Shown here piece after piece: positions 1-64,000 of a stretch of DNA of 64,000 nucleotides (its first letter is position 1; each line of letters starts with the position of its first letter). The notes under the pieces are model-generated. The model had not been told where the DNA came from. It ran no database searches and was given only the letters and a program-made list of their open reading frames with translations. The stretch is from Clavibacter sp. VKM Ac-2872 (GTDB lineage: Bacteria; Actinomycetota; Actinomycetes; Actinomycetales; Microbacteriaceae). The stretch spans positions 1-64,000 of the forward strand of contig NZ_JADKRR010000001.1 in the NCBI RefSeq assembly GCF_015351105.1, in the 5' to 3' direction. Both the position numbers and the translations under genes were made by a program.

Positions 1-76
1 TCGAGCAGGCCGCGAGGCCGACGACGAGGAAGCCCGCGGTAGCGAGGCCGAAGACGGACTTGGTGAGATTGCGCAT
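1..76 (-). CDS. Partial lipoprotein, N-terminal signal only
   Basis: Only the first 25 codons lie in the window; the rest is beyond the left edge. The ATG at 76 follows a purine-rich AGGGA. The peptide has a short charged start (MRNLTK), a hydrophobic stretch and a lipobox LAAC at about residues 21-24. This predicts export by Sec and lipidation by Lgt at the cysteine. It lies 126 bp downstream of the surface-protein operon on the same strand and may be its last gene. Function cannot be told from the signal peptide. Confidence 0.6.
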   Translation of the reverse strand, partial: MRNLTKSVFGLATAGFLVVGLAACS

Positions 77-201
77 GATGGATCCCTGTCTTTTGAGGCG
101 GCCGACGTGGTCGCCGGTTGGAGTCGCAGGGTCATTCGGCGCCCCTCGCCAGGGCGATGGGTCCCGTGATGCTTTCGTGACCCTGGGCGTCCTGATCGGG
201 G

Positions 202-825
202 TCACCGCTGCAGCCCCGGGCGCTGGTTGCCGTCGACGCGGAGGGTCACGGATCCGGTCGCGCCCTGGGCGGTCGTGGGCGCCGACGCGGGCAGCCGCAC
301 GGTGAGGCGCAGGTGGTCCCGGCCGCCGGCCGCGCGGGCGGGGGATCCGGGCAGCGCGACGCGTCCGACGGCGGGGCGGTCGGCCACCACCGAGGTGATC
401 GTGCCCGAGCAGGTGGCGGTGCCGGGCGCGCCGGTCCACGCGACCGGGCAGCGGTCGAACGCCACCTGGAGGCCGTCGGACGTGCTCGCGACGGCTGTGC
501 CGCCGAGCGTGACCATGAGCTCCGACGCCCGGACGGTGCCGGTGTTGGCGAGGTCCACGAGCCGCACCTGGGCGTCGCCCGGCCGCAGCCCGGTGATCGG
601 GACGGCGAGCTGATCCGCTCCGCCTCCGCCCCAGCCGAGCGCCACGGCACCGGCCATGACCGACACGGTCGTCGAGGCGCGATCGGTGAACACGGCGTAC
701 GCGGTGCCGGCACCGGCGAGGACCAGGGCCGCGGTGATCGCCGGGACGAGCAGCGGACGCAGGCGAGCCCCGGTGCCGCGCACGTGGCGTCCCCTGCCCC
801 CGCGGTGGCGGGCGCGGCCGCTCAT
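202..825 (-). CDS. SipW-dependent-type (TasA/CalY-like) secreted protein
   Basis: A 207-residue exported protein. The ATG at 825 overlaps the stop of the signal peptidase gene as ATGA, so I chose it over upstream in-frame codons. After an Arg-rich start there is one hydrophobic segment ending in YAVFTDRAS, at about residues 25-50. The hydrophobic core followed by a FTD/AFTD motif is the hallmark of the TasA/camelysin group processed by SipW-type peptidases. The rest is Thr/Val/Gly-rich, as in a beta-sandwich, with a cysteine pair near the middle. The C-terminus is PGLQR and matches the end (DGLQR) of the related gene at 2344-3054. Family assignment rests on motifs and neighbours. A fibre or matrix subunit role is inference. 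Confidence 0.7.
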   Translation of the reverse strand: MSGRARHRGGRGRHVRGTGARLRPLLVPAITAALVLAGAGTAYAVFTDRASTTVSVMAGAVALGWGGGGADQLAVPITGLRPGDAQVRLVDLANTGTVRASELMVTLGGTAVASTSDGLQVAFDRCPVAWTGAPGTATCSGTITSVVADRPAVGRVALPGSPARAAGGRDHLRLTVRLPASAPTTAQGATGSVTLRVDGNQRPGLQR

Positions 826-1412
826 GCGCCGCCGCCGTCCACGGAGACGGCGCGCGCGGGACGGCGCCACACGGCGCTGAGCGCCCAGGCCATCGCCCCC
901 GCGCCCGCGACGCCGAAGGCGAGCAGCCGGATGGTGGGGTCGCCCAGCCAGACGAACGGCCACCCCAGCACGGGCAGGACGGCGCTGCGACGCCAGACGG
1001 AGTCGTCGCCGATGGTGACGATCCAGGGATCGCCCGCGGGGTTGTTGTCGCCCTTGGTCTGGATGGCGAGGCGGTCGGCGGACCAGTCCTCGAGCTGATC
1101 CGCGTCGTCGGGGCCGAACACGCGCGTCACGCGGTGGATCACCCGCACGCGCGGGCCGAGCGGCGCGGTGAAGACGACCACGTCGCCGACCGCGACGTCC
1201 GCGCGCGGTGTCGGCTCCGTGATCGCCAGCGAGCCGACGGGCATGCCGGGCGCCATCGAGTTCGAGAGCACGGGCACGAACCGCGTGATGCCGAGCGCGG
1301 AGAGCGCGACGACCCCGACGACGGCGAGCACGAGGCCCACGGTCGCGATCCCGCCCAGGATGCCGGCCGCGTGGCGGAGGGGGCCGCGCCGCGCCCCGCG
1401 CCCGCGGGTCAC
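822..1412 (-). CDS. Signal peptidase I, SipW/ER type (Ser-His)
   Basis: A 196-residue membrane signal peptidase. One transmembrane segment (about residues 15-42) precedes the catalytic motif SNSMAPG with nucleophile Ser52. The second box contains VIHRVT with His93, where ordinary bacterial LepB has a lysine; Ser/His is the signature of SipW and ER-type peptidases. A later GDNNPAGD box is also conserved in the family. A second hydrophobic segment lies near the C-terminus. The GTG start at 1412 overlaps the upstream stop (GTGA) and the stop overlaps the next start (ATGA), giving tight translational coupling. In Bacillus, SipW processes TasA-like proteins, so the flanking CalY-like proteins are its probable substrates. 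Confidence 0.9.
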   Translation of the reverse strand: MTRGRGARRGPLRHAAGILGGIATVGLVLAVVGVVALSALGITRFVPVLSNSMAPGMPVGSLAITEPTPRADVAVGDVVVFTAPLGPRVRVIHRVTRVFGPDDADQLEDWSADRLAIQTKGDNNPAGDPWIVTIGDDSVWRRSAVLPVLGWPFVWLGDPTIRLLAFGVAGAGAMAWALSAVWRRPARAVSVDGGGA

Positions 1413-2254
1413 GAGGCGGCCTCCGGGTCGGTGCGGTCCCTGCGGGCGGCGAGGAAGAGGATCCCGCCGCCGAGGAGCGCGAGCAGGGCGCCCGCGAGCG
1501 CGGCGGCGATGTCGCGGCCTGTGACGGGGAGGAGGTCGTGGGGGACGCGACCGGACGCGGTCGCGGATCCGCCGCCCGAGGCCGCCGGGGAGCCGGCCCC
1601 GGAGCCCGGGGTGCCGCCGGTGCCCGGGGTGGGGACGGCGCCCGTGTCGTCGGTGAGCGCGAAGCTCACCCGCAGCATGCCGGCGGTGCGCTCCATGCCG
1701 TTGTCCGCCTCGGCGGGGAAGCGGATGCGCACGAGGATCCCGACGGTCTCCCCGGGCGCGAGGGCGGTGGTCGTGTCGACGTGGTCGAGCATGGCGGCGG
1801 GGCCGGAACCGAGGGGGTCGAGGGAGCCGGGGCAGCTCATCCACGAGGTCGTGAGGTCGAAGCCGCCGGCGCAGAGGCGCACGTCGAGCTGGATGCCGCC
1901 GAGGGCATCGCCCGTGAGGGCCATCGACCGCATGGAGTCGAGGCGCACGGAGAGCGGGGACCCGCCGCCGGAGCGGTTGGTCACGTCGGCGGCCCAGTCG
2001 ACGGTGTCGCCGGGGGCGAGCCCGTCGAGCGGGATGTCGGGGCCGGTCCTCTCCACGACCTCGAGGGAGCCGTCGGCCGGGGCGAGAGGGGGCATGCCGT
2101 CCCAGGGGGACGACGGGAAGGGGGATGGGGCCGGGGCCGCCGTCGCGGTGGGCGCGTCCGTCGCGGTGGCGACGGATCCGGATGCGGGCGCCGCGGCACC
2201 GAGCGCCAGGCACAGCGCGACGGCGGCGATGCCGGTTCCGGTGCGTGCGCGCAT
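1409..2254 (-). CDS. LPXTG (LPVTG) cell-wall-anchored surface protein
   Basis: A 281-residue secreted protein. It has an N-terminal signal peptide (about residues 1-27) and a Pro/Thr/Ala-rich stretch. The globular part has two cysteines, and a Gly/Ser/Ala-rich linker follows. The end is a classic sorting signal: LPVTG at about 242-246, a hydrophobic helix, then a basic tail. A sortase would cut between Thr and Gly and attach it to peptidoglycan. No sortase gene is in the window. The ATG at 2254 is preceded by GAGGACA. The gene is coupled to the downstream signal peptidase (GTGA overlap) and lies 90 bp after a CalY-like gene. The middle region is unrecognised; its placement suggests it anchors or caps the TasA-like subunits (inference). 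Confidence 0.82.
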   Translation of the reverse strand: MRARTGTGIAAVALCLALGAAAPASGSVATATDAPTATAAPAPSPFPSSPWDGMPPLAPADGSLEVVERTGPDIPLDGLAPGDTVDWAADVTNRSGGGSPLSVRLDSMRSMALTGDALGGIQLDVRLCAGGFDLTTSWMSCPGSLDPLGSGPAAMLDHVDTTTALAPGETVGILVRIRFPAEADNGMERTAGMLRVSFALTDDTGAVPTPGTGGTPGSGAGSPAASGGGSATASGRVPHDLLPVTGRDIAAALAGALLALLGGGILFLAARRDRTDPEAAS

Positions 2255-2343
2255 GGGCGTGTCCTCGGGTGCTGCGGTGCGTGGATGCGGGGTCGAGCGG
2301 GCCGATCGGGCCCCGGCGGGTGCCGGGGCCCGATCGGACCGGG

Positions 2344-3054
2344 TCAGCGCTGCAGGCCGTCGCGCTGGATCGCCGCCGCCGTGAAGGTGAGCTGCGCGGA
2401 CGCGTTCTCGTAGTCGCTGTCGGCACCGGCCGGCAGCTGCATCACCATCAGCGTGTTGAGCGTCACGTCGGCCGTGTCGCTCGGGAACGTGCCGTCGGCC
2501 GTGGGCGTGAGGCCGAAGGCCGCCGGCAGGAGCGTGGTGGAGTTGCCCGTCCCCGTGATGGAGTTGAGCGTGCCGCTGCCCGTCGTCTGGACCGTCCCGC
2601 CGCACGTGTACGGGCCGGTCGGCGTGGTCGTCGGGCCGGCCGTCCAGGTGCCGCCGACGCAGGTCAGCAGGCTGTAGGTGAGCCCGTCCGTGCCCGTGAC
2701 GATCGACTCGCCCGCACCGGGGACGTTGGGGTCGTCCGTCCCGACCGTCTCCCCGGTCACGGCGTACGACAGCTGGATCGACTGCACCAGGTTGCCGTCG
2801 TTCGTGGCGTTCGGCAGCTCGATCAGGATCGGGCGCTGCACGGTGTCGCCCGGCGCGATGTCCGCGACGGTGTAGCTGCCCGTCGCGGCGATGTCGAGCT
2901 GGCCCGCGTCGACGCCGAGCAGCGTCGAGGCCGAGTCGGTGAAGATGGCGAACGCCCCGCCGGCGATGAGGGCTCCGCCTCCCGCGATGATCGCGCCGGT
3001 GGCGACGATCTTCTTCCAGGGGCGGCGGGTCTCGGGTGCTGTGGTGGTGCTCAT
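2344..3054 (-). CDS. CalY/TasA-family SipW-dependent protein
   Basis: A 236-residue secreted protein. The first 40 residues are a basic start (RRPWKK), a Gly/Ala-rich hydrophobic core and FAIFTDSAS, the standard TasA/CalY processing region. The mature part is Thr/Gly-rich with two cysteines (LLTCVGG and YTCGG) that could form a disulfide. The C-terminus AIQRDGLQR echoes that of the protein at 202-825, so the two are probably paralogues. The ATG at 3054 has a GAGAGGAA ribosome site. It sits between the giant lectin/DUF11 protein and the LPVTG protein. Expected role: structural subunit of an extracellular fibre or a secreted protease-like camelysin; there is no zinc motif, so the structural role is favoured. 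Confidence 0.82.
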   Translation of the reverse strand: MSTTTAPETRRPWKKIVATGAIIAGGGALIAGGAFAIFTDSASTLLGVDAGQLDIAATGSYTVADIAPGDTVQRPILIELPNATNDGNLVQSIQLSYAVTGETVGTDDPNVPGAGESIVTGTDGLTYSLLTCVGGTWTAGPTTTPTGPYTCGGTVQTTGSGTLNSITGTGNSTTLLPAAFGLTPTADGTFPSDTADVTLNTLMVMQLPAGADSDYENASAQLTFTAAAIQRDGLQR

Positions 3055-3191
3055 GATGGTCGTTCCTCTCGATGGGTCGTGCGATGCGATGCGTGCTGTG
3101 GTGGTGTCGGTGGTGCGGTGCTGTCGGCAGGTCTGGTCGGAGGGCCCGGTGCCGGGCGGCGGATGCGGCCGGGGCGGGCGCGGGGCGGGCA

Positions 3192-6100
3192 TCAGCAGCC
3201 CACCGCGGAGACGGCCGCCGGCTGGGCGACGGCGGCGGACGGGGCGCTCGCGACGCCGACCCAGCGCTGCAGGTCGGGGCGGACGCGCCACTGGTAGGAG
3301 CGGGCCTCGCCGACCCGGTCGTCCGAGAACGACGTGACGGAGCCGGAGAGCCGGGCGACCGTGATCCACGCGCCGGGCGTCGTGCCCGCGAGGCGGCGCT
3401 CGACGAGCTGGTCGGTGGCGCCGGGGACCGCGCTCCACGCGACCGCGGTGACCGGGCGGCCGGCGACGCAGCTCGCGGTCGCCGCGGTGACGGTCGTCGT
3501 GCTCGTCCAGATGCCGGTGGACGCGCCGAGGGCCGTCTCGTCCCGGTGCGTGAAGCCGCGGGGCACGAGCGGCGCGGGATCCAGGAAGACCGTGACGGTG
3601 GACGACGCGGCGAGCCCGGTGCCGGGCGCCGAAGGGCGGTCGGTGATCGCGTACGCGACGGCGGTGGATCCCGGCGTGCCGGTGGCCGGCGGCCGGTACG
3701 TGCACAGGACGGCCGTGCAGCTGAAGGAGCCGGGCAGCGCGGCGGGCGGGGTGGCGCCCGTGATCGCGAGGGAGTCGCCGTCCACGTCGGTGTCGTTCGC
3801 CCGCGGGTCGATCGTCACGTCCGGCCCGCCGACGGTCGCGACCAGGCGGTCGGCCCGCGCGACGGCGGTGCGGTTGACGGCGGTGACCGTGACCGTGACC
3901 CGCACGTTCCAGGTGCCCGCGCCGCTCTGCAGCGCGTAGTCGAAGACGTCCACGCCCGTGAAGCCGTCGATCGACCGGTACGTGCACCGCCCGCGGTCGG
4001 TGCCGCTCGCGACGCACGTGGCGCTGCCGGAGGTCGGCGACGCGGGCACGGGACCCGCCGCGCCGCCCACGAGCGACGGCGTCGCCGAGAGCTGCGCGCG
4101 GCTGAGGGTCGCGCCCGTCGCGGCGCGCCCGTCGTTGGCGAGCACGTCGATCACCACGGGCACGCCCTGCGGCGTCGTCGCGGCGTCGGGCAGCGGGTCG
4201 GCCACGGCGAGCACGGTCGCCGTCGCGGTGCTGCTGATCGTGCCGGTCGGCGCGGTCGCCGTCGCGGTCGCGGTGTTGACGATGGATCCGGCCGCCACGT
4301 CCGCGGTCGTGGCCGTGTACGTGGCGGCCGCGGTCACGACCTGGCCGGGCAGGAGCGTGCCGGCGGTCCCGGGCCACGTGTACGCGAGGGCGGAGACGCC
4401 GGTGCGCGGATCCGCGATGGAGACGCTCGTGAGCGTGGTCGACCCGGTGTTCTCCAGCCGGAACGCGTACGTCACGACGCCGCCCGCCGCCGGCACGTTG
4501 CCGGGGGTCGCCGTCTTGGTGAGGGTCATGGTCGATGCGCGGTCGAGGGTCACGGTGCGGGTCGCGGTCGCCTGCGCCGGCACGCCCCCGGAGCTCGCGC
4601 CGCGCACGGTCGCGGTGTTCGCGATCTGCCCCGCGTCGACGTCGGACTGCCGCACCGTGTAGCCGGCGCTCGCGGTGGCGGTCGCCCCGGGCGCGAGGGT
4701 GCCCGCGGTGCCCGGCCACGCGTACGTCACGGCCGACAGCCCGGGCAGCGGATCCGTGAGCGCCACCCCGGTCAGCGGCACGGTGCCGGTGTTCCTGAAG
4801 GAGAAGGAGTACGCGACCGTGGCGCCCGCCCGGGACCCGCCCGTGAGCGTGGCGCCCTTCGTGAGCGTGAGGGCCGCGGAGCCGTTGACGGGCGTGCTCG
4901 TCGAGGAGCTCGCGGTCGGGGCGGCCACGCTGGCGAAGGTCTGGCCGGAGACGGTGGCGGTGTTCACGAGCGGCACCGCCGCGTCGACGTCGGCCTGGGT
5001 CACCGTGTACGCGGTGGAGGTGAAGGTCTGGGACGCGCCGGGCGCCAGGGTCACGGAGGCGGGGCTGATCCCGGTGACGCGCGGATCCGCCACCGCCACC
5101 TGCCGCAGCGACACGTTCCCGGCGTTCCGCGCGACGAACGAGTAGGCGATCCGCTCGCCGACGTCGGCCTTGCCGTTGCCGTTCGTGTCCGTGAGCACGC
5201 CGGTCTTCGTGAGCGCGAGAGCGGGGGCGGGGGCCACGATCGGCACCGTGACGGAGCTCGTGTTGCTCGTCACCCCGGCGAGCAGCGTGTTGATGCCGGT
5301 CGCGGTCGCGGTGTTCGTGAGCGTGGCGTTCACGGCCTCCGCGGGCGTCACCACGTGGACGCCCGTGCAGGTGACCGACCTGCCGCCGAGGAACAGGCCC
5401 AACCCGAGCAGGCCGCCGGGGCAGGAGACGGACGAGATCAGGGGATCGTTCACGGCGAGGTTCGAGAGCGTGAGCCCGCCGGTGTTGGAGACCACGAACT
5501 GGTACGGGATCGTCTGCCCCTCGGCGTAGGCCGCCGGCTGCGCGGTGGTCCGGTCGATCTGCTTCACGAGGGTGAGGGCGGAGAGGTCGACGAGGCTCGA
5601 GACGCTCACCTCGCGGATCAGGTGCGTGTCCGTGAAGGTGCCCGTGGATGCCAGGTAGCCGAGCTTGTAGGAGGAGGGCGCGGGGGTCGTCATCGTGTAC
5701 CGCAGCACCTGCGTGAGGGAGGCGGTGGATGCGCCTGCCGCCGCGCCCATGTAGACGGTGACCACGGGGAGCCGCGCGGACGAGACCGTGATGCGGATGG
5801 TCCGGCCGAGGTCCGTGGTGGGCGTGCTCAGGGTGGTGGTCGCGCGCAGGCTCGTCGCGGGTGTGACGCCCGTCAGGTAGCAGTAGCCCGCGAGGCCCGT
5901 GCCGGGTCCGCGCAGCGCGATCGCGTTGGGGCGCTGGCCGACGCCGGCGCCCGGGGTGGTGCAGCCGGTGCCGCGACCCTCGGTGGGGCTCGAGTAGTTG
6001 CCGAACGCGTCGAGTCCGATGCCGAGGTAGCCGCCCGCGACGCCCGGCGCGGTCGTGGTCTGGGCGTAGCCGAGGGACCCGCCGGAGGGGCCCGCCGCGG

Positions 6101-6596
6101 TCAGGGGCACGGATCCGTCGGTGAGGAAGAACCCGATGCCGTCGGCGCCGCCGGACGAGGTGCCGTACTGGTACTGGTCGAACTTGATGTCGAGGCCGCC
6201 GGTGGCGGGGATCGCGTTGTCGTAGACGACGCCGCCGACCGCGCTGGCACGGTTGTCGGTGAGCTGGAGGGCGCCGGGGTTCGCGCTCGCGGGCAGCGAC
6301 TGGTTCCTGCTCGAGCACACGCCGAGGGTCGAGCCGCTCGTCGGGGCGGAGGTCGCGCGGGTGAGGCACGCGCTGCCGAGCGGCTTCCACGCGGCGTCGG
6401 CCACGCGCGTCCCGCTGAACGACTCGGCGACCAGCTGCGATGCCGCGGTCGCGGTCTGGGCGGGCAGGGCCACGAGGACCGCGGCGCCGACGGCGACGGC
6501 GGCGAGCGCGGCCAGCCGGCGGATCCCGGGGCGGGAGCGCGCGCCGGTGACGACCGGCCCCGGTCCGGCGGCATGACGCGCACGCGTACCCACCAC
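3192..6596 (-). CDS. Giant secreted lectin-like/DUF11-repeat surface protein
   Basis: About 1134 residues. GTG at 6596 is preferred among clustered GTGs because AGGGGG sits 8 nt upstream; GTG at 6605 is possible. A long basic signal peptide ends near TATAAS. A legume-lectin-like domain follows (about 55-280), with YDNAIP, FDQYQYGT, GGADGIGFFLTDG and GGYLGIGLDAFGNY. Four DUF11-type repeats come next (about 290-760), each opening with a form of LTLTK and containing NTG and a TxxxVTxxDVDAG-like phrase. Then come two Ig/cadherin-like segments with NDG and NDTDVDGDS motifs and a C-terminal domain ending in SAVGC. There is no LPXTG or C-terminal helix, so it is either released or held non-covalently. 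It is the first gene of the surface operon and is probably an adhesin. Confidence 0.85.
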   Translation of the reverse strand: MVGTRARHAAGPGPVVTGARSRPGIRRLAALAAVAVGAAVLVALPAQTATAASQLVAESFSGTRVADAAWKPLGSACLTRATSAPTSGSTLGVCSSRNQSLPASANPGALQLTDNRASAVGGVVYDNAIPATGGLDIKFDQYQYGTSSGGADGIGFFLTDGSVPLTAAGPSGGSLGYAQTTTAPGVAGGYLGIGLDAFGNYSSPTEGRGTGCTTPGAGVGQRPNAIALRGPGTGLAGYCYLTGVTPATSLRATTTLSTPTTDLGRTIRITVSSARLPVVTVYMGAAAGASTASLTQVLRYTMTTPAPSSYKLGYLASTGTFTDTHLIREVSVSSLVDLSALTLVKQIDRTTAQPAAYAEGQTIPYQFVVSNTGGLTLSNLAVNDPLISSVSCPGGLLGLGLFLGGRSVTCTGVHVVTPAEAVNATLTNTATATGINTLLAGVTSNTSSVTVPIVAPAPALALTKTGVLTDTNGNGKADVGERIAYSFVARNAGNVSLRQVAVADPRVTGISPASVTLAPGASQTFTSTAYTVTQADVDAAVPLVNTATVSGQTFASVAAPTASSSTSTPVNGSAALTLTKGATLTGGSRAGATVAYSFSFRNTGTVPLTGVALTDPLPGLSAVTYAWPGTAGTLAPGATATASAGYTVRQSDVDAGQIANTATVRGASSGGVPAQATATRTVTLDRASTMTLTKTATPGNVPAAGGVVTYAFRLENTGSTTLTSVSIADPRTGVSALAYTWPGTAGTLLPGQVVTAAATYTATTADVAAGSIVNTATATATAPTGTISSTATATVLAVADPLPDAATTPQGVPVVIDVLANDGRAATGATLSRAQLSATPSLVGGAAGPVPASPTSGSATCVASGTDRGRCTYRSIDGFTGVDVFDYALQSGAGTWNVRVTVTVTAVNRTAVARADRLVATVGGPDVTIDPRANDTDVDGDSLAITGATPPAALPGSFSCTAVLCTYRPPATGTPGSTAVAYAITDRPSAPGTGLAASSTVTVFLDPAPLVPRGFTHRDETALGASTGIWTSTTTVTAATASCVAGRPVTAVAWSAVPGATDQLVERRLAGTTPGAWITVARLSGSVTSFSDDRVGEARSYQWRVRPDLQRWVGVASAPSAAVAQPAAVSAVGC

Positions 6597-6700
6597 CTCG
6601 ACCACCCCCTGGAGATCGCGTCCCCGTCCGGGACGCCGGGAGGCCCCCCGGCCCCTGCGTCGGCAACGCTAAATCCGCCGGTCGACCCGGGAAAAGGGGC

Positions 6701-6727
6701 CCAGTAGCGATCTAGGTAAACCAGTAG
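6701..6727. repeat. Direct repeat CCAGTAG, 20-bp period
   Basis: CCAGTAG occurs at 6701-6707 and again at 6721-6727, exactly 20 bp (about two helical turns) apart, in an AT-richer patch. It lies about 105 bp upstream of the surface-protein operon start and also upstream of the heat-shock promoter. The spacing suits a dimeric regulator binding one DNA face. The regulator is unknown. Confidence 0.45.
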
Positions 6728-6806
6728 CCCCCGTCTCGCCCCTCCGGCCCCCCGGGCGGGGCACATCGCGCTCGCGCGGTCGGATCGGCGGCCCCGGATC
6801 CTGTGA

Positions 6807-6827
6807 GTTGAGCCGACATCGCTCAAC
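6807..6827 (+). promoter_or_regulatory. HAIR element 1 (HspR operator)
   Basis: Arms GTTGAGC and GCTCAAC are perfect inverted repeats separated by 7 nt, close to the HspR consensus CTTGAGT-N7-ACTCAAG. It lies 15 bp upstream of the dnaK -35 box. HspR is encoded at the end of the same operon, so this is an autoregulatory operator. Confidence 0.88.
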
Positions 6828-6842
6828 TTCCCCGGCTCCGAC

Positions 6843-6870
6843 TTGACGCTCGCCGAGCCGTGGGTAGAGT
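6843..6870 (+). promoter_or_regulatory. Vegetative promoter of the dnaK operon
   Basis: The -35 box TTGACG (6843-6848) and -10 box TAGAGT (6865-6870) are 16 bp apart, a good housekeeping sigma promoter. The predicted start near 6877 falls inside the second HAIR element, so HspR binding would block transcription. The leader to the dnaK ATG is about 125 nt. Confidence 0.8.
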
Positions 6871-6889
6871 TGAGTCATCGCGGCTCAAG
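6869..6889 (+). promoter_or_regulatory. HAIR element 2 (HspR operator)
   Basis: Arms GTTGAGT and GCTCAAG with a 7-nt spacer match the HspR HAIR consensus at 12 of 14 arm positions. The element overlaps the last two bases of the -10 box and the predicted start site, where repression would be strongest. Confidence 0.88.
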
Positions 6890-7002
6890 TAGCACGCCGC
6901 TGACGAAGCGGCACCGCGAGCGAGACTCCGCGGGACACCCGCGTCACCACACGAAGCGACCCCCGTGATCCGGGCGCCGCGGCAACAGAAGGAGAACACC
7001 CC

Positions 7003-8867
<1,865 letters not shown>

Positions 8868-8871
<4 letters not shown>

Positions 8872-9521
8872 CCGAGGACACCGCGAACGGCGAGGGCACG
8901 ACGCCCGAGGACGAGGGGGCCGAGCAGTCGGCCTCCCCGGCCCCGGCCGGGCCTGACGCCACGGCGGATCAGGCGGCCGACGCGGCCTCCGTCCCCGGCG
9001 CGGACGGCGCGTTCGTCGAGGCCGAGGGCCCCGACGTCGAGACGACCGACGCCATGGACGACGAGCTCCAGGACCTCATCGAGCAGACCCGGAACGAGCC
9101 CGCCGAGGGCGACTCCGAGCACCTCGCGGACCTGAAGCGCGTCAGCGCCGAGTACGCCAACTACCGCAAGCGCACCGAGGCCAACCGCGAGATCGAGCGG
9201 CAGCGCGCGATCGGCGACGTGGTCAAGGGCATCCTCCCGGTGCTCGACGACCTCGACCGGGCCGAGAAGCACGGCGACCTGGCGGAGGGCGGACCGCTCA
9301 CCGCGATCGTCGCCAAGCTGCGGACGAACGTGGAGCGCATCGGGCTGGTCAAGGTGGGCGCCGTCGGCGACGCCTTCGACCCGCAGGTGCACGAGGCGAT
9401 CTTCCAGAAGCCGAACCCCGAGGTCCAGGTGGACACCGTCGCGGACGTCGTCGAGAGTGGCTACTACATCGGCGAGACGCTGCTGCGGGCCGCGAAGGTC
9501 GTCGTCGACAAGCCGGAGTAG
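8868..9521 (+). CDS. grpE: Nucleotide exchange factor GrpE
   Basis: 217 residues. An acidic, disordered N-terminal ~60 residues is followed by the coiled-coil dimerisation helix (about [10 protein letters not shown] to YANYRKRTE). The beta-domain carries typical motifs such as [28 protein letters not shown] and [16 protein letters not shown]. It releases ADP from DnaK so that ATP can rebind and substrate is freed. It is coupled to dnaK by a 4-nt ATGA overlap, keeping the two in fixed ratio. A strong hairpin follows the stop codon. Confidence 0.98.
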
Positions 9522-9557
9522 CGCCATCAACCGCAGCATCGATCCGGCTGCACCCAT

Positions 9558-9597
9558 CCCGGTCCGGGCGTCCGCACGCGCGGGCGCCCGGACCGGG
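9558..9597 (+). terminator. Intra-operon hairpin between grpE and dnaJ
   Basis: A perfect 13-bp GC-rich stem, CCCGGTCCGGGCG (9558-9570) with CGCCCGGACCGGG (9585-9597), and a 14-nt loop, in the 120-bp gap between grpE and dnaJ. There is no T-run. It may act as a partial terminator, RNA processing barrier or stabiliser, making dnaJ-hspR expression lower than dnaK-grpE. Confidence 0.7.
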
Positions 9598-9641
9598 TCG
9601 TGCGGCCCCCACCACGAGACGACGAAGAAGGGAGGCGTCTG

Positions 9642-10655
9642 ATGGCCAGCCAGGACTGGTTCGACAAGGACTTCTACAAGGTCCTCGGAGTGTCCAAGGA
9701 CGTCTCGGAGGCCGACCTGAAGAAGGCCTACCGCAAGCTCGCGCGGCAGTACCACCCGGACAGCAATCCGGATCCGTCGGCCGAGTCGCGCTTCAAGGAG
9801 ATCAGCGAGGCGCACGCCGTGCTGGCCGACAAGGAGCAGCGCAAGGAGTACGACCAGATCCGCGCGATGGGTTCGGGTGCGCGCTTCAGCGCTCCCGGTG
9901 CCGGCGCGCCGGGCGGCGGGTTCGAGGACGTGTTCGGCGGCATGTTCGGCCAGCAGGCCGGCGGCCGCGGGCGTCGCACGGCCGGGTTCGGATCCGGCCA
10001 GCCGCAGTACAGCCAGGGCGGGTTCGAGGACATCCTCGGCGGCATGTTCGGCAACGGCGGCTTCGGCCAGTCGACCGGCGGCTACCGGGGCTACGGCGCG
10101 CCCACCAAGGGGCGCGACGTCACCGCGTCCACCACGATCGACTTCCTCACCGCGGTGCAGGGCGACGTCGTGCGCCTGCAGGACTCCGACGGCCGGCCCC
10201 TCACGGTGCGCGTGCCGGCCGGGGTCTCCGACGGGCAGAAGATCCGGCTCGCCGGCAAGGGCGAGCCGTCGGGCGACGGCGGCGCGTCGGGGGACATCAT
10301 CCTCACGGTGCACGTGCGACCGCACCCCGTGTTCGAGCGGGACGGGCTGAACCTCCGGGTGAACGTGCCCGTCACGTTCCCGGAGGCCGCGCTCGGCGCG
10401 ACCATCGAGGTGCCCACGCTCGGCGGCGACCCGGTGCGGCTCAAGGTCGCGCCCGGCACGTCCAGCGGCAAGGTGCTGCGCGTCAAGGGCCGCGGCGCCA
10501 CGACCCCGAAGGGCACGGGCGATCTGCTCGCGCGCATCGAGGTGGCGGTGCCGTCCCGGCTCACCGACGCCCAGCGCGTGGCGCTCGACGCGTTCGCGAG
10601 CTCGGGACCCGAGGAGGACCCGCGCCGCGAGCTCATCGAGCGGGCCAGGAGCTGA
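9642..10655 (+). CDS. dnaJ: DnaJ-type co-chaperone without zinc finger
   Basis: 337 residues; the ATG at 9642 follows GGGAGG. The J domain (residues 1-70) carries HPD at 38-40 (QYHPDS), the motif that triggers DnaK ATP hydrolysis. A Gly/Phe-rich linker contains two similar units, FEDVFGGMFG and FEDILGGMFG. The C-terminal peptide-binding domains follow directly. The four CxxCxGxG zinc repeats of classical DnaJ are absent, so this is the type II (CbpA-like) architecture, as in the operon-linked DnaJ of many actinobacteria. It sits in the dnaK operon, 120 bp after grpE and 1 bp before hspR. A zinc-containing second DnaJ is expected elsewhere in the genome (inference). Confidence 0.95.
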   Translation: MASQDWFDKDFYKVLGVSKDVSEADLKKAYRKLARQYHPDSNPDPSAESRFKEISEAHAVLADKEQRKEYDQIRAMGSGARFSAPGAGAPGGGFEDVFGGMFGQQAGGRGRRTAGFGSGQPQYSQGGFEDILGGMFGNGGFGQSTGGYRGYGAPTKGRDVTASTTIDFLTAVQGDVVRLQDSDGRPLTVRVPAGVSDGQKIRLAGKGEPSGDGGASGDIILTVHVRPHPVFERDGLNLRVNVPVTFPEAALGATIEVPTLGGDPVRLKVAPGTSSGKVLRVKGRGATTPKGTGDLLARIEVAVPSRLTDAQRVALDAFASSGPEEDPRRELIERARS

Positions 10656-10656
10656 C

Positions 10657-11130
10657 GTGGATCCCCGCGACACGATGGACGAGGACGCCCCCGTCTTCGT
10701 GATCTCCGTGGCGGCCGAGCTGTCGGGCATGCACCCGCAGACGCTCCGGCAGTACGACCGCCTCGGGCTCGTGTCGCCCACCCGCACGGCCGGGAGAAGC
10801 CGCCGCTACTCGATGCGCGACATCGTGCAGCTGCGGGAGGTCGCCCGGCTGGGTGCGGAGGGCGTGAGCCTGGAGGGCATCGCGCGGATCCTCGAGCTCG
10901 AGAACCAGGTGTCCGAGCTCCGCGGGCGCGTGCGCCAGCTGGAGTCGGCGCTCGCCGACGAGCTGCTGTCCCGTCCCGGCCGCCGCGTGTTCGCGGCCCG
11001 CGGCGACGGCGACGTGGTGTCGCTGCGCGCGGGCGTGCGGCCCTCGCGGCAGACCGAGGTCGTGCTGTACCGGGCGGCGCTCGCCATGCCGGGCGACGAC
11101 CGCGACGGCTCCGGGCGCGACGCGCGGTGA
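10657..11130 (+). CDS. hspR: Heat-shock repressor HspR (MerR family)
   Basis: 157 residues with a MerR-type winged helix at about residues 10-80: VFVISVAAELSGMHPQTLRQ, then YDRLGLV and RRYSMRDI. A coiled-coil stretch (LELENQVSELRGRVRQLE) would mediate dimerisation. The GTG at 10657 is favoured because CAGGAG lies just upstream; an ATG at 10675 is possible. HspR binds HAIR elements, here the two upstream of dnaK, with DnaK acting as co-repressor: when unfolded protein titrates DnaK, repression is lost. The stop overlaps the next gene start (GTGA). Confidence 0.96.
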   Translation: MDPRDTMDEDAPVFVISVAAELSGMHPQTLRQYDRLGLVSPTRTAGRSRRYSMRDIVQLREVARLGAEGVSLEGIARILELENQVSELRGRVRQLESALADELLSRPGRRVFAARGDGDVVSLRAGVRPSRQTEVVLYRAALAMPGDDRDGSGRDAR

Positions 11131-12344
11131 GCGACGCTCCCGCTCCCGCATCCGCATCCGACGACCTGCTCGACCTCGGCGCGCTGCGCCGCCGGCCCGA
11201 CGTCGAGGCCGAGAACCTCTTCGCGGTGGACGCGGCCGACAGGCTGCTCCTCGACGAGCTCATCGCGCTGCTCGCGTCCGCGGCCGACGCCGGCCGGCCG
11301 GTGCGGCCCGACGAGCTCGTCGTGATCGGCGACCAGTACGGCGCCCTCGCGCTCGGCGCCGCGGCGGCCCTGCGGCGGGCCGGGGCGGCGGATCCCCTCC
11401 GCATCCGCGTGCACCAGGACGCCCTCGCCTCCGAGACCGCGCTCGACCTCAACGCGGAGCTGGTCGGCGAGACCGCCGGCCTCCACCGTCACGGCCTCGG
11501 CGACGCGCTGGCCGCAGGCGCCCGCGTCGTGATCGCGCGCCTGCCGCGGAGCCTCGACGCCCTCGACGAGTGGGCCGGCGTGGTCGCGCGGGCCGCCGCC
11601 GACGACGTGACCGTGCTCGCGGGCGGCCGCGTCAAGCACATGACGCCCGCGATGACCGAGGTGCTCGCCCGCCGCTTCGGCGCCGTCCACGCGACGCTCG
11701 CCCGGCAGAAGTCGCGGATCCTCGTGGCGCGCGAGCCGCTCCGCCCGCCCGTCGACGCGGTCGACCCCTACCCGCGCCGCGAGTCGCACCCCGACCTCGG
11801 CCTCGAGGTCCGCGCGCACGGCGCCGCCTTCGCCGGATCCAAGATCGACATCGGCACGCGCTTCCTCCTCTCCTTCCTCGCCGACCTGCCTACCGACGCC
11901 CGCGTCGCGGTCGACCTCGGCTGCGGCACGGGCGTCCTCGCGTCGGCCGTCGCGCTCGCGCGTCCGGGCATCCGCGTCGTCGCGACCGACCAGTCGTGGG
12001 CGGCCGTCGACTCGGCGCGCGCGACCGTCGCCGCGAACGGGGTCGCCGAGCGGGTGACCGTGGTGCGCGACGACGCGGGATCCACCGTGCCCGGCGGATC
12101 CGCCGACCTCGTGCTCCTGAACCCGCCGTTCCACACGGGAGCGACCGTGCACGCGGGCCTCGCGCCGCGCCTGTTCGCGGCGGCCGCGCGCATGCTGCGC
12201 CCCGGCGGCCAGCTCTGGACCGTCTACAACAGCCCGCTCGGCTACCGGCCGCAGCTGACGCGCATCGTCGGGCCCACGCGCGAGGCGGGTCGGAACGCGA
12301 AGTTCACGGTCGCCGTCTCGACGAAGCCCGAGCCGCGGGCCTAG
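11127..12344 (+). CDS. Class I SAM methyltransferase, RsmC/RlmG-like
   Basis: 405 residues, GTG start overlapping the hspR stop. The N-terminal ~180 residues resemble the inactive methyltransferase-like half of RsmC/RlmG. The C-terminal half has the SAM-binding motif VDLGCGTGVLA, an acidic loop (VVATDQSW) and the catalytic LLNPPFH motif typical of N2-guanine or N6-adenine methyltransferases. RsmC and RlmG methylate guanines of 16S and 23S rRNA, so an rRNA guanine-N2 methyltransferase is the likeliest role. It is apparently translated with the heat-shock operon, which may raise its level under stress. The exact target base cannot be read from sequence. Confidence 0.85.
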   Translation: MSDAPAPASASDDLLDLGALRRRPDVEAENLFAVDAADRLLLDELIALLASAADAGRPVRPDELVVIGDQYGALALGAAAALRRAGAADPLRIRVHQDALASETALDLNAELVGETAGLHRHGLGDALAAGARVVIARLPRSLDALDEWAGVVARAAADDVTVLAGGRVKHMTPAMTEVLARRFGAVHATLARQKSRILVAREPLRPPVDAVDPYPRRESHPDLGLEVRAHGAAFAGSKIDIGTRFLLSFLADLPTDARVAVDLGCGTGVLASAVALARPGIRVVATDQSWAAVDSARATVAANGVAERVTVVRDDAGSTVPGGSADLVLLNPPFHTGATVHAGLAPRLFAAAARMLRPGGQLWTVYNSPLGYRPQLTRIVGPTREAGRNAKFTVAVSTKPEPRA

Positions 12345-12395
12345 CCTCGGATCCACCGCGGCCGCCCGAGCCGCGCCGCTCGCCGAGGAGCCCGC

Positions 12396-12836
12396 ATGCC
12401 CACCTTCCGCACCCGCGTCATGCAGGCCCGCGTCAACGCGACCGGGCTGCCCGTGCCGCCGGAGGCGCTCGACGAGCTGGGTGCCGGGAAGCGGCCCGCG
12501 GTCGTCGTGACCGTCGCGGGCTACACGTACCGCACGAGCGTCGGCGCGATGGGCGGGCAGGCCCTGATCCCGCTCGCCGCCGCGCACCGGGCCGCGTCGG
12601 GCGTCGCCGCCGACGATGAGGTCGAGGTGACCATCGAGCTCGACGCCGCGCCGCGCGAGGCCGTCGTCCCCGAGGAGGTGGCTGCCGCCTTCGCCGCGGA
12701 GCCCGCCCTCGCCGAGGCGTTCCGCGCGCTCTCGTCGAGCCGCCAGCGCGCTCTCGTGGATCCGATCGCCGAGGCGAAGACGGATGAGACCCGCGCGCGT
12801 CGCGTGGAGAAGGCGCTGGCGGCGCTCCGCGACTGA
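12396..12836 (+). CDS. DUF1905/YdeI-like fusion protein
   Basis: 146 residues, ATG with GAGGAG upstream. The N-terminal ~90 residues match the DUF1905 fold (TGLPVPPEALDELGAGKRP, then VTVAGYTYRTSV and ADDEVEVTIELD). The C-terminal ~55 residues resemble the YdeI/OmpD-associated helical repeat (AFRALSSSRQRALVDPIAEAKTDETRARRVEKA). Such fusions are common in actinobacteria and of unknown function; some YdeI homologues are annotated as bacteriocin-protection proteins. It is 51 bp after the methyltransferase and convergent with the HTH gene. Confidence 0.8.
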   Translation: MPTFRTRVMQARVNATGLPVPPEALDELGAGKRPAVVVTVAGYTYRTSVGAMGGQALIPLAAAHRAASGVAADDEVEVTIELDAAPREAVVPEEVAAAFAAEPALAEAFRALSSSRQRALVDPIAEAKTDETRARRVEKALAALRD

Positions 12837-12863
12837 CCCGCCGGTCACCGCGGGCCGCGCGCG

Positions 12864-13100
12864 TCAGGCCGCCGGCGGATCCAGCACGAGCAGGTCGCCG
12901 ATCTCGCACTCGAGCGCGCGGCAGACCGCGACGAGGGTCGAGTAGCGGATCGCCCGGGCGCGGTCGTTCTTCAGCACCGACAGGTTGACCTGGCTCACGC
13001 CCACCATCGCGCTCAGGCGCGTGAGCGTCATGCCGCGCGCGGCGAGCAGCTCGTCGAGGCGGCAGTGGACGCCGGTGGGGCCGTCGTCGTCTGCGCCCAT
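12864..13100 (-). CDS. Small XRE-type HTH regulator (YozG-like)
   Basis: 78 residues, almost all one helix-turn-helix domain: LLAARGMTLTRLSAMVGVSQ, then NLSVLKNDRARAIRYSTL and LECEIGDLLVLDPP. This is the short Cro/C1 form that is often paired with a DUF2975 membrane protein. The start ATG overlaps the stop of that partner (ATGA), so the two are made together. It probably represses its own promoter at the palindrome at 13757-13768. Target genes beyond the pair are unknown. Confidence 0.88.
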   Translation of the reverse strand: MGADDDGPTGVHCRLDELLAARGMTLTRLSAMVGVSQVNLSVLKNDRARAIRYSTLVAVCRALECEIGDLLVLDPPAA

Positions 13101-13750
13101 CAGACGAGGCCGCGGGTGTCGCGCTGCAGGGTCTCGCCGTGCTCGACCACGAGGCCCACGATCATCAGGGCGAAGCCGAGCGCGATGGTGGACGCGTCGA
13201 CCTCCGCGATGACGGGCCAGAAGCCGTCGAGCCCCACGTCCGGGTCGTTGAGCGCGTCGCCGACCATCCACGCGACGCCCGTGCGCGCGGCGAGCGAGAG
13301 CAGCGCGGCGATCATCACGGTGCCGCCCGCGAGCGTGACCACGAGGCTGAGGCGGCGGGCGAGCGGATCCGGCCGGAGCAGCCGCCGGGCGAGGACCGCG
13401 ACGGTGCCCGCGAGCGCGATGCCCACGGAGGCGTCGAGCGCGATCCGGGCGACGTGCAGCGCGACGATCCCGCCCGGCAGCTCGCCCACGGCGACCTCGG
13501 CCGTGCGGTACGCGCCCGATCGGAGGTCGGCGGGGCCGGCGTCGGCCTCGGCGGGCAGGGATCCGCGCATCTCGAGGGACGTGTGGACCACGCCGGTCCG
13601 CAGGGTCTCCACCGCGCTCGCGACGGCCGCGGCGGCGACCACCAGCAGCACGAGCACGGCGATCGCGAGGGCCGTCCACAGGACGCCGCGCGTGAGCCGG
13701 GCTCCGGACCCGGTGCCGGCGAGGGGCGAGCGTCCCATGTCATGTCCCAT
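13100..13750 (-). CDS. DUF2975-like four-helix membrane protein
   Basis: 216 residues from the ATG at 13750 (a second ATG at 13738 is possible). Four hydrophobic helices are visible: about residues 20-45 (VLWTALAIAVLVLLVVAAAA), 95-115, 135-155 and 185-205. An extracytoplasmic loop with acidic residues lies between the first two. This topology plus the coupled HTH gene fits DUF2975. The family is uncharacterised; one hypothesis is that the membrane protein modulates the HTH protein. The start lies directly beside a palindromic operator, so transcription may begin at or next to the start codon. Confidence 0.75.
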   Translation of the reverse strand: MGHDMGRSPLAGTGSGARLTRGVLWTALAIAVLVLLVVAAAAVASAVETLRTGVVHTSLEMRGSLPAEADAGPADLRSGAYRTAEVAVGELPGGIVALHVARIALDASVGIALAGTVAVLARRLLRPDPLARRLSLVVTLAGGTVMIAALLSLAARTGVAWMVGDALNDPDVGLDGFWPVIAEVDASTIALGFALMIVGLVVEHGETLQRDTRGLV

Positions 13751-13756
13751 CGATCA

Positions 13757-13768
13757 TCGTTACAACGA
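13757..13768. promoter_or_regulatory. Palindromic operator of the HTH/DUF2975 pair
   Basis: TCGTTACAACGA is a 12-bp sequence with 5-bp inverted arms (TCGTT/AACGA). It lies 7 bp upstream of the DUF2975 start, in an AT-richer patch that should contain the -10 region. This is a likely autoregulatory site for the HTH protein at 12864-13100. Confidence 0.6.
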
Positions 13769-13818
13769 ATGTCGATATGGTCGCACGCGCGCCGGCCTCG
13801 TGTCCAGACCCGCGCGGA

Positions 13819-14237
13819 TCACACCGGATGCGTGCGGAACCACTCCAGGAGCCACCGGGCGCGGGAGGGCGCGTCGGGGCGGGCCGCGGCGGACACCGGC
13901 TTGTCGAGGAAGTCGTCGTAGCCGCGGACCTGGCGGAGCGTCGCGTCGTCGACCGTGCGGAAGCCCATGGACCACTGGGGGAACTGCCGGGCGGGGATCT
14001 CCTCGTCGAGCAGCAGGCGCACGTCGGTGTGGCGCGGATCGGCCTCGATGGTCGCGTACACCGCCTCCACCGCGTCGTGCGGGCCCTCGAGGACCTGCAT
14101 GAAGCGGCCGTCGCGGTGCAGGAGCAGCCCCGTGAGGCCGGCCTCCTCGTTGTTCCGGATCACTCGCCCAGGAGCTCGGCGAGGTCGTCGTCGCTCATGG
14201 GTCGCGTGGCGGTGCTCGTGTAGACGGTCGTGCGCAT
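13819..14237 (-). pseudogene. BLUF-domain photoreceptor, frameshifted
   Basis: The ATG at 14237, preceded by GAGGGGGAA, opens MRTTVYTSTATRPMSDDDLA, the usual BLUF start with the flavin-contacting Tyr (VYTSTAT). That frame hits TGA at 14162-14160 right after LAELLGE. The other frame continues as VIRNNEEAGLTGLLLHRDGR, then FMQVLEGP and WSMGFR, which are the conserved Asn, Gln and Trp regions of BLUF, and runs to the stop at 13819. The whole span is 419 nt, one base short of 140 codons, so a single-base deletion near 14160-14165 would explain it. All flavin-site residues I can see are intact, so the break is recent or a sequencing error. The family senses blue light through FAD. Confidence 0.85.
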
Positions 14238-14637
14238 GGTTCCCCCTCAGGCCGTCCCCCCATCCTGGCGCGTCCGGTGCGCCGACGGGGGACGGGGCGC
14301 GCGGGTCGGACATCGCCCGGCCCTCCCAGCGTGATCCGCGCACTCGGCCGCCAACAAGAGCCCGGCGCGTCCGCGGGTACGGGGCGCGCCGGGCTCCTGC
14401 TGCTGCCGCGTCCGTTCGGGTCGGATCGCGGAGGGATCTGATGAGCTGCCCCGCCGGGCGGGGGACGCGGCGGGGCGCTCGTCGGGCATCCATTCGCACC
14501 GCGGCATCGGGGGAACCCGCTGTGCTGAGAAGACTCTACGACGGCGGTCCTCATTTAGGGGGACATGTCGTGCACGAAGTGCGGGTGATCCGAGGGTGAG
14601 GCGAGGGTGAGAGGCCCCGCCCGCCGCGGATCCGGTC
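14238..14637. other. 400-bp intergenic region
   Basis: No convincing coding sequence on either strand. It holds the terminator-like hairpin at 14358-14396 and an AT-richer patch near 14520-14570 without a clear promoter. The ribosome site of the BLUF remnant is at its left edge. Confidence 0.5.
14358..14396 (-). terminator. Terminator-like hairpin, 12-bp stem
   Basis: GAGCCCGGCGCG (14358-14369) pairs perfectly with CGCGCCGGGCTC (14385-14396) around a 15-nt loop. It lies about 240 bp past the stop of the 2H phosphoesterase gene and upstream of the BLUF remnant. No T-run, as is usual in this GC range. Confidence 0.65.
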
Positions 14638-15366
14638 TCAGCGGGAGGCGCCGCCGAGGGTCCAGGTGCGCACGTGCTCCCATGTGAGGGTGTTCCACCA
14701 GCGGCCGGACCAGTCCGGGCTCGCCGTGCGGTACATCACGACCGTGTCGCCGCGGAAGCCCTCGGGCACGGGCTGCTCGAGCCCGCGGATGAAGTCGCCG
14801 ACCTCGTCGTGCAGGTCGGGGCGCACGAGGAGGTCGTGCGAGGCGAGCGACAGGTGGGCGCGGAAGCGAGCGGGATCGAACGTGTGGTGCTCGGGGGACT
14901 GCATGGGCCGGCGGAACGGGGCCACGACGCGGTCGATGTCCGCCGCGAGCGCGAGCAGCTCGGCGTTCTGGCTGCCGTCGGGTCGCTCGTCGACGTCGTA
15001 GACGAAGCCGAACCCCTGCTCGCGGACGCCCGCGTTGTGCACGTCGAAGGCGGGACGGTCGGCGAGGAGCTCGGTGACCGCCTCGATCACCCGGGCCTCG
15101 TCGTGCCCGAACGGCTGGCTCCCGATGAGGGTCGCGTGCGGGGGGAAGGCGCCCGCGGACACGAGGCCGTACTGCGCGCGGATCTGGTCGGTGACGACGG
15201 TCACGGCGCGGCAGGTGCGCGGGTCGGGGCGGAGGAAGATCCCGTAGCGGTAGGGGTCGCTGTCGTCGCGGGGGAGCAGTGACGGGCGCATGTCGACGCG
15301 GCTCGCCGCCGCGGGGACGATGTCGGGCGCGGCGATGTCGTAGGCGGTCGGGTCGTCGTGGTCCAT
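14638..15366 (-). CDS. 2H phosphoesterase superfamily protein (LigT-like)
   Basis: 242 residues; the ATG at 15366 has GGAGGAT upstream. Two H-x-T/S motifs mark the 2H fold: PHATLIG (about residue 90) and AHLSLAS (about residue 180). The family includes RNA 2',3'-cyclic phosphodiesterases (ThpR/LigT) and related enzymes acting on cyclic nucleotide ends. The substrate here is not evident. A perfect LacI-type palindrome about 30 bp upstream of the start, and a LacI gene just beyond, suggest carbohydrate-linked control, an unusual setting for a 2H enzyme. Confidence 0.78.
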   Translation of the reverse strand: MDHDDPTAYDIAAPDIVPAAASRVDMRPSLLPRDDSDPYRYGIFLRPDPRTCRAVTVVTDQIRAQYGLVSAGAFPPHATLIGSQPFGHDEARVIEAVTELLADRPAFDVHNAGVREQGFGFVYDVDERPDGSQNAELLALAADIDRVVAPFRRPMQSPEHHTFDPARFRAHLSLASHDLLVRPDLHDEVGDFIRGLEQPVPEGFRGDTVVMYRTASPDWSGRWWNTLTWEHVRTWTLGGASR

Positions 15367-15395
15367 GGGGGATCCTCCAGGCGTCGAGCGAGCGC

Positions 15396-15409
15396 AGGGA
15401 ACGTTCCCT
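15396..15409. promoter_or_regulatory. LacI-family operator (perfect 14-bp palindrome)
   Basis: AGGGAACGTTCCCT is a perfect palindrome with the central CG typical of LacI/GalR operators. It lies 30 bp upstream of the 2H phosphoesterase start and about 120 bp downstream of the LacI stop, so it should control the phosphoesterase and be bound by the adjacent regulator. Confidence 0.78.
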
Positions 15410-15531
15410 ACGGTGCGACGACCACCGTGGCACACCGCGGGCGGACGAGGGAGGCCGCGGGGTGAACGGCGGGTGGACGGGCGGTGCGGGCGGGGAGGTG
15501 CGGCGTCCGCCGGTCGTCCGTCCGGAGTGCG

Positions 15532-16560
15532 TCAGGCGCGGAGGGGGACGGCCGTGCGGCCCGGGATCAGCTCGCCGTCGACCGCGGTGTGGCACGTGGT
15601 CGTGACGGTGCCGTCGATGCGGTCCACCACGGCGTCGACCGCGAGGGCGCCGATGACGGGGACCGGCTGGCTCCACGTGGTGAAGCCGAGGAGCGCGCTC
15701 GTGAAGGGCGGCAGGCCGTCGTAGCCGGTGATGGAGACGTCCGCGGGGGCGGTGATGCCCCGACGGCCGAGGCCGTCGAGGATCGCGAGGGCCCACCCGT
15801 CGCTCGGCGCCATGACCGCGGTCACGCCGCCCGCGTCGACGATCGCCTGCGCGATGCCGTCCGCGCCCTCGAGGCGCCCGCCCGCGTGCTCCTCGCCGCG
15901 CACGTGCAGGACGTCGAGGCCGAGCTCGGTGAGGCGGTCGAGCATCGCGAACGTGCGGGCGGACATCGTCAGGGAGAGGACGGGCGCGAGCGTGACGACG
16001 GCGATGCGGCGGTGGCCGAGCGACGCCACGTGGTCGGCGAGGCCGCGGCCGCCCGTGGTCTCGTCGCAGTAGACGCTGCTGAGCGACGCGTCCACCTCGG
16101 GGCGGCCGGCGACGACCGTGGGGATCCGTCGCGCGGACGGGAGGATGTCGGCGACCGGGAGCGCGCCGCTGCACACCACGAGCCCCTCGACCTGCAGGGA
16201 GACGAGCGTCTCGAGGGCCTTGCGCTCCTCGTCGACGTCGAACGCGCCGAACCCCGTCGCCGTGACGACCCGGTACCCGCGCTCCGACGCCCGCTGCTGC
16301 AGCGCCGTGAGGAGGTGCCCGTAGAAGGGCGTGGACGCGTCGCGCACGAGCACGCCGAGCGTGTGGGTGCGATGCGCGGACATCCCGCGCGCGTGCGCGT
16401 TGGCGACATAGCCGAGCGCGGCGGCGGCGTCGCGGACGGCCTGCAGCGTGGCAGGGGCCACGCCCGTCGCGCCGGAGAGCGCGCGCGAGACGACCGACTT
16501 GGAGACGCCGGCACGCGCGGCCACGTCGTGGATGGTGGGGGCGGCGCCGGGGCGGCTCAT
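15532..16560 (-). CDS. LacI/GalR-family transcriptional regulator
   Basis: 342 residues. The N-terminal HTH and hinge read TIHDVAARAGVSKSVVSRAL and AAAALGYVANAHARGM. The periplasmic-binding-like ligand domain follows (TLGVLVRDASTPFYGHLLTA, ETTGGRGLADHVASLGHRRI and SITGYDGL). It binds a sugar-type effector and DNA as a dimer. The start ATG overlaps the stop of a 28-residue leader ORF (ATGA). The downstream 2H phosphoesterase, with a palindromic operator in between, is the visible target. No sugar transporter lies beside it, so the effector is unknown. Confidence 0.93.
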   Translation of the reverse strand: MSRPGAAPTIHDVAARAGVSKSVVSRALSGATGVAPATLQAVRDAAAALGYVANAHARGMSAHRTHTLGVLVRDASTPFYGHLLTALQQRASERGYRVVTATGFGAFDVDEERKALETLVSLQVEGLVVCSGALPVADILPSARRIPTVVAGRPEVDASLSSVYCDETTGGRGLADHVASLGHRRIAVVTLAPVLSLTMSARTFAMLDRLTELGLDVLHVRGEEHAGGRLEGADGIAQAIVDAGGVTAVMAPSDGWALAILDGLGRRGITAPADVSITGYDGLPPFTSALLGFTTWSQPVPVIGALAVDAVVDRIDGTVTTTCHTAVDGELIPGRTAVPLRA

Positions 16561-16643
16561 GCCCGGGTCCGCGGGGCGGGCAGCCCGCGGTAGGCGGCGG
16601 GGTCGGGGATCGGCGCGGGGTGCGGGGCGGCGGCGGTGGGCAC
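16557..16643 (-). CDS. 28-residue leader ORF coupled to lacI-type gene
   Basis: Pro/Ala-rich peptide starting with GTG at 16643 (MPTAAAPHPAPIPDPAAYRG and eight more residues). Its stop overlaps the LacI start as ATGA. The start has no Shine-Dalgarno, but TACCGT sits exactly 6 nt upstream (16655-16650 on the minus strand), the arrangement of leaderless actinobacterial promoters. It may simply carry ribosomes to the LacI start by translational coupling, or act as a regulatory leader. The proline content could make translation rate-limiting (inference). Too small for any homology judgement. Confidence 0.5.
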   Translation of the reverse strand: MPTAAAPHPAPIPDPAAYRGLPAPRTRA

Positions 16644-16649
16644 GGGTCC

Positions 16650-16655
16650 ACGGTA
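16650..16655 (-). promoter_or_regulatory. -10 box TACCGT, leaderless promoter of lacI leader
   Basis: Minus-strand TACCGT lies 6 nt before the GTG at 16643. The same TANNNT-N5-7-start arrangement recurs at eight other genes in this window. Confidence 0.5.
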
Positions 16656-16684
16656 GCGATGCGGGGGCGTCGCGCGCGGCAGGG

Positions 16685-16969
16685 TCAGGGGTGCGCGGCC
16701 GGCGGGTCGTCGGTGGGCGGGGGATCCGCGGCGGGCGGGAGGGGCAGGCCGGCCGCGCTGGCGCCGAGGCGGCGGAGGACCGCCCGGGTGGCGGATCGGA
16801 GGAGGCCGGGCGGCCGCGGGATGCGGGCGTCGTCGGCCTCGAGGGCTCCCGTCGCGCGGCGGGTCGCGCGGAGCGGGTCGTCGTCGGCCGGATCCCCTGG
16901 CCACACGTCGTGCAGCGCGCGGAGCCGCTCCTGCAGGAGGTCGTCGTCGCGATCGGGGCTGCTCAGCAC
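16685..16969 (-). CDS. Hypothetical 94-residue protein
   Basis: GTG at 16969 with GGGAGC about 7 nt upstream. The product starts MLSSPDRDDDLLQERLRALH, continues through an acidic/basic middle (DVWPGDPADDDPLRATRRAT) and a short basic helix (GLLRSATRAVLRRLG), and ends in a Pro-rich tail. Amino-acid composition is that of a real soluble protein rather than the Arg/Pro-rich shadows of the other frames. No family recognised. It lies upstream of the LacI unit on the same strand and is divergent from the GH18 gene. Confidence 0.5.
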   Translation of the reverse strand: MLSSPDRDDDLLQERLRALHDVWPGDPADDDPLRATRRATGALEADDARIPRPPGLLRSATRAVLRRLGASAAGLPLPPAADPPPTDDPPAAHP

Positions 16970-17227
16970 GCGCGGGCTCCCGGGGCGATGCGGCGCGAAC
17001 GGCTGTGGCGCGGCCAGCGGGCGGGCGACGGCCCGGCGACCGACGGCGTGCGCGGGTGCGGTGCGTGCGGCATGGGACCTCGGGCTGGGCTCGGACGGGA
17101 GGCCCATGAGGCTACGGGCCGCGCGGATCCCGCGGCGCGGCCCCTGCACATGCCCCCGCGCGGGCGGGGTCCGGCGGGACGGCCGCGCCGCCCGGCTCCC
17201 GCGGTCGGCGCGTCCTACGCTCGGCCC

Positions 17228-18292
17228 ATGACCCCGCCCCGCGCGACCCGTCCGACCCGTCCGTCGCGCCCGACCCGTTCCTCGCGTCCGCGGCGGCGCG
17301 CCCGCCGCCTCGTCCAGGTGGCGGTGGGCGCGGCCGCCGTGCTGGCCGTCGTCGTCGGGACCCTGCCCGCCGCCGCGGCGGCGCCCTTCCAGGTCGTCGG
17401 GTACGCGGAGGGCGGATCCACCCCGGTGGCGCCCCTCGACGCGAGCGCCGCTGCCCTCACCTCCGTGGTGGTCGACGGGGTGAACGTCACGTCGGACGGC
17501 CGGAGCGTCGCTGCGCCGTCGCCCGAGGCGATCACCCTCCTCCGTGAGGCGCACGCGCGCGGCGAGCGGGTCGAGCTGCTGGTGGGCAACTACGACGAGG
17601 CCCTCGGCGACTTCTCGCCGGGCATCGCCGATGCGCTGCTGGGATCCCCGGCGAACGTCGACCGCGTGGTGGAGCAGCTCGCCGCCGAGGTCCGGAAGCG
17701 CGGCTGGGACGGCGTCACCGTCGATCTCGAGAGCCTCTCGGGTGCGCATCCGGCCGGCCTCACCCGGCTCGTGTCGGGGCTGAAGGCGGCCCTCGGATCC
17801 GCGCGCAGCGTCTCCGTGTGCCTCACGGCCACCACGGACGACTACCGCCCGCTCGGCTACGACCTCCCGGCGCTCGGTCGCGCCGCCGACCACGTGGTGC
17901 TCATGGCGTACGACCAGCACGGGCCCACGTGGTCCGGCGCCGGGCCCGTCGGCGGGATGCCGTGGGTGAAGGCGGCGCTGCGGCCGGTGCGGGAGGCGGT
18001 GCCGGCCGCGAGGATCCAGCTCGGCATCGCGGGCTACGGATACACCTGGCCGCGCACGGGCGAGGGGCGGCAGCTCTCCGACCAGGGCGCGCGCGATCTC
18101 GTGGCATCCGAGCGGCGCACCGCCGTCTGGAGCGTGCCCCAGCAGGAGTGGCGGGCGACCCTGCGCGACGGCACGGTCGTGTGGTGGTCGGATGCGCGCT
18201 CCTACGACGCGCGCGTCGCGCTCGCGAAGCAGCTGGGGCTGGGCGGCGTCGCCGTGTGGTCGCTCGGGCTGTCGGATCCGCTGACGCGATGA
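17228..18292 (+). CDS. Secreted GH18-family glycoside hydrolase-like protein
   Basis: 354 residues. Residues 1-57 form an Arg-rich signal peptide with a long hydrophobic core ending in AAAAAP. The TIM-barrel GH18 domain carries the catalytic motif DGVTVDLE (DxxxDxE type, with Glu the acid), the barrel strands VSVCLTATTDDY and VVLMAYDQHG and a late VAVWSLGLSD strand. It resembles the YaaH/SleL group and chitinases acting on GlcNAc polymers such as chitin or peptidoglycan. TACGCT lies 6 nt before the ATG, implying a leaderless transcript. Its stop overlaps the start of the amidohydrolase gene (ATGA). There is no carbohydrate-binding module. Confidence 0.88.
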   Translation: MTPPRATRPTRPSRPTRSSRPRRRARRLVQVAVGAAAVLAVVVGTLPAAAAAPFQVVGYAEGGSTPVAPLDASAAALTSVVVDGVNVTSDGRSVAAPSPEAITLLREAHARGERVELLVGNYDEALGDFSPGIADALLGSPANVDRVVEQLAAEVRKRGWDGVTVDLESLSGAHPAGLTRLVSGLKAALGSARSVSVCLTATTDDYRPLGYDLPALGRAADHVVLMAYDQHGPTWSGAGPVGGMPWVKAALRPVREAVPAARIQLGIAGYGYTWPRTGEGRQLSDQGARDLVASERRTAVWSVPQQEWRATLRDGTVVWWSDARSYDARVALAKQLGLGGVAVWSLGLSDPLTR

Positions 18293-19311
18293 CGGAGGGC
18301 GGTGCGCTGCCGGGCGGCGTCTGGCGCGTGCGGGAGCTGCGGCTCGACCGGATCCACCGCGAGGTCGCCGTGCGGATCGCCGGCGGTCGCGTGGCGCTCG
18401 CCGACCCGGCCGACGCGGTGCTCGGCCGGCTCGACCTCGCGATCAGCGACGGCGTGGTCGACCGGCACGTGCACCTCGGGCTCGTGGAGCACGCGGCGCT
18501 CGCCGGATCACCCGTCACGGCGGTGGTCGACCTCGGGTGGGATCCGGCGGAGATCGCCCGCATCGCCGCCCGCCCGCCCGCCGGTGTCGCCGTCCGCTAC
18601 GCGGGTCCGTTCCACACCTCCCTGGGCGGTTACCCCTCGGATCGCGCGTGGGCGCCGGCGGCCGCGGTGCGCGAGGTGGCGCGCGCCGAGGATGCGGCGG
18701 TAGCCGTCGTGCAGGCCAGGGCGGGCGGATCCGGCGCGGTGAAGATCGTGCTGCACGACGGCGGACCGCTCCTCGCCGACGACGTGCTGGCCGCGCTCGT
18801 CGACGCCGCGCACGAGGCCGGGCTGCCGGCAGTCGTGCACGCGGAGGGCGCGGGACAGGCGGCGCGCGCGATCCGGGCGGGCGCCGACGTGCTCGTGCAC
18901 GTGCCGTGGACCGAGCGGCTCGACGACGCCACGCTGCGCGAGTCCGCGACGCGGGACGTGCTCTGGATCTCGACCCTCGCGATCCACGACGGCGCCGACC
19001 TCGCGACGGCCCTCGAGAACGCCCGGCGGTACGTCGCGCTCGGCGGCCGGATCGCGTACGGCACCGACCTCGGCAACGGCGACCTCCCGGTGGGCCTGAA
19101 CGCGCGGGAGGTCGAGCTGCTCGGCGAGGTCGGGCTGCGGGGCGCGGCGCTGCTCGACGCCGTGCTGGGCAGCGCGCCCGGCGGCATCGCGCACGCGCTG
19201 GCGAGCGCGGATCCGCTGCCGTCGTCCGCCGACGCCACCGCTGAGGAGCTGGTGGCGTGGCTGCGCGGGGCGCATCGGCTGGGCGCGGGGGACCTGCTCA
19301 ACAGGGGGTGA
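18289..19311 (+). CDS. Amidohydrolase-superfamily metal-dependent hydrolase
   Basis: 340 residues, overlapping the GH18 stop by 4 nt. The metal-binding HxH is in DRHVHLGL (about residue 60). A candidate carboxylated-Lys strand AVKIVLHD, histidines in VVHAEG and VLVHVPW, and a final Asp in YGTDLGNGD complete the usual amidohydrolase metal site. Family members hydrolyse amide or ester bonds in small molecules (imidazolonepropionase-like, dihydroorotase-like). The coupled secreted GH18 enzyme hints at action on an amino-sugar-derived product, but no signal peptide is present here, so it works in the cytoplasm. Substrate unknown. Confidence 0.82.
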   Translation: MTEGGALPGGVWRVRELRLDRIHREVAVRIAGGRVALADPADAVLGRLDLAISDGVVDRHVHLGLVEHAALAGSPVTAVVDLGWDPAEIARIAARPPAGVAVRYAGPFHTSLGGYPSDRAWAPAAAVREVARAEDAAVAVVQARAGGSGAVKIVLHDGGPLLADDVLAALVDAAHEAGLPAVVHAEGAGQAARAIRAGADVLVHVPWTERLDDATLRESATRDVLWISTLAIHDGADLATALENARRYVALGGRIAYGTDLGNGDLPVGLNAREVELLGEVGLRGAALLDAVLGSAPGGIAHALASADPLPSSADATAEELVAWLRGAHRLGAGDLLNRG

Positions 19312-19401
19312 CATCGCCGGACCGCCTCGCGCGTCGGCTGCTATCCGCGGCGAACGCGCACGATCTGGGCGCGCGGATCGGCTTCGCACCGCTCCGCGTG
19401 A

Positions 19402-20001
19402 TCAGAGCGCGGCCGACAGGAGCGATGCCGTCTCCCGGGGATGGGTGAGGGGGAAGAGGTGTCCGCCGGGGGCGTTCAGGATCGTCGCCCCGAGCCGGCG
19501 GGCGAGCGCCAGCTGCGCGTCGCGTCGCGGGTCCTCCGAGGAGACGACGACCAGGATGCGCCGATCCGCGGGCTGCGCACCCGTCCCCGGTGCCGGGTCG
19601 AGCCGTTCCGCCGCGGTGAGGAGGTCGAGGGGCGGCCCTTCGGGGGCTCGGGATCCGTATCGGTGGAAGGAGAGCTCGCGGAGCGCTCGCGCGGCCGCGT
19701 CGCGCACCACGGGGATCCTGCCGACGAACCGAAGTGAGACGCGGATCGCCGGTGAGAGGGGTCGACGCCCGGGGGAGCTGGGCGCGAGGAGGATCAGCGG
19801 TTCAGAGGACGCGGCGCCCGGCTGCAGCGCGTCCAGGGCGCCGCGGGAGTGCGCGATGACCACCCTGGCGGTTCCGTCGAGCGCCGCCGTGAGCAGCGCC
19901 TCGAGCTCGGCGTAGTCGGATCGACGCAGCGGGAATCCCGGGTGCACGGTCACGACGGGTCCGCGGCGTCCATCGCGGTCACGTCCCGCCGGCTCTGTCA
20001 T
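19402..20001 (-). CDS. Small alpha/beta-hydrolase-like protein
   Basis: 199 residues. A short alpha/beta-hydrolase core has the nucleophile elbow VIAHSRGALDA (Ser about residue 53), a late acidic strand VVVSSEDPR and the catalytic His in GGHLFPLTHP. The usual cap domain is reduced. TACGGT lies 6 nt before the ATG, pointing to a leaderless transcript. It is divergent from the iron ABC operon, and the IdeR box lies about 45 bp upstream of its start, so it may also respond to iron; siderophore ester hydrolysis is a possibility but unproven. Confidence 0.72.
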   Translation of the reverse strand: MTEPAGRDRDGRRGPVVTVHPGFPLRRSDYAELEALLTAALDGTARVVIAHSRGALDALQPGAASSEPLILLAPSSPGRRPLSPAIRVSLRFVGRIPVVRDAAARALRELSFHRYGSRAPEGPPLDLLTAAERLDPAPGTGAQPADRRILVVVSSEDPRRDAQLALARRLGATILNAPGGHLFPLTHPRETASLLSAAL

Positions 20002-20032
20002 GGGCCGACCGTACCCTTCCGCCGACCACGGG

Positions 20033-20062
20033 TTGTCCCCCGACGTGAGGTTAGGCTAACCT
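20033..20062 (+). promoter_or_regulatory. Promoter of the iron-siderophore ABC operon
   Basis: -35 TTGTCC (20033-20038), an 18-bp spacer and -10 TAACCT (20057-20062). The -10 is 8 nt from the GTG at 20071, so the mRNA probably starts at or just before the start codon. The IdeR box covers the -10. Confidence 0.6.
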
Positions 20063-20065
20063 CAC
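20045..20065. promoter_or_regulatory. DtxR/IdeR iron box, perfect 21-bp palindrome
   Basis: Arms GTGAGGTTAG and CTAACCTCAC flank a central G. The core TTAGGCTAACCT matches the DtxR/IdeR consensus (TTAGGTTAGSCTAACCTAA). It overlaps the -10 box of the ABC operon, so iron-loaded IdeR would block transcription and derepress uptake when iron is scarce. Confidence 0.92.
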
Positions 20066-20070
20066 CTATC

Positions 20071-20988
20071 GTGACCTCCCCCGCATCGACCACTCCGATC
20101 GCGCGCGCCGCGCACCCGGATCCGTCACCCGCGACACCCGCCGCCTCCGCTCTCGAGGCCCGCGGGATCACGGTCGCGTACGGCGACACGGAGGTCGTGC
20201 ACGCCGCGGGGCTCGAGATCCGGCCGGGCTGCGTCACCGCGCTCGTCGGGCCGAACGGCAGCGGGAAGTCCACGCTGCTGCGGACCATGGCGCGGCTGCA
20301 GGCGGCGCGCTCCGGATCGCTCGTGCTGCGCGACGAGGACGCGGGCGCGGGCGCCGCCGACGCCCGCGAGTCCGACGCCCTCGACCTCTCCCTCCGCCGC
20401 TTCGCCCGCCGCGTCGCGCTCCTCACGCAGGGCCGGCCGACGCCGGGCGGCCTCAGCGTCCGCGACGTCGTCGAGTTCGGCCGCTACCCGCATCGCGGCC
20501 GGTTCGGCGGGGCGGATCCCGACGGCCGGGCGGCCGTGGATCGCGCGCTCGACCTCACGGGCCTCGTCGCCCTCGCCGACCGCGGCGTCGACCAGCTCTC
20601 CGGCGGCCAGCTCCAGCGGGTCTGGCTCGCCAGCTGCCTCGCCCAGGAGACGGGCGTGCTGCTCCTCGACGAGCCCACCACGTACCTCGACCTCCGCTAC
20701 CAGGTCGAGCTCCTCGACCTGGTGCGCGACCTCGCCGACGACGCGTCGATCGCCGTCGGCGTCGTCCTCCACGACCTCGATCAGGCCGCCGCGCTGGCCG
20801 ACACCGTCGCGCTGCTCTCCGACGGCCGGATCGTCACGACCGGCACCCCATCCGAGGTGCTGACCCCCGACCTCCTCACCGAGGTCTACGGCATCCCCGT
20901 CGAGGTCCACGCGGATCCGACGACGGGCAGCCTGCGCACCCGCGCGGTCGCCCGCCACCACCACAGGAACGAGAGGCTCCACCCGTGA
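20071..20988 (+). CDS. Iron-siderophore ABC transporter ATP-binding protein
   Basis: 305 residues, FecE/FhuC type. Walker A GPNGSGKST, Q-loop LLTQGRP, signature LSGGQLQRV, Walker B VLLLDEPTT and H-loop VLHDLDQA are all present and in the normal order. The GTG at 20071 is chosen because the promoter is leaderless there. An unusual ~30-residue Ala/Pro-rich N-terminus precedes the first strand. It energises the fused permease at 22010-24166 together with the lipoprotein at 20985-21974, whose start overlaps this stop. Expression should follow the IdeR box upstream. Confidence 0.95.
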   Translation: MTSPASTTPIARAAHPDPSPATPAASALEARGITVAYGDTEVVHAAGLEIRPGCVTALVGPNGSGKSTLLRTMARLQAARSGSLVLRDEDAGAGAADARESDALDLSLRRFARRVALLTQGRPTPGGLSVRDVVEFGRYPHRGRFGGADPDGRAAVDRALDLTGLVALADRGVDQLSGGQLQRVWLASCLAQETGVLLLDEPTTYLDLRYQVELLDLVRDLADDASIAVGVVLHDLDQAAALADTVALLSDGRIVTTGTPSEVLTPDLLTEVYGIPVEVHADPTTGSLRTRAVARHHHRNERLHP

Positions 20989-21974
20989 TCACGAGACGAC
21001 GAACCCTGGCGATGACCGCCCTCGCCGCCGCGACAGCGCTCACGCTGACCGCATGCGGCACCACCGAGGAGGCGTCGACGGGCGCCGGCACGACGCCGGC
21101 CGGCGAGCAGATCACGCTCACCGACGGCACCGGCGCGGAGGTCACGCTCGACGGGCCCGCGACCAAGGTCGTCGGCACCGAGTGGAACGTCGTGGAGAAC
21201 CTCGTGTCGCTGGGCGTGGATCCCGTGGGCGTCGCCGACGTCGCGGGCTACAGCGCCTGGTCGTCCGCCGTGCCGCTCGTCAACGAGCCCGCCGACATCG
21301 GCACGCGCGGCGAGCCGAGCGTGGAGACCATCGCGTCGCTCGCGCCCGACCTCATCGTCGCGACCACCGACCTGCCGGCCGACGCGATCACGCAGCTCAA
21401 GGCCATCGCGCCCGTGCTGCAGGTGAACTCGGCCGACGGCAGCAAGCAGATCCAGCAGAGCGAGGACAACCTCGAGCTCATCGCGAAGGCGACGGGCACC
21501 GAGGACCAGGCGACGAAGGTCATCGGCGCCTACGACCAGGCCGTGACCGACGCGAAGGCGAAGCTCGACGCGGCCGGGCTCGCGGGCTCGAAGTTCCTGT
21601 TCGCCGACGCGTACGTGGACGCCGGCGCCGTCACCATCCGCCCGTTCGGCACGGGCTCGCTGATCGGCGACGTCACCACCGAGCTCGGCCTCGAGAACGC
21701 GTGGACCGGCGAGGTCGACCCGGCCTACGGCCTCGGATCCACCGACGTCGAGGGCCTCACGACCGTCGGCGACGTGCAGTTCCTCTACAACTCCAACTCC
21801 ACGCAGGGCGACGACCCGTTCGCCTCCACGCTGGCATCCAACGCCGTGTGGAAGTCGCTCCCGTTCGTCACGGCCGGCGACGTGCACCGCATGCCCGACG
21901 GCATCTGGGCGTTCGGCGGTCCCGCGTCGATGACGGCGTACGCGAAGGCCGTCTCCGACCTGCTGGCCGGCTGA
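20985..21974 (+). CDS. Siderophore-binding lipoprotein of ABC importer
   Basis: 329 residues. The signal peptide contains RRRTLA and ends in the lipobox LTAC (Cys about residue 25), so it is anchored outside the membrane by lipid. The class III binding fold is indicated by GTEWNVVENLVSLGVDPVGV, the long connecting helix (TKVIGAYDQAVTDAKAKLDA) and IWAFGGPASM near the end. It captures ferric siderophore and hands it to the permease. The GTG start overlaps the ATPase stop by 4 nt. The siderophore type (hydroxamate versus catecholate) cannot be read from sequence. Confidence 0.93.
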   Translation: MITRRRTLAMTALAAATALTLTACGTTEEASTGAGTTPAGEQITLTDGTGAEVTLDGPATKVVGTEWNVVENLVSLGVDPVGVADVAGYSAWSSAVPLVNEPADIGTRGEPSVETIASLAPDLIVATTDLPADAITQLKAIAPVLQVNSADGSKQIQQSEDNLELIAKATGTEDQATKVIGAYDQAVTDAKAKLDAAGLAGSKFLFADAYVDAGAVTIRPFGTGSLIGDVTTELGLENAWTGEVDPAYGLGSTDVEGLTTVGDVQFLYNSNSTQGDDPFASTLASNAVWKSLPFVTAGDVHRMPDGIWAFGGPASMTAYAKAVSDLLAG

Positions 21975-22009
21975 TCCGGCGGCCCGCCGACCCGCATCCC
22001 GCTGAACCG

Positions 22010-24166
22010 ATGACCGCTCCCGTCCGCACCGCGCCCCCGTCGGCCGACGCGCCTCCCGCGTCCGCCGCCGCGGCGTCGATCCCGGACCCCGCCCCGTCGC
22101 TCGCCGCGGTCGCGCGCGCCGACGGGGCCGGCCGGATCCCGGTGCGGGCGGTCGCGGTCGTCGCCCTCCTCGCGCTGGTCGTGGCGGTGCTCGCGGTGAT
22201 CGACGTCACCCAGGGCACCGCCGCGGTCGGCCCGCGCGAGGTGTGGCAGGCGCTCACCGGGCGCGCGACGCCGGGCGACGCATCCGTCGTGGTCGCGTCG
22301 CGGCTGCCGCGCATGGCGGCGGGGATCCTCGTGGGCCTCGCCCTCGGCGCGGCCGGCGCCGCCCTCCAGACCGTGAGCCGCAACGTGCTCGCCTCGCCCG
22401 ACACGCTCGCGGTGAACGCGGGCGCCTACGCGGCCCTCGCGGTCGCGGCGGTCACCGGGCTCACGCTGCCGGTGCTCGCGGGCGCGGGCGTCGCGTTCGT
22501 GGGCGGGCTCGTCGCGGCGGCGATCGTGCTCGCGGTCTCGGGCCTCGGATCCGGCACCGTGCGCCTCGTGCTCGCGGGCAGCGCGCTCGCGCTCGGCCTC
22601 GGATCCGTGACCAGCGCGCTCCTCCTCCTCTTCCCGCAGCAGACCTCCGGCCTCTACCGCTGGGGCCAGGGCGGCATCGGCCAGAACGGGTTCGACGCGG
22701 TCGCGCAGATGGCACCCGTCGTGGCGATCGCGCTCGGCATCCTGCTCCTCCTCACCCGACGGCTCGACGCGCTCGGGCTCGGCGACGACGCCGCCCGCAG
22801 CCTCGGCGTCGACGTGCGGGCGACCCGCGTGATCGCCGTGCTCGCCTCGGTGCTGCTCGCCGCCGCGGCCGTGACGGTCGCCGGCCCCATCGGCTTCGTG
22901 GGCCTGTACGCGCCCGCGTTCGTGCGGCCGCTGCGCCGGCTCGTGCCGGGCGTCCGGCGCTCGTGGGTCTTCGTCCCCGTCGCCGGCTTGATGGGCGCGG
23001 CCGTCGTGCTGCTCGCCGACGTGCTGCTGCGCGCGGTCGTCGGCGCCGAGGCGTCCGTCGCCGTGCCGACCGGGCTCGTCACCTCCCTCATCGGCGCGGT
23101 CGTGCTCGTGGTGCTGGCCGTGCGCACCCGCGACAGCGCGACGCCCGCGCCCACCGAGCGCCACGGCGTGATCACCCGCCGTCGCGCCGCGCTCGTGGTC
23201 GGCGCGCTGATCGCGGTGCTCGTCGGGCTGCTGATCGCCTCCGTGCTGCTCGGCGACGCGAAGCTGCTCCTCGGCGACCTCGTGAACGGGATCCGCGGCA
23301 CGGCCGGCCCCGTCGTCAGCTACGTGCTCGACACCCGCGTGCCGCGCGTGCTCGCGGCCGTGCTCGCCGGTGCGGCGCTCGCGCTGGCGGGCGTGCTCGT
23401 GCAGGCGGTGACCCGGAACCCTCTCGCGGATCCCGCGATCCTCGGCGTCTCCGGCGGCGCGGGCCTCGGCGCCGTGCTCTTCGTGACCACCGCGCCGCTC
23501 GCATCCGGCTGGGGCATCGCGGGCGCGGCCGGGCTCGGGGCGCTCGCCGCGGCGGCCGTCGTCTTCGGCCTCGCCGCGCGCGGCGGCTTCCCGCAGAACC
23601 GGCTCGTGCTCATCGGCGTCGGCGTCTCGGCGGGCACGGCCGCGGCCATCAGCATGATCATCGTGCTCACCGACCCGTTCAACGGCGCGAAGGCGCTCAC
23701 CTGGCTCTCCGGATCCACCTACGGCCGCGGGTTCGACGACGCCCTGCCGGTGCTGGTCGCCCTCGCGCTCACCGTGGCGGTCGCTGCTCCGCGGCACCGG
23801 ATGCTGGACCTCGTCGCCCTCGACGACGACACCCCGCGCCTCCTCGGCGTCTCGCTCGGCCGCTCGCGCCTGCTGGCCCTCTCGATCGCGGTGGTGCTCA
23901 CGGCGACGGCGGTCGCGGCGGTCGGCGTGATCGGCTTCGTCGGCCTGGTCGCGCCGCACGCCGCCCGCGCGCTCGTCGGATCCCGCCACGCGCGCGTCGT
24001 CCCCGTCGCGATCCTGCTGGGCGCCGCCCTCGTGACCCTCGCCGACCTGCTCGGCCGCACCGTGATCGCCCCGGGCCAGCTCGGCGCCGGCCTCGTGACC
24101 GCGCTCGTCGGCACGCCGTACTTCGTGTGGCTGCTGTGGCGCGGGCGGGCGGCGCGGGGGCGTTAG
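22010..24166 (+). CDS. Fused FecCD-type double permease
   Basis: 718 residues, ATG at 22010, 35 bp after the lipoprotein stop. Two complete FecCD permease halves are joined in one chain. Half 1 (about 45-370) has RLPRMAAGILVGLALGAAGA and GPIGFVGLYAPAFVRPLRRL. Half 2 (about 385-715) has TRVPRVLAAVLAGAALALAG and GVIGFVGLVAPHAARALVGS. Each half has about ten helices and its own coupling region. This is the FhuB arrangement, where one polypeptide makes the whole transmembrane pore instead of a dimer of two subunits. A ~25-residue charged linker joins the halves. Half 1 has YAPAFVRP where half 2 has the usual APHAARAL, so its ATPase contact is diverged. Confidence 0.94.
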   Translation: MTAPVRTAPPSADAPPASAAAASIPDPAPSLAAVARADGAGRIPVRAVAVVALLALVVAVLAVIDVTQGTAAVGPREVWQALTGRATPGDASVVVASRLPRMAAGILVGLALGAAGAALQTVSRNVLASPDTLAVNAGAYAALAVAAVTGLTLPVLAGAGVAFVGGLVAAAIVLAVSGLGSGTVRLVLAGSALALGLGSVTSALLLLFPQQTSGLYRWGQGGIGQNGFDAVAQMAPVVAIALGILLLLTRRLDALGLGDDAARSLGVDVRATRVIAVLASVLLAAAAVTVAGPIGFVGLYAPAFVRPLRRLVPGVRRSWVFVPVAGLMGAAVVLLADVLLRAVVGAEASVAVPTGLVTSLIGAVVLVVLAVRTRDSATPAPTERHGVITRRRAALVVGALIAVLVGLLIASVLLGDAKLLLGDLVNGIRGTAGPVVSYVLDTRVPRVLAAVLAGAALALAGVLVQAVTRNPLADPAILGVSGGAGLGAVLFVTTAPLASGWGIAGAAGLGALAAAAVVFGLAARGGFPQNRLVLIGVGVSAGTAAAISMIIVLTDPFNGAKALTWLSGSTYGRGFDDALPVLVALALTVAVAAPRHRMLDLVALDDDTPRLLGVSLGRSRLLALSIAVVLTATAVAAVGVIGFVGLVAPHAARALVGSRHARVVPVAILLGAALVTLADLLGRTVIAPGQLGAGLVTALVGTPYFVWLLWRGRAARGR

Positions 24167-24286
24167 GGGCGTCCGTGGTCCGGCCGACCGCGATGGTGTG
24201 CATGAAGACGTCACGGCGACGGGGGATCACCTAGCTTCTCGTGCGCGGGCCTCTTCGCCTACCACGCCCGTGTTGTGGGGACACTC

Positions 24287-24772
24287 ATGTTGGGGACGCT
24301 GCTGGTCATTGCCCGCATGTGCGCAGGTGGATTCTTCGTCTGGACGGGCAGCGCGAAACTGAGCCGGTCTCGACACTTCTGGTCCCAGATCATGGGTTAC
24401 AAGATCGTCGGACCCCGTCAAGCCAGATTGCTCGCTGCCGCGCTGCCTCCCGTCGAGTTCGTCGCCGGCTTGTTCTTCGCCGCTGGGCTATGGCCCGCCG
24501 TGACGGGGTGCGTCCTGCTTCTGCTGCTCGCCGCATTCACTGCCGCCATCGCATCCTCTCTGCTCCGCGGCCTCGAGAACGATTGCGGCTGCGCGGGGAG
24601 CGATCGCGTCTCACCGCTCCTCATCGTCCGCAACGTCATGCTCGCCTCGCTAGCGGTCGCCGGAATGTCATCCGCGGCGCCGGCTTATTCCGGCGAGATC
24701 ATCGTCGTGGCATGCGGGTGCCTCCTTGTCGTCGTAATCAGCTCCCATTCGTATCGTGCAATAGGAAGATGA
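24287..24772 (+). CDS. MauE/DoxX-like redox membrane protein
   Basis: 161 residues from the ATG at 24287 (GGGG about 6 nt upstream; an in-frame GTG at 24275 lacks a ribosome site). Four to five helices are visible, starting VIARMCAGGFFVWTGSAKLS and continuing with VEFVAGLFFAAGLWPAV and LLLLLAAFTAAIASSLLRG. After the third helix comes ENDCGCAGSD, the Cys-x-Cys-Ala/Phe-Gly motif of MauE-type proteins. MauE is needed for export or disulfide maturation of the Cys-rich methylamine dehydrogenase light chain. The next gene, 27 bp downstream, encodes a 12-cysteine protein, so this is its probable disulfide maturation factor. GC content is visibly lower than in the flanking genes, suggesting transfer. 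Confidence 0.8.
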   Translation: MLGTLLVIARMCAGGFFVWTGSAKLSRSRHFWSQIMGYKIVGPRQARLLAAALPPVEFVAGLFFAAGLWPAVTGCVLLLLLAAFTAAIASSLLRGLENDCGCAGSDRVSPLLIVRNVMLASLAVAGMSSAAPAYSGEIIVVACGCLLVVVISSHSYRAIGR

Positions 24773-24799
24773 TCACCATTCAAATCGAAAGGCATGCGC

Positions 24800-25486
24800 A
24801 TGTCGACTCGACGCAGCATCTTGAGGGGCCTCATCGGGGCCGCCGCGCTCACGGCAACCGGACAGGGCGGACCATTCACGGCGTTCGCCTCATCGGCTTC
24901 GGCGACGCCCATCCGTGAATCCGACCATCCGTGGTACCTGCAGCCGCTCGCGGCGACTGCCAGCGCGGGCGCCGATGATCTGGCGGTCCTCCATCGGGCA
25001 GCGGTGGCGGCGGCCGTCCAAGAGGGGTATGCGCCGGACGTCGTATCCTCGGCGGTCGCACAGGCCACCATGTCGGTCAACACCCGCGGCAACAGGGTCG
25101 GCAAGTGCTCCCTGATCTTGGATGCGCAGTCCGTATTCGTGCTGACGAAGGAGTTCGGAACGGGGCATCTGAATCGTCAGGCTGTGCAGACTCTCTGGGC
25201 GGGCGGTGACAGCCTCGTTCGAGATCTCGTGCCGGCTGCTCACGCCAAGATGATGGCTTCTGGCGAATCGGGCAGCATAGAGGCGGCGGATGCGGCTTCG
25301 AGCTGCTGTACCGTGCTCGGAAATGCGATCGGCACGTGTTGCCGATATGACTTCCAAGGGCTGTTCGAATGCTGCGGCCCCTGTGGTTTCACTTTTCCCG
25401 AGATCCCGGTCTTCATAGCCTGCGTTGCCATCTGGTGCAATTACTGCTCGGCGGCGCACTGTGAGGAGTGGTACTACGAATGTTGA
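24800..25486 (+). CDS. Secreted protein with 12-Cys C-terminal domain (bacteriocin-like)
   Basis: 228 residues from the ATG at 24800 (AAAGG 7 nt upstream; ATG at 24794 is too close to that site). It begins MSTRRSILRGLIGAAALTAT, a twin-Arg-bearing signal peptide ending near FASSASA. A central ~120 residues has one Cys and looks helical. The last ~62 residues hold 12 cysteines: SCC, TCC, ECC, GPC, IAC, IWC, NYC, AHC and the terminal YEC. This plan (signal, spacer or immunity-like part, Cys-rich C-terminus) is that of halocin C8 precursors; the 12-Cys count also recalls the methylamine dehydrogenase light chain, but no TTQ-type sequence is evident. Function is inferred only. Lower GC and codon use differ from neighbours. 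Confidence 0.72.
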   Translation: MSTRRSILRGLIGAAALTATGQGGPFTAFASSASATPIRESDHPWYLQPLAATASAGADDLAVLHRAAVAAAVQEGYAPDVVSSAVAQATMSVNTRGNRVGKCSLILDAQSVFVLTKEFGTGHLNRQAVQTLWAGGDSLVRDLVPAAHAKMMASGESGSIEAADAASSCCTVLGNAIGTCCRYDFQGLFECCGPCGFTFPEIPVFIACVAIWCNYCSAAHCEEWYYEC

Positions 25487-25748
25487 TGCGTCCGATGTGA
25501 GGTGCTCCCGGAGGTGGGTTGCGCCGATGCTGTCGAATGCGTGCCGAGCTCGATGGATGGGGAGCGCGTGCCCCGCACGCGAAACCGATGCCCTGTCCCT
25601 ACTCGGTCGCCGGGTCGGCTCGGCCGCACCGTGATCGGCTGAACTACTCGTCGCCCGCTCCGTCGCCGCCGGGGGTGGGGCTGACCCCACCTCGGATCCG
25701 GGAGCGGGCAGGATGGGAGCCGCACCGGCGCCTCGCGAGGCTGGGATC
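25487..25748. other. 262-bp intergenic region before kinase gene
   Basis: No coding sequence supported. The first half keeps the lower GC of the Cys-rich gene. The second half holds the nested hairpin at 25654-25708. The boundary between the low-GC islet and the high-GC backbone falls near 25620-25650. Confidence 0.45.
25654..25708. terminator. Nested hairpin upstream of histidine kinase
   Basis: Outer arms CCCGCTCC (25654-25661) and GGAGCGGG (25701-25708) enclose a perfect 7-bp hairpin, GGTGGGG-CTGA-CCCCACC (25674-25691). It could terminate the Cys-rich operon or be an operator of the two-component system whose start is 41 bp further on. Confidence 0.55.
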
Positions 25749-27275
25749 ATGAACGAGACATCGCCCACCACCGAGGCCGAATCGACGCCCGTGCCACCCG
25801 AAGACCTCCCCGCCGCACCCGCGGACGCCGACGACCGAGCCGACACGGATGAGGGCGCCGGCACACCGCCGCCCGCCGTCCGCCGCCGCTCCTTCTACGC
25901 CGACGCCTGGCGCCACCTCCCGCGCGACCTCGGGTACCTCGCCCTCACCGCGCTGCTGCTCGCCACCGTCTACTTCGCGCTCCCCACCGCGGTCTACAGC
26001 CTCTTCGACTCGCTCCTGTGGTCCGCGTCCGGGCTGTTCGCGGCCGTCGCGCTCCTCGTCGCGCTGTTCGCGGCGCGCGGGCTGGGCGCGGTCGAGCGGG
26101 TGCGGATCGGGTGGGCTGAGCCGCGGTCGATCCGCCCGGTCGACTGGACGCCCAGGTGGCAGCAGAACCGCGCCATGCGGATCCTCTCGGCCGTCGCGAA
26201 CCCGCACTACTGGCTGCACCTGCTGCACGCGGTCGTCGTCTATCCGCTGGTGTCGTTCGTGACGCTCGGCGCGGGCGCCCTGCTGATCGCCGGGTTCCTC
26301 GGGCCGATCGCCAGCGGCATCGCGATCCTCGGCTACGGCTGGCGCTTCGAGCAGGCCCTCACGGATCACGGCTACGACGCGGGACGCACCTTCGCCCTCG
26401 CCGGCGTCCTCGGCGTGACGGCCATGATCCTGTCCGTCGTGCTGCTCCCGCTCTGGGCGCGCGGCGCCGTGCTCGCCCACTATTGGACCGACCACGCGCT
26501 GCTCGGCGGGTTCAAGTCCGACGTCCTCGAGCGCCGCGTGCAGGGCCTCGAGCAGTCCCGCGCCGGAGCCGTGACGGCCGAGGGCCAGACGCTCCGACAG
26601 ATCGAGCGCGACCTGCACGACGGACCGCAGCAGCGCCTGGTGCGCCTCCGCATGGACCTCGCGGCCGCCGAGCGCGCGCTGGACACGGATCCGGAGCGCG
26701 CCCGCACGCTCATCGCCGAGGCCTCCGAGCACGCGCACGACACCCTGGAGGAGCTGCGCGCGCTGTCCCGCGGGTTCGCCCCGCCGATCCTCCTCGACCG
26801 CGGGCTCGTCGCGGCCCTCGAGGCGCTCGCGTCCCGGTCGCCGGTGCCCGTGGAGCTCCAGATCCACCTGCCGGAGGCCCTGGTGCTCCCGACCGAGGTC
26901 GAGCGCAACGTCTACTTCACCGTCAGCGAGCTCCTCACCAACGTCGCCAAGCACTCCGGGGCGACCCGGGCGGACGTCACGCTGATGCTGATGCGCGACT
27001 TCGACGACACCCGGGTGCTCGCCGCGCGGGTGACGGACGACGGCCAGGGCGGCGCGTCCGTGCAGGAGGGCCACGGCCTCGAGGGGCTCCTCGGCCGCAT
27101 CGGCGCGCTCGACGGCGACGTGAGCATCTCCAGCCCGCAGGGCGGACCCACGCGGATCACCGCGCGTGTCCCGCTCGTGACGCTGAACGGCGTGCCGACC
27201 GACGGATCCGACCGCACCGGCACCGGCACCGGCGCGGGCGGCCCGGTCGGCGCCTCGCCCGACCCCACCGCGTGA
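25749..27275 (+). CDS. NarL-type sensor histidine kinase
   Basis: 508 residues. A ~55-residue acidic Pro-rich cytoplasmic start precedes the putative-sensor membrane domain with four to five helices (from DLGYLALTALLLATVYFALP to VLGVTAMILSVVLLPLWA). Then comes the HisKA_3 phosphoacceptor ERDLHDGPQQRLVRLRMDL with the active His. The HATPase_c domain has the N-box TVSELLTNVAKHSGA, G1 box VTDDGQGGA and GHGLEGLLGRI. It ends in a Gly/Thr-rich tail. It autophosphorylates and passes phosphate to the regulator 14 bp downstream. Such sensor-domain kinases often respond to envelope stress; the actual signal is unknown. Confidence 0.93.
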   Translation: MNETSPTTEAESTPVPPEDLPAAPADADDRADTDEGAGTPPPAVRRRSFYADAWRHLPRDLGYLALTALLLATVYFALPTAVYSLFDSLLWSASGLFAAVALLVALFAARGLGAVERVRIGWAEPRSIRPVDWTPRWQQNRAMRILSAVANPHYWLHLLHAVVVYPLVSFVTLGAGALLIAGFLGPIASGIAILGYGWRFEQALTDHGYDAGRTFALAGVLGVTAMILSVVLLPLWARGAVLAHYWTDHALLGGFKSDVLERRVQGLEQSRAGAVTAEGQTLRQIERDLHDGPQQRLVRLRMDLAAAERALDTDPERARTLIAEASEHAHDTLEELRALSRGFAPPILLDRGLVAALEALASRSPVPVELQIHLPEALVLPTEVERNVYFTVSELLTNVAKHSGATRADVTLMLMRDFDDTRVLAARVTDDGQGGASVQEGHGLEGLLGRIGALDGDVSISSPQGGPTRITARVPLVTLNGVPTDGSDRTGTGTGAGGPVGASPDPTA

Positions 27276-27289
27276 CTACGCTCGGGACC

Positions 27290-27952
27290 ATGGACGACGG
27301 CCCGGATGCAGCGCGCATCCGGGCCGTCGTGGTCGACGACGCCGTGCTCCTCCGCGAGGGGCTCGCGCGCGTGCTCGTCGAGGCCGGCATCGACGTCGTC
27401 GCCCAGCACGCGGACGCCGCCAGCTTCCTCGCGGCGCTCGCCGCCGACGCCCCCGACGTCGTGGTGATGGACGTCCGCATGCCGCCGACCTTCTCCGACG
27501 AGGGGATCCGCGCCACGGTCGAGGCCCGGCGGCGCGTGCCGGGGATCGGCGTGCTGCTGCTCTCCCAGTACGTCGAGGCCGCCTACGCCGAGGAGGTCTT
27601 CCGCAGCGGGACGGCCGGCATCGGCTACCTGCTCAAGGACCGGGTGACCCGGCTCGAGGAGATCGACGACGCCGTGCGCCGCATCGCGTCCGGCGGCACC
27701 GTGCTCGACCCGGAGGTGGTGACGCAGCTCATGGCCCGACGCCGCGATCCCCTCAGCGCGCTCACGCCGCGCGAGCGCGAGGTGCTCGCGCTCATGGCCG
27801 AGGGCCGCACCAACGCGGCGATCGCGCGGGCGCTGGTGATCGGCACGGGCGCGGTCGAGAAGCACGTGACGAGCATCTTCGTGAAGCTCGGCCTGGAGGA
27901 CACGGGCGAGGACCACCGCCGGGTCCTCGCCGTGCTCGCGTACCTCGGGTGA
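27290..27952 (+). CDS. LuxR/NarL-family response regulator
   Basis: 220 residues from the ATG at 27290; TACGCT sits 7 nt upstream, so an additional leaderless transcript is possible. A GTG at 27272 overlapping the kinase stop is the alternative start. The receiver domain shows VVVDDAVLLREGL, phosphoacceptor Asp in VVMDVRMPP and Lys in YLLKDRV. The C-terminal GerE-type HTH reads LTPREREVLALMAEGRTNAA then VEKHVTSIFVKLGL. It is partner of the kinase immediately upstream. Targets are unknown; the nested hairpin upstream of the kinase could be one. Confidence 0.94.
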   Translation: MDDGPDAARIRAVVVDDAVLLREGLARVLVEAGIDVVAQHADAASFLAALAADAPDVVVMDVRMPPTFSDEGIRATVEARRRVPGIGVLLLSQYVEAAYAEEVFRSGTAGIGYLLKDRVTRLEEIDDAVRRIASGGTVLDPEVVTQLMARRRDPLSALTPREREVLALMAEGRTNAAIARALVIGTGAVEKHVTSIFVKLGLEDTGEDHRRVLAVLAYLG

Positions 27953-27974
27953 CGCGCTCCCCTACGGTCGAGGC

Positions 27975-28205
27975 ATGACCCGTCCCGTGACCGATCCCGC
28001 CGCCCGCATCCGCACGACTCGACGGGTCCTCGTCGTCGTCTTCGCCCTCCTCGCGGTGGGCCAGGCGGTGGTCGGCGTCCTGGCCTTCACCGTGACGGAC
28101 GGCGCGGAGGGCATCCGGGCCATGGGCGTCGCGATGCTCGTGGGCGCCGCCGTCTCCGCGACCATGTCGGCGCTGTTCGCGGTCGGCTTGCGCCGCTCGC
28201 GCTAG
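27975..28205 (+). CDS. Small two-helix membrane protein
   Basis: 76 residues with two hydrophobic helices (VLVVVFALLAVGQAVVGVLA and VAMLVGAAVSATMSALFAVG) and basic ends. It lies 22 bp after the response regulator. TACGGT 6 nt before the ATG suggests it has its own leaderless promoter. Function unknown; small membrane proteins beside two-component systems are sometimes regulators or targets. Confidence 0.72.
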   Translation: MTRPVTDPAARIRTTRRVLVVVFALLAVGQAVVGVLAFTVTDGAEGIRAMGVAMLVGAAVSATMSALFAVGLRRSR

Positions 28206-28294
28206 CCGTCAGCTCGCCTCGCCAATCTCATGACGTCTCCTGCCGGACGAGAGGGCGGCCGTCGTCTCGACGAACGCCGGGATCGCGCGAGGGA

Positions 28295-28654
28295 TCACCC
28301 GGCGGTGCCGGTCCACCTGTTCACGACCCACCCCACGGCCGAGGGCTCGTCGACGAGTCCGTCCGCCCAGTCGACGGCCAGCGAGACGGTCGGGCCGTCG
28401 GGGTCGCCGATCTCGTTGGCGAATACCGCAGATGCCAGGCTCTGCGCGTCGTTCGGCGAGAAGCACTTGGCGAGGTCCTCGAGCATCCAGCGTCGACCGA
28501 CGACCTGAGGGGAGTAGGACGCCCGGTACAGGATCACGGCGGAGCCGTCCGCGCGAGCCTGGCCGGCCACCCATGACTTCCGCGGGACCAGACCCGGGTT
28601 CGCCGAGAAGCGCGCGCGGATCGAGTCGACGAACACGTCTCCGTCGACCGTCAC
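28295..28654 (-). CDS. Hypothetical cytoplasmic protein, partner of secreted protein
   Basis: 119 residues, GTG start overlapping the upstream stop (GTGA), so its translation is coupled to the secreted protein. It contains many aromatic residues (YRASYSPQVVGRRWMLEDLA and VGWVVNRWTG), one Cys and no membrane segment or signal. No family recognised. Codon use is less GC-biased than in the neighbours. The order, secreted protein then coupled cytoplasmic protein, fits effector plus immunity or chaperone, but there is no direct support for that. Confidence 0.65.
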   Translation of the reverse strand: MTVDGDVFVDSIRARFSANPGLVPRKSWVAGQARADGSAVILYRASYSPQVVGRRWMLEDLAKCFSPNDAQSLASAVFANEIGDPDGPTVSLAVDWADGLVDEPSAVGWVVNRWTGTAG

Positions 28655-29277
28655 GGGACGTCCTGCCCGATGGACATCGGCTCATACGACCACGAGGTGG
28701 AGGTGGAAGTGGGCGATTCCTCGGAGAGGCGAGTCGCAGACGGCTTCTTCACTCCGATCGCGAGGTCGACCCAGGAGGGGCAGGCAAGCGCTCCGTCCGG
28801 GTTCAGGCAGTACGCCGTGATTATGCCGACCTCTTCACCGCCTAGAGCGACGCCATACCAATCGCTCTTTCCGACGGCTTTGTTGACCACTCTGACTTCT
28901 CGGGAATCCGTAACCGTGCAGCTCTCTTCGTCAGTGCACGTGATTTCGTTCGCGTACGCTGTGTAGCGCCTATCTTCGCCCTCGTCGACCCCGCCATCCG
29001 GATTCTTCAAGACAAAGCCGATGGAGTTCTTGCTGAAGATCGCGTGACGCTTTTGGATTTTGGTCCAACCGAAGCCGGCGACGCCGTCGTAAGTGCCTTG
29101 GCGGAGGATGATGGTCCGACCAGCGGCATCGGTCTCGGTTCCCACAATCGTCGCCCCATCCGCCGCAGAGGCTGATGTGGCGACCACGAGCCCGGATCCA
29201 CTCAACAGACCGATGAGGCCCGCCGTCATCGCTGCTGCTCGAACAGTTCGTGACATGCGATTCGTGTTATTCCCCAT
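28651..29277 (-). CDS. Secreted protein of unknown function
   Basis: 208 residues from the ATG at 29277 (GAGGGG 6 nt upstream). The signal peptide has RMSRTVRAAAM, a hydrophobic core and a likely cut at ASAADG. The mature protein is about 165 residues, acidic and Thr/Ser-rich, with four cysteines in two pairs (TCTDEESC and YCLNPDGALAC) suggesting two disulfides. A Ser/Thr-rich tail ends in SIGQDVP. No domain recognised. GC content is clearly lower than in the flanking genes, a sign of recent acquisition. It is coupled to the 119-residue gene downstream. Confidence 0.72.
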   Translation of the reverse strand: MGNNTNRMSRTVRAAAMTAGLIGLLSGSGLVVATSASAADGATIVGTETDAAGRTIILRQGTYDGVAGFGWTKIQKRHAIFSKNSIGFVLKNPDGGVDEGEDRRYTAYANEITCTDEESCTVTDSREVRVVNKAVGKSDWYGVALGGEEVGIITAYCLNPDGALACPSWVDLAIGVKKPSATRLSEESPTSTSTSWSYEPMSIGQDVP

Positions 29278-29538
29278 GATGCCCCTCATCCTTTGAGCTC
29301 ATTACTCTTCTGGCTGCGTCCCGGCCGCGCGACCATTTGCGCGGCAGGGGGCCCCTCGCCAGTTCCACGCCATCGTTCGACCGCAATCAGATATCGATCT
29401 ATAGATCACGCTAAGGGCGCCGATTGCCCGGGTCAACCGCGTACGGCGCATGTGGCAGATGTGGTATCGCGCGCCGTGCGGAGAGACGATCGAGGCCTGC
29501 ATCGTCGACGGCGCTGTGCCTTGGTAGCCCACCTGAAC
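29278..29538. other. 261-bp AT-richer intergenic region
   Basis: No gene supported. It contains the perfect 12-bp palindrome GATCTATAGATC at 29396-29407 inside an AT-rich patch, a likely promoter or operator zone for the secreted-protein gene to its left. Confidence 0.45.
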
Positions 29539-30111
29539 TCATTCCAGTAGCTGCACGTACCTCCGGCACACGTGCACGCGCCGGAACCGGGCGCGCACCT
29601 CCTCCTCGCGCTCCACGGCCGCGTGCAGGAACGCGAGCACCGGCCGGCCGAGGCCCTCGGGCGTGGTGAAGCCGCTCGTGTCGTCGCCCTCGCCCACGAA
29701 GACGTGCAGGTAGCTGGTCCCCTCGACGAAGCCGACGCGGCGGTACCCGGCGTTCGCGGCGGGATCCTCGCGGGTCCACGCGTCGAGCTCGGTCGCGCCG
29801 GTGCCTGCGAGGAGCGGCACGGCGGCCTCGAGCAGGCTCGTGGCGATGCGGCGTCCCTGGTGATCGGGGTGGACGGCGACGGTGTCGATGGTGGCGAGGG
29901 CGCCCTCGACGCCGATGTCGAGGATCCCGACGATGGTGCCGTCCGGATCCTCGGCGACGAGCGCGACGGACGGCTCGGCCGGTTCCGGCCGGCGCGGCTG
30001 CACGTCGTCGAAGTACTGCGAGCCGAGGAAGGAGAGCGCGCGGCAGCGGATCCAGCCGGGCTCGTCGGCGGGGGAATAGGGACGGATGGTGGGCGCGGGG
30101 TGCGCGGGCAT
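29539..30111 (-). CDS. GNAT-family N-acetyltransferase
   Basis: 190 residues from the ATG at 30111. The acetyl-CoA-binding motif A is ATIDTVAVHPDHQGRRIATS (Q/R-x-x-G-x-G/A class), followed by LDAWTREDPAANAGYRRVGF, the usual motif B. A ~50-residue C-terminal extension ends in CRRYVQLLE. The family acetylates amines of small molecules or proteins; the substrate is not deducible. The gene stands alone on the minus strand. Confidence 0.9.
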   Translation of the reverse strand: MPAHPAPTIRPYSPADEPGWIRCRALSFLGSQYFDDVQPRRPEPAEPSVALVAEDPDGTIVGILDIGVEGALATIDTVAVHPDHQGRRIATSLLEAAVPLLAGTGATELDAWTREDPAANAGYRRVGFVEGTSYLHVFVGEGDDTSGFTTPEGLGRPVLAFLHAAVEREEEVRARFRRVHVCRRYVQLLE

Positions 30112-30255
30112 GCGGGGTCCTGTCGTCGAGGCGCGCCGGGCGGAGCGGCCGGGCGCGGGTGGTGGGGGAGCGGGGCGGGCGCTCATCTCGACGACATGCG
30201 TCCACCGTGGCGGACGCGGCGATCCCCCGCAAGGCCCGCGGCGGATCCGCGGGGC

Positions 30256-30672
30256 TCAGCCGAAGACGTACGACGCGAGGTCCGCGGGCACCTGCTCCCG
30301 CTGCCAGGCCAGGTCCGCGACGAGCGCCTCACCCGCCAGCGCCTTCCGCGTGTACCGCGGGATCTCGCGGCTGTGGGCCGCCATGTGGGCGACGGCCGCG
30401 GCCTGGCCGACGGCTCGCGCGACCGCTGTCGCCTCCGGTGATCCGGCGTCACGGGCGGCGGCATGGCACGCGAAGGCGAGGGTGCGCATCGCGCCGACGC
30501 CCACGTCTCCGTCCGCGAACGCCGCTGCCCCGGCTATGGCGTCGCGCAGCCGGCCGTCGTCCGGGCGCTCGGCGGAGAAGACCGGGAGGAGCCGCTCCAC
30601 GCACGCCGCTGCCCACGCGACGAGCCGCCTGCGGTCCCCCTCGGCGAGCGTCCGGTCGGTCGGGTCGATCAT
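30256..30672 (-). CDS. Putative immunity protein (Imm-5-like helical family)
   Basis: 138 residues, ATG overlapping the stop of the next upstream gene (ATGA). The all-helical protein has AFACHAAARDAGSPEATAVA then RAVGQAAAVAHMAAHSREIP, the core phrase of proteins annotated as putative immunity proteins in actinobacteria. I recognise this phrase from memory and cannot run a profile search. No toxin gene is adjacent; it is coupled to a GNAT acetyltransferase instead, so an immunity role is uncertain. Confidence 0.65.
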   Translation of the reverse strand: MIDPTDRTLAEGDRRRLVAWAAACVERLLPVFSAERPDDGRLRDAIAGAAAFADGDVGVGAMRTLAFACHAAARDAGSPEATAVARAVGQAAAVAHMAAHSREIPRYTRKALAGEALVADLAWQREQVPADLASYVFG

Positions 30673-31187
30673 GCGTCCAGCTCGCGCCCCATCTGGATCC
30701 TCCGCCCGAGCCCGTCGAGGCCGAGCCGCGCCTCCGTCTCCACGAGCGCCGCGTGGAACGGCGTCGCGGGCGGCTCCTCCGCGAACCCCATGCGGGTGTA
30801 GGAGGGCGCGTTCCACGGCACGTCGGCGAAGGTGCGCAGCGTGATCCGCCGGTGCCCGCGCCGCCGCGCCTCATCCGCGGACGCCTCGACGAGGGCGCGC
30901 CCGTGGCCGCGGCGGCCGTGCTCCGGTGGCACCGAGACCTGCTCGAGGTGCGCGAGGCCGTCGACCTCGAGGACGTGCGCGAAGCCGACGAGCGCCTTCT
31001 CGGATCCGTCGGCCGTTTCCTCCGCGACCAGCAGGAACCCCGGCTCCGCGGCGCGCACCGCCCCGGTCGGCGCGGCCGGCCAGTCCTCCGGCTCCAGCAG
31101 GTCGACGAGCAGTCGGTCGGCCGCGTCCTCGATCCCCTGCAGGGCGTCGAGGTCGCCGGCGGTGGCGAGGCGGATGCGGGTGGTCAC
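30669..31187 (-). CDS. GNAT-family N-acetyltransferase
   Basis: 172 residues. Motif A is LEQVSVPPEHGRRGHGRALV, the standard acetyl-CoA pyrophosphate loop; motif B ends APSYTRMGFAEE. The GTG at 31187 is supported by TACGAT 5 nt upstream (leaderless pattern). It is first in a two-gene unit with the immunity-like protein (ATGA overlap). Acetylation of a toxin or small molecule is conceivable but not shown. Confidence 0.88.
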   Translation of the reverse strand: MTTRIRLATAGDLDALQGIEDAADRLLVDLLEPEDWPAAPTGAVRAAEPGFLLVAEETADGSEKALVGFAHVLEVDGLAHLEQVSVPPEHGRRGHGRALVEASADEARRRGHRRITLRTFADVPWNAPSYTRMGFAEEPPATPFHAALVETEARLGLDGLGRRIQMGRELDA

Positions 31188-31198
31188 CCTGCATCGTA

Positions 31199-31240
31199 CG
31201 AGGGGCGCGTACCGGGCCTCAGCCCCGAACGCGCCCCTCG
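31199..31240 (-). terminator. Terminator of the RNase J gene
   Basis: CGAGGGGCGCGT (31199-31210) pairs perfectly with ACGCGCCCCTCG (31229-31240), 12 bp with an 18-nt loop. It lies 16 bp past the RNase J stop and just upstream of the GNAT gene start. Confidence 0.78.
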
Positions 31241-31256
31241 GACGTTCCGGACGCTG

Positions 31257-32951
31257 CTAGTCCGCGTCCACCACGATCACCGTGACCACCGGCGTGCGGC
31301 GGTGGCGGCGCTGGAGCCAGCGCTGCAGGCCGTCGCTCATGGCGCGCTCGGCGGCGACGCCGTCGAGGTGGCGCTTGGCGGCCGCGTTCTTCAGGGCGGT
31401 GCTGATGGCGGCCTCGGCCTCCGGGATCCAGCCGTCGTGCTCCACGAAGCCGCGCGTGATGAGCTCGGCCGGGTGGATGAGCTTCTGCTCCTTCTCGTCG
31501 AAGATGCCGAGCACGGTGATCTGCCCCTCGGCGGCGAGCGTGCGGCGCTCCTCGAGGGCCTCCTCGGTGGCGACGCCGATGGTCATGCCGTCGACGAAGA
31601 CGTAGGGCGCCGGCACGCGGCCGGAGATCGACGCGCGGCCGTTGACGAGGTCGACGCTCACGCCGTCCTCGATGACGAGCGCGTTCTTCACGCCCGTGCT
31701 CTCCGCCAGGGCGGCGTTGGCGACGAGGTGGCGCCACTCGCCGTGCACGGGCAGCACGTTGCGGGGCTTGACGAGGTTGTAGCAGTAGACGAGCTCACCG
31801 GCGCTGGCGTGGCCGGAGACGTGCACCTTGGCGTTGCCCTTGTGAACGACGTCGGCGCCCCAGCGGATGAGGCCGTTGATCACGCCGTAGATGGCGTTCT
31901 CGTTGCCGGGGATGAGCGAGCTGGCCAGGAGGATCGTGTCGCCCTCGCCCACCTCGATGATGTGCTCGCGGCGCGCCATGCGGCTGAGCGCCGCCATCGG
32001 CTCGCCCTGCGAACCCGTGCAGATGAGCGTGACCTTGTCGTCCGGCAGCTTGTTCAGCGCCTTGAGGTCGATGACGAGGCCCTTGGGGATGCGGAGGTAG
32101 CCGAGGTCGGACGCGATCTTCATGTTGCGGACCATGGAGCGGCCGACGAACGAGACCTTGCGGCCGTACTGCTCGGCGGAGTCGAGCACCTGCTGGATCC
32201 GGTGCACGTGGCTCGCGAAGCTGGAGACGACGATGCGCTTGGGCGCCGTGCGGAACACCTTCTCGATGGCGGGCGTGAGGTCCTTCTCGGCGGTGGTGAA
32301 GCCGGGGACCTCCGCGTTGGTCGAGTCGGTGAGGAAGAGGTCCACGCCCTCCTCGCCGAGGCGGGCGAACGCGCCGAGGTCGGTGAGGCGGCGGTCCATC
32401 GGGAACTGGTCCATCTTGAAGTCGCCCGTGTGCAGGACCATGCCGGCGCCCGTGCGGATCGCGACGGCGAGGCCGTCCGGGATGGAGTGGTTCACGGCGA
32501 CGAACTCGAGGTCGAACTTGCCCGCGGTGATGCGGTCGCCCTCCTTCACCTGGCGGGTGACGGGCTTGATCTTGTGCTCCTCGAGCTTCGCGCTGATGAA
32601 CGCGAGCGTGAGGCGGGATCCGATGACGGGGATGTCGGGCCGCTCCTGCAGGAGGTAGGGGACGCCGCCGATGTGGTCCTCGTGGCCGTGCGTGAGGACG
32701 ATGCCGGTGATCTTGTCGAGGCGCCCGCGGAGGGTGCTGAAGTCGGGGAGGATCACGTTGATGCCGGGCTGGCTCTCCTCGGGGAAGAGCACGCCGCAGT
32801 CGACGATGAGCAGCTCGCCCTCGTACTCGAACAGCGTCATGTTGCGGCCGACGTCGCCGAGGCCGCCGAGGGGCGTGACGCGCAGTCCGCCGCGGGGCAG
32901 GCGCCCGGGCTTGGCGATGTCGAGGGCGTGGGCGTGGGACGTGGGAGGCAT
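31257..32951 (-). CDS. rnj: Ribonuclease J
   Basis: 564 residues, a metallo-beta-lactamase/beta-CASP nuclease with 5'-3' exonuclease and endonuclease activity in mRNA decay and rRNA maturation. The zinc-binding motif is LTHGHEDHIGG (about residue 85), with further ligands in VLHTGDFKMDQ. Beta-CASP motifs include IVVSSFASHVHRIQ, CTGSQGEPMAALSRM and HVSGHASAGEL. The C-terminal domain is present, and there is no long basic N-terminal extension as found in some actinobacterial RNase J. Essential or near-essential in many actinobacteria. Confidence 0.97.
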   Translation of the reverse strand: MPPTSHAHALDIAKPGRLPRGGLRVTPLGGLGDVGRNMTLFEYEGELLIVDCGVLFPEESQPGINVILPDFSTLRGRLDKITGIVLTHGHEDHIGGVPYLLQERPDIPVIGSRLTLAFISAKLEEHKIKPVTRQVKEGDRITAGKFDLEFVAVNHSIPDGLAVAIRTGAGMVLHTGDFKMDQFPMDRRLTDLGAFARLGEEGVDLFLTDSTNAEVPGFTTAEKDLTPAIEKVFRTAPKRIVVSSFASHVHRIQQVLDSAEQYGRKVSFVGRSMVRNMKIASDLGYLRIPKGLVIDLKALNKLPDDKVTLICTGSQGEPMAALSRMARREHIIEVGEGDTILLASSLIPGNENAIYGVINGLIRWGADVVHKGNAKVHVSGHASAGELVYCYNLVKPRNVLPVHGEWRHLVANAALAESTGVKNALVIEDGVSVDLVNGRASISGRVPAPYVFVDGMTIGVATEEALEERRTLAAEGQITVLGIFDEKEQKLIHPAELITRGFVEHDGWIPEAEAAISTALKNAAAKRHLDGVAAERAMSDGLQRWLQRRHRRTPVVTVIVVDAD

Positions 32952-33440
32952 GGTGCCTTTCTGGTCAGGTCGTGCGGGTGATGCCGAGGTGCGCGGATCG
33001 TGCTCGCGCGGTTCGTGCGTGGAGACGGTGCCTCCGGTGATGTTCAGGGGCCGTCCGCGAGGACGGGTGGTGCGGCGCCGGGTCGCGGGCGACGGGGGCG
33101 ATGCGCGTCGTGCTGGTGCCGTCTCGCGCCCGGTCGGATCAGGGACCAGACGGTGTCGGCTGGGGTCGGTGTCACGGTGGGGAGCGGCGGCGCGCGATGC
33201 GCGGTCAGGGTCGAGTCTCCCATGCCCGCGCCGGGGAGTCCGCCGGGGCGCTCCGCACGCGCCCGCTCGACGAGCGGAGATGACGCCAACCCTCCCTTCA
33301 CGTTAGGGTTGGTCGCAGGAGCCCCGCTCCGATCCCCTTCCCCTCCCGGCAGCCCGAACGGCGGCCCATCACCCGCGCGACGACGCGCCCACGACCTCAT
33401 CAGAGCGGGCCCGGAGCCCGCGACAGAACGGAGCCCCTCC
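32952..33440. other. 489-bp divergent intergenic region (rnj / SulP)
   Basis: No coding sequence supported on either strand; candidate ORFs have the Arg/Pro-rich look of non-coding frames. It must hold the promoters of both flanking genes. The clearest element is an inverted repeat at 33286-33312. Confidence 0.5.
33286..33312. promoter_or_regulatory. Inverted repeat CCAACCCT / AGGGTTGG
   Basis: Perfect 8-bp arms at 33286-33293 and 33305-33312 with an 11-nt spacer, about 130 bp upstream of the SulP start. Could be an operator or a leader hairpin; no regulator can be assigned. Confidence 0.45.
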
Positions 33441-34973
33441 ATGGCCTCAGGAACAGCCACCCCCACCGTCCCCGCGCCGCCCGTGCGACACCCCAGCCCC
33501 ACCGTCCTCCAGGCGCTGCGGAGCCCGCGCCTCCTCAGCCGCGAGGTGCTCGCGGGCCTGGTCGTCGCGCTCGCGCTCATCCCCGAGGCGATCTCGTTCT
33601 CGATCATCGCGGGCGTGGATCCGCGCGTCGGCCTGTTCTCCTCGTTCGTGATGGCCGTGGCGATCGCGTTCCTCGGCGGCCGGCCCGCCATGATCACCGC
33701 GGCCACGGGCGCCATCGCGCTCGTCGTCGCGCCGGTCGTCCGCGACCACGGGCTCGACTACCTCATCGCCACCGTGATCCTCGGCGGGATCCTGCAGATC
33801 GTGCTCGGCCTGCTCGGGGTCGCGAAGCTCATGCGCTTCATCCCGCGGTCGGTCATGGTCGGCTTCGTCAACGCGCTCGCGATCCTCATCTTCTCCGCGC
33901 AGATCCCGAACCTCGTGGGCGTGCCGTGGCTCGTGTACCCGCTGGTGGCCGGGGGCATCGCGATCATCGTTCTGATGCCGCGGATCACGAAGGTCATCCC
34001 CGCGCCGCTCGTCGCGATCGTCGTGATCACGGTCGCGGTGGTCGTCACCGCGCTCGCCGTGCCGACCGTCGGCGACCAGGGCGCGCTGCCCGACAGCCTG
34101 CCGACCCTGTTCATCCCGGACGTGCCGCTCACCTTCGACACGCTCCGGATCATCGCGCCGTACGCGCTCGCCCTCGCGCTCGTCGGGATCCTCGAGTCGC
34201 TGATGACCGCCAAGCTCGTCGACGACATCACCGACACCCCGTCGCGCAAGACCCGCGAGACGCTCGGCCAGGGCGGCGCCAACATCCTCTCGGGCCTGTT
34301 CGGCGGCATGGGCGGCTGCGCGATGATCGGCCAGACGATGATCAACGTGAAGGCCTCGGGCGCCCGCACGCGCATCTCCACGTTCCTCGCCGGCGTCTTC
34401 CTGCTGATCCTCGTGGTCGGCCTCGGCGACGTCGTCGCGATCATCCCGATGGCCGCGCTCGTGGCCGTGATGATCATGGTCTCGGTCGGCACGTTCGACT
34501 GGCACAGCATCCGGCCGTCGACGCTGCGCCGCATGCCCGTCGGCGAGACGCTCGTGATGGTGCTCACGGTGATCGTCGTGGTCCTCACCGACAACCTCGC
34601 GATCGGCGTCATCGTCGGCGTGATCGCCGCGATGATCGTCTTCGCCCGCCGCGTCGCCCACTTCGCCACCGTCGAGCGCACGGAGCGCGCCGACGAGGAC
34701 GGCACCCCGGTCGCGCACTACGCCGTCGTCGGCGAGCTGTTCTTCGCCTCCAGCAACGACCTCACCACGCAGTTCGACTACGCGGGCGACCCGGAGCGCG
34801 TCGTCATCGACATGTCCGGATCCCACGTCTGGGACGCCTCGACCGTCGCGGCGCTCGACGCCATCACGTACAAGTACGAGCGCCACGGCAAGCGGGCCGT
34901 CATCAGCGGGATGAACGCCTCGTCCGCCGCGATGCACGGCCGCCTCGCGGGGGAGCTCGGCGCGGGTCACTGA
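33441..34973 (+). CDS. SulP-family anion transporter with STAS domain
   Basis: 510 residues; ATG with GGAG upstream. About 11-14 helices: LAGLVVALALIPEAISFSII is the SulP signature near the first helix, followed by FSSFVMAVAIAFLGGRPAMI and the conserved GILESLMTAKLVDDIT and GLFGGMGGCAMIGQTMINVK. The C-terminal ~120 residues form a cytoplasmic STAS domain (VVGELFFASSNDLTTQF and RVVIDMSGSHVWDASTVAAL). Family members carry sulfate, bicarbonate or dicarboxylates. No carbonic anhydrase or sulfate-assimilation gene is adjacent, so the anion is open. Confidence 0.94.
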   Translation: MASGTATPTVPAPPVRHPSPTVLQALRSPRLLSREVLAGLVVALALIPEAISFSIIAGVDPRVGLFSSFVMAVAIAFLGGRPAMITAATGAIALVVAPVVRDHGLDYLIATVILGGILQIVLGLLGVAKLMRFIPRSVMVGFVNALAILIFSAQIPNLVGVPWLVYPLVAGGIAIIVLMPRITKVIPAPLVAIVVITVAVVVTALAVPTVGDQGALPDSLPTLFIPDVPLTFDTLRIIAPYALALALVGILESLMTAKLVDDITDTPSRKTRETLGQGGANILSGLFGGMGGCAMIGQTMINVKASGARTRISTFLAGVFLLILVVGLGDVVAIIPMAALVAVMIMVSVGTFDWHSIRPSTLRRMPVGETLVMVLTVIVVVLTDNLAIGVIVGVIAAMIVFARRVAHFATVERTERADEDGTPVAHYAVVGELFFASSNDLTTQFDYAGDPERVVIDMSGSHVWDASTVAALDAITYKYERHGKRAVISGMNASSAAMHGRLAGELGAGH

Positions 34974-35034
34974 CCCCGGCTGGCCCCGATGCACCCGCTA
35001 GCGCCGGGTCAGGAGCCCGTCCATCGCGTGTGGC

Positions 35035-35226
35035 TCAGCCGATGCCGTATCGGGCGCGGACGCGCTCGCGCAGCTCCGCCGCGTCGATGCGCCCCGCGAC
35101 GTACTCGCCGGCGTCCTCCGACGTGCCGGGGGTGAGGTGCAGCCCCTCCATCTCGCCGCTGTGCGCGGCGTCCTCGACGCGGCGGCGACGCTCCTCGCGC
35201 CCGGCGCCATCCCGATCCTCCGGCAT
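35035..35226 (-). CDS. Orphan VbhA-like antitoxin (Fic inhibitor family)
   Basis: 63 residues, starting MPEDRDGAG; GGAG lies about 8 nt upstream. The sequence REERRRRVEDAAHSGEMEGL fits VbhA antitoxins, and SGEMEG matches the inhibitory motif (S/T)xxxE(G/N) whose Glu blocks the Fic active site. The C-terminal EYVAGRIDAAELRERVRARY is the conserved end of this small family. VbhA normally sits beside a class I Fic toxin; here none is adjacent, and the Fic protein at 44143-45429 has its own inhibitory motif. It is a solitary antitoxin or a regulator of a distant Fic protein. Confidence 0.75.
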   Translation of the reverse strand: MPEDRDGAGREERRRRVEDAAHSGEMEGLHLTPGTSEDAGEYVAGRIDAAELRERVRARYGIG

Positions 35227-35341
35227 CCGCACTCCGATCCTCGATGTCCGATCGTACCGGCGTGACCCCGGCGGAACCGGGGCCGCTCGATATCGTGGGC
35301 CCACCCGCGTGACCCGCGCGGCAGCACGAGGAGGAGCCCCC

Positions 35342-36721
35342 ATGAGCAGCTACGCCGTCACCGATCCGACCACCGGCGAGACCGTCGCCGAGCATCCCGA
35401 GATCACCGACCAGGAGCTGCAGGAGGCGATCACCGCCGCCGAGGGCGCGTACCGCGGCTGGTCGCGCCGCACCACGATCGCCGAGCGCGCCGCCCTCGTC
35501 GCCCGCGTCGCCGAGCTGCACGTGGAGCGCCGGGACGAGCTCGCCCGCATCATCGTGCGCGAGATGGGCAAGCCGCTCGACCAGGCGCTCGGCGAGGTCG
35601 ACTTCGCCGCCGACATCCTCGGCTACTACGCGCGCAACGCGGAGGGGTTCCTCGCGGACGAGGCCATCGAGCTCGCCGACGGCACCGGATCCGCGTTCGT
35701 GCGCCGCTCGGGCCTCGGCGTGCTGCTCGGGATCATGCCGTGGAACTTCCCGTACTACCAGGTGGCCCGGTTCGCCGGACCCGCGATCGTGACCGGCAAC
35801 ACGATCCTGCTGAAGCACGCGCCGCAGTGCCCGGAGTCGGCCGCGGCGATCCAGGAGATGTACCGCGACGCGGCCGCCGAGCTCGGCGCCGACCCGGGCG
35901 TCTACGTGAGCGTGCTCGCGTCGAACGCGCAGATCGAGGGCGTCATCGCCGACCCGCGCGTGCAGGGCGTCTCCGTCACGGGATCCGAGCGCGCGGGCGC
36001 CGCCGTCGCGGAGATCGCCGGCCGGCACCTCAAGAAGGTCGTGCTGGAGCTCGGCGGATCCGACCCCTTCATCCTGCTGTCGACCGACGACCTCGACGCC
36101 GCCGTCACCGACGCCGTCAACGCGCGCCTCGACAACAACGGCCAGTCCTGCAACGGCGCCAAGCGCTTCCTCGTGATCGACCACCTCTACGACGACTTCG
36201 CCGCCCGCTTCACCGCGCAGCTCACGGCGGCCCAGCCCGCGGATCCGATGGCCGACGGCACCCTGCTCGGCCCGCTCTCGTCGCGCGCCGCGACCGAGCG
36301 CCTCACGGAGCAGCTGGCCCGCGCGGTGGATCAGGGCGCGACCGTGCTCGCGAGCGGCGAGCCCGTCGGCAACATGTTCCCGCCGGCCGTGCTCGCCGAC
36401 GTGACCCCCGAGATGGACGCCTACCGTGAGGAGTTCTTCGGCCCGGTCGCCGCGCTCTACCGCGTGCACTCCGAGGAGGAGGCGGTCGCGCTCGCCAACG
36501 ACACCCCCTTCGGCCTCGGCTCGTACGTCTACACGACGGATCCGGAGCAGGCGCTGCGGGTGGCGGACGGCATCGATGCAGGTATGGTCTGGGTCAACCT
36601 CGTGCTGGGCGACGCGGCCGAGCTGCCCTTCGGCGGCGTGAAGCGCTCGGGCTCGGGCCGCGAGCTCGGCCGCCACGCGGTCGACGAGTTCGCGAACCGG
36701 AAGCTGATCCGCATCGCGTGA
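35342..36721 (+). CDS. gabD: NAD(P)-dependent succinate-semialdehyde dehydrogenase
   Basis: 459 residues; ATG with GAGGAG upstream. The aldehyde dehydrogenase fold shows the cofactor region IMPWNFPYYQVARF and the SVTGSERAGAAV helix. General base Glu is in VLELGGSDPF and nucleophile Cys in NNGQSCNGAKRF. It is close to the short actinobacterial GabD type that lacks the N-terminal part of E. coli GabD. It oxidises succinate semialdehyde to succinate in 4-aminobutyrate breakdown or the alternative TCA route. No GABA transaminase is nearby, and related aldehydes are possible substrates. Confidence 0.88.
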   Translation: MSSYAVTDPTTGETVAEHPEITDQELQEAITAAEGAYRGWSRRTTIAERAALVARVAELHVERRDELARIIVREMGKPLDQALGEVDFAADILGYYARNAEGFLADEAIELADGTGSAFVRRSGLGVLLGIMPWNFPYYQVARFAGPAIVTGNTILLKHAPQCPESAAAIQEMYRDAAAELGADPGVYVSVLASNAQIEGVIADPRVQGVSVTGSERAGAAVAEIAGRHLKKVVLELGGSDPFILLSTDDLDAAVTDAVNARLDNNGQSCNGAKRFLVIDHLYDDFAARFTAQLTAAQPADPMADGTLLGPLSSRAATERLTEQLARAVDQGATVLASGEPVGNMFPPAVLADVTPEMDAYREEFFGPVAALYRVHSEEEAVALANDTPFGLGSYVYTTDPEQALRVADGIDAGMVWVNLVLGDAAELPFGGVKRSGSGRELGRHAVDEFANRKLIRIA

Positions 36722-36801
36722 CGCGCGCGATCGTCGGCGCACGGGCCGCGACGGGGGCGCGCAGCCGTCGCTGAGGCGCGGCCGGCGAATACCCTGCACC
36801 C

Positions 36802-37158
36802 ATGACGGATCCGCACGACGCCGCCCTCCGCCCGCGGTCCAGGGCCTGGCGGCTCGGCTGGCTCAGCCTCATCGGGCCGGCGGGGGTCGTCGCCTCGATC
36901 GCGGCCGCCTGGCTGGTCCCCCAACCGCAGCTCCTGATCGGGGCGGTGCTCTTCGCCGCCGTGTCGATCGCCACGTTCGTGGTCGGGATCGTCGGCGTCC
37001 GGCGGGGGATCGGCGACGCGCGGCGGCACCCGGCGGAGCGGCCGCGCCTCGTCGGGGGCGGCATCGCGGTGTCCTCCGTGGGGCTGCTCGCCTCCGGTGC
37101 CGTGGTGCTCGCGATCGGCGGGATCCTCTACGCGCTCTCGCAGTACCGCCCGTACTAG
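36802..37158 (+). CDS. Small three-helix membrane protein
   Basis: 118 residues with three hydrophobic helices (GWLSLIGPAGVVASIAAAWL, GAVLFAAVSIATFVVGIVGV, VGLLASGAVVLAIGGILYAL) joined by basic loops. TACCCT lies 6 nt before the ATG, suggesting a leaderless transcript. No family recognised; DUF4190-like proteins have a similar plan. Confidence 0.72.
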   Translation: MTDPHDAALRPRSRAWRLGWLSLIGPAGVVASIAAAWLVPQPQLLIGAVLFAAVSIATFVVGIVGVRRGIGDARRHPAERPRLVGGGIAVSSVGLLASGAVVLAIGGILYALSQYRPY

Positions 37159-37186
37159 CGGCCCAGCCCGGCCGAGCCCGGCGCGC

Positions 37187-38527
37187 TCAGGCGTCGTGCG
37201 TCGCCGACGGGCCCCGCCGCGCCGACACGGCCGCGTCCAGCCCGGCGGCGATGACGTCGAGCGGATCCGGGAGCGCCGCGATCACGGTGGCGAGCTCCCG
37301 GCTGCGCGCGCGGTACGACGGCGTGCCGAGGACGTCGCGCACCGCGCTCCGGATGGCGCTCTGCCGCGGCTTCCCCGTCCGCAGGTCCTTCCCGCACCCG
37401 GCCCACGCGACGCGGGCGGCGACCTCGGGCTTGTCCTCCGTGGATCCGGCGACCACCAGCGGCACGCCGTTCGCCAGCATCCGCTGCACGCCGCCGAAGC
37501 CGCCGTTGGTGACGACGGCGCTGCAGAGCGGCAGGAGCAGGTCGTGGGGGAGGAACTCCGCCACGCGGGCATTCGCGGGGAGCGGCCCGTCGAGCGCGCG
37601 CTCCAGCTCGGCGAGCGGGCGCCCACCCGTGGAGGCGATGACGAGCACGTCCTCGTCGGCGAGCGCGCGCAGCGTCGGGACGACGAGCCGGCCGAGGTCG
37701 ACGTTGTCGATGGTGCCCTGGGTGACGTGCACGACCGGGCGGTCGCCGGCCAGGTCGGGCCACCAGTCCGGCAGCTCCGTGTCGTGCGCGCCGCCCGTCG
37801 TCGGGCGGAGCGGCCCCACGAAGCGCACCGTGTCGGGCAGCTCGCGGCGCGGGTACTCGAGGGCGGGGACGCTCAGCTGGAAGAGCTCGTCGAAGGAGAG
37901 GTAGGGGAAGTCGAAGGTGTCCGTGCGCGAGGGCGCCGCGCCGATCTCGGCCAGCACGGCGTCGACCGCGCGCCGGAGCGGGCGGGTGAGCCCGGGACGG
38001 ATCGCCGCCGTCAGCGCACGGTCGCGGAGATGGCCGAGCGGTCCGCGACCGGGCGGGAGGGCCGCGCCGAACGGCGCCGCGTCGACGCTCGTGAGCGTCA
38101 CGGGGGTGGTCGCCAGCCCGAGGACGGGGAGGCGGTCGGCTCGGGGGAGCTCGACGTAGGGCGCGACCCCGGTGAACGCCGACTCGCTGAGCACCGCGTC
38201 GAACCGGCCCCGCTCCAGGAGCTCGCGGAGCGCGCGGTGCTGCCCGGGGATCACGCGGACGAACATCGCGATCATGCCCGTGCGGATCGCGGCGACGCCG
38301 CGCGCGGCGTTGGCCTCGCCGAGCAGGCCGTCGAGCTGCGCGTCGTCGAAGTCGACGTCGGCGGGCAGCGGGGCGAAGGTGAGCCCGGCGTCGGTGACCG
38401 GCTCGCGGTACTTCGCGCCCGTCAGCAGCGTGACGTCGGCCCCGCGGGCGACGAGGCCCCGTCCGACGGCGATGAGCGGCGCCACGTGGCCGTAGATGGG
38501 CGGGGCGCAGAGGAGGTACGAGGGCAT
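37187..38527 (-). CDS. GT1/UGT-type glycosyltransferase
   Basis: 446 residues; ATG at 38527 with GGAAG upstream. The GT-B fold has an N-terminal YGHVAPLIAVGRGLVARGAD motif and the C-terminal donor-binding region VTNGGFGGVQRMLANGVPLV, then EDKPEVAARVAWAG. It transfers a sugar from a UDP- or dTDP-sugar to a small lipophilic acceptor, like macrolide or flavonoid glycosyltransferases of the MGT group. These often detoxify antibiotics or plant phenolics. The HGG motif of the family reads NGG here. A 58-residue mini-protein gene lies upstream on the same strand. Confidence 0.9.
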   Translation of the reverse strand: MPSYLLCAPPIYGHVAPLIAVGRGLVARGADVTLLTGAKYREPVTDAGLTFAPLPADVDFDDAQLDGLLGEANAARGVAAIRTGMIAMFVRVIPGQHRALRELLERGRFDAVLSESAFTGVAPYVELPRADRLPVLGLATTPVTLTSVDAAPFGAALPPGRGPLGHLRDRALTAAIRPGLTRPLRRAVDAVLAEIGAAPSRTDTFDFPYLSFDELFQLSVPALEYPRRELPDTVRFVGPLRPTTGGAHDTELPDWWPDLAGDRPVVHVTQGTIDNVDLGRLVVPTLRALADEDVLVIASTGGRPLAELERALDGPLPANARVAEFLPHDLLLPLCSAVVTNGGFGGVQRMLANGVPLVVAGSTEDKPEVAARVAWAGCGKDLRTGKPRQSAIRSAVRDVLGTPSYRARSRELATVIAALPDPLDVIAAGLDAAVSARRGPSATHDA

Positions 38528-38614
38528 GTCGCGGCTTCCGTTCGAAGGTGGCGCACGCCGGTCGAGCACGTCGCCGGGGCGGGGCGGGGCGGGGGAGGTG
38601 AGCGGGACCGCGAC

Positions 38615-38791
38615 TCAGGTGCAGGCGGCGAGGACGGGCTCGGGGTCGACCGGATCCGCGAGCAGGAGCCGATGCAGCCCGATCGTGCCCGACACGAGGG
38701 ACGTCCCGACGACGAGGGCGGCCACGCATCCGGTGCCGAGGGCGGCGACCGCGCAGACGAGGGGCAGCCGGCGGTGCAGGGGACGACGCAT
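38615..38791 (-). CDS. 58-residue hydrophobic mini-protein
   Basis: ATG at 38791 with GAGGAG 8 nt upstream, a strong ribosome site. The product begins MRRPLHRRLPLVCAVAALGT, continues with a second hydrophobic stretch (CVAALVVGTSLVSGTIGLHR) and ends in DPEPVLAACT. One or two membrane segments and three cysteines are present. It lies 87 bp upstream of the glycosyltransferase gene on the same strand. No family recognised; it could be a leader-type or accessory membrane peptide. Confidence 0.55.
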   Translation of the reverse strand: MRRPLHRRLPLVCAVAALGTGCVAALVVGTSLVSGTIGLHRLLLADPVDPEPVLAACT

Positions 38792-38975
38792 GCGGGGACT
38801 CCTCGTTCGGGTGCGCGGGGTCCCGCGGTCAAGTGGTGCACCGTAGCGAGCGGTCCCGGGATGTCAGCGGATCTGTCCACACGAAGCGCTCCGCGGCGTC
38901 ACCGGCGGGCGCCGATGGTCGCGCGTGTCGCCGTGTGACGCGCGCGCTCGCGGCCGCGGCCCCGCGGGCGGCACC

Positions 38976-40196
38976 ATGGCCGCCATGGTGGAGGTCACGA
39001 CGGCGCCGATCGAGCAGATCCGCGGCCAGCGCACGAGCATCAAGTGGACGCGGTTCCCCGCGGACGTGCTGCCCCTGTTCGTGGCCGAGATGGACTACGC
39101 GATCGCCGAGCCCGTCGTCGAGGAGCTGGTGCGGCGCGTGCGCGCGTCCGACGTCGGCTACCTCGACGGGCCCGGCCCGCTCGCGCCCGCGTTCGCGCGA
39201 TTCGCCCGCGAGCGCTGGGGCTGGATCGTCGACGAGTCGCGCGTGCGCATCGCCACCGACGTGAGCGTCGGCATCGTCGAGACGCTGCGGCTCGCGGTGC
39301 CGCGCGGCGGGCGCGTGGTCGTGACGCCGCCCGTGTACCCGCCGTTCTTCGAGCTGGTGGAGGAGGCGGGCGCGCGCGTGGAGGAGGTGCCGCTCCTGGT
39401 GTCCGACGGCCGCGCGTCGCTCGACCTCGCGGGGCTCGAGCGCGCGTTCGCGTCCGGGGTCGACGCGTTCCTCCTCTGCAACCCGCACAACCCGATGGGG
39501 CTCGTGCACGACGCGGTGACCCTCGCGGCCGTCGCCCGGCTGGCCGCCCGCCACGACGTGCTCGTGATCAGCGACGAGGTGCACGCGCCGCTCACCCTCC
39601 CCGGCGCGACCTTCACGCCGTTCGCGCCGCTCGCCGAGTCGCTCGGCGCGAGCTCGGTCTGCGTCACCTCGGCGAGCAAGGGCTGGAACCTCGCGGGCGC
39701 CAAGTGCTCGCTCGTCATCGCGGGGGATCCGCGCACCCACGCCCTCCTCGACGGCCTCGTCGAGGAGGTGGCCTGTCGCACGAGCATCCTCGGGCTGCAC
39801 GCGAACGTCGTCGCGTTCTCCTGTACCGACTGGCTCGACGATGCCATCGCCCGAATCGTCGCGAACGACCAGCTCCTCGCCTCCCTCCTCGCCGAGCACC
39901 TGCCCGGCGTCGTCCACCACCGCCCCGCCGCCGGCTACCTCGCCTGGCTCGACCTCCGCCCGCTCGGCCTCGGTGCCGATCCCGCCGCGGTGCTGCTCGA
40001 GCGGGCTCGAGTCGCCCTCAACGCCGGCCACTGCTACGGCACCGGGGGCGCCGGCCACGCCCGCCTCAACCTCGCCTGCGATCCCGACGTGCTGCGGGAG
40101 GCCGTGCGGCGGATCGCGGCCGCCGTCGGATCCGCCGCCTCCGCCTCCCCTTCCGCCCCCGCCCGCGCCGCCATCCACCGAGGAGCCCCCGCATGA
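38976..40196 (+). CDS. PatB/MalY-type C-S lyase (aminotransferase class I/II)
   Basis: 406 residues from the ATG at 38976; ATG at 38985 is equally possible. Fold type I PLP enzyme: substrate region PLFVAEMDYAIAEPVVEEL (the AEMD phrase is typical of PatB/MalY cystathionine beta-lyases), LLCNPHNPMG, Asp in ISDEVHAPL and PLP-binding Lys in TSASKGWNLAGAKCS. It cleaves C-S bonds of cystathionine or S-substituted cysteines to give pyruvate, ammonia and a thiol. First gene of a four-gene operon; its stop overlaps the MetE-like start (ATGA). A role in recycling or scavenging organosulfur compounds is inferred. Confidence 0.88.
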   Translation: MAAMVEVTTAPIEQIRGQRTSIKWTRFPADVLPLFVAEMDYAIAEPVVEELVRRVRASDVGYLDGPGPLAPAFARFARERWGWIVDESRVRIATDVSVGIVETLRLAVPRGGRVVVTPPVYPPFFELVEEAGARVEEVPLLVSDGRASLDLAGLERAFASGVDAFLLCNPHNPMGLVHDAVTLAAVARLAARHDVLVISDEVHAPLTLPGATFTPFAPLAESLGASSVCVTSASKGWNLAGAKCSLVIAGDPRTHALLDGLVEEVACRTSILGLHANVVAFSCTDWLDDAIARIVANDQLLASLLAEHLPGVVHHRPAAGYLAWLDLRPLGLGADPAAVLLERARVALNAGHCYGTGGAGHARLNLACDPDVLREAVRRIAAAVGSAASASPSAPARAAIHRGAPA

Positions 40197-41380
40197 CCGA
40201 CCGCATCCTGACCACGCACGCCGGCAGCCTCCCGCGCACGCCGGAGCTGACCCGCCTGCTCGTCGCCCGCGACCAGCGGCGCGCGTTCGACGCGGACGAG
40301 CTCGCGGAGGTCACCGCGTCGTCGGTCGCCGACACCGTGCGCCGCCAGCTCGAGACCGGCCTCGACGTCGTCAACGACGGCGAGGTGCCGCGCGTCGGCT
40401 TCTCGACCTACGTGCTCGAGCGCATCGACGGGTTCGGCGGCGCCGGGCACCGGAAGCCCACGCTCGACTCGATCAAGTTCCCCGAGTACGCCGCGTTCCA
40501 GGCGAAGCAGATCGTGGAGGGCGCGGACGTGGCCCGGGTCTGGGATCCGCCGGTCGCGCAGGGCCTGCTGGAGTACGACCCCGCGCTCGCCGGGATCACG
40601 GAGGACCTCGACGGCTTCGACCGCGAGCTCGCCGTGCAGGCCGCCCGCGGCCTCGCGCCCGCGGGCACGTTCTTCTCCGCGGCGACCCCGGGCATCGTCT
40701 CGACGACGCTGCTGCTCGACGCCGCGAACCCGCACTACGGCGACGACCGCGCCTACGTCTTCGCGCTCGCCGACCAGCTGAAGCTCGAGTACGACGCCAT
40801 CGTCGCGCGCGGCCACACCCTGCAGCTCGACGCGCCCGACCTCGCGATGGAGCGGGTGATCCAGTTCGGCGACGCCACGCTCGAGGAGTTCCTCGCCGCG
40901 GTCGACCTGCACGTGGACGCGCTCAACCACGCGATCCGCGACATCCCGCGCGAGAAGGTCCGGCTGCACGTGTGCTGGGGCAACTGGCAGGGCCCGCACC
41001 AGGACGACGTCCCCGTCGACGTGCTGCTCCCGCACCTCTACCGGGCGAACGTCGGCGCGTTCAGCATCCCGCTGGGCAACCCCGCGCACCAGCACGAGGC
41101 GCCGTCGTTCCGCGCCCACCCGCTGCCGGAGGGCGCGGTCCTCATCCCGGGCGTGGTGGACGTGACCACCAACTACCTGGAGCACCCGCAGGTGATCGCC
41201 AACCGGATCCTCGAGGTCGTCGACGCCGTGGGCGACCCGACCCGCGTGATCGCCGGCACCGACTGCGGCCTCTCCACCTTCGCGAGCTACGAGTTCGTCG
41301 CCACCGACGTGGCGTGGGCGAAGCTCGGCGCGCTCGTCGAGGGCGCGGCCATCGCCTCGCGTCGGGCGTTCGGCGCGTGA
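40193..41380 (+). CDS. MetE-like cobalamin-independent methionine synthase family
   Basis: 395 residues, matching only the C-terminal catalytic half of MetE. It starts MTDRILTTHAGSLPRTPELT. Zinc ligands are visible as HVC in RLHVCWGNWQGP and Cys in AGTDCGL, with an acidic ligand between them. The family transfers methyl groups to thiols; short MetE-like proteins can use methylcobalamin or small donors rather than triglutamyl-folate, since the N-terminal folate half is missing. GAGGAG precedes the ATG, which overlaps the upstream stop; its own stop overlaps the next start (GTGA). Confidence 0.87.
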   Translation: MTDRILTTHAGSLPRTPELTRLLVARDQRRAFDADELAEVTASSVADTVRRQLETGLDVVNDGEVPRVGFSTYVLERIDGFGGAGHRKPTLDSIKFPEYAAFQAKQIVEGADVARVWDPPVAQGLLEYDPALAGITEDLDGFDRELAVQAARGLAPAGTFFSAATPGIVSTTLLLDAANPHYGDDRAYVFALADQLKLEYDAIVARGHTLQLDAPDLAMERVIQFGDATLEEFLAAVDLHVDALNHAIRDIPREKVRLHVCWGNWQGPHQDDVPVDVLLPHLYRANVGAFSIPLGNPAHQHEAPSFRAHPLPEGAVLIPGVVDVTTNYLEHPQVIANRILEVVDAVGDPTRVIAGTDCGLSTFASYEFVATDVAWAKLGALVEGAAIASRRAFGA

Positions 41381-42741
41381 GCGTGCTCGACGGGATCCGC
41401 GCCGCCGCCCCGCGCGAGGACCCGGCATCGGTCCCCGAGCCCCCGGTGCCCGCCGGCTTCACCACGCGCCAGGTGCACGCCGGATCGTCCATCGACCGCG
41501 ATCACGGCGCCCGCGTCTCGCCCGTGCACCTCAGTGCCGGCTTCGTCTTCGACAGCTTCGCCGAGGCACGCGACCGCTTCGCCGGGGTCGACGAGGGCTA
41601 CCTCTACACGCGCAACGGCAACCCGACCACCGACGAGGTCGAGAGGCGGCTGGCCGAGCTGGAGGGCGGCACCGAGGCGATCCTCCTCGCGAGCGGCCAG
41701 GCGGCGACCACCACGGCGCTGCTGTCGATCCTCCAGGCCGGCGACCGGATCCTCTCCTCGAGCAGCGTCTACGAGGGCAACCGCGGCCTCTTCCGCCAGA
41801 ACCTCGGCCGGCTCGGCATCGGCGTCGACTTCGTGGACGACCACCGCGACCTCGACGAGTGGGAGCGCCGGATCACGTCGGAGACGCGCGTGCTGTTCGG
41901 CGAGCCCATCCCGAACCCCAAGAACGACCTGCTCGACCTCGTGGGCGTCGCCGAGGTCGCCCACCGCCACGGCCTGCCGTTCGTGGTCGACGACACGCTC
42001 GCGACCCCGTACCTGCTGCGGCCCATCGAGCACGGCGCCGACGTCGTCGTGCACTCGACGAGCAAGTTCCTCGCGGGCCACGGCGCGGTGCTCGGCGGGG
42101 TGGTGGTCGACGGCGGGTCATTCGACTGGGCCGCCCGGCCCGACCTCTTCCCGCACCTGAACCAGCCCGAGCGCTCCTTCGGCGGCGCGAGCTGGGCCGA
42201 CCGGTTCGGTCGTGGCGCGCTCGTCGCGTACGCCCGCGAGATCGTGGCCTCCCGCTTCGGCCCGACGCCCGCGCCCTTCAACGCGTTCCTGCTGCGGCAG
42301 GGCATCGAGACGCTCTCGCTGCGCGTCGAGCGCCACTCGGCGAACGCGCTCGCGGTCGCGCGCTTCCTCGAGGCGCGGCCCGAGGTGTCGTCGGTCGACT
42401 ACGCGGGGCTGGAGTCGAGCCCTTCGCACGACCTGGCGCTGAGGTACCTGCCGGACGGCCAGGGATCCGTGTTCTCGTTCACGCTCGCGGGCGGCGAGCC
42501 CGCCGCGGAGGCGTTCACCGACGCGGTGCGGCTGTTCAGCCGCATGACCCACCTCGGCGACGTGCGCTCGCTCGTGCTGCACCCGGCGTCCACCACGCAC
42601 GCGGGCCGCACGCCCGAGGAGCGCGACGCCGCGGGCATCTGGCCGGGGCTCCTGCGCGTCTCCATCGGGATCGAGGACATCGCCGACATCCTGCGCGACC
42701 TCGAGCGCGGCCTCGACGCGGCGCGCGCGATCGGAACCTGA
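41377..42741 (+). CDS. Cys/Met-metabolism PLP enzyme (MetY/MetB-like)
   Basis: 454 residues, GTG start overlapping the previous stop. TRQVHAGSSIDRDHGARVSP and YLYTRNGNPTTDEVERRLAE are the N-terminal family motifs. The PLP region has ASGQAATTTALLS, Asp in VVDDTLATP and Lys in VVHSTSKFLAGHG; LVLHPASTTHAG closes the active site. It resembles O-acetylhomoserine sulfhydrylase or methionine gamma-lyase more than strict cystathionine gamma-synthase. In this operon it would incorporate or release thiols on homoserine backbones. The exact reaction cannot be fixed by eye. Confidence 0.88.
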   Translation: MSVLDGIRAAAPREDPASVPEPPVPAGFTTRQVHAGSSIDRDHGARVSPVHLSAGFVFDSFAEARDRFAGVDEGYLYTRNGNPTTDEVERRLAELEGGTEAILLASGQAATTTALLSILQAGDRILSSSSVYEGNRGLFRQNLGRLGIGVDFVDDHRDLDEWERRITSETRVLFGEPIPNPKNDLLDLVGVAEVAHRHGLPFVVDDTLATPYLLRPIEHGADVVVHSTSKFLAGHGAVLGGVVVDGGSFDWAARPDLFPHLNQPERSFGGASWADRFGRGALVAYAREIVASRFGPTPAPFNAFLLRQGIETLSLRVERHSANALAVARFLEARPEVSSVDYAGLESSPSHDLALRYLPDGQGSVFSFTLAGGEPAAEAFTDAVRLFSRMTHLGDVRSLVLHPASTTHAGRTPEERDAAGIWPGLLRVSIGIEDIADILRDLERGLDAARAIGT

Positions 42742-42743
42742 GG

Positions 42744-44051
42744 GTGGCCCGCCGCCAGCACCTCGGCTGGTTCCTCTCCCGCGGCTTCGGCCCGCAGGGC
42801 TGGGGCCACCCGTACCGCGGGTGGAACCACGACTGGACCCGCCCCGACCTCTACCAGCAGTCCGCGCGCGAGCTGGAGCAGGCCGGGTTCGAGCTCATCG
42901 TGATGGAGGACGCCGTCTCCCTCGGCTCGCCCGAGACGCTCGACCTCCGCGTCCGCGGCGCGTACGGCGGCCCCAAGCACGACCCGCTGCTGCTCGCGCC
43001 GTGGCTCTTCGCGGCGACCTCGCGCATCGGTCTCGTGCCCACGATCAACGCCGGGATCACGCCTCCGTACCTCGCGGCAAGGCAGGCGCAGACGCTGCAG
43101 CACCTGAGCGCGGGCCGGTTCGGGATCAACCTCGTCACCGACGTCGGCAGCGCCCGGCACGTGGGCCTCGCGCCGCTCCCGCACGACGGCGCGTACGACC
43201 GCGCCGACGAGTGGATGGAGGTGGTCCGCCGCCTCTGGCACAGCTGGGACGGCGGCGCGCTCGTCGAGGATCCGGCCACCGACCGCTTCGCCGACGGATC
43301 CCGGCTCGACGCGTTCCAGCACCGCGGCGCCCACTTCTCGGTCGACGGGCCGCTCAACGCCGTGCCCTCCGCGTTCGGCGACCCCGTGATCGTCTCGCCA
43401 GGCGGATCCCCGCGCGGCCTCTCCTTCGCCGGCACCCAGTCCGACGTGCAGCTCGGCCTCGCGCCCCTCGAGCCCGCGAAGCTGCTGGCCTACCGCGCGA
43501 AGGTGCTCGACGCGGCGGCCGCGCACGGCCGGGGGCCGGACGACATCCGGATCCTGTTCGTCGTGAAGCCCGAGATCGTGGCGAGCGAGGAGGAGGCGCG
43601 CCGGGTCGTGGATGCGTCGCGCCACCCGACCGACGCGCAGCTGCAGGCGATCGCGCTCGGCTGGTCGAGCGACCTCGAGACCGACCTCACCGGACTCGAC
43701 CTCGACCGCCCGGTGGACCGCAGCGTCTTCGGCGAGCACGTCTCCCACGGCACCATCGCCGGCCTCTACGGCGGCACCGAGGATGCGCCGCTCCGCGAGC
43801 TGCTCACCCGCAAGGCGCGCAAGGGCCTCGTGTCCGAGCGCGCCGGCTTCGTCGGGACGGCCGAGGCGTTCGCCGACTTCGTCGAGGAGCTGGGCGACGA
43901 CGCCGACAACGACGGCCTGCTCCTCTCGGGCGACCTGCACCCGGTCACGCTGCACCGCATGCTCGACGACCTCGTGCCCGTGCTCCGCCGCCGCGGGATC
44001 CTCCGCGACGCGCTGGCGCCCGGTGGGCTGCGGGCGAACCTGTTCGGGTGA
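42744..44051 (+). CDS. FMN-dependent LLM-class monooxygenase (NtaA/SnaA/DszA)
   Basis: 435 residues from the GTG at 42744, 2 bp after the previous stop. FLSRGFGPQGWGHPYRGW and GFELIVMEDAVSLGSPETLD are typical of the NtaA/DszA branch, and LSAGRFGINLVTDVGSARHV is the flavin phosphate region. These enzymes use reduced FMN from a partner reductase to oxidise C-N or C-S compounds. No reductase gene is next to it, so a general flavin reductase must serve. Together with the C-S lyase, MetE-like and MetY-like enzymes it suggests breakdown of an S-alkyl compound and capture of the thiol (inference). Confidence 0.88.
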   Translation: MARRQHLGWFLSRGFGPQGWGHPYRGWNHDWTRPDLYQQSARELEQAGFELIVMEDAVSLGSPETLDLRVRGAYGGPKHDPLLLAPWLFAATSRIGLVPTINAGITPPYLAARQAQTLQHLSAGRFGINLVTDVGSARHVGLAPLPHDGAYDRADEWMEVVRRLWHSWDGGALVEDPATDRFADGSRLDAFQHRGAHFSVDGPLNAVPSAFGDPVIVSPGGSPRGLSFAGTQSDVQLGLAPLEPAKLLAYRAKVLDAAAAHGRGPDDIRILFVVKPEIVASEEEARRVVDASRHPTDAQLQAIALGWSSDLETDLTGLDLDRPVDRSVFGEHVSHGTIAGLYGGTEDAPLRELLTRKARKGLVSERAGFVGTAEAFADFVEELGDDADNDGLLLSGDLHPVTLHRMLDDLVPVLRRRGILRDALAPGGLRANLFG

Positions 44052-44077
44052 GCTGCTAGGCATGCATCGCGTCGGAC

Positions 44078-44110
44078 ATTAATACCTCTATTAGTACTAA
44101 AGTTAATGAT
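44078..44110. promoter_or_regulatory. AT-rich promoter patch upstream of fic
   Basis: A 33-bp AT island starts ATTAATACC, includes the palindrome TAGTACTA at 44092-44099 and ends GTTAATGAT. It is the most AT-rich stretch nearby and lies 33 bp before the fic ribosome-site/start region. Probably promoter plus operator. Confidence 0.5.
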
Positions 44111-44142
44111 CACGACGAGGGGGAGGCCGAGAGGAGCCGAAG

Positions 44143-45429
44143 TTGTCGTACGTCGAGCTCGTCTGGGATCCGCAGGACTCTGCCCACCTCAGCCGCCGTG
44201 ATCGCGCGCGGGGCATCTATCGGGCATTCGTCCCCGACGAGCTGCCGACCACCCTCCCGCAGCTCGGGCGCGAGGCGGAAGATGCCGCGACCGACGCCCT
44301 TGCGGTGCTGGCGCGGGCGGACGAGAGGATCGGCCGCCGGGCCGGGTACCTGAACCACCTGCTCATCCGATCGGAGAGCATCTCCTCCTCGTGGATCGAG
44401 GGCAACCGCGTCACGCCGAAGCGCCTCGCGATCGCCGAGCTCCTGCAGCAGGGCACGCGCGTCGCCCTCGACGTCATCGGCAACGTGCGGGCCACCGAGG
44501 ACGCCATCGACACCTTGGCGGACCGGGAGCGCCGGATCACCGTCCCGGACTTCGAGGCGCTCCAGCACGTCATCGAGCCCTCGCTGGACGAGGGGATCCG
44601 CACCGAGCAGAACTGGGTCGGGGGATCCGGTTGGTCGCCGCTCCGGGCGGACTTCGTGCCGCCCCCGGAGGGCGAGGTGCGTCGGCTCCTCGAGGATCTC
44701 GCCCGATTCTGCACGGACACGGAGGGGAACCCTGTCGTGCGGGCGGCCATCGCGCACGCCCAGTTCGAGACGATCCACCCCTTCATCGACGGGAACGGCC
44801 GCACGGGTCGCGCGCTCATCCACACGGTCCTGCGTCGGGGCGACGCGGTGCGCGACATCCTGATCCCCATCTCGACGGTCCTCTCCGCGGATGCGGACGC
44901 GTACATCGCGGGGCTCACCGCCTTCCGGGCGGGCCGCGTCGACGAGTGGGTGCGTGCCTTCGCCGAGGCTGCGGAGCTGGCCGCCGGCACGGCGGTGCGC
45001 CTCGCGGAGGACGTCGCCCGGCTCGACCAGGAGAGCGTGGAGCGACTCGTGGAGCATCGGCGCCAGGAGGGCCGGGCCCCTGCGCGACCTCGAGCGGACG
45101 CGGTCGTCCTGCGCATCCTCGGTCGGCTGGCCACCGACCCGGTCCTCACGGAGGAGAGCGCCGCACGCACCCATGGTGTGTCACGAGTTGCCGCGCACCG
45201 GGCGCTCACCCAGCTGGCCGACGCGGGTGTCCTCGCGCGCAACAAGGACCAGAAGGGGCGCCTTGTCTGCTGGACGGCGGACGATCATCTCGGGCTCGTC
45301 GCCCTCGGCGAGCGGAGCAACAGGGTCGGGGGCGGGGACACGGCCGCGAGGCGACCCCGCCAGGGTCCGCCGGCTCCCGAGGTGTCGGCGGTCGGGCGCC
45401 TCTGGGGAACGGGCCCTTCGGAGGGTTGA
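44143..45429 (+). CDS. Fic-family AMPylase with N-terminal inhibitory motif and wHTH
   Basis: 428 residues; TTG start with GAGGAG 8 nt upstream. The Fic_N region contains SSSWIEGN, matching the class II inhibitory motif (S/T)xxxE(G/N) whose Glu keeps the enzyme off. The Fic core is HPFIDGNGRTGRALIH, with catalytic His, flap and phosphate-binding Asn/Arg all intact. The C-terminal winged-helix (TEESAARTHGVSRVAAHRAL then LADAGVLARNKDQKGR) could bind DNA or a target. Fic enzymes transfer AMP from ATP to a Tyr, Ser or Thr of a target protein. Active site looks fully functional. The orphan VbhA-like gene lies 9 kb away. Confidence 0.93.
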   Translation: MSYVELVWDPQDSAHLSRRDRARGIYRAFVPDELPTTLPQLGREAEDAATDALAVLARADERIGRRAGYLNHLLIRSESISSSWIEGNRVTPKRLAIAELLQQGTRVALDVIGNVRATEDAIDTLADRERRITVPDFEALQHVIEPSLDEGIRTEQNWVGGSGWSPLRADFVPPPEGEVRRLLEDLARFCTDTEGNPVVRAAIAHAQFETIHPFIDGNGRTGRALIHTVLRRGDAVRDILIPISTVLSADADAYIAGLTAFRAGRVDEWVRAFAEAAELAAGTAVRLAEDVARLDQESVERLVEHRRQEGRAPARPRADAVVLRILGRLATDPVLTEESAARTHGVSRVAAHRALTQLADAGVLARNKDQKGRLVCWTADDHLGLVALGERSNRVGGGDTAARRPRQGPPAPEVSAVGRLWGTGPSEG

Positions 45430-45459
45430 CGGGTGTCGCGAGTGAGTGCCGCCCGCGCC

Positions 45460-46116
45460 TCAGGCCGCGCCCGTGCCCGCGATGTCGCGCAGCCGGCGGC
45501 GCACGGCGGCGTGGGAGGCGACGAGCGTGGCATCGAGGCCGGCCGTGCGCGCATCCGCCCACTCGTCGAAGGCCGCGCGCACCGCGACGCCGGCGAGCTC
45601 CGTCACGAGCCGCGCCTCCTGGGCCGTGATGCGGCCGCCGAACGCCGTCGTGATCCGCTCGGCCAGCTCCCACGAGCGCGTCGCGTCGAGGGAGACCGCG
45701 GTCGACCGCAGCTGCGGCTCCGCGGCCATGAGCCGGCGCACGCGGAGCTGCTGGTGGGCGATGGCGGAGAGGTCGCCGTCGAGGCTCGCGAGCACGCGCT
45801 CGTAGACGGCCTCGAGCTGGGGGAGCGGCGCGGATCCGCGGTCGACCTCGGCGAGCCAGGCGTCGAGCGGCGCGTCGAAGACGGGGTGGAGCGTGAGGAC
45901 CGACTCCTCCTTGCTCGGGAAGTAGCGGAAGCACGTGCGGTCGGAGACGCCCGCGGCCTGCGCGATGTCGTGGATCGTCGTGGCCGCCATGCCGCGCTGC
46001 TCGAAGAGCGCGAGCGCCGCCTCGCTGATCTCGGTGGTGGTCGCCATGCGCCGCCGCTCGCGGAGGCCGGTCGCGCCGGTGCCTGCCGCGTCCACCGGGT
46101 CGCTCGCTGCGCTCAT
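45460..46116 (-). CDS. TetR-family regulator of the adjacent MFS pump
   Basis: 218 residues from the ATG at 46116. N-terminal HTH: ISEAALALFEQRGMAATTIH then DIAQAAGVSDRTCFRYFPSK. The ligand-binding part contains HQQLRVRRLMAAEPQL and a helical C-terminus, as in AcrR-type members. It is divergent from the MFS exporter at 46259 and should repress it by binding the inverted repeat at 46164-46196 until a toxic ligand releases it. Confidence 0.93.
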   Translation of the reverse strand: MSAASDPVDAAGTGATGLRERRRMATTTEISEAALALFEQRGMAATTIHDIAQAAGVSDRTCFRYFPSKEESVLTLHPVFDAPLDAWLAEVDRGSAPLPQLEAVYERVLASLDGDLSAIAHQQLRVRRLMAAEPQLRSTAVSLDATRSWELAERITTAFGGRITAQEARLVTELAGVAVRAAFDEWADARTAGLDATLVASHAAVRRRLRDIAGTGAA

Positions 46117-46163
46117 GCCGTCATCCGCCTTCCGCGGATCCGACCTGCCGGATCCGCCGTTCG

Positions 46164-46196
46164 TGTCATAGACTGCCACATGGTCCCAGTCTGACA
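46164..46196. promoter_or_regulatory. TetR operator between tetR and MFS genes
   Basis: Imperfect inverted repeat: TGTCATAGACTG on the left and CAGTCTGACA on the right, with an 11-nt spacer between AGACTG and CAGTCT. It lies in the divergent promoter region 62 bp before the MFS start. Confidence 0.65.
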
Positions 46197-46258
46197 TCCG
46201 GACCTCCCCGGCCCCGCACCGTCGCGCGCGCCCCGCCTTCCACTCCCGGAGATCCCCC

Positions 46259-47800
46259 ATGAGCACGCCGCCCGCCGCCGACACCCGGCGCGACGCCACC
46301 CCGCCCGCCGAGGCGACCCTCCCCACCCCCGGCCGCGCGGCATCCGACCGCGCCGCCACCCCGGAGGACGAGCGCCTGCCGCACGGCGCCCCGCTCGTCA
46401 TCGGCCTGCTCGTCGTCGCCGCCTTCGTCGTGATCCTCAACGAGACGATCATGAGCGTGGCGCTGCCGAGCCTCATGGCCGATCTCGACATCACCACCGC
46501 CACCGCGCAGTGGCTCACCACCGGCTTCATGCTGACGATGGCCGTCGTGATCCCCGCGACCGGCTTCATCCTCCAGCGCTTCTCCACGCGCCAGGTCTTC
46601 GGCGCCGCCATGACGCTGTTCTCGCTCGGCACGCTCGTCGCCGCGATCGCGCCCGGCTTCGGCGTGCTGCTCGTCGGCCGCATCGTGCAGGCGAGCGGCA
46701 CGGCGATCATGATGCCGCTGCTGTTCACGACCGTCCTCAACCTCGTGCCCGCCGCGCGCCGCGGCCGCCTCATGGGAGTCATCTCCATCGTGATCGCGGT
46801 CGCCCCGGCGATCGGCCCGACGGTCTCCGGCCTCATCCTCAGCTCGCTCTCGTGGCGCTGGATGTTCTGGATCGTGCTGCCCATCGCGCTCATCGCGCTC
46901 GCGCTCGGCCTCTGGAAGATCACGAACCTCACGACCCCGCGGAAGCTGCCGTTCGACATCCTCTCCGTCGTGCTCTCCACGCTCGCGTTCGGCGGCCTGA
47001 TCTTCGGCCTCTCGAGCCTCGGTGAGTCGGCGGAGGGCGACGCGCCGCTGCCGCTGTGGATCCCCATCACGGTCGGCGTGCTCGCGCTCGCCGCGTTCAT
47101 CACCCGCCAGATCGCGCTGCAGCGCCAGGACCGCGCCCTCATGGACCTGCGCACCTTCCGCAGCCGCCCGTTCGTGGTCGCGATCATCATGGTGAGCGTC
47201 AGCATGATGGCGCTGTTCGGCAGCCTCATCGTGCTGCCGCTCTACCTGCAGAACGTGCTGCAGCTCGGCACGCTCGAGACCGGCCTGCTCCTGCTCCCCG
47301 GCGGCGCGCTGATGGCGATCCTGTCGCCCATCGTCGGTCGCCTGTTCGACCGCGTCGGGCCGCGCCCGCTCGTGATCCCCGGCGCCATCGTCGTGAGCAT
47401 CGCCCTCTGGGGCATGACCACGATGCTCCACGAGGGCACGTCCATCGGCTGGGTCATCGCGGTGCACCTGGTGCTCAACGCCGGGCTCGCGTTCATGTTC
47501 ACGCCGCTGCTGACGTCGGCGCTCGGATCCCTGCCGCCGCGCCTCTACTCGCACGGCAGCGCGACGGTGTCGACGATGCAGCAGCTCGCGGGTGCGGCCG
47601 GCACCGCGCTGTTCGTCACGGTGCTCACGACCACGACGGTCGCGGGCCTCGCCGACGGGCAGTCGGAGGTCACGGCCACCGCGGCCGGCGTGCAGGCGGC
47701 CTTCATGATCGGCGGGTTCATCTCGCTGGCTGCGATCGTCGCGTCGTTCTTCGTGCGGCGTCCGGCGGAGCCGCTGCCGGAGGGCGTCGGGGCGCACTAG
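46259..47800 (+). CDS. MFS multidrug exporter, DHA2 (14-helix) family
   Basis: 513 residues; ATG with GGAG upstream. Starts with a ~40-residue disordered N-terminus, then helix 1 with VVAAFVVILNETIMSVALPS, the DHA2 motif. Further markers are WLTTGFMLTMAVVIPATGFI, the FGAAMTLFSLGTLVAAIAPG helix, and motif C in helix 5 (VAPAIGPTVSGLIL). Proton-driven drug export is expected. It is controlled by the divergent TetR regulator. Substrate unknown. Confidence 0.94.
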   Translation: MSTPPAADTRRDATPPAEATLPTPGRAASDRAATPEDERLPHGAPLVIGLLVVAAFVVILNETIMSVALPSLMADLDITTATAQWLTTGFMLTMAVVIPATGFILQRFSTRQVFGAAMTLFSLGTLVAAIAPGFGVLLVGRIVQASGTAIMMPLLFTTVLNLVPAARRGRLMGVISIVIAVAPAIGPTVSGLILSSLSWRWMFWIVLPIALIALALGLWKITNLTTPRKLPFDILSVVLSTLAFGGLIFGLSSLGESAEGDAPLPLWIPITVGVLALAAFITRQIALQRQDRALMDLRTFRSRPFVVAIIMVSVSMMALFGSLIVLPLYLQNVLQLGTLETGLLLLPGGALMAILSPIVGRLFDRVGPRPLVIPGAIVVSIALWGMTTMLHEGTSIGWVIAVHLVLNAGLAFMFTPLLTSALGSLPPRLYSHGSATVSTMQQLAGAAGTALFVTVLTTTTVAGLADGQSEVTATAAGVQAAFMIGGFISLAAIVASFFVRRPAEPLPEGVGAH

Positions 47801-47858
47801 CGGCGACGCGCGGGCATGGGGCGCCTCCGAGGTTCGAAGCGGATGTGCGATCCATAGC

Positions 47859-47912
47859 TTCCACCGTGCATGATGGAAAATTCTTCTAGTTGAAGCGTGC
47901 TTGATCTAAAGT
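47859..47912 (+). promoter_or_regulatory. hipBA promoter with two inverted-repeat operators
   Basis: -35 TTCTAG (47884-47889), 17-bp spacer, -10 TAAAGT (47907-47912), then 6 nt to the hipB ATG: a leaderless promoter. Two inverted repeats lie on it: TTCCA-N10-TGGAA (47859-47878) and CTTC-N5-GAAG (47883-47895), the latter over the -35. HipB dimers would bind here for autorepression. Confidence 0.6.
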
Positions 47913-47918
47913 GAGGGC

Positions 47919-48224
47919 ATGCCTCCCACGCCTCCCCCCGTCACGAGAGCGATGCGCACCGTCGGTCGCAACCTCGCCACCCAGCGGAAGCTGCTCGGTC
48001 TGACGGCGAAGATGGTCGCAGAGCGCGCCGGGACGACGCAGCAGACCATCAGCAAGCTCGAGAACGGCCAGGGCACCAGCCTGGAGATCACGCTCCGAGT
48101 GCTTCGCGTCCTGGGGCTCATGGACGCCGTCGTTCTCGCGACCGATCCCTTCGGGACCGAGCGAGGCCGGCTGATGGTCGAGGAGAAGCTGCCGGAACGG
48201 GTCCGGGTGCGCAAGCATGGCTGA
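47919..48224 (+). CDS. hipB: HipB-like XRE antitoxin/repressor
   Basis: 101 residues. XRE helix-turn-helix: RNLATQRKLLGLTAKMVAER then AGTTQQTISKLENGQGTSLE. The C-terminal tail is short and basic (ERVRVRKHG). The gene overlaps the HipA-like gene by 8 nt, typical of HipBA modules. It should bind the inverted repeats upstream and neutralise the kinase. Confidence 0.9.
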   Translation: MPPTPPPVTRAMRTVGRNLATQRKLLGLTAKMVAERAGTTQQTISKLENGQGTSLEITLRVLRVLGLMDAVVLATDPFGTERGRLMVEEKLPERVRVRKHG

Positions 48225-49416
48225 CGTCTACGAGGTGACGACGGTGCTCGGTCGCGAGGAGGTGCGGGCGGGCAGGATCTACCGTACGAGGACCTCCGGT
48301 TCGTTCGAGTACGACTCGGACTACTTGCGACGACGGGACGCGTTCGCACTCGTACCTGCCCTGGGTCTGTTCCCCGGCGCCCAATCGCTCTCTCCCATCA
48401 ACCCCTTCAGCGACTCGGCGCCGGACACCTGGGGTCGGAAGGTGCAGAACCGTGCCGCCGGCCGCACCCTCGATGAGCTCACGTTGATGTTCGGCGTCAA
48501 CGACGAGGGGCGACAGGGGGCGACCCGCTTCTGGGATGGCGGTGTCGCGATGGCGCCCGGCGCCGGGGTCCCCGTCGAAGCCGACCTGTCCCAGATCATC
48601 CATGTCGCCGACCAGATCGAGCGTGGCGAGACGGAGATCGATGACGCCGCGGTCCGTCGTCTCTTCCGGGCGACCGGCTCGCTGGGTGGTGCCCGCCCCA
48701 AGGCGAACGTGCGGATCGGCACCGACCTGTGGCTGGCGAAGTTCCCCAAGCCCACCGGCGACGAGTGGAACGTGATGGCGTGGGAAGCGGCGACGCTCGA
48801 CGTGATGGGCGAGGTGGGGATCGACGTCCCGCAGCACATCACGAAGGCGATCACGGTGGAGGGCACCCGACGTACGGTGCTGTTCCTGAGGCGCTTCGAC
48901 CGCACCGCCGATGGCGTCCGCGTCCCGTACATCTCGGCGATGACCGCTCTCGAGGCCACCGACGGGGACGGAGGCGACTGGGTCGATCTCGTCGACTTCG
49001 CTCGCGTGGCCGGCGCCGACACGACGGAGCTGTGGCGGCGGTCCGTCTTCGGGGCGCTCATCGGCAACCTCGACGACCATCTGCGCAACCACGGCTTCCT
49101 CCGTCGGGGGACAGCCTGGGCCCTCGCTCCCGTGTTCGACGTGAACCCGGAGCCGCTCGGCAACGGGGAGCTGCACCAGTTGGCGCTCCTCGGCGATCGC
49201 GAGGCGAGGCTCGAGGCGTTCGCCGCCGAGGACGCGCTCGATCTGTTCGGTGTCCGTCCGTCACCGGCACGGGACCACCTCGAGCGGCTGCGGTCAGCGT
49301 TGCCGCGACTTCCGAGGCGAGCCTCCGCCCACGGCGCCGACGCTTTCACGATCGAGACGATGGGTTCCCGCATCGATGCCGCGGTCGCGGCCGTGGGTCG
49401 GGTGCTCGAGCGATAG
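48217..49416 (+). CDS. hipA: HipA-family serine/threonine kinase toxin
   Basis: 399 residues. The HipA fold shows the Gly-rich segment TGSLGGARPKANVRIG (nucleotide binding and possible autophosphorylated Ser), LWLAKFPKP (ATP Lys) and the catalytic loop FGALIGNLDDHLRNHGFLRR with Asp and Asn. WALAPVFDVNPEP holds the metal-binding Asp. E. coli HipA phosphorylates glutamyl-tRNA synthetase GltX and causes persistence; the target here may differ. All core residues look intact. It overlaps hipB. The N-terminal subdomain is fused, not split as in HipBST systems. Confidence 0.93.
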   Translation: MADVYEVTTVLGREEVRAGRIYRTRTSGSFEYDSDYLRRRDAFALVPALGLFPGAQSLSPINPFSDSAPDTWGRKVQNRAAGRTLDELTLMFGVNDEGRQGATRFWDGGVAMAPGAGVPVEADLSQIIHVADQIERGETEIDDAAVRRLFRATGSLGGARPKANVRIGTDLWLAKFPKPTGDEWNVMAWEAATLDVMGEVGIDVPQHITKAITVEGTRRTVLFLRRFDRTADGVRVPYISAMTALEATDGDGGDWVDLVDFARVAGADTTELWRRSVFGALIGNLDDHLRNHGFLRRGTAWALAPVFDVNPEPLGNGELHQLALLGDREARLEAFAAEDALDLFGVRPSPARDHLERLRSALPRLPRRASAHGADAFTIETMGSRIDAAVAAVGRVLER

Positions 49417-49457
49417 GGGCGGCGGCGCTGTTCTGCCTCGCGGCTAATTGTGTTAGC

Positions 49458-49469
49458 TTGTAGCTACAA
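49458..49469. promoter_or_regulatory. TetR-type operator TTGTAGCTACAA
   Basis: Perfect 12-bp palindrome 24 bp before the hydrolase start, inside an AT-rich patch containing TTAGC repeats on both sides. The TetR regulator encoded in the same operon is the likely binder. Confidence 0.65.
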
Positions 49470-49493
49470 CGATTAGCTGCCCGGGAGGACACG

Positions 49494-50348
49494 ATGAGCG
49501 AGACCCTTTCCATCGGCGCGGAGACCCTCGCCTACGACCTGGCCGGCGACGGCCCGCTCGTCGTGCTCGCGCACGGGATGGGCGACAGCCGCCACTCGTA
49601 CCGCTTCCTCGTGCCGGGGCTCGTGGCCGCCGGCTACCGGGTGGCGAACGTCGACATCCGCGGCTGCGGCGAGTCGAGCACCGGCTGGAGCGGATACAGC
49701 CGCACCGACATCGCGGGCGACCTCGTCGCGCTGGTGCGGCACCTCGGCGGCCCGGCGGTCGTCGTCGGCCAGTCGATCAGCGGCGGCGCGGCCACCATCG
49801 CGGCGGCCGACGCCCCCGACGTCATCTCCGGCGTCGTCGAGCTCGCGCCGTTCACCCGCGCGCAGTCGGCGGACCTCGGCGGCCTCCTGCGCGCGAAGGC
49901 CCACCGGGCGGCGACCGTGCAGCTCGCCCGCGTCCTCCTCTTCGGGAGCCTCGCCGGGTGGATGCGCTACCTCGACCTCGCGTTCCCCACCACGCCCGCC
50001 GACTGGGCTGCCGAGAGCGCCCGCATCCGCGCGACCCTCGAGCGACCGGAGCGCATGGACGTGCTGCGGGCGATGGCGAAGACGAGCCCGGCGGACGCGG
50101 GCGCGCGGCTCGCCGACGTGCGGTGCCCGGTGCTCGTGATCGAGGGCGGCGCGGATCCCGACTGGGCCGACCCGCGGGCCGAGGGCGAGCGCATCATCGC
50201 GGATCTCCCCGCCGGGCTCGGCGAGCTCGCGGTGATCGACGGCGCCGGGCACTACCCGCACGCCGAGACGCCGGATGCGGTGCTGGCGCTGCTGCTGCCG
50301 TTCCTCGGCCGGACCCTCGCCGCGACGACCCCGGGCGCCCGTGCCTAG
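49494..50348 (+). CDS. Alpha/beta-hydrolase fold enzyme
   Basis: 284 residues; ATG with GGGAGGA upstream. Oxyanion motif VLAHGMGDSRHSYRF, nucleophile elbow VVGQSISGGAAT (G-x-S-x-S-G form), acidic strand VLVIEGGADPDWADP and catalytic His in GAGHYPHAETP complete the triad. It resembles epoxide-hydrolase/haloperoxidase-type proteins. It is co-transcribed with a TetR regulator (8-nt overlap), so it is probably induced by its own substrate. Substrate unknown. Confidence 0.9.
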   Translation: MSETLSIGAETLAYDLAGDGPLVVLAHGMGDSRHSYRFLVPGLVAAGYRVANVDIRGCGESSTGWSGYSRTDIAGDLVALVRHLGGPAVVVGQSISGGAATIAAADAPDVISGVVELAPFTRAQSADLGGLLRAKAHRAATVQLARVLLFGSLAGWMRYLDLAFPTTPADWAAESARIRATLERPERMDVLRAMAKTSPADAGARLADVRCPVLVIEGGADPDWADPRAEGERIIADLPAGLGELAVIDGAGHYPHAETPDAVLALLLPFLGRTLAATTPGARA

Positions 50349-50925
50349 GGCCGGGCTCGACGCCGCGACGGTCACCGAGGCGGGCGCCGCGCTCGCCGAC
50401 GAGATCGGCATCGCGGGCCTCAGCATGGGCGCGGTCGCCGAGCGGCTCGGCGTCAAGACGCCGTCGCTCTACAAGCACGTCGCCTCGCTCGCCGACCTCC
50501 AGCACCGGATCGCCGTGCTCGCCACCGCCGAGGCGGGCGACGCGATGCGCGACGCCACGCAGGGCCGGGCGGGCCAGGAGGCGCTGACCGGCGCCGCCCA
50601 CGCGCTGCGCGACTACGTGACGTCGCATCCGGGGCGCTACGCCGCGACGGTCGGCGCGCGGTCGCGGGGCGACGGGGATCCGCTCGATCCCGCCCGCGAG
50701 CGCGCCCTCGACGCGCTCTCCGCCGTGCTGCACGGCTACCGGCTGGGCGAGGCCGACCGGATCCACGCGCTCCGGATGCTGCGGAGCGTGCTGCACGGCT
50801 TCGCGACCCTGGAGGTCGCCGACGACTTCCAGATGGCGACCGACATCGACGTGAGCTTCGGCTGGATCGTCGCGTTCCTCGACGGCGGTCTGCGGGCGAC
50901 GGCCGGCGGAGGGCGCGCGTCGTGA
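50341..50925 (+). CDS. TetR-family regulator (TetR_C_33-like)
   Basis: 194 residues, GTG start overlapping the hydrolase stop by 8 nt. HTH: GIAGLSMGAVAERLGVKTPS then LYKHVASLADLQ. The C-terminal part (ADRIHALRMLRSVLHGFATL then EVADDFQM) matches TetR/WHG-type C-terminal domains. It probably autoregulates through the palindrome at 49458-49469. Its stop overlaps the next gene start (GTGA). Confidence 0.9.
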   Translation: MPRAGLDAATVTEAGAALADEIGIAGLSMGAVAERLGVKTPSLYKHVASLADLQHRIAVLATAEAGDAMRDATQGRAGQEALTGAAHALRDYVTSHPGRYAATVGARSRGDGDPLDPARERALDALSAVLHGYRLGEADRIHALRMLRSVLHGFATLEVADDFQMATDIDVSFGWIVAFLDGGLRATAGGGRAS

Positions 50926-51359
50926 GCGGCGGGCGCGCGCGGGCTGTCCCGGCGGCGCGGTCCGGCACGCGGCCGCCCGGGCACGACACGCTCGCCGGCG
51001 GCCTGCGGTTCCTCGCCGAGCTGATCGCGTGGGTCGCGACGCCGTGGGCGCTGTGGCCGCACTCGATCCCGCTCGCCATCGGCGCGGTCGTGCTGCTGAT
51101 CGCCCTGCCCGCGATCCTCAGCACCCCCGGCGACCGGCCCGGCGGCGACGGCCCGGTCCAGGCGCCCGGCATCGTGACGATCCTGCTCGTGCTGCTGCAG
51201 CTGGTCGCGGCGTCGCTGGCCGCGTGGGCGATCTGGCCGACGTGGATCGCGGTGGCCGTCACGGCGCTGTGCGTCGCGGTGGTGGTCACCGAGCAGCCGC
51301 GCTGGCGGGCGCTGACGCGGCGTCGCCGACCGGGCGTCGCCGCCGATCGCCGGCGCTAG
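50922..51359 (+). CDS. Small membrane protein (DUF2568/YrdB-like)
   Basis: 145 residues, GTG start overlapping the TetR stop. Three to four helices after a ~25-residue basic start: LRFLAELIAWVATPWALWPH, IGAVVLLIALPAIL, TILLVLLQLVAASLAAWAIW and IAVAVTALCVAVVV. The LRFLxEL opening is typical of YrdB/DUF2568. It is third in the hydrolase-TetR operon. Its TAG stop shares the sequence CTAG with the stop of the opposite gene at 51356. Confidence 0.75.
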   Translation: MSGGRARAVPAARSGTRPPGHDTLAGGLRFLAELIAWVATPWALWPHSIPLAIGAVVLLIALPAILSTPGDRPGGDGPVQAPGIVTILLVLLQLVAASLAAWAIWPTWIAVAVTALCVAVVVTEQPRWRALTRRRRPGVAADRRR

Positions 51360-51760
51360 CGGGCCGCAGCCTCCGGTCGTCGCCACCGCCGGAGCAGCGC
51401 GGGCGCGGTGGTCAGCACGAGGATCGCGAACAGGGTCTGGTTCGCCACGCCCCACACCGAGAGGCCGCCGATCGTCGCGAACACCGTCCAGTTGACCGCG
51501 ATGTCGGCGACGATCACGGCGATGCCGAGCGCGACCCCGGTGCGGCGCCGTCGGGCCAGCAGGGCGATGACGAGCGGATCCAGCACCGTGAGCGACAGCC
51601 AGAAGGCGCGGAGCGCGAGCGGGAAGCCGGCGTAGACGTCCGCCCCGCCGATCACGATGTCGAGGACGTGGGTGGTGGTGCCGATGCCGAAGCCCGCGAT
51701 CCAGAGGATCCGGACGACCCGCGGCCCGCGCTCGGGATCGCGGCGGCGCACGTCGCCCAC
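51356..51760 (-). CDS. Small four-helix membrane protein
   Basis: 134 residues, GTG start 1 bp after the TetR stop on the same strand, so it is the second gene of that unit. Helices: VRILWIAGFGIGTTTHVLDI, LALRAFWLSLTVLDPLVIAL, LGIAVIVADIAVNWTVFATI and QTLFAILVLTTAPALL. No family recognised. Co-expression with the TetR regulator suggests it responds to the same signal. Confidence 0.75.
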   Translation of the reverse strand: MGDVRRRDPERGPRVVRILWIAGFGIGTTTHVLDIVIGGADVYAGFPLALRAFWLSLTVLDPLVIALLARRRRTGVALGIAVIVADIAVNWTVFATIGGLSVWGVANQTLFAILVLTTAPALLRRWRRPEAAAR

Positions 51761-51761
51761 C

Positions 51762-52511
51762 TCAGCCCCAGCTCGCGGAGCCCGGCGGGACCGATGCCCG
51801 CGCGCCCCCGCGCCATCGCGCGATCGACTGCTCCACGTACTCGCCGACGAGGGCCGGCAGGTCGAGCGTCGGATTGTGGATCCACTGGATCTCGAGCCCG
51901 TCGAGGATCGCGAGGAAGCACGCGGCCTCGTAGTCGAGCGTCGCGTCGTCCATCGGCGGCACCTGGCCGAGCGCCACGGCCTCGCCGATGCGGCGGCGGA
52001 TCTGCGCGATGGTGCGCGAGTACCGGCCGCGCATGTACGCGTGCGCCGGATGCGTCGCGTCGCTGGTCTCGGTCGCGAAGGTCAGGTACAGCTCGAGGAA
52101 GCCGCGGTGCTCCACGTGGTACCGCATCAGGTCGACGAAAGCGCGGAGCGCGGGCAGGCCAGGGGCGGCCTCGGAGACGAACGGCTGCTGCCGGTCCCAC
52201 TGCCGCAGCACCTCCGTCAGCAGCTCCTCCTTGCGGAAGTAGCGGAGCACGGCCGCGGGCGATACTCCCACCTCGTCGGCGATCTCCTTGATCGTGGCGG
52301 CGCCGTAGCCGCGGACCCCGAACACGCGGACGGCCGCGGCGACGATCTCCGCGCGCCGTCGGATGCCCGCCGAGTAGAGGCCGCGCGGCGTCGATCCGCC
52401 GGTCGCGTCCGCCCCTCGATGCGGGCTCGGATCCCCGTCAGCACGCGGAAAGTTTTCCACCGGAGCGGGGGATGCCCGGCGCTTCGGGGTGGCGCTCCTC
52501 GACTCGGTCAC
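51762..52511 (-). CDS. TetR/AcrR regulator, divergent to sugar locus
   Basis: 249 residues from the GTG at 52511 (GGGAGG upstream). A ~50-residue disordered N-terminus precedes the HTH: AAAVRVFGVRGYGAATIKEI then ADEVGVSPAAVLRYFRKEE. The ligand domain has the YHVEHRGFLELYLTFATETS helix. It is divergent from the Gfo/Idh/MocA gene at 52623, with an inverted repeat between them at 52570-52590, so it probably represses the carbohydrate operon. Confidence 0.9.
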   Translation of the reverse strand: MTESRSATPKRRASPAPVENFPRADGDPSPHRGADATGGSTPRGLYSAGIRRRAEIVAAAVRVFGVRGYGAATIKEIADEVGVSPAAVLRYFRKEELLTEVLRQWDRQQPFVSEAAPGLPALRAFVDLMRYHVEHRGFLELYLTFATETSDATHPAHAYMRGRYSRTIAQIRRRIGEAVALGQVPPMDDATLDYEAACFLAILDGLEIQWIHNPTLDLPALVGEYVEQSIARWRGGARASVPPGSASWG

Positions 52512-52569
52512 GATGCGGATCCTCCCTCTTGTGCCTGCGTGGACCCGGACGTACAGTGACTCAATCGTA

Positions 52570-52590
52570 AACGAAGCGTCAGTATTCGTT
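52570..52590. promoter_or_regulatory. Operator AACGAA-N9-TTCGTT
   Basis: Perfect 6-bp arms around a 9-nt spacer in the AT-richer divergent region, 33 bp before the GTG of the sugar operon and 59 bp before the TetR start. Likely the binding site of the adjacent TetR regulator. Confidence 0.6.
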
Positions 52591-52622
52591 CCGCGGTGAT
52601 CAGTGCTAGGGACGAGGGCGTC

Positions 52623-53723
52623 GTGGGCGAAGAGGTGTTCGGTGTGGGCCTGGTCGGGGCCGGGCCGGTCGGGCAGGCCATCCACCTGCCGACGTTGGCG
52701 CGCATGGCCGACCGCTTCCGGGTCGTCCACGTCATGGACGTCGACGCCGAGGTCGCCGAGCGCGTCGCCGCCCGCGCGGCAGCCCGGCACTCGACGGACG
52801 CGGACGCGCTCATCCAGGATCCCGACGTCGACGTCGTCGTCATCGGCAGCCCGAACCGCTTCCACGCCGAGCAGGTCGTCGCCGCGTGCCGCGCCGGCAA
52901 GCGCGCCGTGCTCTGCGAGAAGCCGCTCGCCGTCTCCGCGGAGGAGGGCCGGGCCATCGCCCGCGCATCCGCCGAGCACGGCGTGCCCGTGATCGTCGGC
53001 ACCATGCACGCGTTCGACCCCGCGTGGATCGCCGCGGCCGACGCCTGGGACGCCTCCGGCCGCGCGCCGCACACCGTCCGCATCTCGGCCGTGATCCCGC
53101 CGAACCCCGACTCCGAGGACTCCGCCACCGAGATCGTCGGCCGCCCCGCACCCCGCGTCGCGGGCGAGCCGGACGTCGAGGCGCAGGCGCTCGCGGTCAC
53201 TGGCGGCGTGCTCGGCCTCGCGATCCACGACCTCCCGCTCGCGCGCCGCCTCCTGCCCGACGCCCGCCCGCGCGTGATCAGCGCGCGCGCCCTCCGGCCG
53301 TGGGGCTATGAGATCGTCGCGATGGTGGGGGAGAGCGTGCTCGAGATCCACGGCATCGGCGGCGCATCGTGGGATCCCGAGTGGACGCTCGACGCCGTCG
53401 CGCGCGACGGCTCCCTCCACCTCGACTTCTCCCTCTCCTACGTGCACGCCGGATCCAGCACCGCCACCCTCACCGACGCCCGCGGCACCACCGGCTGGGG
53501 CCCCTACGCCGACAACGGCTACCTCGGCGAGTGGGAGCACGTGCACGACGTGATCACGGGCCGCGCCGCACCGGTGGAGATGGACGCGCAGCTCGCCGAC
53601 CTCGACCTCGCGACCGACATCGCGGAGCAGAGCGCCGCGATCGTCCGCGCGGGCGGCGCCGTCCCCGCGGCGACCGAGGCCGGATCCGACGTGCACGCCG
53701 CCCGGACGGAGGTCGCCGCATGA
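52623..53723 (+). CDS. Gfo/Idh/MocA-family oxidoreductase
   Basis: 366 residues from the GTG at 52623, chosen because GACGAGG lies about 6 nt upstream; the in-frame GTG at 52596 has none. Rossmann motif GVGLVGAGPVGQAIHLPTLA, VDVVVIGSPNRFHAEQVVAA and the active-site Lys in VLCEKPLAVSAEEG define the family. A later LAIHDLPLARRL holds the candidate catalytic His. Oxidises or isomerises a sugar or inositol with NAD(P). First gene of the sugar ABC operon. Confidence 0.92.
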   Translation: MGEEVFGVGLVGAGPVGQAIHLPTLARMADRFRVVHVMDVDAEVAERVAARAAARHSTDADALIQDPDVDVVVIGSPNRFHAEQVVAACRAGKRAVLCEKPLAVSAEEGRAIARASAEHGVPVIVGTMHAFDPAWIAAADAWDASGRAPHTVRISAVIPPNPDSEDSATEIVGRPAPRVAGEPDVEAQALAVTGGVLGLAIHDLPLARRLLPDARPRVISARALRPWGYEIVAMVGESVLEIHGIGGASWDPEWTLDAVARDGSLHLDFSLSYVHAGSSTATLTDARGTTGWGPYADNGYLGEWEHVHDVITGRAAPVEMDAQLADLDLATDIAEQSAAIVRAGGAVPAATEAGSDVHAARTEVAA

Positions 53724-54532
53724 CCGCCCTCACCCTCCGCATCGATCCCGCGGCGTCGGCGACCCACGCCCACGCGGCCGTCGCGACCCTCGCCTCGCTG
53801 CCCGAGTCGTTCCGCCGCACCGACGACGCGGGCGACGTGGTCGTGGTCGCGGGCGGCGACGGCTGGGCCGGACGCGCGACGGACGCGGCCCGCTCCGGCG
53901 CCCGCGCGCTCCTCGTGCTCGACCCCGGTCCCGCCGCCGACGCCGACCTCGCGGACCTCGCCGCGGCGGGCGTCCCCGTGGTGCTCGACGTGCCGTGGCG
54001 GCACGACGAGGCCGTCCGCCGGGTCGCCCCGCGGATCCACCGGCTCGTCGCCCCCGGCGCCCTGTTCGAGGCCCGCGCCACCGTCGCGTCCACCGACGAC
54101 CTCGCCGGCGCAGCCCGCGCCCTCGCGCTCACGGCGCAGACGCTCGTCGGCTCGCCGCTGACGGAGCTGGCGCCCCTCGCGGAGACGCCCGACCACCTCA
54201 TGCTCTCCGGCATCACCGCGTCCGGCGTGCACGTGATCGTCAGCGCGGTCGTCACCGCCCACGCCCACGCGTGCGCGACCTTCCGGCTCGTCGTCGGCGA
54301 CCGCGCCGCGCACGTCGTCCTGCCCGCGCCGGGCACGGCCGCCCCCGGGCGCGCGAGCGTCACGGACGCCGCCGGCCGCGAGGACCTCCCCGTCGTCTTC
54401 GAGTCCGGTCACCGCACGGCGATGCGCCTGGCCCGCGATGCCGCCCACGGTCGATGCGTCCCCGACGACGTCGCCGACCTGCGCTCCCTCCTCGCCGCAG
54501 GGCCCGCGCTCGCGGCCGACGCGCGCCCCTAG
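53720..54532 (+). CDS. Unknown protein paired with Gfo/Idh/MocA enzyme
   Basis: 270 residues, ATG overlapping the dehydrogenase stop (ATGA). An N-terminal alternating strand/helix part (GDVVVVAGGDGWAGRATDAA, ALLVLDPGPAADADLADLAA and VPVVLDVPWRHDEAVRRVAP) looks like a small Rossmann-type domain. A second part has VHVIVSAVVTAHAHACATFR, a beta-rich stretch recalling the C-terminal domain of Gfo/Idh proteins. It may be a degenerate partner subunit. No family recognised with confidence. Confidence 0.75.
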   Translation: MTALTLRIDPAASATHAHAAVATLASLPESFRRTDDAGDVVVVAGGDGWAGRATDAARSGARALLVLDPGPAADADLADLAAAGVPVVLDVPWRHDEAVRRVAPRIHRLVAPGALFEARATVASTDDLAGAARALALTAQTLVGSPLTELAPLAETPDHLMLSGITASGVHVIVSAVVTAHAHACATFRLVVGDRAAHVVLPAPGTAAPGRASVTDAAGREDLPVVFESGHRTAMRLARDAAHGRCVPDDVADLRSLLAAGPALAADARP

Positions 54533-54586
54533 ACCCAGCCCCTTCCCTTCCACCACACACAGCACCACCGGACAACGGAGTCAGAA

Positions 54587-55909
54587 ATGCCACAGCAGTC
54601 ATCCAGCGCCTTCGGCAACGGCCTCACCCGACGATCCCTCCTGAGCGCGGGCGTCGGCGCCGCGGCGGTCGGCCTCCTCGCCGCCTGCAGCGGCGGCGGC
54701 GGAGGCGCATCGGGCGCCGGCGCACCCCTCAAGTTCTGGAACATGCCCTGGGGCGCGCCCGCCTTCCTCACCGAGGACAAGGTGATCTCCGCGGCCTACA
54801 AGCCCGCGAGCGGCATGGGCGGCGTGAGCTACCAGCAGGTCCAGTGGGCCAACTTCACGCAGACCTTCTCGACCGCGGTCGCCGCCAACAACGGACCGGC
54901 CGTGAGCTCGGGCGGCGGGACGACGGCGTTCCTCTTCGAGTCGCAGGGGAAGATCGCGTACGCCGACGACCTCATCGAGACGTGGAAGGGCAACGGGATC
55001 TACGACGACTTCCTCCCGGGCCTCGTCGACACCCTCAAGACGGCCAACGGCTACGCGGCCGTCCCGTACAACCTCGACATGCGCATGTACTGGTACCGGA
55101 AGGACCTGCTCGAGAAGGCCGGCGCCGACGTGCCGACCGACTGGGACTCCTACGAGGCCGCGTGCGCCGCCCTCAAGAAGATCGGCGTCTACGGCTACGG
55201 CACCCGCTCGGGCGCGGGCGCCTTCACCGGCTTCCACCAGATCGTCGCCCACATGATCAACAACGGCGGCGGCCTCTTCGACGCCGACCAGAACCCGGAC
55301 GTCGTCACGGACAAGAACATCGAGGCCGTCGAGTGGGTGCTCGGCATGGTGAAGAACGGCTACGTGGATCCCCGCAGCGCCACCTACACCTCCGACAACG
55401 CGTACCAGCAGATGGACGCCGGCACCTTCGGCATGTTCTGGGACGGCGCGGGGGCCACGGCCAACGTGACGCCCGAGACCGCGGCGCAGATGGTGGTGGG
55501 CGACCCGCTCGTGGGCCCCGGCGGCGAGAAGGGCGCGCTCTACTTCCCGAACAACATCATGATGTACAAGTCGACGCCCAGCCAGGAGAACAGCGAGGCG
55601 TTCCTCACGTACTACTACCAGAACATGAAGTCGCTCTGGACGAAGCAGACCGGCATCGGCCTGCCCCCGCTGAAGTCCATCGCCGACGAGGCGTACGCGG
55701 ACGACCCGAACACCACGAAGATCCTCAACGACTGGCAGCCCATCTCGAAGACCTGGGGCGCCCCCGGCTCGAACACGGTCTTCCAGAACGTGACCAAGGT
55801 CGACGGCACGCAGCCGACGATCTCGTTCGCGCAGGCGGTCCTCGGCGGCACGGTCACGGCGAAGGCCTCCCTCGAGACCCTGCAGAAGGAGCTGGAGGCC
55901 GGCGCGTGA
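54587..55909 (+). CDS. Sugar ABC transporter substrate-binding lipoprotein
   Basis: 440 residues. The signal peptide has a twin-Arg TRRSLLSAG and lipobox LAAC (Cys about residue 34) followed by a Gly-rich linker. Family 1 (MalE/UgpB-like) binding fold: LKFWNMPWGAP, the VPYNLDMRMYWYRKDLLEKA segment and the DMRMYWYRKDLLEKAGADVP hinge region typical of such proteins. It traps an oligosaccharide or sugar acid outside the cell for the two permeases downstream. Export could be by Tat given the RR motif. No ATPase is encoded here, so a shared MsiK-type ATPase must serve. Confidence 0.93.
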   Translation: MPQQSSSAFGNGLTRRSLLSAGVGAAAVGLLAACSGGGGGASGAGAPLKFWNMPWGAPAFLTEDKVISAAYKPASGMGGVSYQQVQWANFTQTFSTAVAANNGPAVSSGGGTTAFLFESQGKIAYADDLIETWKGNGIYDDFLPGLVDTLKTANGYAAVPYNLDMRMYWYRKDLLEKAGADVPTDWDSYEAACAALKKIGVYGYGTRSGAGAFTGFHQIVAHMINNGGGLFDADQNPDVVTDKNIEAVEWVLGMVKNGYVDPRSATYTSDNAYQQMDAGTFGMFWDGAGATANVTPETAAQMVVGDPLVGPGGEKGALYFPNNIMMYKSTPSQENSEAFLTYYYQNMKSLWTKQTGIGLPPLKSIADEAYADDPNTTKILNDWQPISKTWGAPGSNTVFQNVTKVDGTQPTISFAQAVLGGTVTAKASLETLQKELEAGA

Positions 55910-55951
55910 CCCGCGTCGTCCCCCGGGCCATGACGTGGACGGGATGATCTG

Positions 55952-56947
55952 ATGGCCGTCGACACCCGCGACACCCGCGTCGCGGACAAGATCGGGCTGG
56001 CCCGCCGCGGCGTCGGCGTGGCCGGCCCCGGTCGGCCGCCGAGCGCGCCGCGGACGGGCCGCGGGAAGACGCCGCTCGGCCGGGCGGGGAAGACGCTGGC
56101 GCTGTTCGCGCTGCCGTCCCTCCTCCTGCTCGTGCTCCTCAACGTCTACCCGGTCGTGTACTCGTTCCTCCAGTCCCTGCAGAAGGGCACGCCGTCGACG
56201 CTGCCGTGGCAGACGCCGTTCGTCGGGTTCGAGAACTACGCGAACGTGCTCACCTCGGAGTCGTTCCGCAACGCGACCACGTTCACGATCGTCTTCACGG
56301 TCGTGGGTGTGTTCGGGTCGTGGATCGTGGGGCTCGCGCTCGCGCTGCTGCTGCGCACCCGGATCCCCGGCAACGGGTTCTTCAAGGTGCTGCTGCTCCT
56401 GCCGTGGATCGTCCCGGTGGTCGTCTCGGCGACCTCCTGGAACTGGCTGGTGGCGACGCCGCAGAGCCCGGTGCCGATCATCCTCGAGCGGCTCGGGTTC
56501 CCCGACGCGAACTTCCTCGGGGATCCGGTGCTGGCGCAGGTCGTGGTCTGCGTCTTCAAGGTGTGGATCAGCTTCCCGTTCATGCTGATGATGATGTCCT
56601 CGGCGCTCGCGTCGGTGGACACCAACGTCTACGAGGCGGCGAAGATGGACGGCGCGAGCGCCTGGCAGGCGTTCCGCGGCGTGACCCTCCCGATCATCTC
56701 CCGCACCACCTACATCAGCTGGGTGCTGATGACGATCTTCTGCGTCAACGACTTCCCGACGATCTTCCTGCTCACGCAGGGCGGTCCCGTGAACGCGACG
56801 ACGTCGCTGATCGTGCTGGCGTACCAGCAGGCGTTCCAGAACCTGCAGACCGGCCCGGCGACGGCGGTGGCCTTCATGATGACGGCCGTGCTCGTCCTCG
56901 TGTCGACGCTGCTGTACCGGCAGATCAAGAAGGCGGACATCGAATGA
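55952..56947 (+). CDS. Sugar ABC transporter permease (MalF type)
   Basis: 331 residues. A ~45-residue basic, Pro/Gly-rich N-terminus precedes six helices beginning TLALFALPSLLLLVLLNVYP. The coupling EAA motif is YEAAKMDGASAWQAFRGVTL. Forms the pore with the MalG-type subunit, whose start overlaps this stop (ATGA). The gene has little space (42 bp) after the binding protein. Confidence 0.94.
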   Translation: MAVDTRDTRVADKIGLARRGVGVAGPGRPPSAPRTGRGKTPLGRAGKTLALFALPSLLLLVLLNVYPVVYSFLQSLQKGTPSTLPWQTPFVGFENYANVLTSESFRNATTFTIVFTVVGVFGSWIVGLALALLLRTRIPGNGFFKVLLLLPWIVPVVVSATSWNWLVATPQSPVPIILERLGFPDANFLGDPVLAQVVVCVFKVWISFPFMLMMMSSALASVDTNVYEAAKMDGASAWQAFRGVTLPIISRTTYISWVLMTIFCVNDFPTIFLLTQGGPVNATTSLIVLAYQQAFQNLQTGPATAVAFMMTAVLVLVSTLLYRQIKKADIE

Positions 56948-57825
56948 GCCAGGCACTCGCCGTCGGCGGCGCCACGTCGGCGACCGTCGGCGACGTCAAG
57001 CGGACCTCCGCGAAGCAGCGCGAGCAGAAGGGCCAGTGGTGGCGCTTCCTGCTCATCGCGGTCATCACGCTCGTGGTGATCACGCCGATCCTCGCTGTGC
57101 TGTTCCTCTCCACGCAGCCGGGGCAGAACTCGACGGCGACCGGGTTCACGCTCGAGAACTTCGAGCGCGTGCTCGGCGGCACCGACGTGATGATCTGGCT
57201 CGGCAACAGCCTCGTGGTCGCGCTCGTGACCGTGCTCGTGTCGGTCGTGATCGCGGCGCCCGCCGGGTACGTGCTCAGCCGCTCGCGGTCGCGGCTCGTC
57301 TCCGGGTACTCGCTCGTGCTGTTCGTGGTGCAGGCGCTGCCGGTGGTGACGGCGGCGATCCCGCTGTTCATCACGTTCTCGGCGATGGGCCTCATCAACA
57401 CGCTGCAGGGCGTGGCGATCATCTACATCGGCTCGACCATGTCGGTCGCGATCTGGATGATGGCGGCGTACATCGACTCCATCCCCATCACCCTGGAGGA
57501 GGCGGCGTGGATGGACGGCGCGAGCGTGTTCGGCGGCTTCGTGCGCGTCGTGCTGCGCAATTCCCTGCCGGGCATCCTCTCGACCGCGATCTTCTCGTTC
57601 CTGCTGGCCTGGAACGACTACCTGATCGCGCTCCTGTTCCTGCAGGACTTCACGAAGTACACCCTCCCCATCGGCCTCAACACGTTCTTCCAGCAGAACG
57701 CGGCCGACTGGGGCTCGGTGATGGCGGTCGCGGTCATCATGATGCTGCCGCCCGTGCTGATCTTCGCCCTGCTGAACAAGTACTTCAGCGTCGGCGGGAT
57801 CGGCGGGTCGCTCGCCGGGAGGTGA
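56944..57825 (+). CDS. Sugar ABC transporter permease (MalG type)
   Basis: 293 residues, six helices beginning LLIAVITLVVITPILAVLFL. The EAA motif is LEEAAWMDGASVFGGFVRVV. Ends with the MalG-type SVGGIGGSLAGR. Last gene of the operon, followed 15 bp later by a strong terminator. The ATP-binding subunit is absent, as is common in actinobacteria that use a shared ATPase. Confidence 0.94.
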   Translation: MSQALAVGGATSATVGDVKRTSAKQREQKGQWWRFLLIAVITLVVITPILAVLFLSTQPGQNSTATGFTLENFERVLGGTDVMIWLGNSLVVALVTVLVSVVIAAPAGYVLSRSRSRLVSGYSLVLFVVQALPVVTAAIPLFITFSAMGLINTLQGVAIIYIGSTMSVAIWMMAAYIDSIPITLEEAAWMDGASVFGGFVRVVLRNSLPGILSTAIFSFLLAWNDYLIALLFLQDFTKYTLPIGLNTFFQQNAADWGSVMAVAVIMMLPPVLIFALLNKYFSVGGIGGSLAGR

Positions 57826-57840
57826 GGCGGCCTCGCCCCA

Positions 57841-57892
57841 GACGAGAGCCCGCCCCCGTGGTCCTGATGGATCGCGGGGGCGGGCTCTCGTC
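57841..57892. terminator. Strong bidirectional terminator, 18-bp perfect stem
   Basis: GACGAGAGCCCGCCCCCG (57841-57858) pairs perfectly with CGGGGGCGGGCTCTCGTC (57875-57892), loop 16 nt. It separates the sugar ABC operon (plus strand) from the convergent toxin-antitoxin unit (minus strand) and can serve both. Confidence 0.92.
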
Positions 57893-57901
57893 GTGCGGGC
57901 T

Positions 57902-58159
57902 CTACTTGGTGGGCTTGTGCTGCCAGCGCACGTGGCGCTCGCCGGCGCGCGTGATGACGCCGAGCTCCTCGCCCTTGAGCGGGTAGTTCGTCGGAGTGCG
58001 CTCCGTCGGCGTCCGGGTGAGGAAGTCCCACGTGTCGGCCAGCGGCCCGCGGATCGTCGCGGCCAGATCCTGCCACCCCTTCCGCGCGCTCTCGGTGGCG
58101 AAGACGATCGCGTACTCGGACCTCTTCGTCGGCCTCGGTACCTGAGGATCCTTCGCCAC
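57902..58159 (-). CDS. RelE/ParE-like toxin of a TA pair
   Basis: 85 residues from the GTG at 58159, 2 bp after the antitoxin stop. After a basic start (VPRPTKRSEYAIVFATESAR) it shows the small RelE/ParE plan: N-terminal strand, helical hairpin (KGWQDLAATIRGPLADTWDF), then strands with YPLKGEELGVITRAGERHVR and a terminal RWQHKPTK. RelE-type members cut mRNA in the ribosome; ParE-type members poison gyrase. Which applies is unclear. The gene pairs with the Phd-like antitoxin at 58162-58620, an antitoxin-first order. Confidence 0.78.
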   Translation of the reverse strand: MAKDPQVPRPTKRSEYAIVFATESARKGWQDLAATIRGPLADTWDFLTRTPTERTPTNYPLKGEELGVITRAGERHVRWQHKPTK

Positions 58160-58161
58160 GG

Positions 58162-58620
58162 TCAGGGGCGCTCGACCGGCGTCGGGTGGGCGAGCCACTC
58201 GACCGGGGAGGAGGCGAGACCCGCGGCGATGGCCGTGGCGCTCTCGCGCCAGGAGGTGAGCTCGGCGATCGCGAGGTGGGGCTGGCCGGTGGAGAAGGAG
58301 GCGCGCGCGGCGTCGACGAGCTCGCGCGAGCAGGTGTCGCGGTCCGCAGCGGACAGGGCGAGCATCCACGGGAACCGCTGGGTCATGCGCGAGGCCAGGG
58401 AGCCCTCGTCATCGAGCGTGACGGTGATGAGGTCGGCCGCGAGCTGGAGGAGCTGCGCCTGCGCATCCGCCGCGGTCTGGGACATGAGCACCAGCGTCTC
58501 GCCGTCCCGACGGGTGACCTGGACCGGGTGATCCTCCGCCTCGGCGAACACGTCCGCCGAGTGCTTGCTCAGGTCGGACGAGCGACGGATCGTCGTGCGT
58601 GCGTCATGGAGGAGAGCCAT
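58162..58620 (-). CDS. Phd/YefM-like antitoxin with long C-terminal domain
   Basis: 152 residues, about twice the usual antitoxin length. The N-terminal ~50 residues match Phd/YefM (IRRSSDLSKHSADVFAEAED then PVQVTRRDGETLVLMSQ), the DNA-binding dimer part. The remaining ~100 residues are helical and should wrap the toxin. TAAACT lies 6 nt before the ATG, giving a leaderless promoter, with direct repeats in the promoter spacer for autorepression. The promoter overlaps the 3' end of the GH2 gene upstream. Confidence 0.8.
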   Translation of the reverse strand: MALLHDARTTIRRSSDLSKHSADVFAEAEDHPVQVTRRDGETLVLMSQTAADAQAQLLQLAADLITVTLDDEGSLASRMTQRFPWMLALSAADRDTCSRELVDAARASFSTGQPHLAIAELTSWRESATAIAAGLASSPVEWLAHPTPVERP

Positions 58621-58629
58621 GACGCCAGT

Positions 58630-60492
<1,863 letters not shown>

Positions 60493-60590
60493 GATCGGGC
60501 TTCCTTCTGTCGAGACGGAGGGGAGGTGCGGTCGATGCCAGCCTGCCGCGGTCGGATGGGACGGCGCCGCACGCGTGGCGGGCGCGTCGG

Positions 60591-61769
60591 TCAGCGGGCG
60601 TCGCGCGTGGTGGTCGGGGCGGCGGGTGCGGATCCCCACGCCGGGCTGCGGATGCCGTCGGCCGCGCTCGTCCACGAGCGCAGCCGGTCGGCGACGTCCG
60701 CGCTCCGCTCGTCGGCGGTCGCCTGGGCGAGCGCGTCCTCGAGCAGGTCGGCGATGACGACGCGCGCGCCGCCCCGCTCGCTGCTGCGGATCGCGCCCTC
60801 CACCATCGCGAGGCTGAGCACGTTGTGCCGCACCTCCGTCGGCGGCGTCGTGCCGGCGCGGAGGGATCCGACGAACTCCTCGAGCGACGCGGCGATGCCC
60901 TCGGGGTGCTCGGGCACGTCGAACCGGCCGCCCGGGACGTCGAGGCCGACCACATCGTCGCCGTCCCAGCGCGCGGCGCCGCGCTCGCCGTACGCGCGCC
61001 AGTCGGCGTTCCACGACGTCGGCATGCCGGGCGTGCAGCGGCTGCCGACGTAGGCGAACCGGGCGCCGGACGCGAGCTCGAAGTCGGCGGTGGCCGCGGC
61101 GTCGCCCGCGAACCAGCTCCACGGCGGGTTCCACGAGCTGCAGCGCACGGCCACGGGCTCCTCGCCCGTCGCGTACCGCAGCTGGTCGAAGTGGTGGATG
61201 GACATGTCGACGAGCAGCGGGTGCGCCATCTGCTCGCGGAAGCCCGGCTCGTGGTCCTCGTGCAGGAACTGCGCGTGCACGACCGCGAGCGGCCCGAGCT
61301 GCGCGACGCCCTCGCGGAACGCCGTGAGGTGCGTGAAGTACCGGCGCGACTGGCTGACCATGAGGAGCCCGCCCGTGATGTCGGCGAGCGCGACCTGGCG
61401 GAGCGCCTCGGCGACGGTCGGCGCGAGCGGCTTCTCGCACAGCACCGGGAGGCCCGCGCGGAGCGCCTGCTCGTTCACGACCCGGTGCGCCTGCGGCACG
61501 GTCACGTTCACCACGGCCCGGGCGCCGGATCGCGCGGCGACCTCGGCGACGGACGCGCCCACGGCGATCCCGTCGAGCCCCGCGGCGCGCACGGCGGCCT
61601 CCGCGAGCGGGACATCGAGGTCGACGACCCCCACGAGCGCGGCGTGCGGGGAGTCGGCGAGCATGCGGATCCACAGCGCGCCCATGACGCCGGCGCCCAC
61701 CACGACGACGGGCAGGCGGTCGGATGCGGGTGCGTCGGCGGCTCCCGGTCGGCGATCGGACGTGGTCAT
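60591..61769 (-). CDS. Gfo/Idh/MocA-family oxidoreductase
   Basis: 392 residues from the ATG at 61769. Rossmann start PVVVVGAGVMGALWIRMLAD, then RAVVNVTVPQAHRVVNEQAL and the family Lys in VLCEKPLAPTVAEA. The C-terminal domain has MSIHHFDQLRYATGEEPVAV, with the usual DxxxH catalytic region. It is upstream of the GH2 gene on the same strand (98 bp gap). With the first such enzyme at 52623 it suggests oxidation of the released sugar at different carbons or a glycoside cleaved by oxidation. Confidence 0.92.
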   Translation of the reverse strand: MTTSDRRPGAADAPASDRLPVVVVGAGVMGALWIRMLADSPHAALVGVVDLDVPLAEAAVRAAGLDGIAVGASVAEVAARSGARAVVNVTVPQAHRVVNEQALRAGLPVLCEKPLAPTVAEALRQVALADITGGLLMVSQSRRYFTHLTAFREGVAQLGPLAVVHAQFLHEDHEPGFREQMAHPLLVDMSIHHFDQLRYATGEEPVAVRCSSWNPPWSWFAGDAAATADFELASGARFAYVGSRCTPGMPTSWNADWRAYGERGAARWDGDDVVGLDVPGGRFDVPEHPEGIAASLEEFVGSLRAGTTPPTEVRHNVLSLAMVEGAIRSSERGGARVVIADLLEDALAQATADERSADVADRLRSWTSAADGIRSPAWGSAPAAPTTTRDAR

Positions 61770-61825
61770 GGTGCTCGCCTCCCGGGCACGACGGCGAGCC
61801 CGCTCCGACGATACCGGGCGTCCGC

Positions 61826-64000
61826 TCAGTCGCGCGGGGCGGCCGCCGTCTCCGCCCGGATGGTGGACGCGGTGGGCGGAGCCGCGTGCGCGCCGTGACC
61901 GCCGTCCGACGGGAGGCCGGCCGGGAGATCCGCGCCCGCCGATGCGTGCGGGTGCGTGCGCTCCAGCGCCGCGCCCTCGATGTCGACGTCCGGCAGGATC
62001 CGGTCGAGCCAGCGCGGCAGCCACCAGGCCGAGCGGCCGAGCAGGTGCATGAGCGCGGGCATCAGCAGCATCCGCACCACGAACGCGTCGAGCAGCACGC
62101 CGAACGCGAGGCCGAAGCCGATGGACCGGATGATGGTCGACTCCGAGAAGACGAACCCGCCGAACACCGACACCATGATGAGCGCCGCCGCCGTGACGAC
62201 CGCGCGCCCCGCGCGGAAGCCCTGCACCACCGCGAGCCGCGCCTCGGCTCCGTGCACGTACGCCTCCCGCATGCCGCTGGCGAGGAACAGCTGGTAGTCC
62301 ATGGCGAGGCCGAACAGGATCCCGACGAGGATCACCGGCAGGAAGCTCAGGATCGGGCCCGAGCTCTCGAGGCCGATGAGGCTCGCGCCCCAGCCGAACT
62401 GGAACACCGCGACGATGAGGCCGTAGGTCGCGAACAGCGACAGCACGAACCCGCCGGTCGCGATCAGCGGCAGGAGGATCGAGCGGAACACCACGATGAG
62501 GATCAGCAGCGACAGCCCCACGACCACGAGCAGGTAGAGCGGCAGCACCGCGGCCAGCGCCTCCGAGATGTCGATGTTCGTGGCCGCCTGCCCGGCGACC
62601 CCGAGCGAGATGCCGCCATCGAGCTCGGGCAGCGCGCGGATGTCCTGCACCAGCTGCTCGGTCGACGCGCTGTTCGGCCCCTCCTGCGGGAGCACCTGGA
62701 ACGCGAGCACGGTGTTGTCGTCGGTGTTCGCGACCGGGGCGACGGCCACCACGTCGTCGAGGTCGTGCAGCGCCTGCGCGACCTCGACCTGGGTGGCGAG
62801 GAGGTCGCCGTCGGGGAGGCCCGCGGGCACGTCGGCGACCACGAGCAGCGGGCCGTTCGCACCCTCGCCGAACTCGTCGGCGACCGTGGTGAAGGCGCGC
62901 TGGCTGGTGGATCCGGCCGGCTCGCTGGATCCGTCGGGCAGGCCCAGCCGCATCGACAGGCTCGGGATCGCGACGACGAGCAGGGCGACGATCGTGCCCA
63001 CGACCGTGAGCACGGCGCGCGCGTTCGACATGGGCTTCGGGGCCGTGCCGGCCTCCTGCGGTCGGGACGGGTCGGCGGCCGACGCCCGGGCGCGGTCGCG
63101 CTTCCGGAGCACGCGCCTGCCGGCGAGGCCGAGCACCGCGGGCGTCAGCGTGATGGCGACCAGCACGGCGACGAGCACGCAGACCGCGCCGACCGTGCCC
63201 ATCAGGGCGAGGAACGGCACGCCCGTGATGTTGAGGGCGAGGAGCGCGACGATCACGGTGGATCCCGCGAACACGACCGCCGTGCCCGACGTGCCGTTCG
63301 CGAGCCCGATCGACTCGCGCACGCCGGTGCCCGCGAGGAGCTGCTTGCGGTGCCGGTTCACGATGAAGAGGGAGTAGTCGATGCCGACCGCGAGGCCGAG
63401 CATCACGCCGAGCACCGGGGTCACCGACGCCATGTCGACGACGCCGGAGAAGGCGAGAGAGGCGGTGACGCCGACGCCCACGCCCACCACCGCGGTGACG
63501 ATGGGCAGCGACGCGGCGATGAGCGTGCCGAGCATCACGATGAGCACGATGGCCGCGAACACGAGGCCGACGACCTCGCCGACGCCGAAGATCTCGGGCA
63601 CGCCCTGCGCGAGGTCGGTCGCGAAGTCGACGCTCGTGCCGGCGACGGGCGCGTCCTGGAAGTGGGAGATGGCGTCCTGCTTGGTCTCCTCGGAGAGCTG
63701 GAGGCGCGGATCCGTGAACGACACGTTGACGATGGCCGTCGAGCCGTCCGCCGAGACGACGCCGATGCCGTCCGTGAGGCCGAGGAGCGTGCGGCCGAGC
63801 TCGGCCTGCTCGGCGCCCGACTCGAGCTGCGTGCGCGACGAGTCGACCGTGGACTGCTGCTGCTGGAGCGCCTGGGTCTGCTGGTCGAGCTGCGCCTGCT
63901 GCGCGTCGAGCGCGGCGATCTGCGCGGCGGGCGCGCCCGCGGTCACGGCCTGCTGGCGCGCGGCCGTGAGCTGCTGCTGGCCGGCGTCGAGCTGCGCCTT
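61826..64000 (-). CDS. MMPL/RND-family transporter, N-terminus outside window
   Basis: About 725 residues are visible; the reading frame is open to the right edge, so the start lies beyond it. The visible part begins with a Gln-rich coiled coil in the extracytoplasmic loop (LDAQQAQLDQQTQALQQQQS), continues with the first helix bundle (VLGVMLGLAVGIDYSLFIVN), the second large loop and a second bundle (SFLPVILVGILFGLAMDYQL). GIDYSLF and AMDYQLF are the twin MMPL motifs with the proton-relay Asp-Tyr pairs. A ~70-residue His/Pro/Ala-rich tail ends the protein. It exports lipids or drugs. Confidence 0.93.
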   Translation of the reverse strand, partial: KAQLDAGQQQLTAARQQAVTAGAPAAQIAALDAQQAQLDQQTQALQQQQSTVDSSRTQLESGAEQAELGRTLLGLTDGIGVVSADGSTAIVNVSFTDPRLQLSEETKQDAISHFQDAPVAGTSVDFATDLAQGVPEIFGVGEVVGLVFAAIVLIVMLGTLIAASLPIVTAVVGVGVGVTASLAFSGVVDMASVTPVLGVMLGLAVGIDYSLFIVNRHRKQLLAGTGVRESIGLANGTSGTAVVFAGSTVIVALLALNITGVPFLALMGTVGAVCVLVAVLVAITLTPAVLGLAGRRVLRKRDRARASAADPSRPQEAGTAPKPMSNARAVLTVVGTIVALLVVAIPSLSMRLGLPDGSSEPAGSTSQRAFTTVADEFGEGANGPLLVVADVPAGLPDGDLLATQVEVAQALHDLDDVVAVAPVANTDDNTVLAFQVLPQEGPNSASTEQLVQDIRALPELDGGISLGVAGQAATNIDISEALAAVLPLYLLVVVGLSLLILIVVFRSILLPLIATGGFVLSLFATYGLIVAVFQFGWGASLIGLESSGPILSFLPVILVGILFGLAMDYQLFLASGMREAYVHGAEARLAVVQGFRAGRAVVTAAALIMVSVFGGFVFSESTIIRSIGFGLAFGVLLDAFVVRMLLMPALMHLLGRSAWWLPRWLDRILPDVDIEGAALERTHPHASAGADLPAGLPSDGGHGAHAAPPTASTIRAETAAAPRD

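What the first reader, a model, noticed from the sequence alone, without database searches (positions are those of the whole stretch)
24287..25486. MauE-like membrane protein plus secreted 12-cysteine protein: candidate disulfide-rich bacteriocin or cofactor system
Two adjacent lower-GC genes 27 bp apart. The first is a MauE-type membrane protein with the DCGCAG redox motif. The second is exported (twin-Arg signal) and packs 12 Cys into its last ~62 residues, including three CC pairs. MauE is known to be required for maturation of the disulfide-rich MADH light chain, and halocin C8 precursors have the same plan of Tat signal, spacer/immunity part and Cys-rich C-terminus. I see no mau genes, no protease and no transporter beside it, so this compact two-gene pairing may be an undescribed maturation-plus-peptide system.
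Basis: partly seen in the sequence, partly recalled or inferred. Interest (0 to 1): 0.85.

Follow-up and report, generated by a model that had tools for sequence, protein, structure and literature searches.

The report
Two-gene disulfide-rich secreted peptide cassette
A small, mobile-looking pair of bacterial genes encodes a membrane redox protein and, right behind it, an exported protein whose tail is packed with twelve cysteines, so the first probably helps the second form its disulfide bonds; the likeliest use is a secreted peptide weapon, but nothing has been tested in the laboratory.

Summary
A MauE-family membrane protein (24287-24772, Pfam E 7.7e-23) is followed after 27 bp by an exported-looking 228-residue protein (24800-25486) with an RR motif and 12 Cys in its last 60 residues, spaced CC-x9-CC-x9-CC. 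Both genes occur in the same 4 of 18 genomes of the genus; neither was found in the other 14. They form a lower-GC cassette of about 1.5 kb, missing with a clean junction in two relatives and bounded by a copied remnant of the upstream gene's end. All 13 Cys are invariant in the four. The second protein matched no Pfam or NCBIfam model, and no convincing relative outside the genus was found. No methylamine-dehydrogenase light chain passes cut-off in the genome. In a Streptomyces-like genus, 22 of 58 MauE genes lie near a Cys-rich ORF, against 5 of 100 control windows. So MauE beside a Cys-rich partner recurs, and a 2020 paper already proposed it as a candidate RiPP theme. The window is a lineage-restricted variant: the precursor carries its own Tat-like signal and long pro-region, with no MauD or exporter in the cassette. 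Best reading: MauE drives disulfide formation of a secreted, probably antagonistic, peptide. The antimicrobial role is inference only.

The parts
24172..25658 (.). the cassette as a unit: stretch missing, with 14 and 1 bases left between the matching flanks, in cassette-free relatives G643 and G109; GC 0.642
24049..24068 (+). stretch inside the upstream permease gene's end that recurs exactly at 25618-25637
25618..25637 (+). 20-base remnant of the permease end beyond the second gene; in G259 a 103-base copy, 97% identical, lies at the matching place
24287..24772 (+). MauE/DoxX-type membrane protein, 161 aa (GTG 24275 also in frame); DCGCAG motif, a second CxC in the last hydrophobic stretch, five hydrophobic stretches
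24800..25486 (+). exported-looking Cys-rich precursor, 228 aa, no model matched in Pfam or NCBIfam
24800..24901 (+). RR (Tat-like) signal region with an Ala/Ser-rich end, about 34 residues (boundary by eye)
   Evidence: motif seen by eye, no predictor run
24902..25303 (+). pro-region of about 134 residues with one Cys, ending in a Ser/Gly/Ala/Glu linker (boundary inferred)
25304..25483 (+). 60-residue core with 12 Cys, CC-x9-CC-x9-CC then six single Cys, pI about 4.1, 6.7 kDa
   Evidence: all Cys invariant

Best explanation
The pair is a self-contained cassette for a secreted disulfide-rich peptide. The second gene makes a precursor that leaves the cell by its own RR (probably Tat) signal. Outside the membrane the 12 Cys of its last 60 residues pair up; the neighbouring MauE protein, through its CxC motifs, passes the electrons on to the membrane or recycles an unnamed oxidase, and so acts as the dedicated oxidant or isomerisation partner. 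A host protease then probably frees the tail at the Ser/Gly/Ala linker, leaving the pro-region as folding helper or self-protection, and the tail acts against competing bacteria. Shown: the genes, their linkage, joint presence and absence, Cys invariance, purifying selection. Inferred: export route, electron path, cleavage, and the antagonistic role (that last step about 0.35 alone).
For: MauE membership. The same four of 18 genomes hold both genes; neither was found in the other 14. Clean empty sites in two relatives, a copied remnant of the upstream gene's end beyond the cassette, and low GC. All 12 core Cys invariant. In three of four comparisons the core has the lowest dN/dS: 0.045, 0.096, 0.076, against 0.124, 0.15, 0.265 for residues 41-160 and 0.24 to 0.29 for MauE. 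No MADH light chain over cut-off for MauE to serve instead. In a Streptomyces-like genus 22 of 58 MauE loci have a Cys-rich ORF within 1.5 kb against 5 of 100 control windows, Fisher p 2.3e-7; the two main partner types fall on separate MauE branches, and partners are of unlike kinds. PMC7794033 proposed such a role for mauE in clusters. Sparse, cassette-like distribution fits a competition trait.
Against: No activity, expression or disulfide data. No protease, immunity gene, MauD or exporter in the cassette. The pro-region is conserved too, and in the fourth comparison (G000 against the nearly identical G644) it has no amino-acid change while the core has one, dN/dS 0.124; the protein may work uncleaved. 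One of the four genomes (G642) has an in-frame stop in the pro-region while core and MauE are intact. Sidedness of the DCGCAG loop was not determined. 36 of 58 MauE loci lacked such a neighbour at the threshold used. In the class-wide loci no convincing Cys-rich neighbour was seen. The tree does not place the window MauE with either partner branch.
Confidence: 0.45

Rival explanations
1. Same MauE-dependent disulfide formation, but the product is not a peptide weapon: it stays one secreted or surface protein (enzyme, inhibitor, adhesin or wall protein) stabilised by disulfides.
For: The pro-region is conserved along with the core; no dedicated protease or immunity gene in the cassette; elsewhere MauE lies near larger Cys-rich proteins, one resembling a double-psi barrel protein (L152, Pfam DPBB_1 just below its cut-off) and one with peptidoglycan-binding domains (L157).
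Against: All but one Cys lie in the C-terminal 60 residues behind a linker; presence in 4 of 18 genus genomes and no convincing relative elsewhere fit a competition trait better than a housekeeping protein.
Confidence: 0.3
2. A metal-binding (copper or zinc) Cys-rich protein, in the manner of captophorins/bufferins, whose operons also join a Cys-bearing precursor to a DoxX-like membrane protein.
For: DoxX co-occurs in MNIO clusters (PMC12668002 passages), and the hvf operon joins a signal-bearing Cys precursor with a DoxX-like protein (PMC13419390 passages). The window MauE matches DoxX weakly, E 0.0014, below its cut-off. A FecCD permease gene lies upstream, though its end is also found without the cassette.
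Against: Neither cassette protein matched an MNIO or MNIO-precursor model; an MNIO elsewhere in the genome was not searched for. The precursor has a single Lys-Cys pair and no repeated one (sequence). MauE, not DoxX, is the better family match.
Confidence: 0.12
3. A maturation system for an unknown redox cofactor protein, as MauE serves the methylamine dehydrogenase light chain, with the second protein as electron carrier or enzyme subunit.
For: MauE homology; RR signal and 12 Cys recall the MADH light chain (recalled, no call).
Against: The second protein matched no Pfam model, so not PF02975, and none passes cut-off in the genome; the cassette has only these two genes.
Confidence: 0.06
4. 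The two genes are neighbours by chance or hitch-hiking, and MauE serves general thiol redox balance.
For: No co-expression data; no sigma-70-type promoter site found by a simple scan.
Against: 27 bp apart on one strand, jointly present or not found in 18 of 18 genomes, the only MauE match in those genomes, and the independent enrichment elsewhere.
Confidence: 0.07

Closest known systems
decRiPPter mauE candidate RiPP families of Streptomyces (PMC7794033, section 7 read)
   Same: MauE homologue without other mau orthologues, in a cluster with a predicted precursor of at least 8 Cys; low frequency of occurrence
   Different: those passed a filter for transporter, peptidase and regulator; here the precursor has 228 aa with its own RR motif and the cassette holds only two genes
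MauE clusters of a Streptomyces-like genus found here (type I: leader peptide with 6-10 Cys, MauE, redoxin-like protein, ABC transporter in at least one)
   Same: MauE near a Cys-rich gene product
   Different: short leader without signal motif (by eye) and an ABC transporter at hand; the window MauE is not placed with that branch, its position is unresolved
Halocin C8 precursor (ProC8, haloarchaea)
   Same: layout of Tat export, N-terminal part and C-terminal peptide, 283 aa giving a 76 aa halocin (PMC11509114 passages); Cys content recalled
   Different: no family match found and no halocin sequence compared; no MauE partner known to me (recalled); immunity role of the N-terminal part untested here
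MADH light chain MauA with MauE/MauD
   Same: MauE plus an exported Cys-rich partner (MauA features recalled)
   Different: no PF02975 match, no MADH light chain over cut-off, no MauD in the cassette
Captophorins/bufferins with a DoxX-like protein
   Same: Cys-bearing precursor in an operon with a DoxX-like membrane gene
   Different: no MNIO in the cassette; one Lys-Cys pair instead of repeats

Membership tests
MauE (PF07291) | profile match over the curated cut-off | tested here: met
   81.6 bits against 27
MauE (PF07291) | CxC motif between the third and fourth hydrophobic stretches | tested here: met
   DCGCAG at residues 103-108 of the GTG-start frame
Methylamine dehydrogenase maturation system | MADH light chain (PF02975) in the genome | tested here: not met
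   best E 0.5, none over cut-off
Halocin C8 family | sequence kinship of the C-terminal peptide | tested here: inconclusive
   no Pfam or NCBIfam match, but no halocin profile or sequence was compared directly
Halocin C8 family | Tat signal, N-terminal part, C-terminal Cys-rich peptide | tested here: inconclusive
   layout agrees by eye; only the RR motif was seen and no cleavage is shown
Halocin C8 family | immunity conferred by the N-terminal part | not testable with these tools
   needs an assay
Fulvocin C-related (NF033852) | profile match | tested here: not met
   no NCBIfam family reported for the protein at E up to 10
decRiPPter mauE candidate RiPPs | mauE with a product of at least 8 Cys | tested here: met
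   definition
decRiPPter mauE candidate RiPPs | transporter, peptidase and regulator in the cluster (their strict filter) | tested here: not met
   two-gene cassette; a permease and a histidine kinase flank it but match cassette-free relatives; filter
Captophorin/bufferin | MNIO enzyme gene in the cluster | tested here: not met
   neither cassette protein matches one; rest of the genome not tested
Disulfide-rich bacteriocin in general | antibacterial activity of the mature peptide | not testable with these tools
   needs an assay

The most novel reading that the evidence does not exclude
A minimal class of secreted disulfide-rich antimicrobial: one Tat-exported precursor holding signal, pro-region (perhaps immunity) and a 12-Cys core of a new fold built on CC-x9-CC-x9-CC, matured by a single dedicated MauE, moving between strains as a 1.5 kb cassette that lands at the end of a permease gene, and one instance of a wider rule that each MauE clade is a private oxidase for its own Cys-rich exported partner.
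Probability: 0.25. Interest if true: 0.8.

Novelty: new variant of a known kind. Interest (0 to 1): 0.55.

Why it matters
What MauE-type proteins do outside methylamine metabolism is unsettled. A two-gene cassette in which MauE has one obvious candidate substrate makes the question testable with one deletion and one mass spectrum. If the tail is antimicrobial it would be a compact, disulfide-stabilised peptide with no matching model in the family libraries searched.

Tried and rejected
Known families were tried with Pfam, NCBIfam and PHROGs: for the first protein MauE, a DoxX match below cut-off and an NCBIfam match far below cut-off; for the second only a PHROGs match at E 0.014, taken as chance. 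PDB sequence searches gave only weak matches or none. AlphaFold2 gave mean pLDDT 33.9 from two sequences, so no fold search was made.

Relatives of the second protein outside the genus: 6 of 398 family genomes matched at E 0.01 or better, being the window's own, G259 and four at E 0.002 to 0.01 over parts of the pro-region, judged chance. No relative in genome contigs with the second protein or with MauE as query, viral contigs, plasmids or phages. A profile search matched 53 of 286 class genomes at E up to 0.5; outside the window genome the best was E 0.0065, a TetR-like ORF by eye; the others were not looked at one by one. These scans use short exact seeds or limited draws, and near genomes may be left out of some, so distant relatives could be missed.

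Fulvocin C-related proteins were considered because of their Cys content (recalled); the profile does not match the window protein and gave one weak match below cut-off in 246 phylum genomes. In the class-wide MauE loci a script flagged, apart from the second gene's own relatives, only ORFs that look like the wrong frame or strand by eye; three of these were looked at again and lie over other coding-like ORFs or read into another frame. That script's threshold would miss 6-Cys peptides. In the window's family 10 of the 11 other MauE matches have open frames of 343 aa or more, with a thioredoxin-like second half by eye in those shown.

One of the 22 positives (L159) may be a spurious ORF. Controls were 20 stretches of 20 kb placed by hand at round coordinates in 15 genomes, all of them MauE-bearing. 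The 6-Cys peptides have no control count.

A first look for repeats at the cassette ends compared only 24161-24260 with 25601-25700 and found none; the wider look found the permease remnant.

Full report
What is there. At 24287-24772 lies a MauE-family membrane protein (PF07291, 81.6 bits, cut-off 27) and 27 bp later, at 24800-25486, an exported-looking protein of 228 residues. The second has an RR motif at its start (by eye), a pro-region of about 134 residues with one Cys, and a 60-residue tail with 12 Cys. The tail begins and ends with Cys and has three CC pairs exactly 11 residues apart, then six single Cys. It is acidic (pI 4.1) with positive mean hydropathy. The MauE has six Cys, including two CxC motifs, DCGCAG in a loop and CGC in the last hydrophobic stretch.

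Is it more than chance? Twelve Cys in 60 residues is not expected at ordinary Cys content. The frames are kept in relatives: G644 nearly identical, G259 90% identical over the second protein, G642 intact in MauE and in the tail but with an in-frame stop in the pro-region. All 13 Cys are invariant in the four, G642 being represented by the part after its stop. dN/dS for the tail, residues 41-160 and MauE is 0.045, 0.124, 0.241 (G000-G259); 0.096, 0.15, 0.277 (G000-G642); 0.076, 0.265, 0.291 (G259-G642). For the nearly identical pair G000-G644 it is 0.124, 0 and 0.368, from very few changes, so there the tail is not the most constrained part. These are rough figures.

Distribution. The second protein is in 4 of 18 genomes of the genus and MauE in the same 4 of 18. 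Among 398 family genomes only the window's own and G259 matched strongly. No relative turned up in genome contigs, viral contigs, plasmids or phages, nor a convincing one by profile in 286 class genomes.

The cassette. It lies between a FecCD permease gene and a histidine kinase gene. Of 12 genus genomes with the kinase gene, four have the cassette; of the other eight, four show the permease end within the 1.5 kb read upstream of the kinase. In two of these, G643 and G109, the matching flanks have 14 and 1 bases between them; in two, G329 and G356, about 900 bp of other DNA lies there. GC is 0.642 against 0.734. Beyond the second gene the window holds an exact 20-base copy (25618-25637) of a stretch inside the permease end (24049-24068). 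G644 has the same 20 bases and G642 has 22; in none of 1884 random window stretches of the same length was the longest match over 14, and the two clean empty sites lack it. In G259 the copy is much larger, 103 bases at 97% identity, running to the end of the permease gene, followed by about 6.4 kb of other genes before the kinase region. So the unit appears to have been inserted at the end of the permease gene together with a second copy of that end, since worn away in three of four genomes. How this happened is open; no recombinase gene is in the cassette.

What MauE lies near elsewhere. No MADH light chain passes cut-off in this genome, so MauE probably has another job. Within 1.5 kb, 22 of 58 had a coding-like ORF with at least 7 Cys in 65 residues, against 5 of 100 control windows of 3.4 kb from 15 genomes of that genus; for at least 8 Cys the figures are 21 of 58 and 2 of 100 (Fisher p 2.3e-7 and 6.4e-9). 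Related loci are counted as independent. By eye the 22 are 12 small peptides with a shared leader style (type I), 8 proteins alike to L152, which matches a double-psi barrel model just below its cut-off (type II), one protein with peptidoglycan-binding domains and an RR motif (type III, L157) and one doubtful ORF, L159. In the MauE tree the 12 type I rows lie in one branch of 27 rows (support 96/81) and the five type II rows that were kept form another (100/99). The window MauE stands on a long branch with no supported neighbours. Of 16 further loci on or beside the type I branch, 9 hold a 6-Cys peptide with the same leader style below the first threshold; 7 do not. Of three type I loci checked by Pfam for a redoxin-like gene, one is over cut-off (L139) and two below (L136, L106); an ABC transporter gene is over cut-off in L136 and below in L139, where it runs off the stretch. 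None of 4 type I peptides sent to Pfam or 6 sent to NCBIfam matched at E 0.1.

Mechanism. The pattern fits one reading: some MauE proteins serve Cys-rich exported partners, each branch its own. In type I the peptide shows no signal motif and an ABC transporter is at hand; in the window the precursor carries its own signal, so no exporter is needed. MauE would take electrons from the new disulfides, directly or through an oxidase. Which side of the membrane the CxC faces was not determined, and the lack of a MauD-like redoxin in the cassette leaves a gap. That the product is a weapon rests on sparse cassette-like distribution, precursor layout and analogy; it is inference.

Literature. PMC7794033 (section 7 read in full; other passages) named three Streptomyces candidate families with mauE, one also with mauD, each cluster with a predicted precursor of at least 8 Cys, and suggested a role in modifying RiPP precursors. 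So the pairing is in print as a candidate. I saw no experimental test of it in the listings of my library searches, which cover open-licence papers only. PMC11509114 (passages) gives the halocin C8 layout; PMC12893001 (passages) says HalC8 is freed by N-terminal cleavage by an unknown protease. PMC12668002 and PMC13419390 (passages) describe DoxX-like genes with Cys precursors in MNIO clusters.

Verdict.

Noticed in passing
L106 2002-2202, L110 1192-1371, L120 2062-2271, L136 2056-2355, L139 3956-4162 and others: MauE loci of a Streptomyces-like genus with short Cys-rich peptides that share a leader of the style RLLxxxxPxxxAxA; a redoxin-like gene follows in those checked (one over the Pfam cut-off, two below) and an ABC transporter in L136 (L139 below cut-off). 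Those peptides sent to Pfam and NCBIfam matched no model.
   Followed up: partly
L152 1373-1798 and L134, L135, L142, L143, L144, L147, L149: Cys-rich proteins (16 Cys in L152) near MauE; L152 matches DPBB_1 at 26.8 bits, below the cut-off of 28.8; the five of these MauE kept in the tree form their own branch.
   Followed up: partly
L157 702-4529: A MauE (Pfam over cut-off), an ORF with a CxxC by eye that matched no Pfam model, and a 307 aa protein with RR motif, 12 Cys and peptidoglycan-binding domains, downstream of an AIR-synthase-type gene that resembles selD by eye.
   Followed up: no
window 24166-25685 spot; L054 10421-17063, L198 505-1402, L203 499-1411: The permease-kinase gap is a variable spot: about 0.9 kb of other DNA in two genomes of the genus and, in G259, about 6.4 kb with acyltransferase-like and exporter-like ORFs by eye between the second permease-end copy and the kinase.
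   Followed up: partly
L055, second gene on the minus strand, just before 9985: In G642 the second gene has an in-frame stop in the pro-region while MauE and the Cys-rich tail are intact.
   Followed up: no
window 28651-29289 minus: A second lower-GC stretch with a 212 aa protein that looks exported by eye and has no Pfam match at E 0.1.
   Followed up: no
L009 774-1385, L017 2049-2627: In two family genomes MauE neighbours an RR-motif protein with only two Cys, the two alike by eye; L009's matched only a Pfam AIDA model below cut-off.
   Followed up: no
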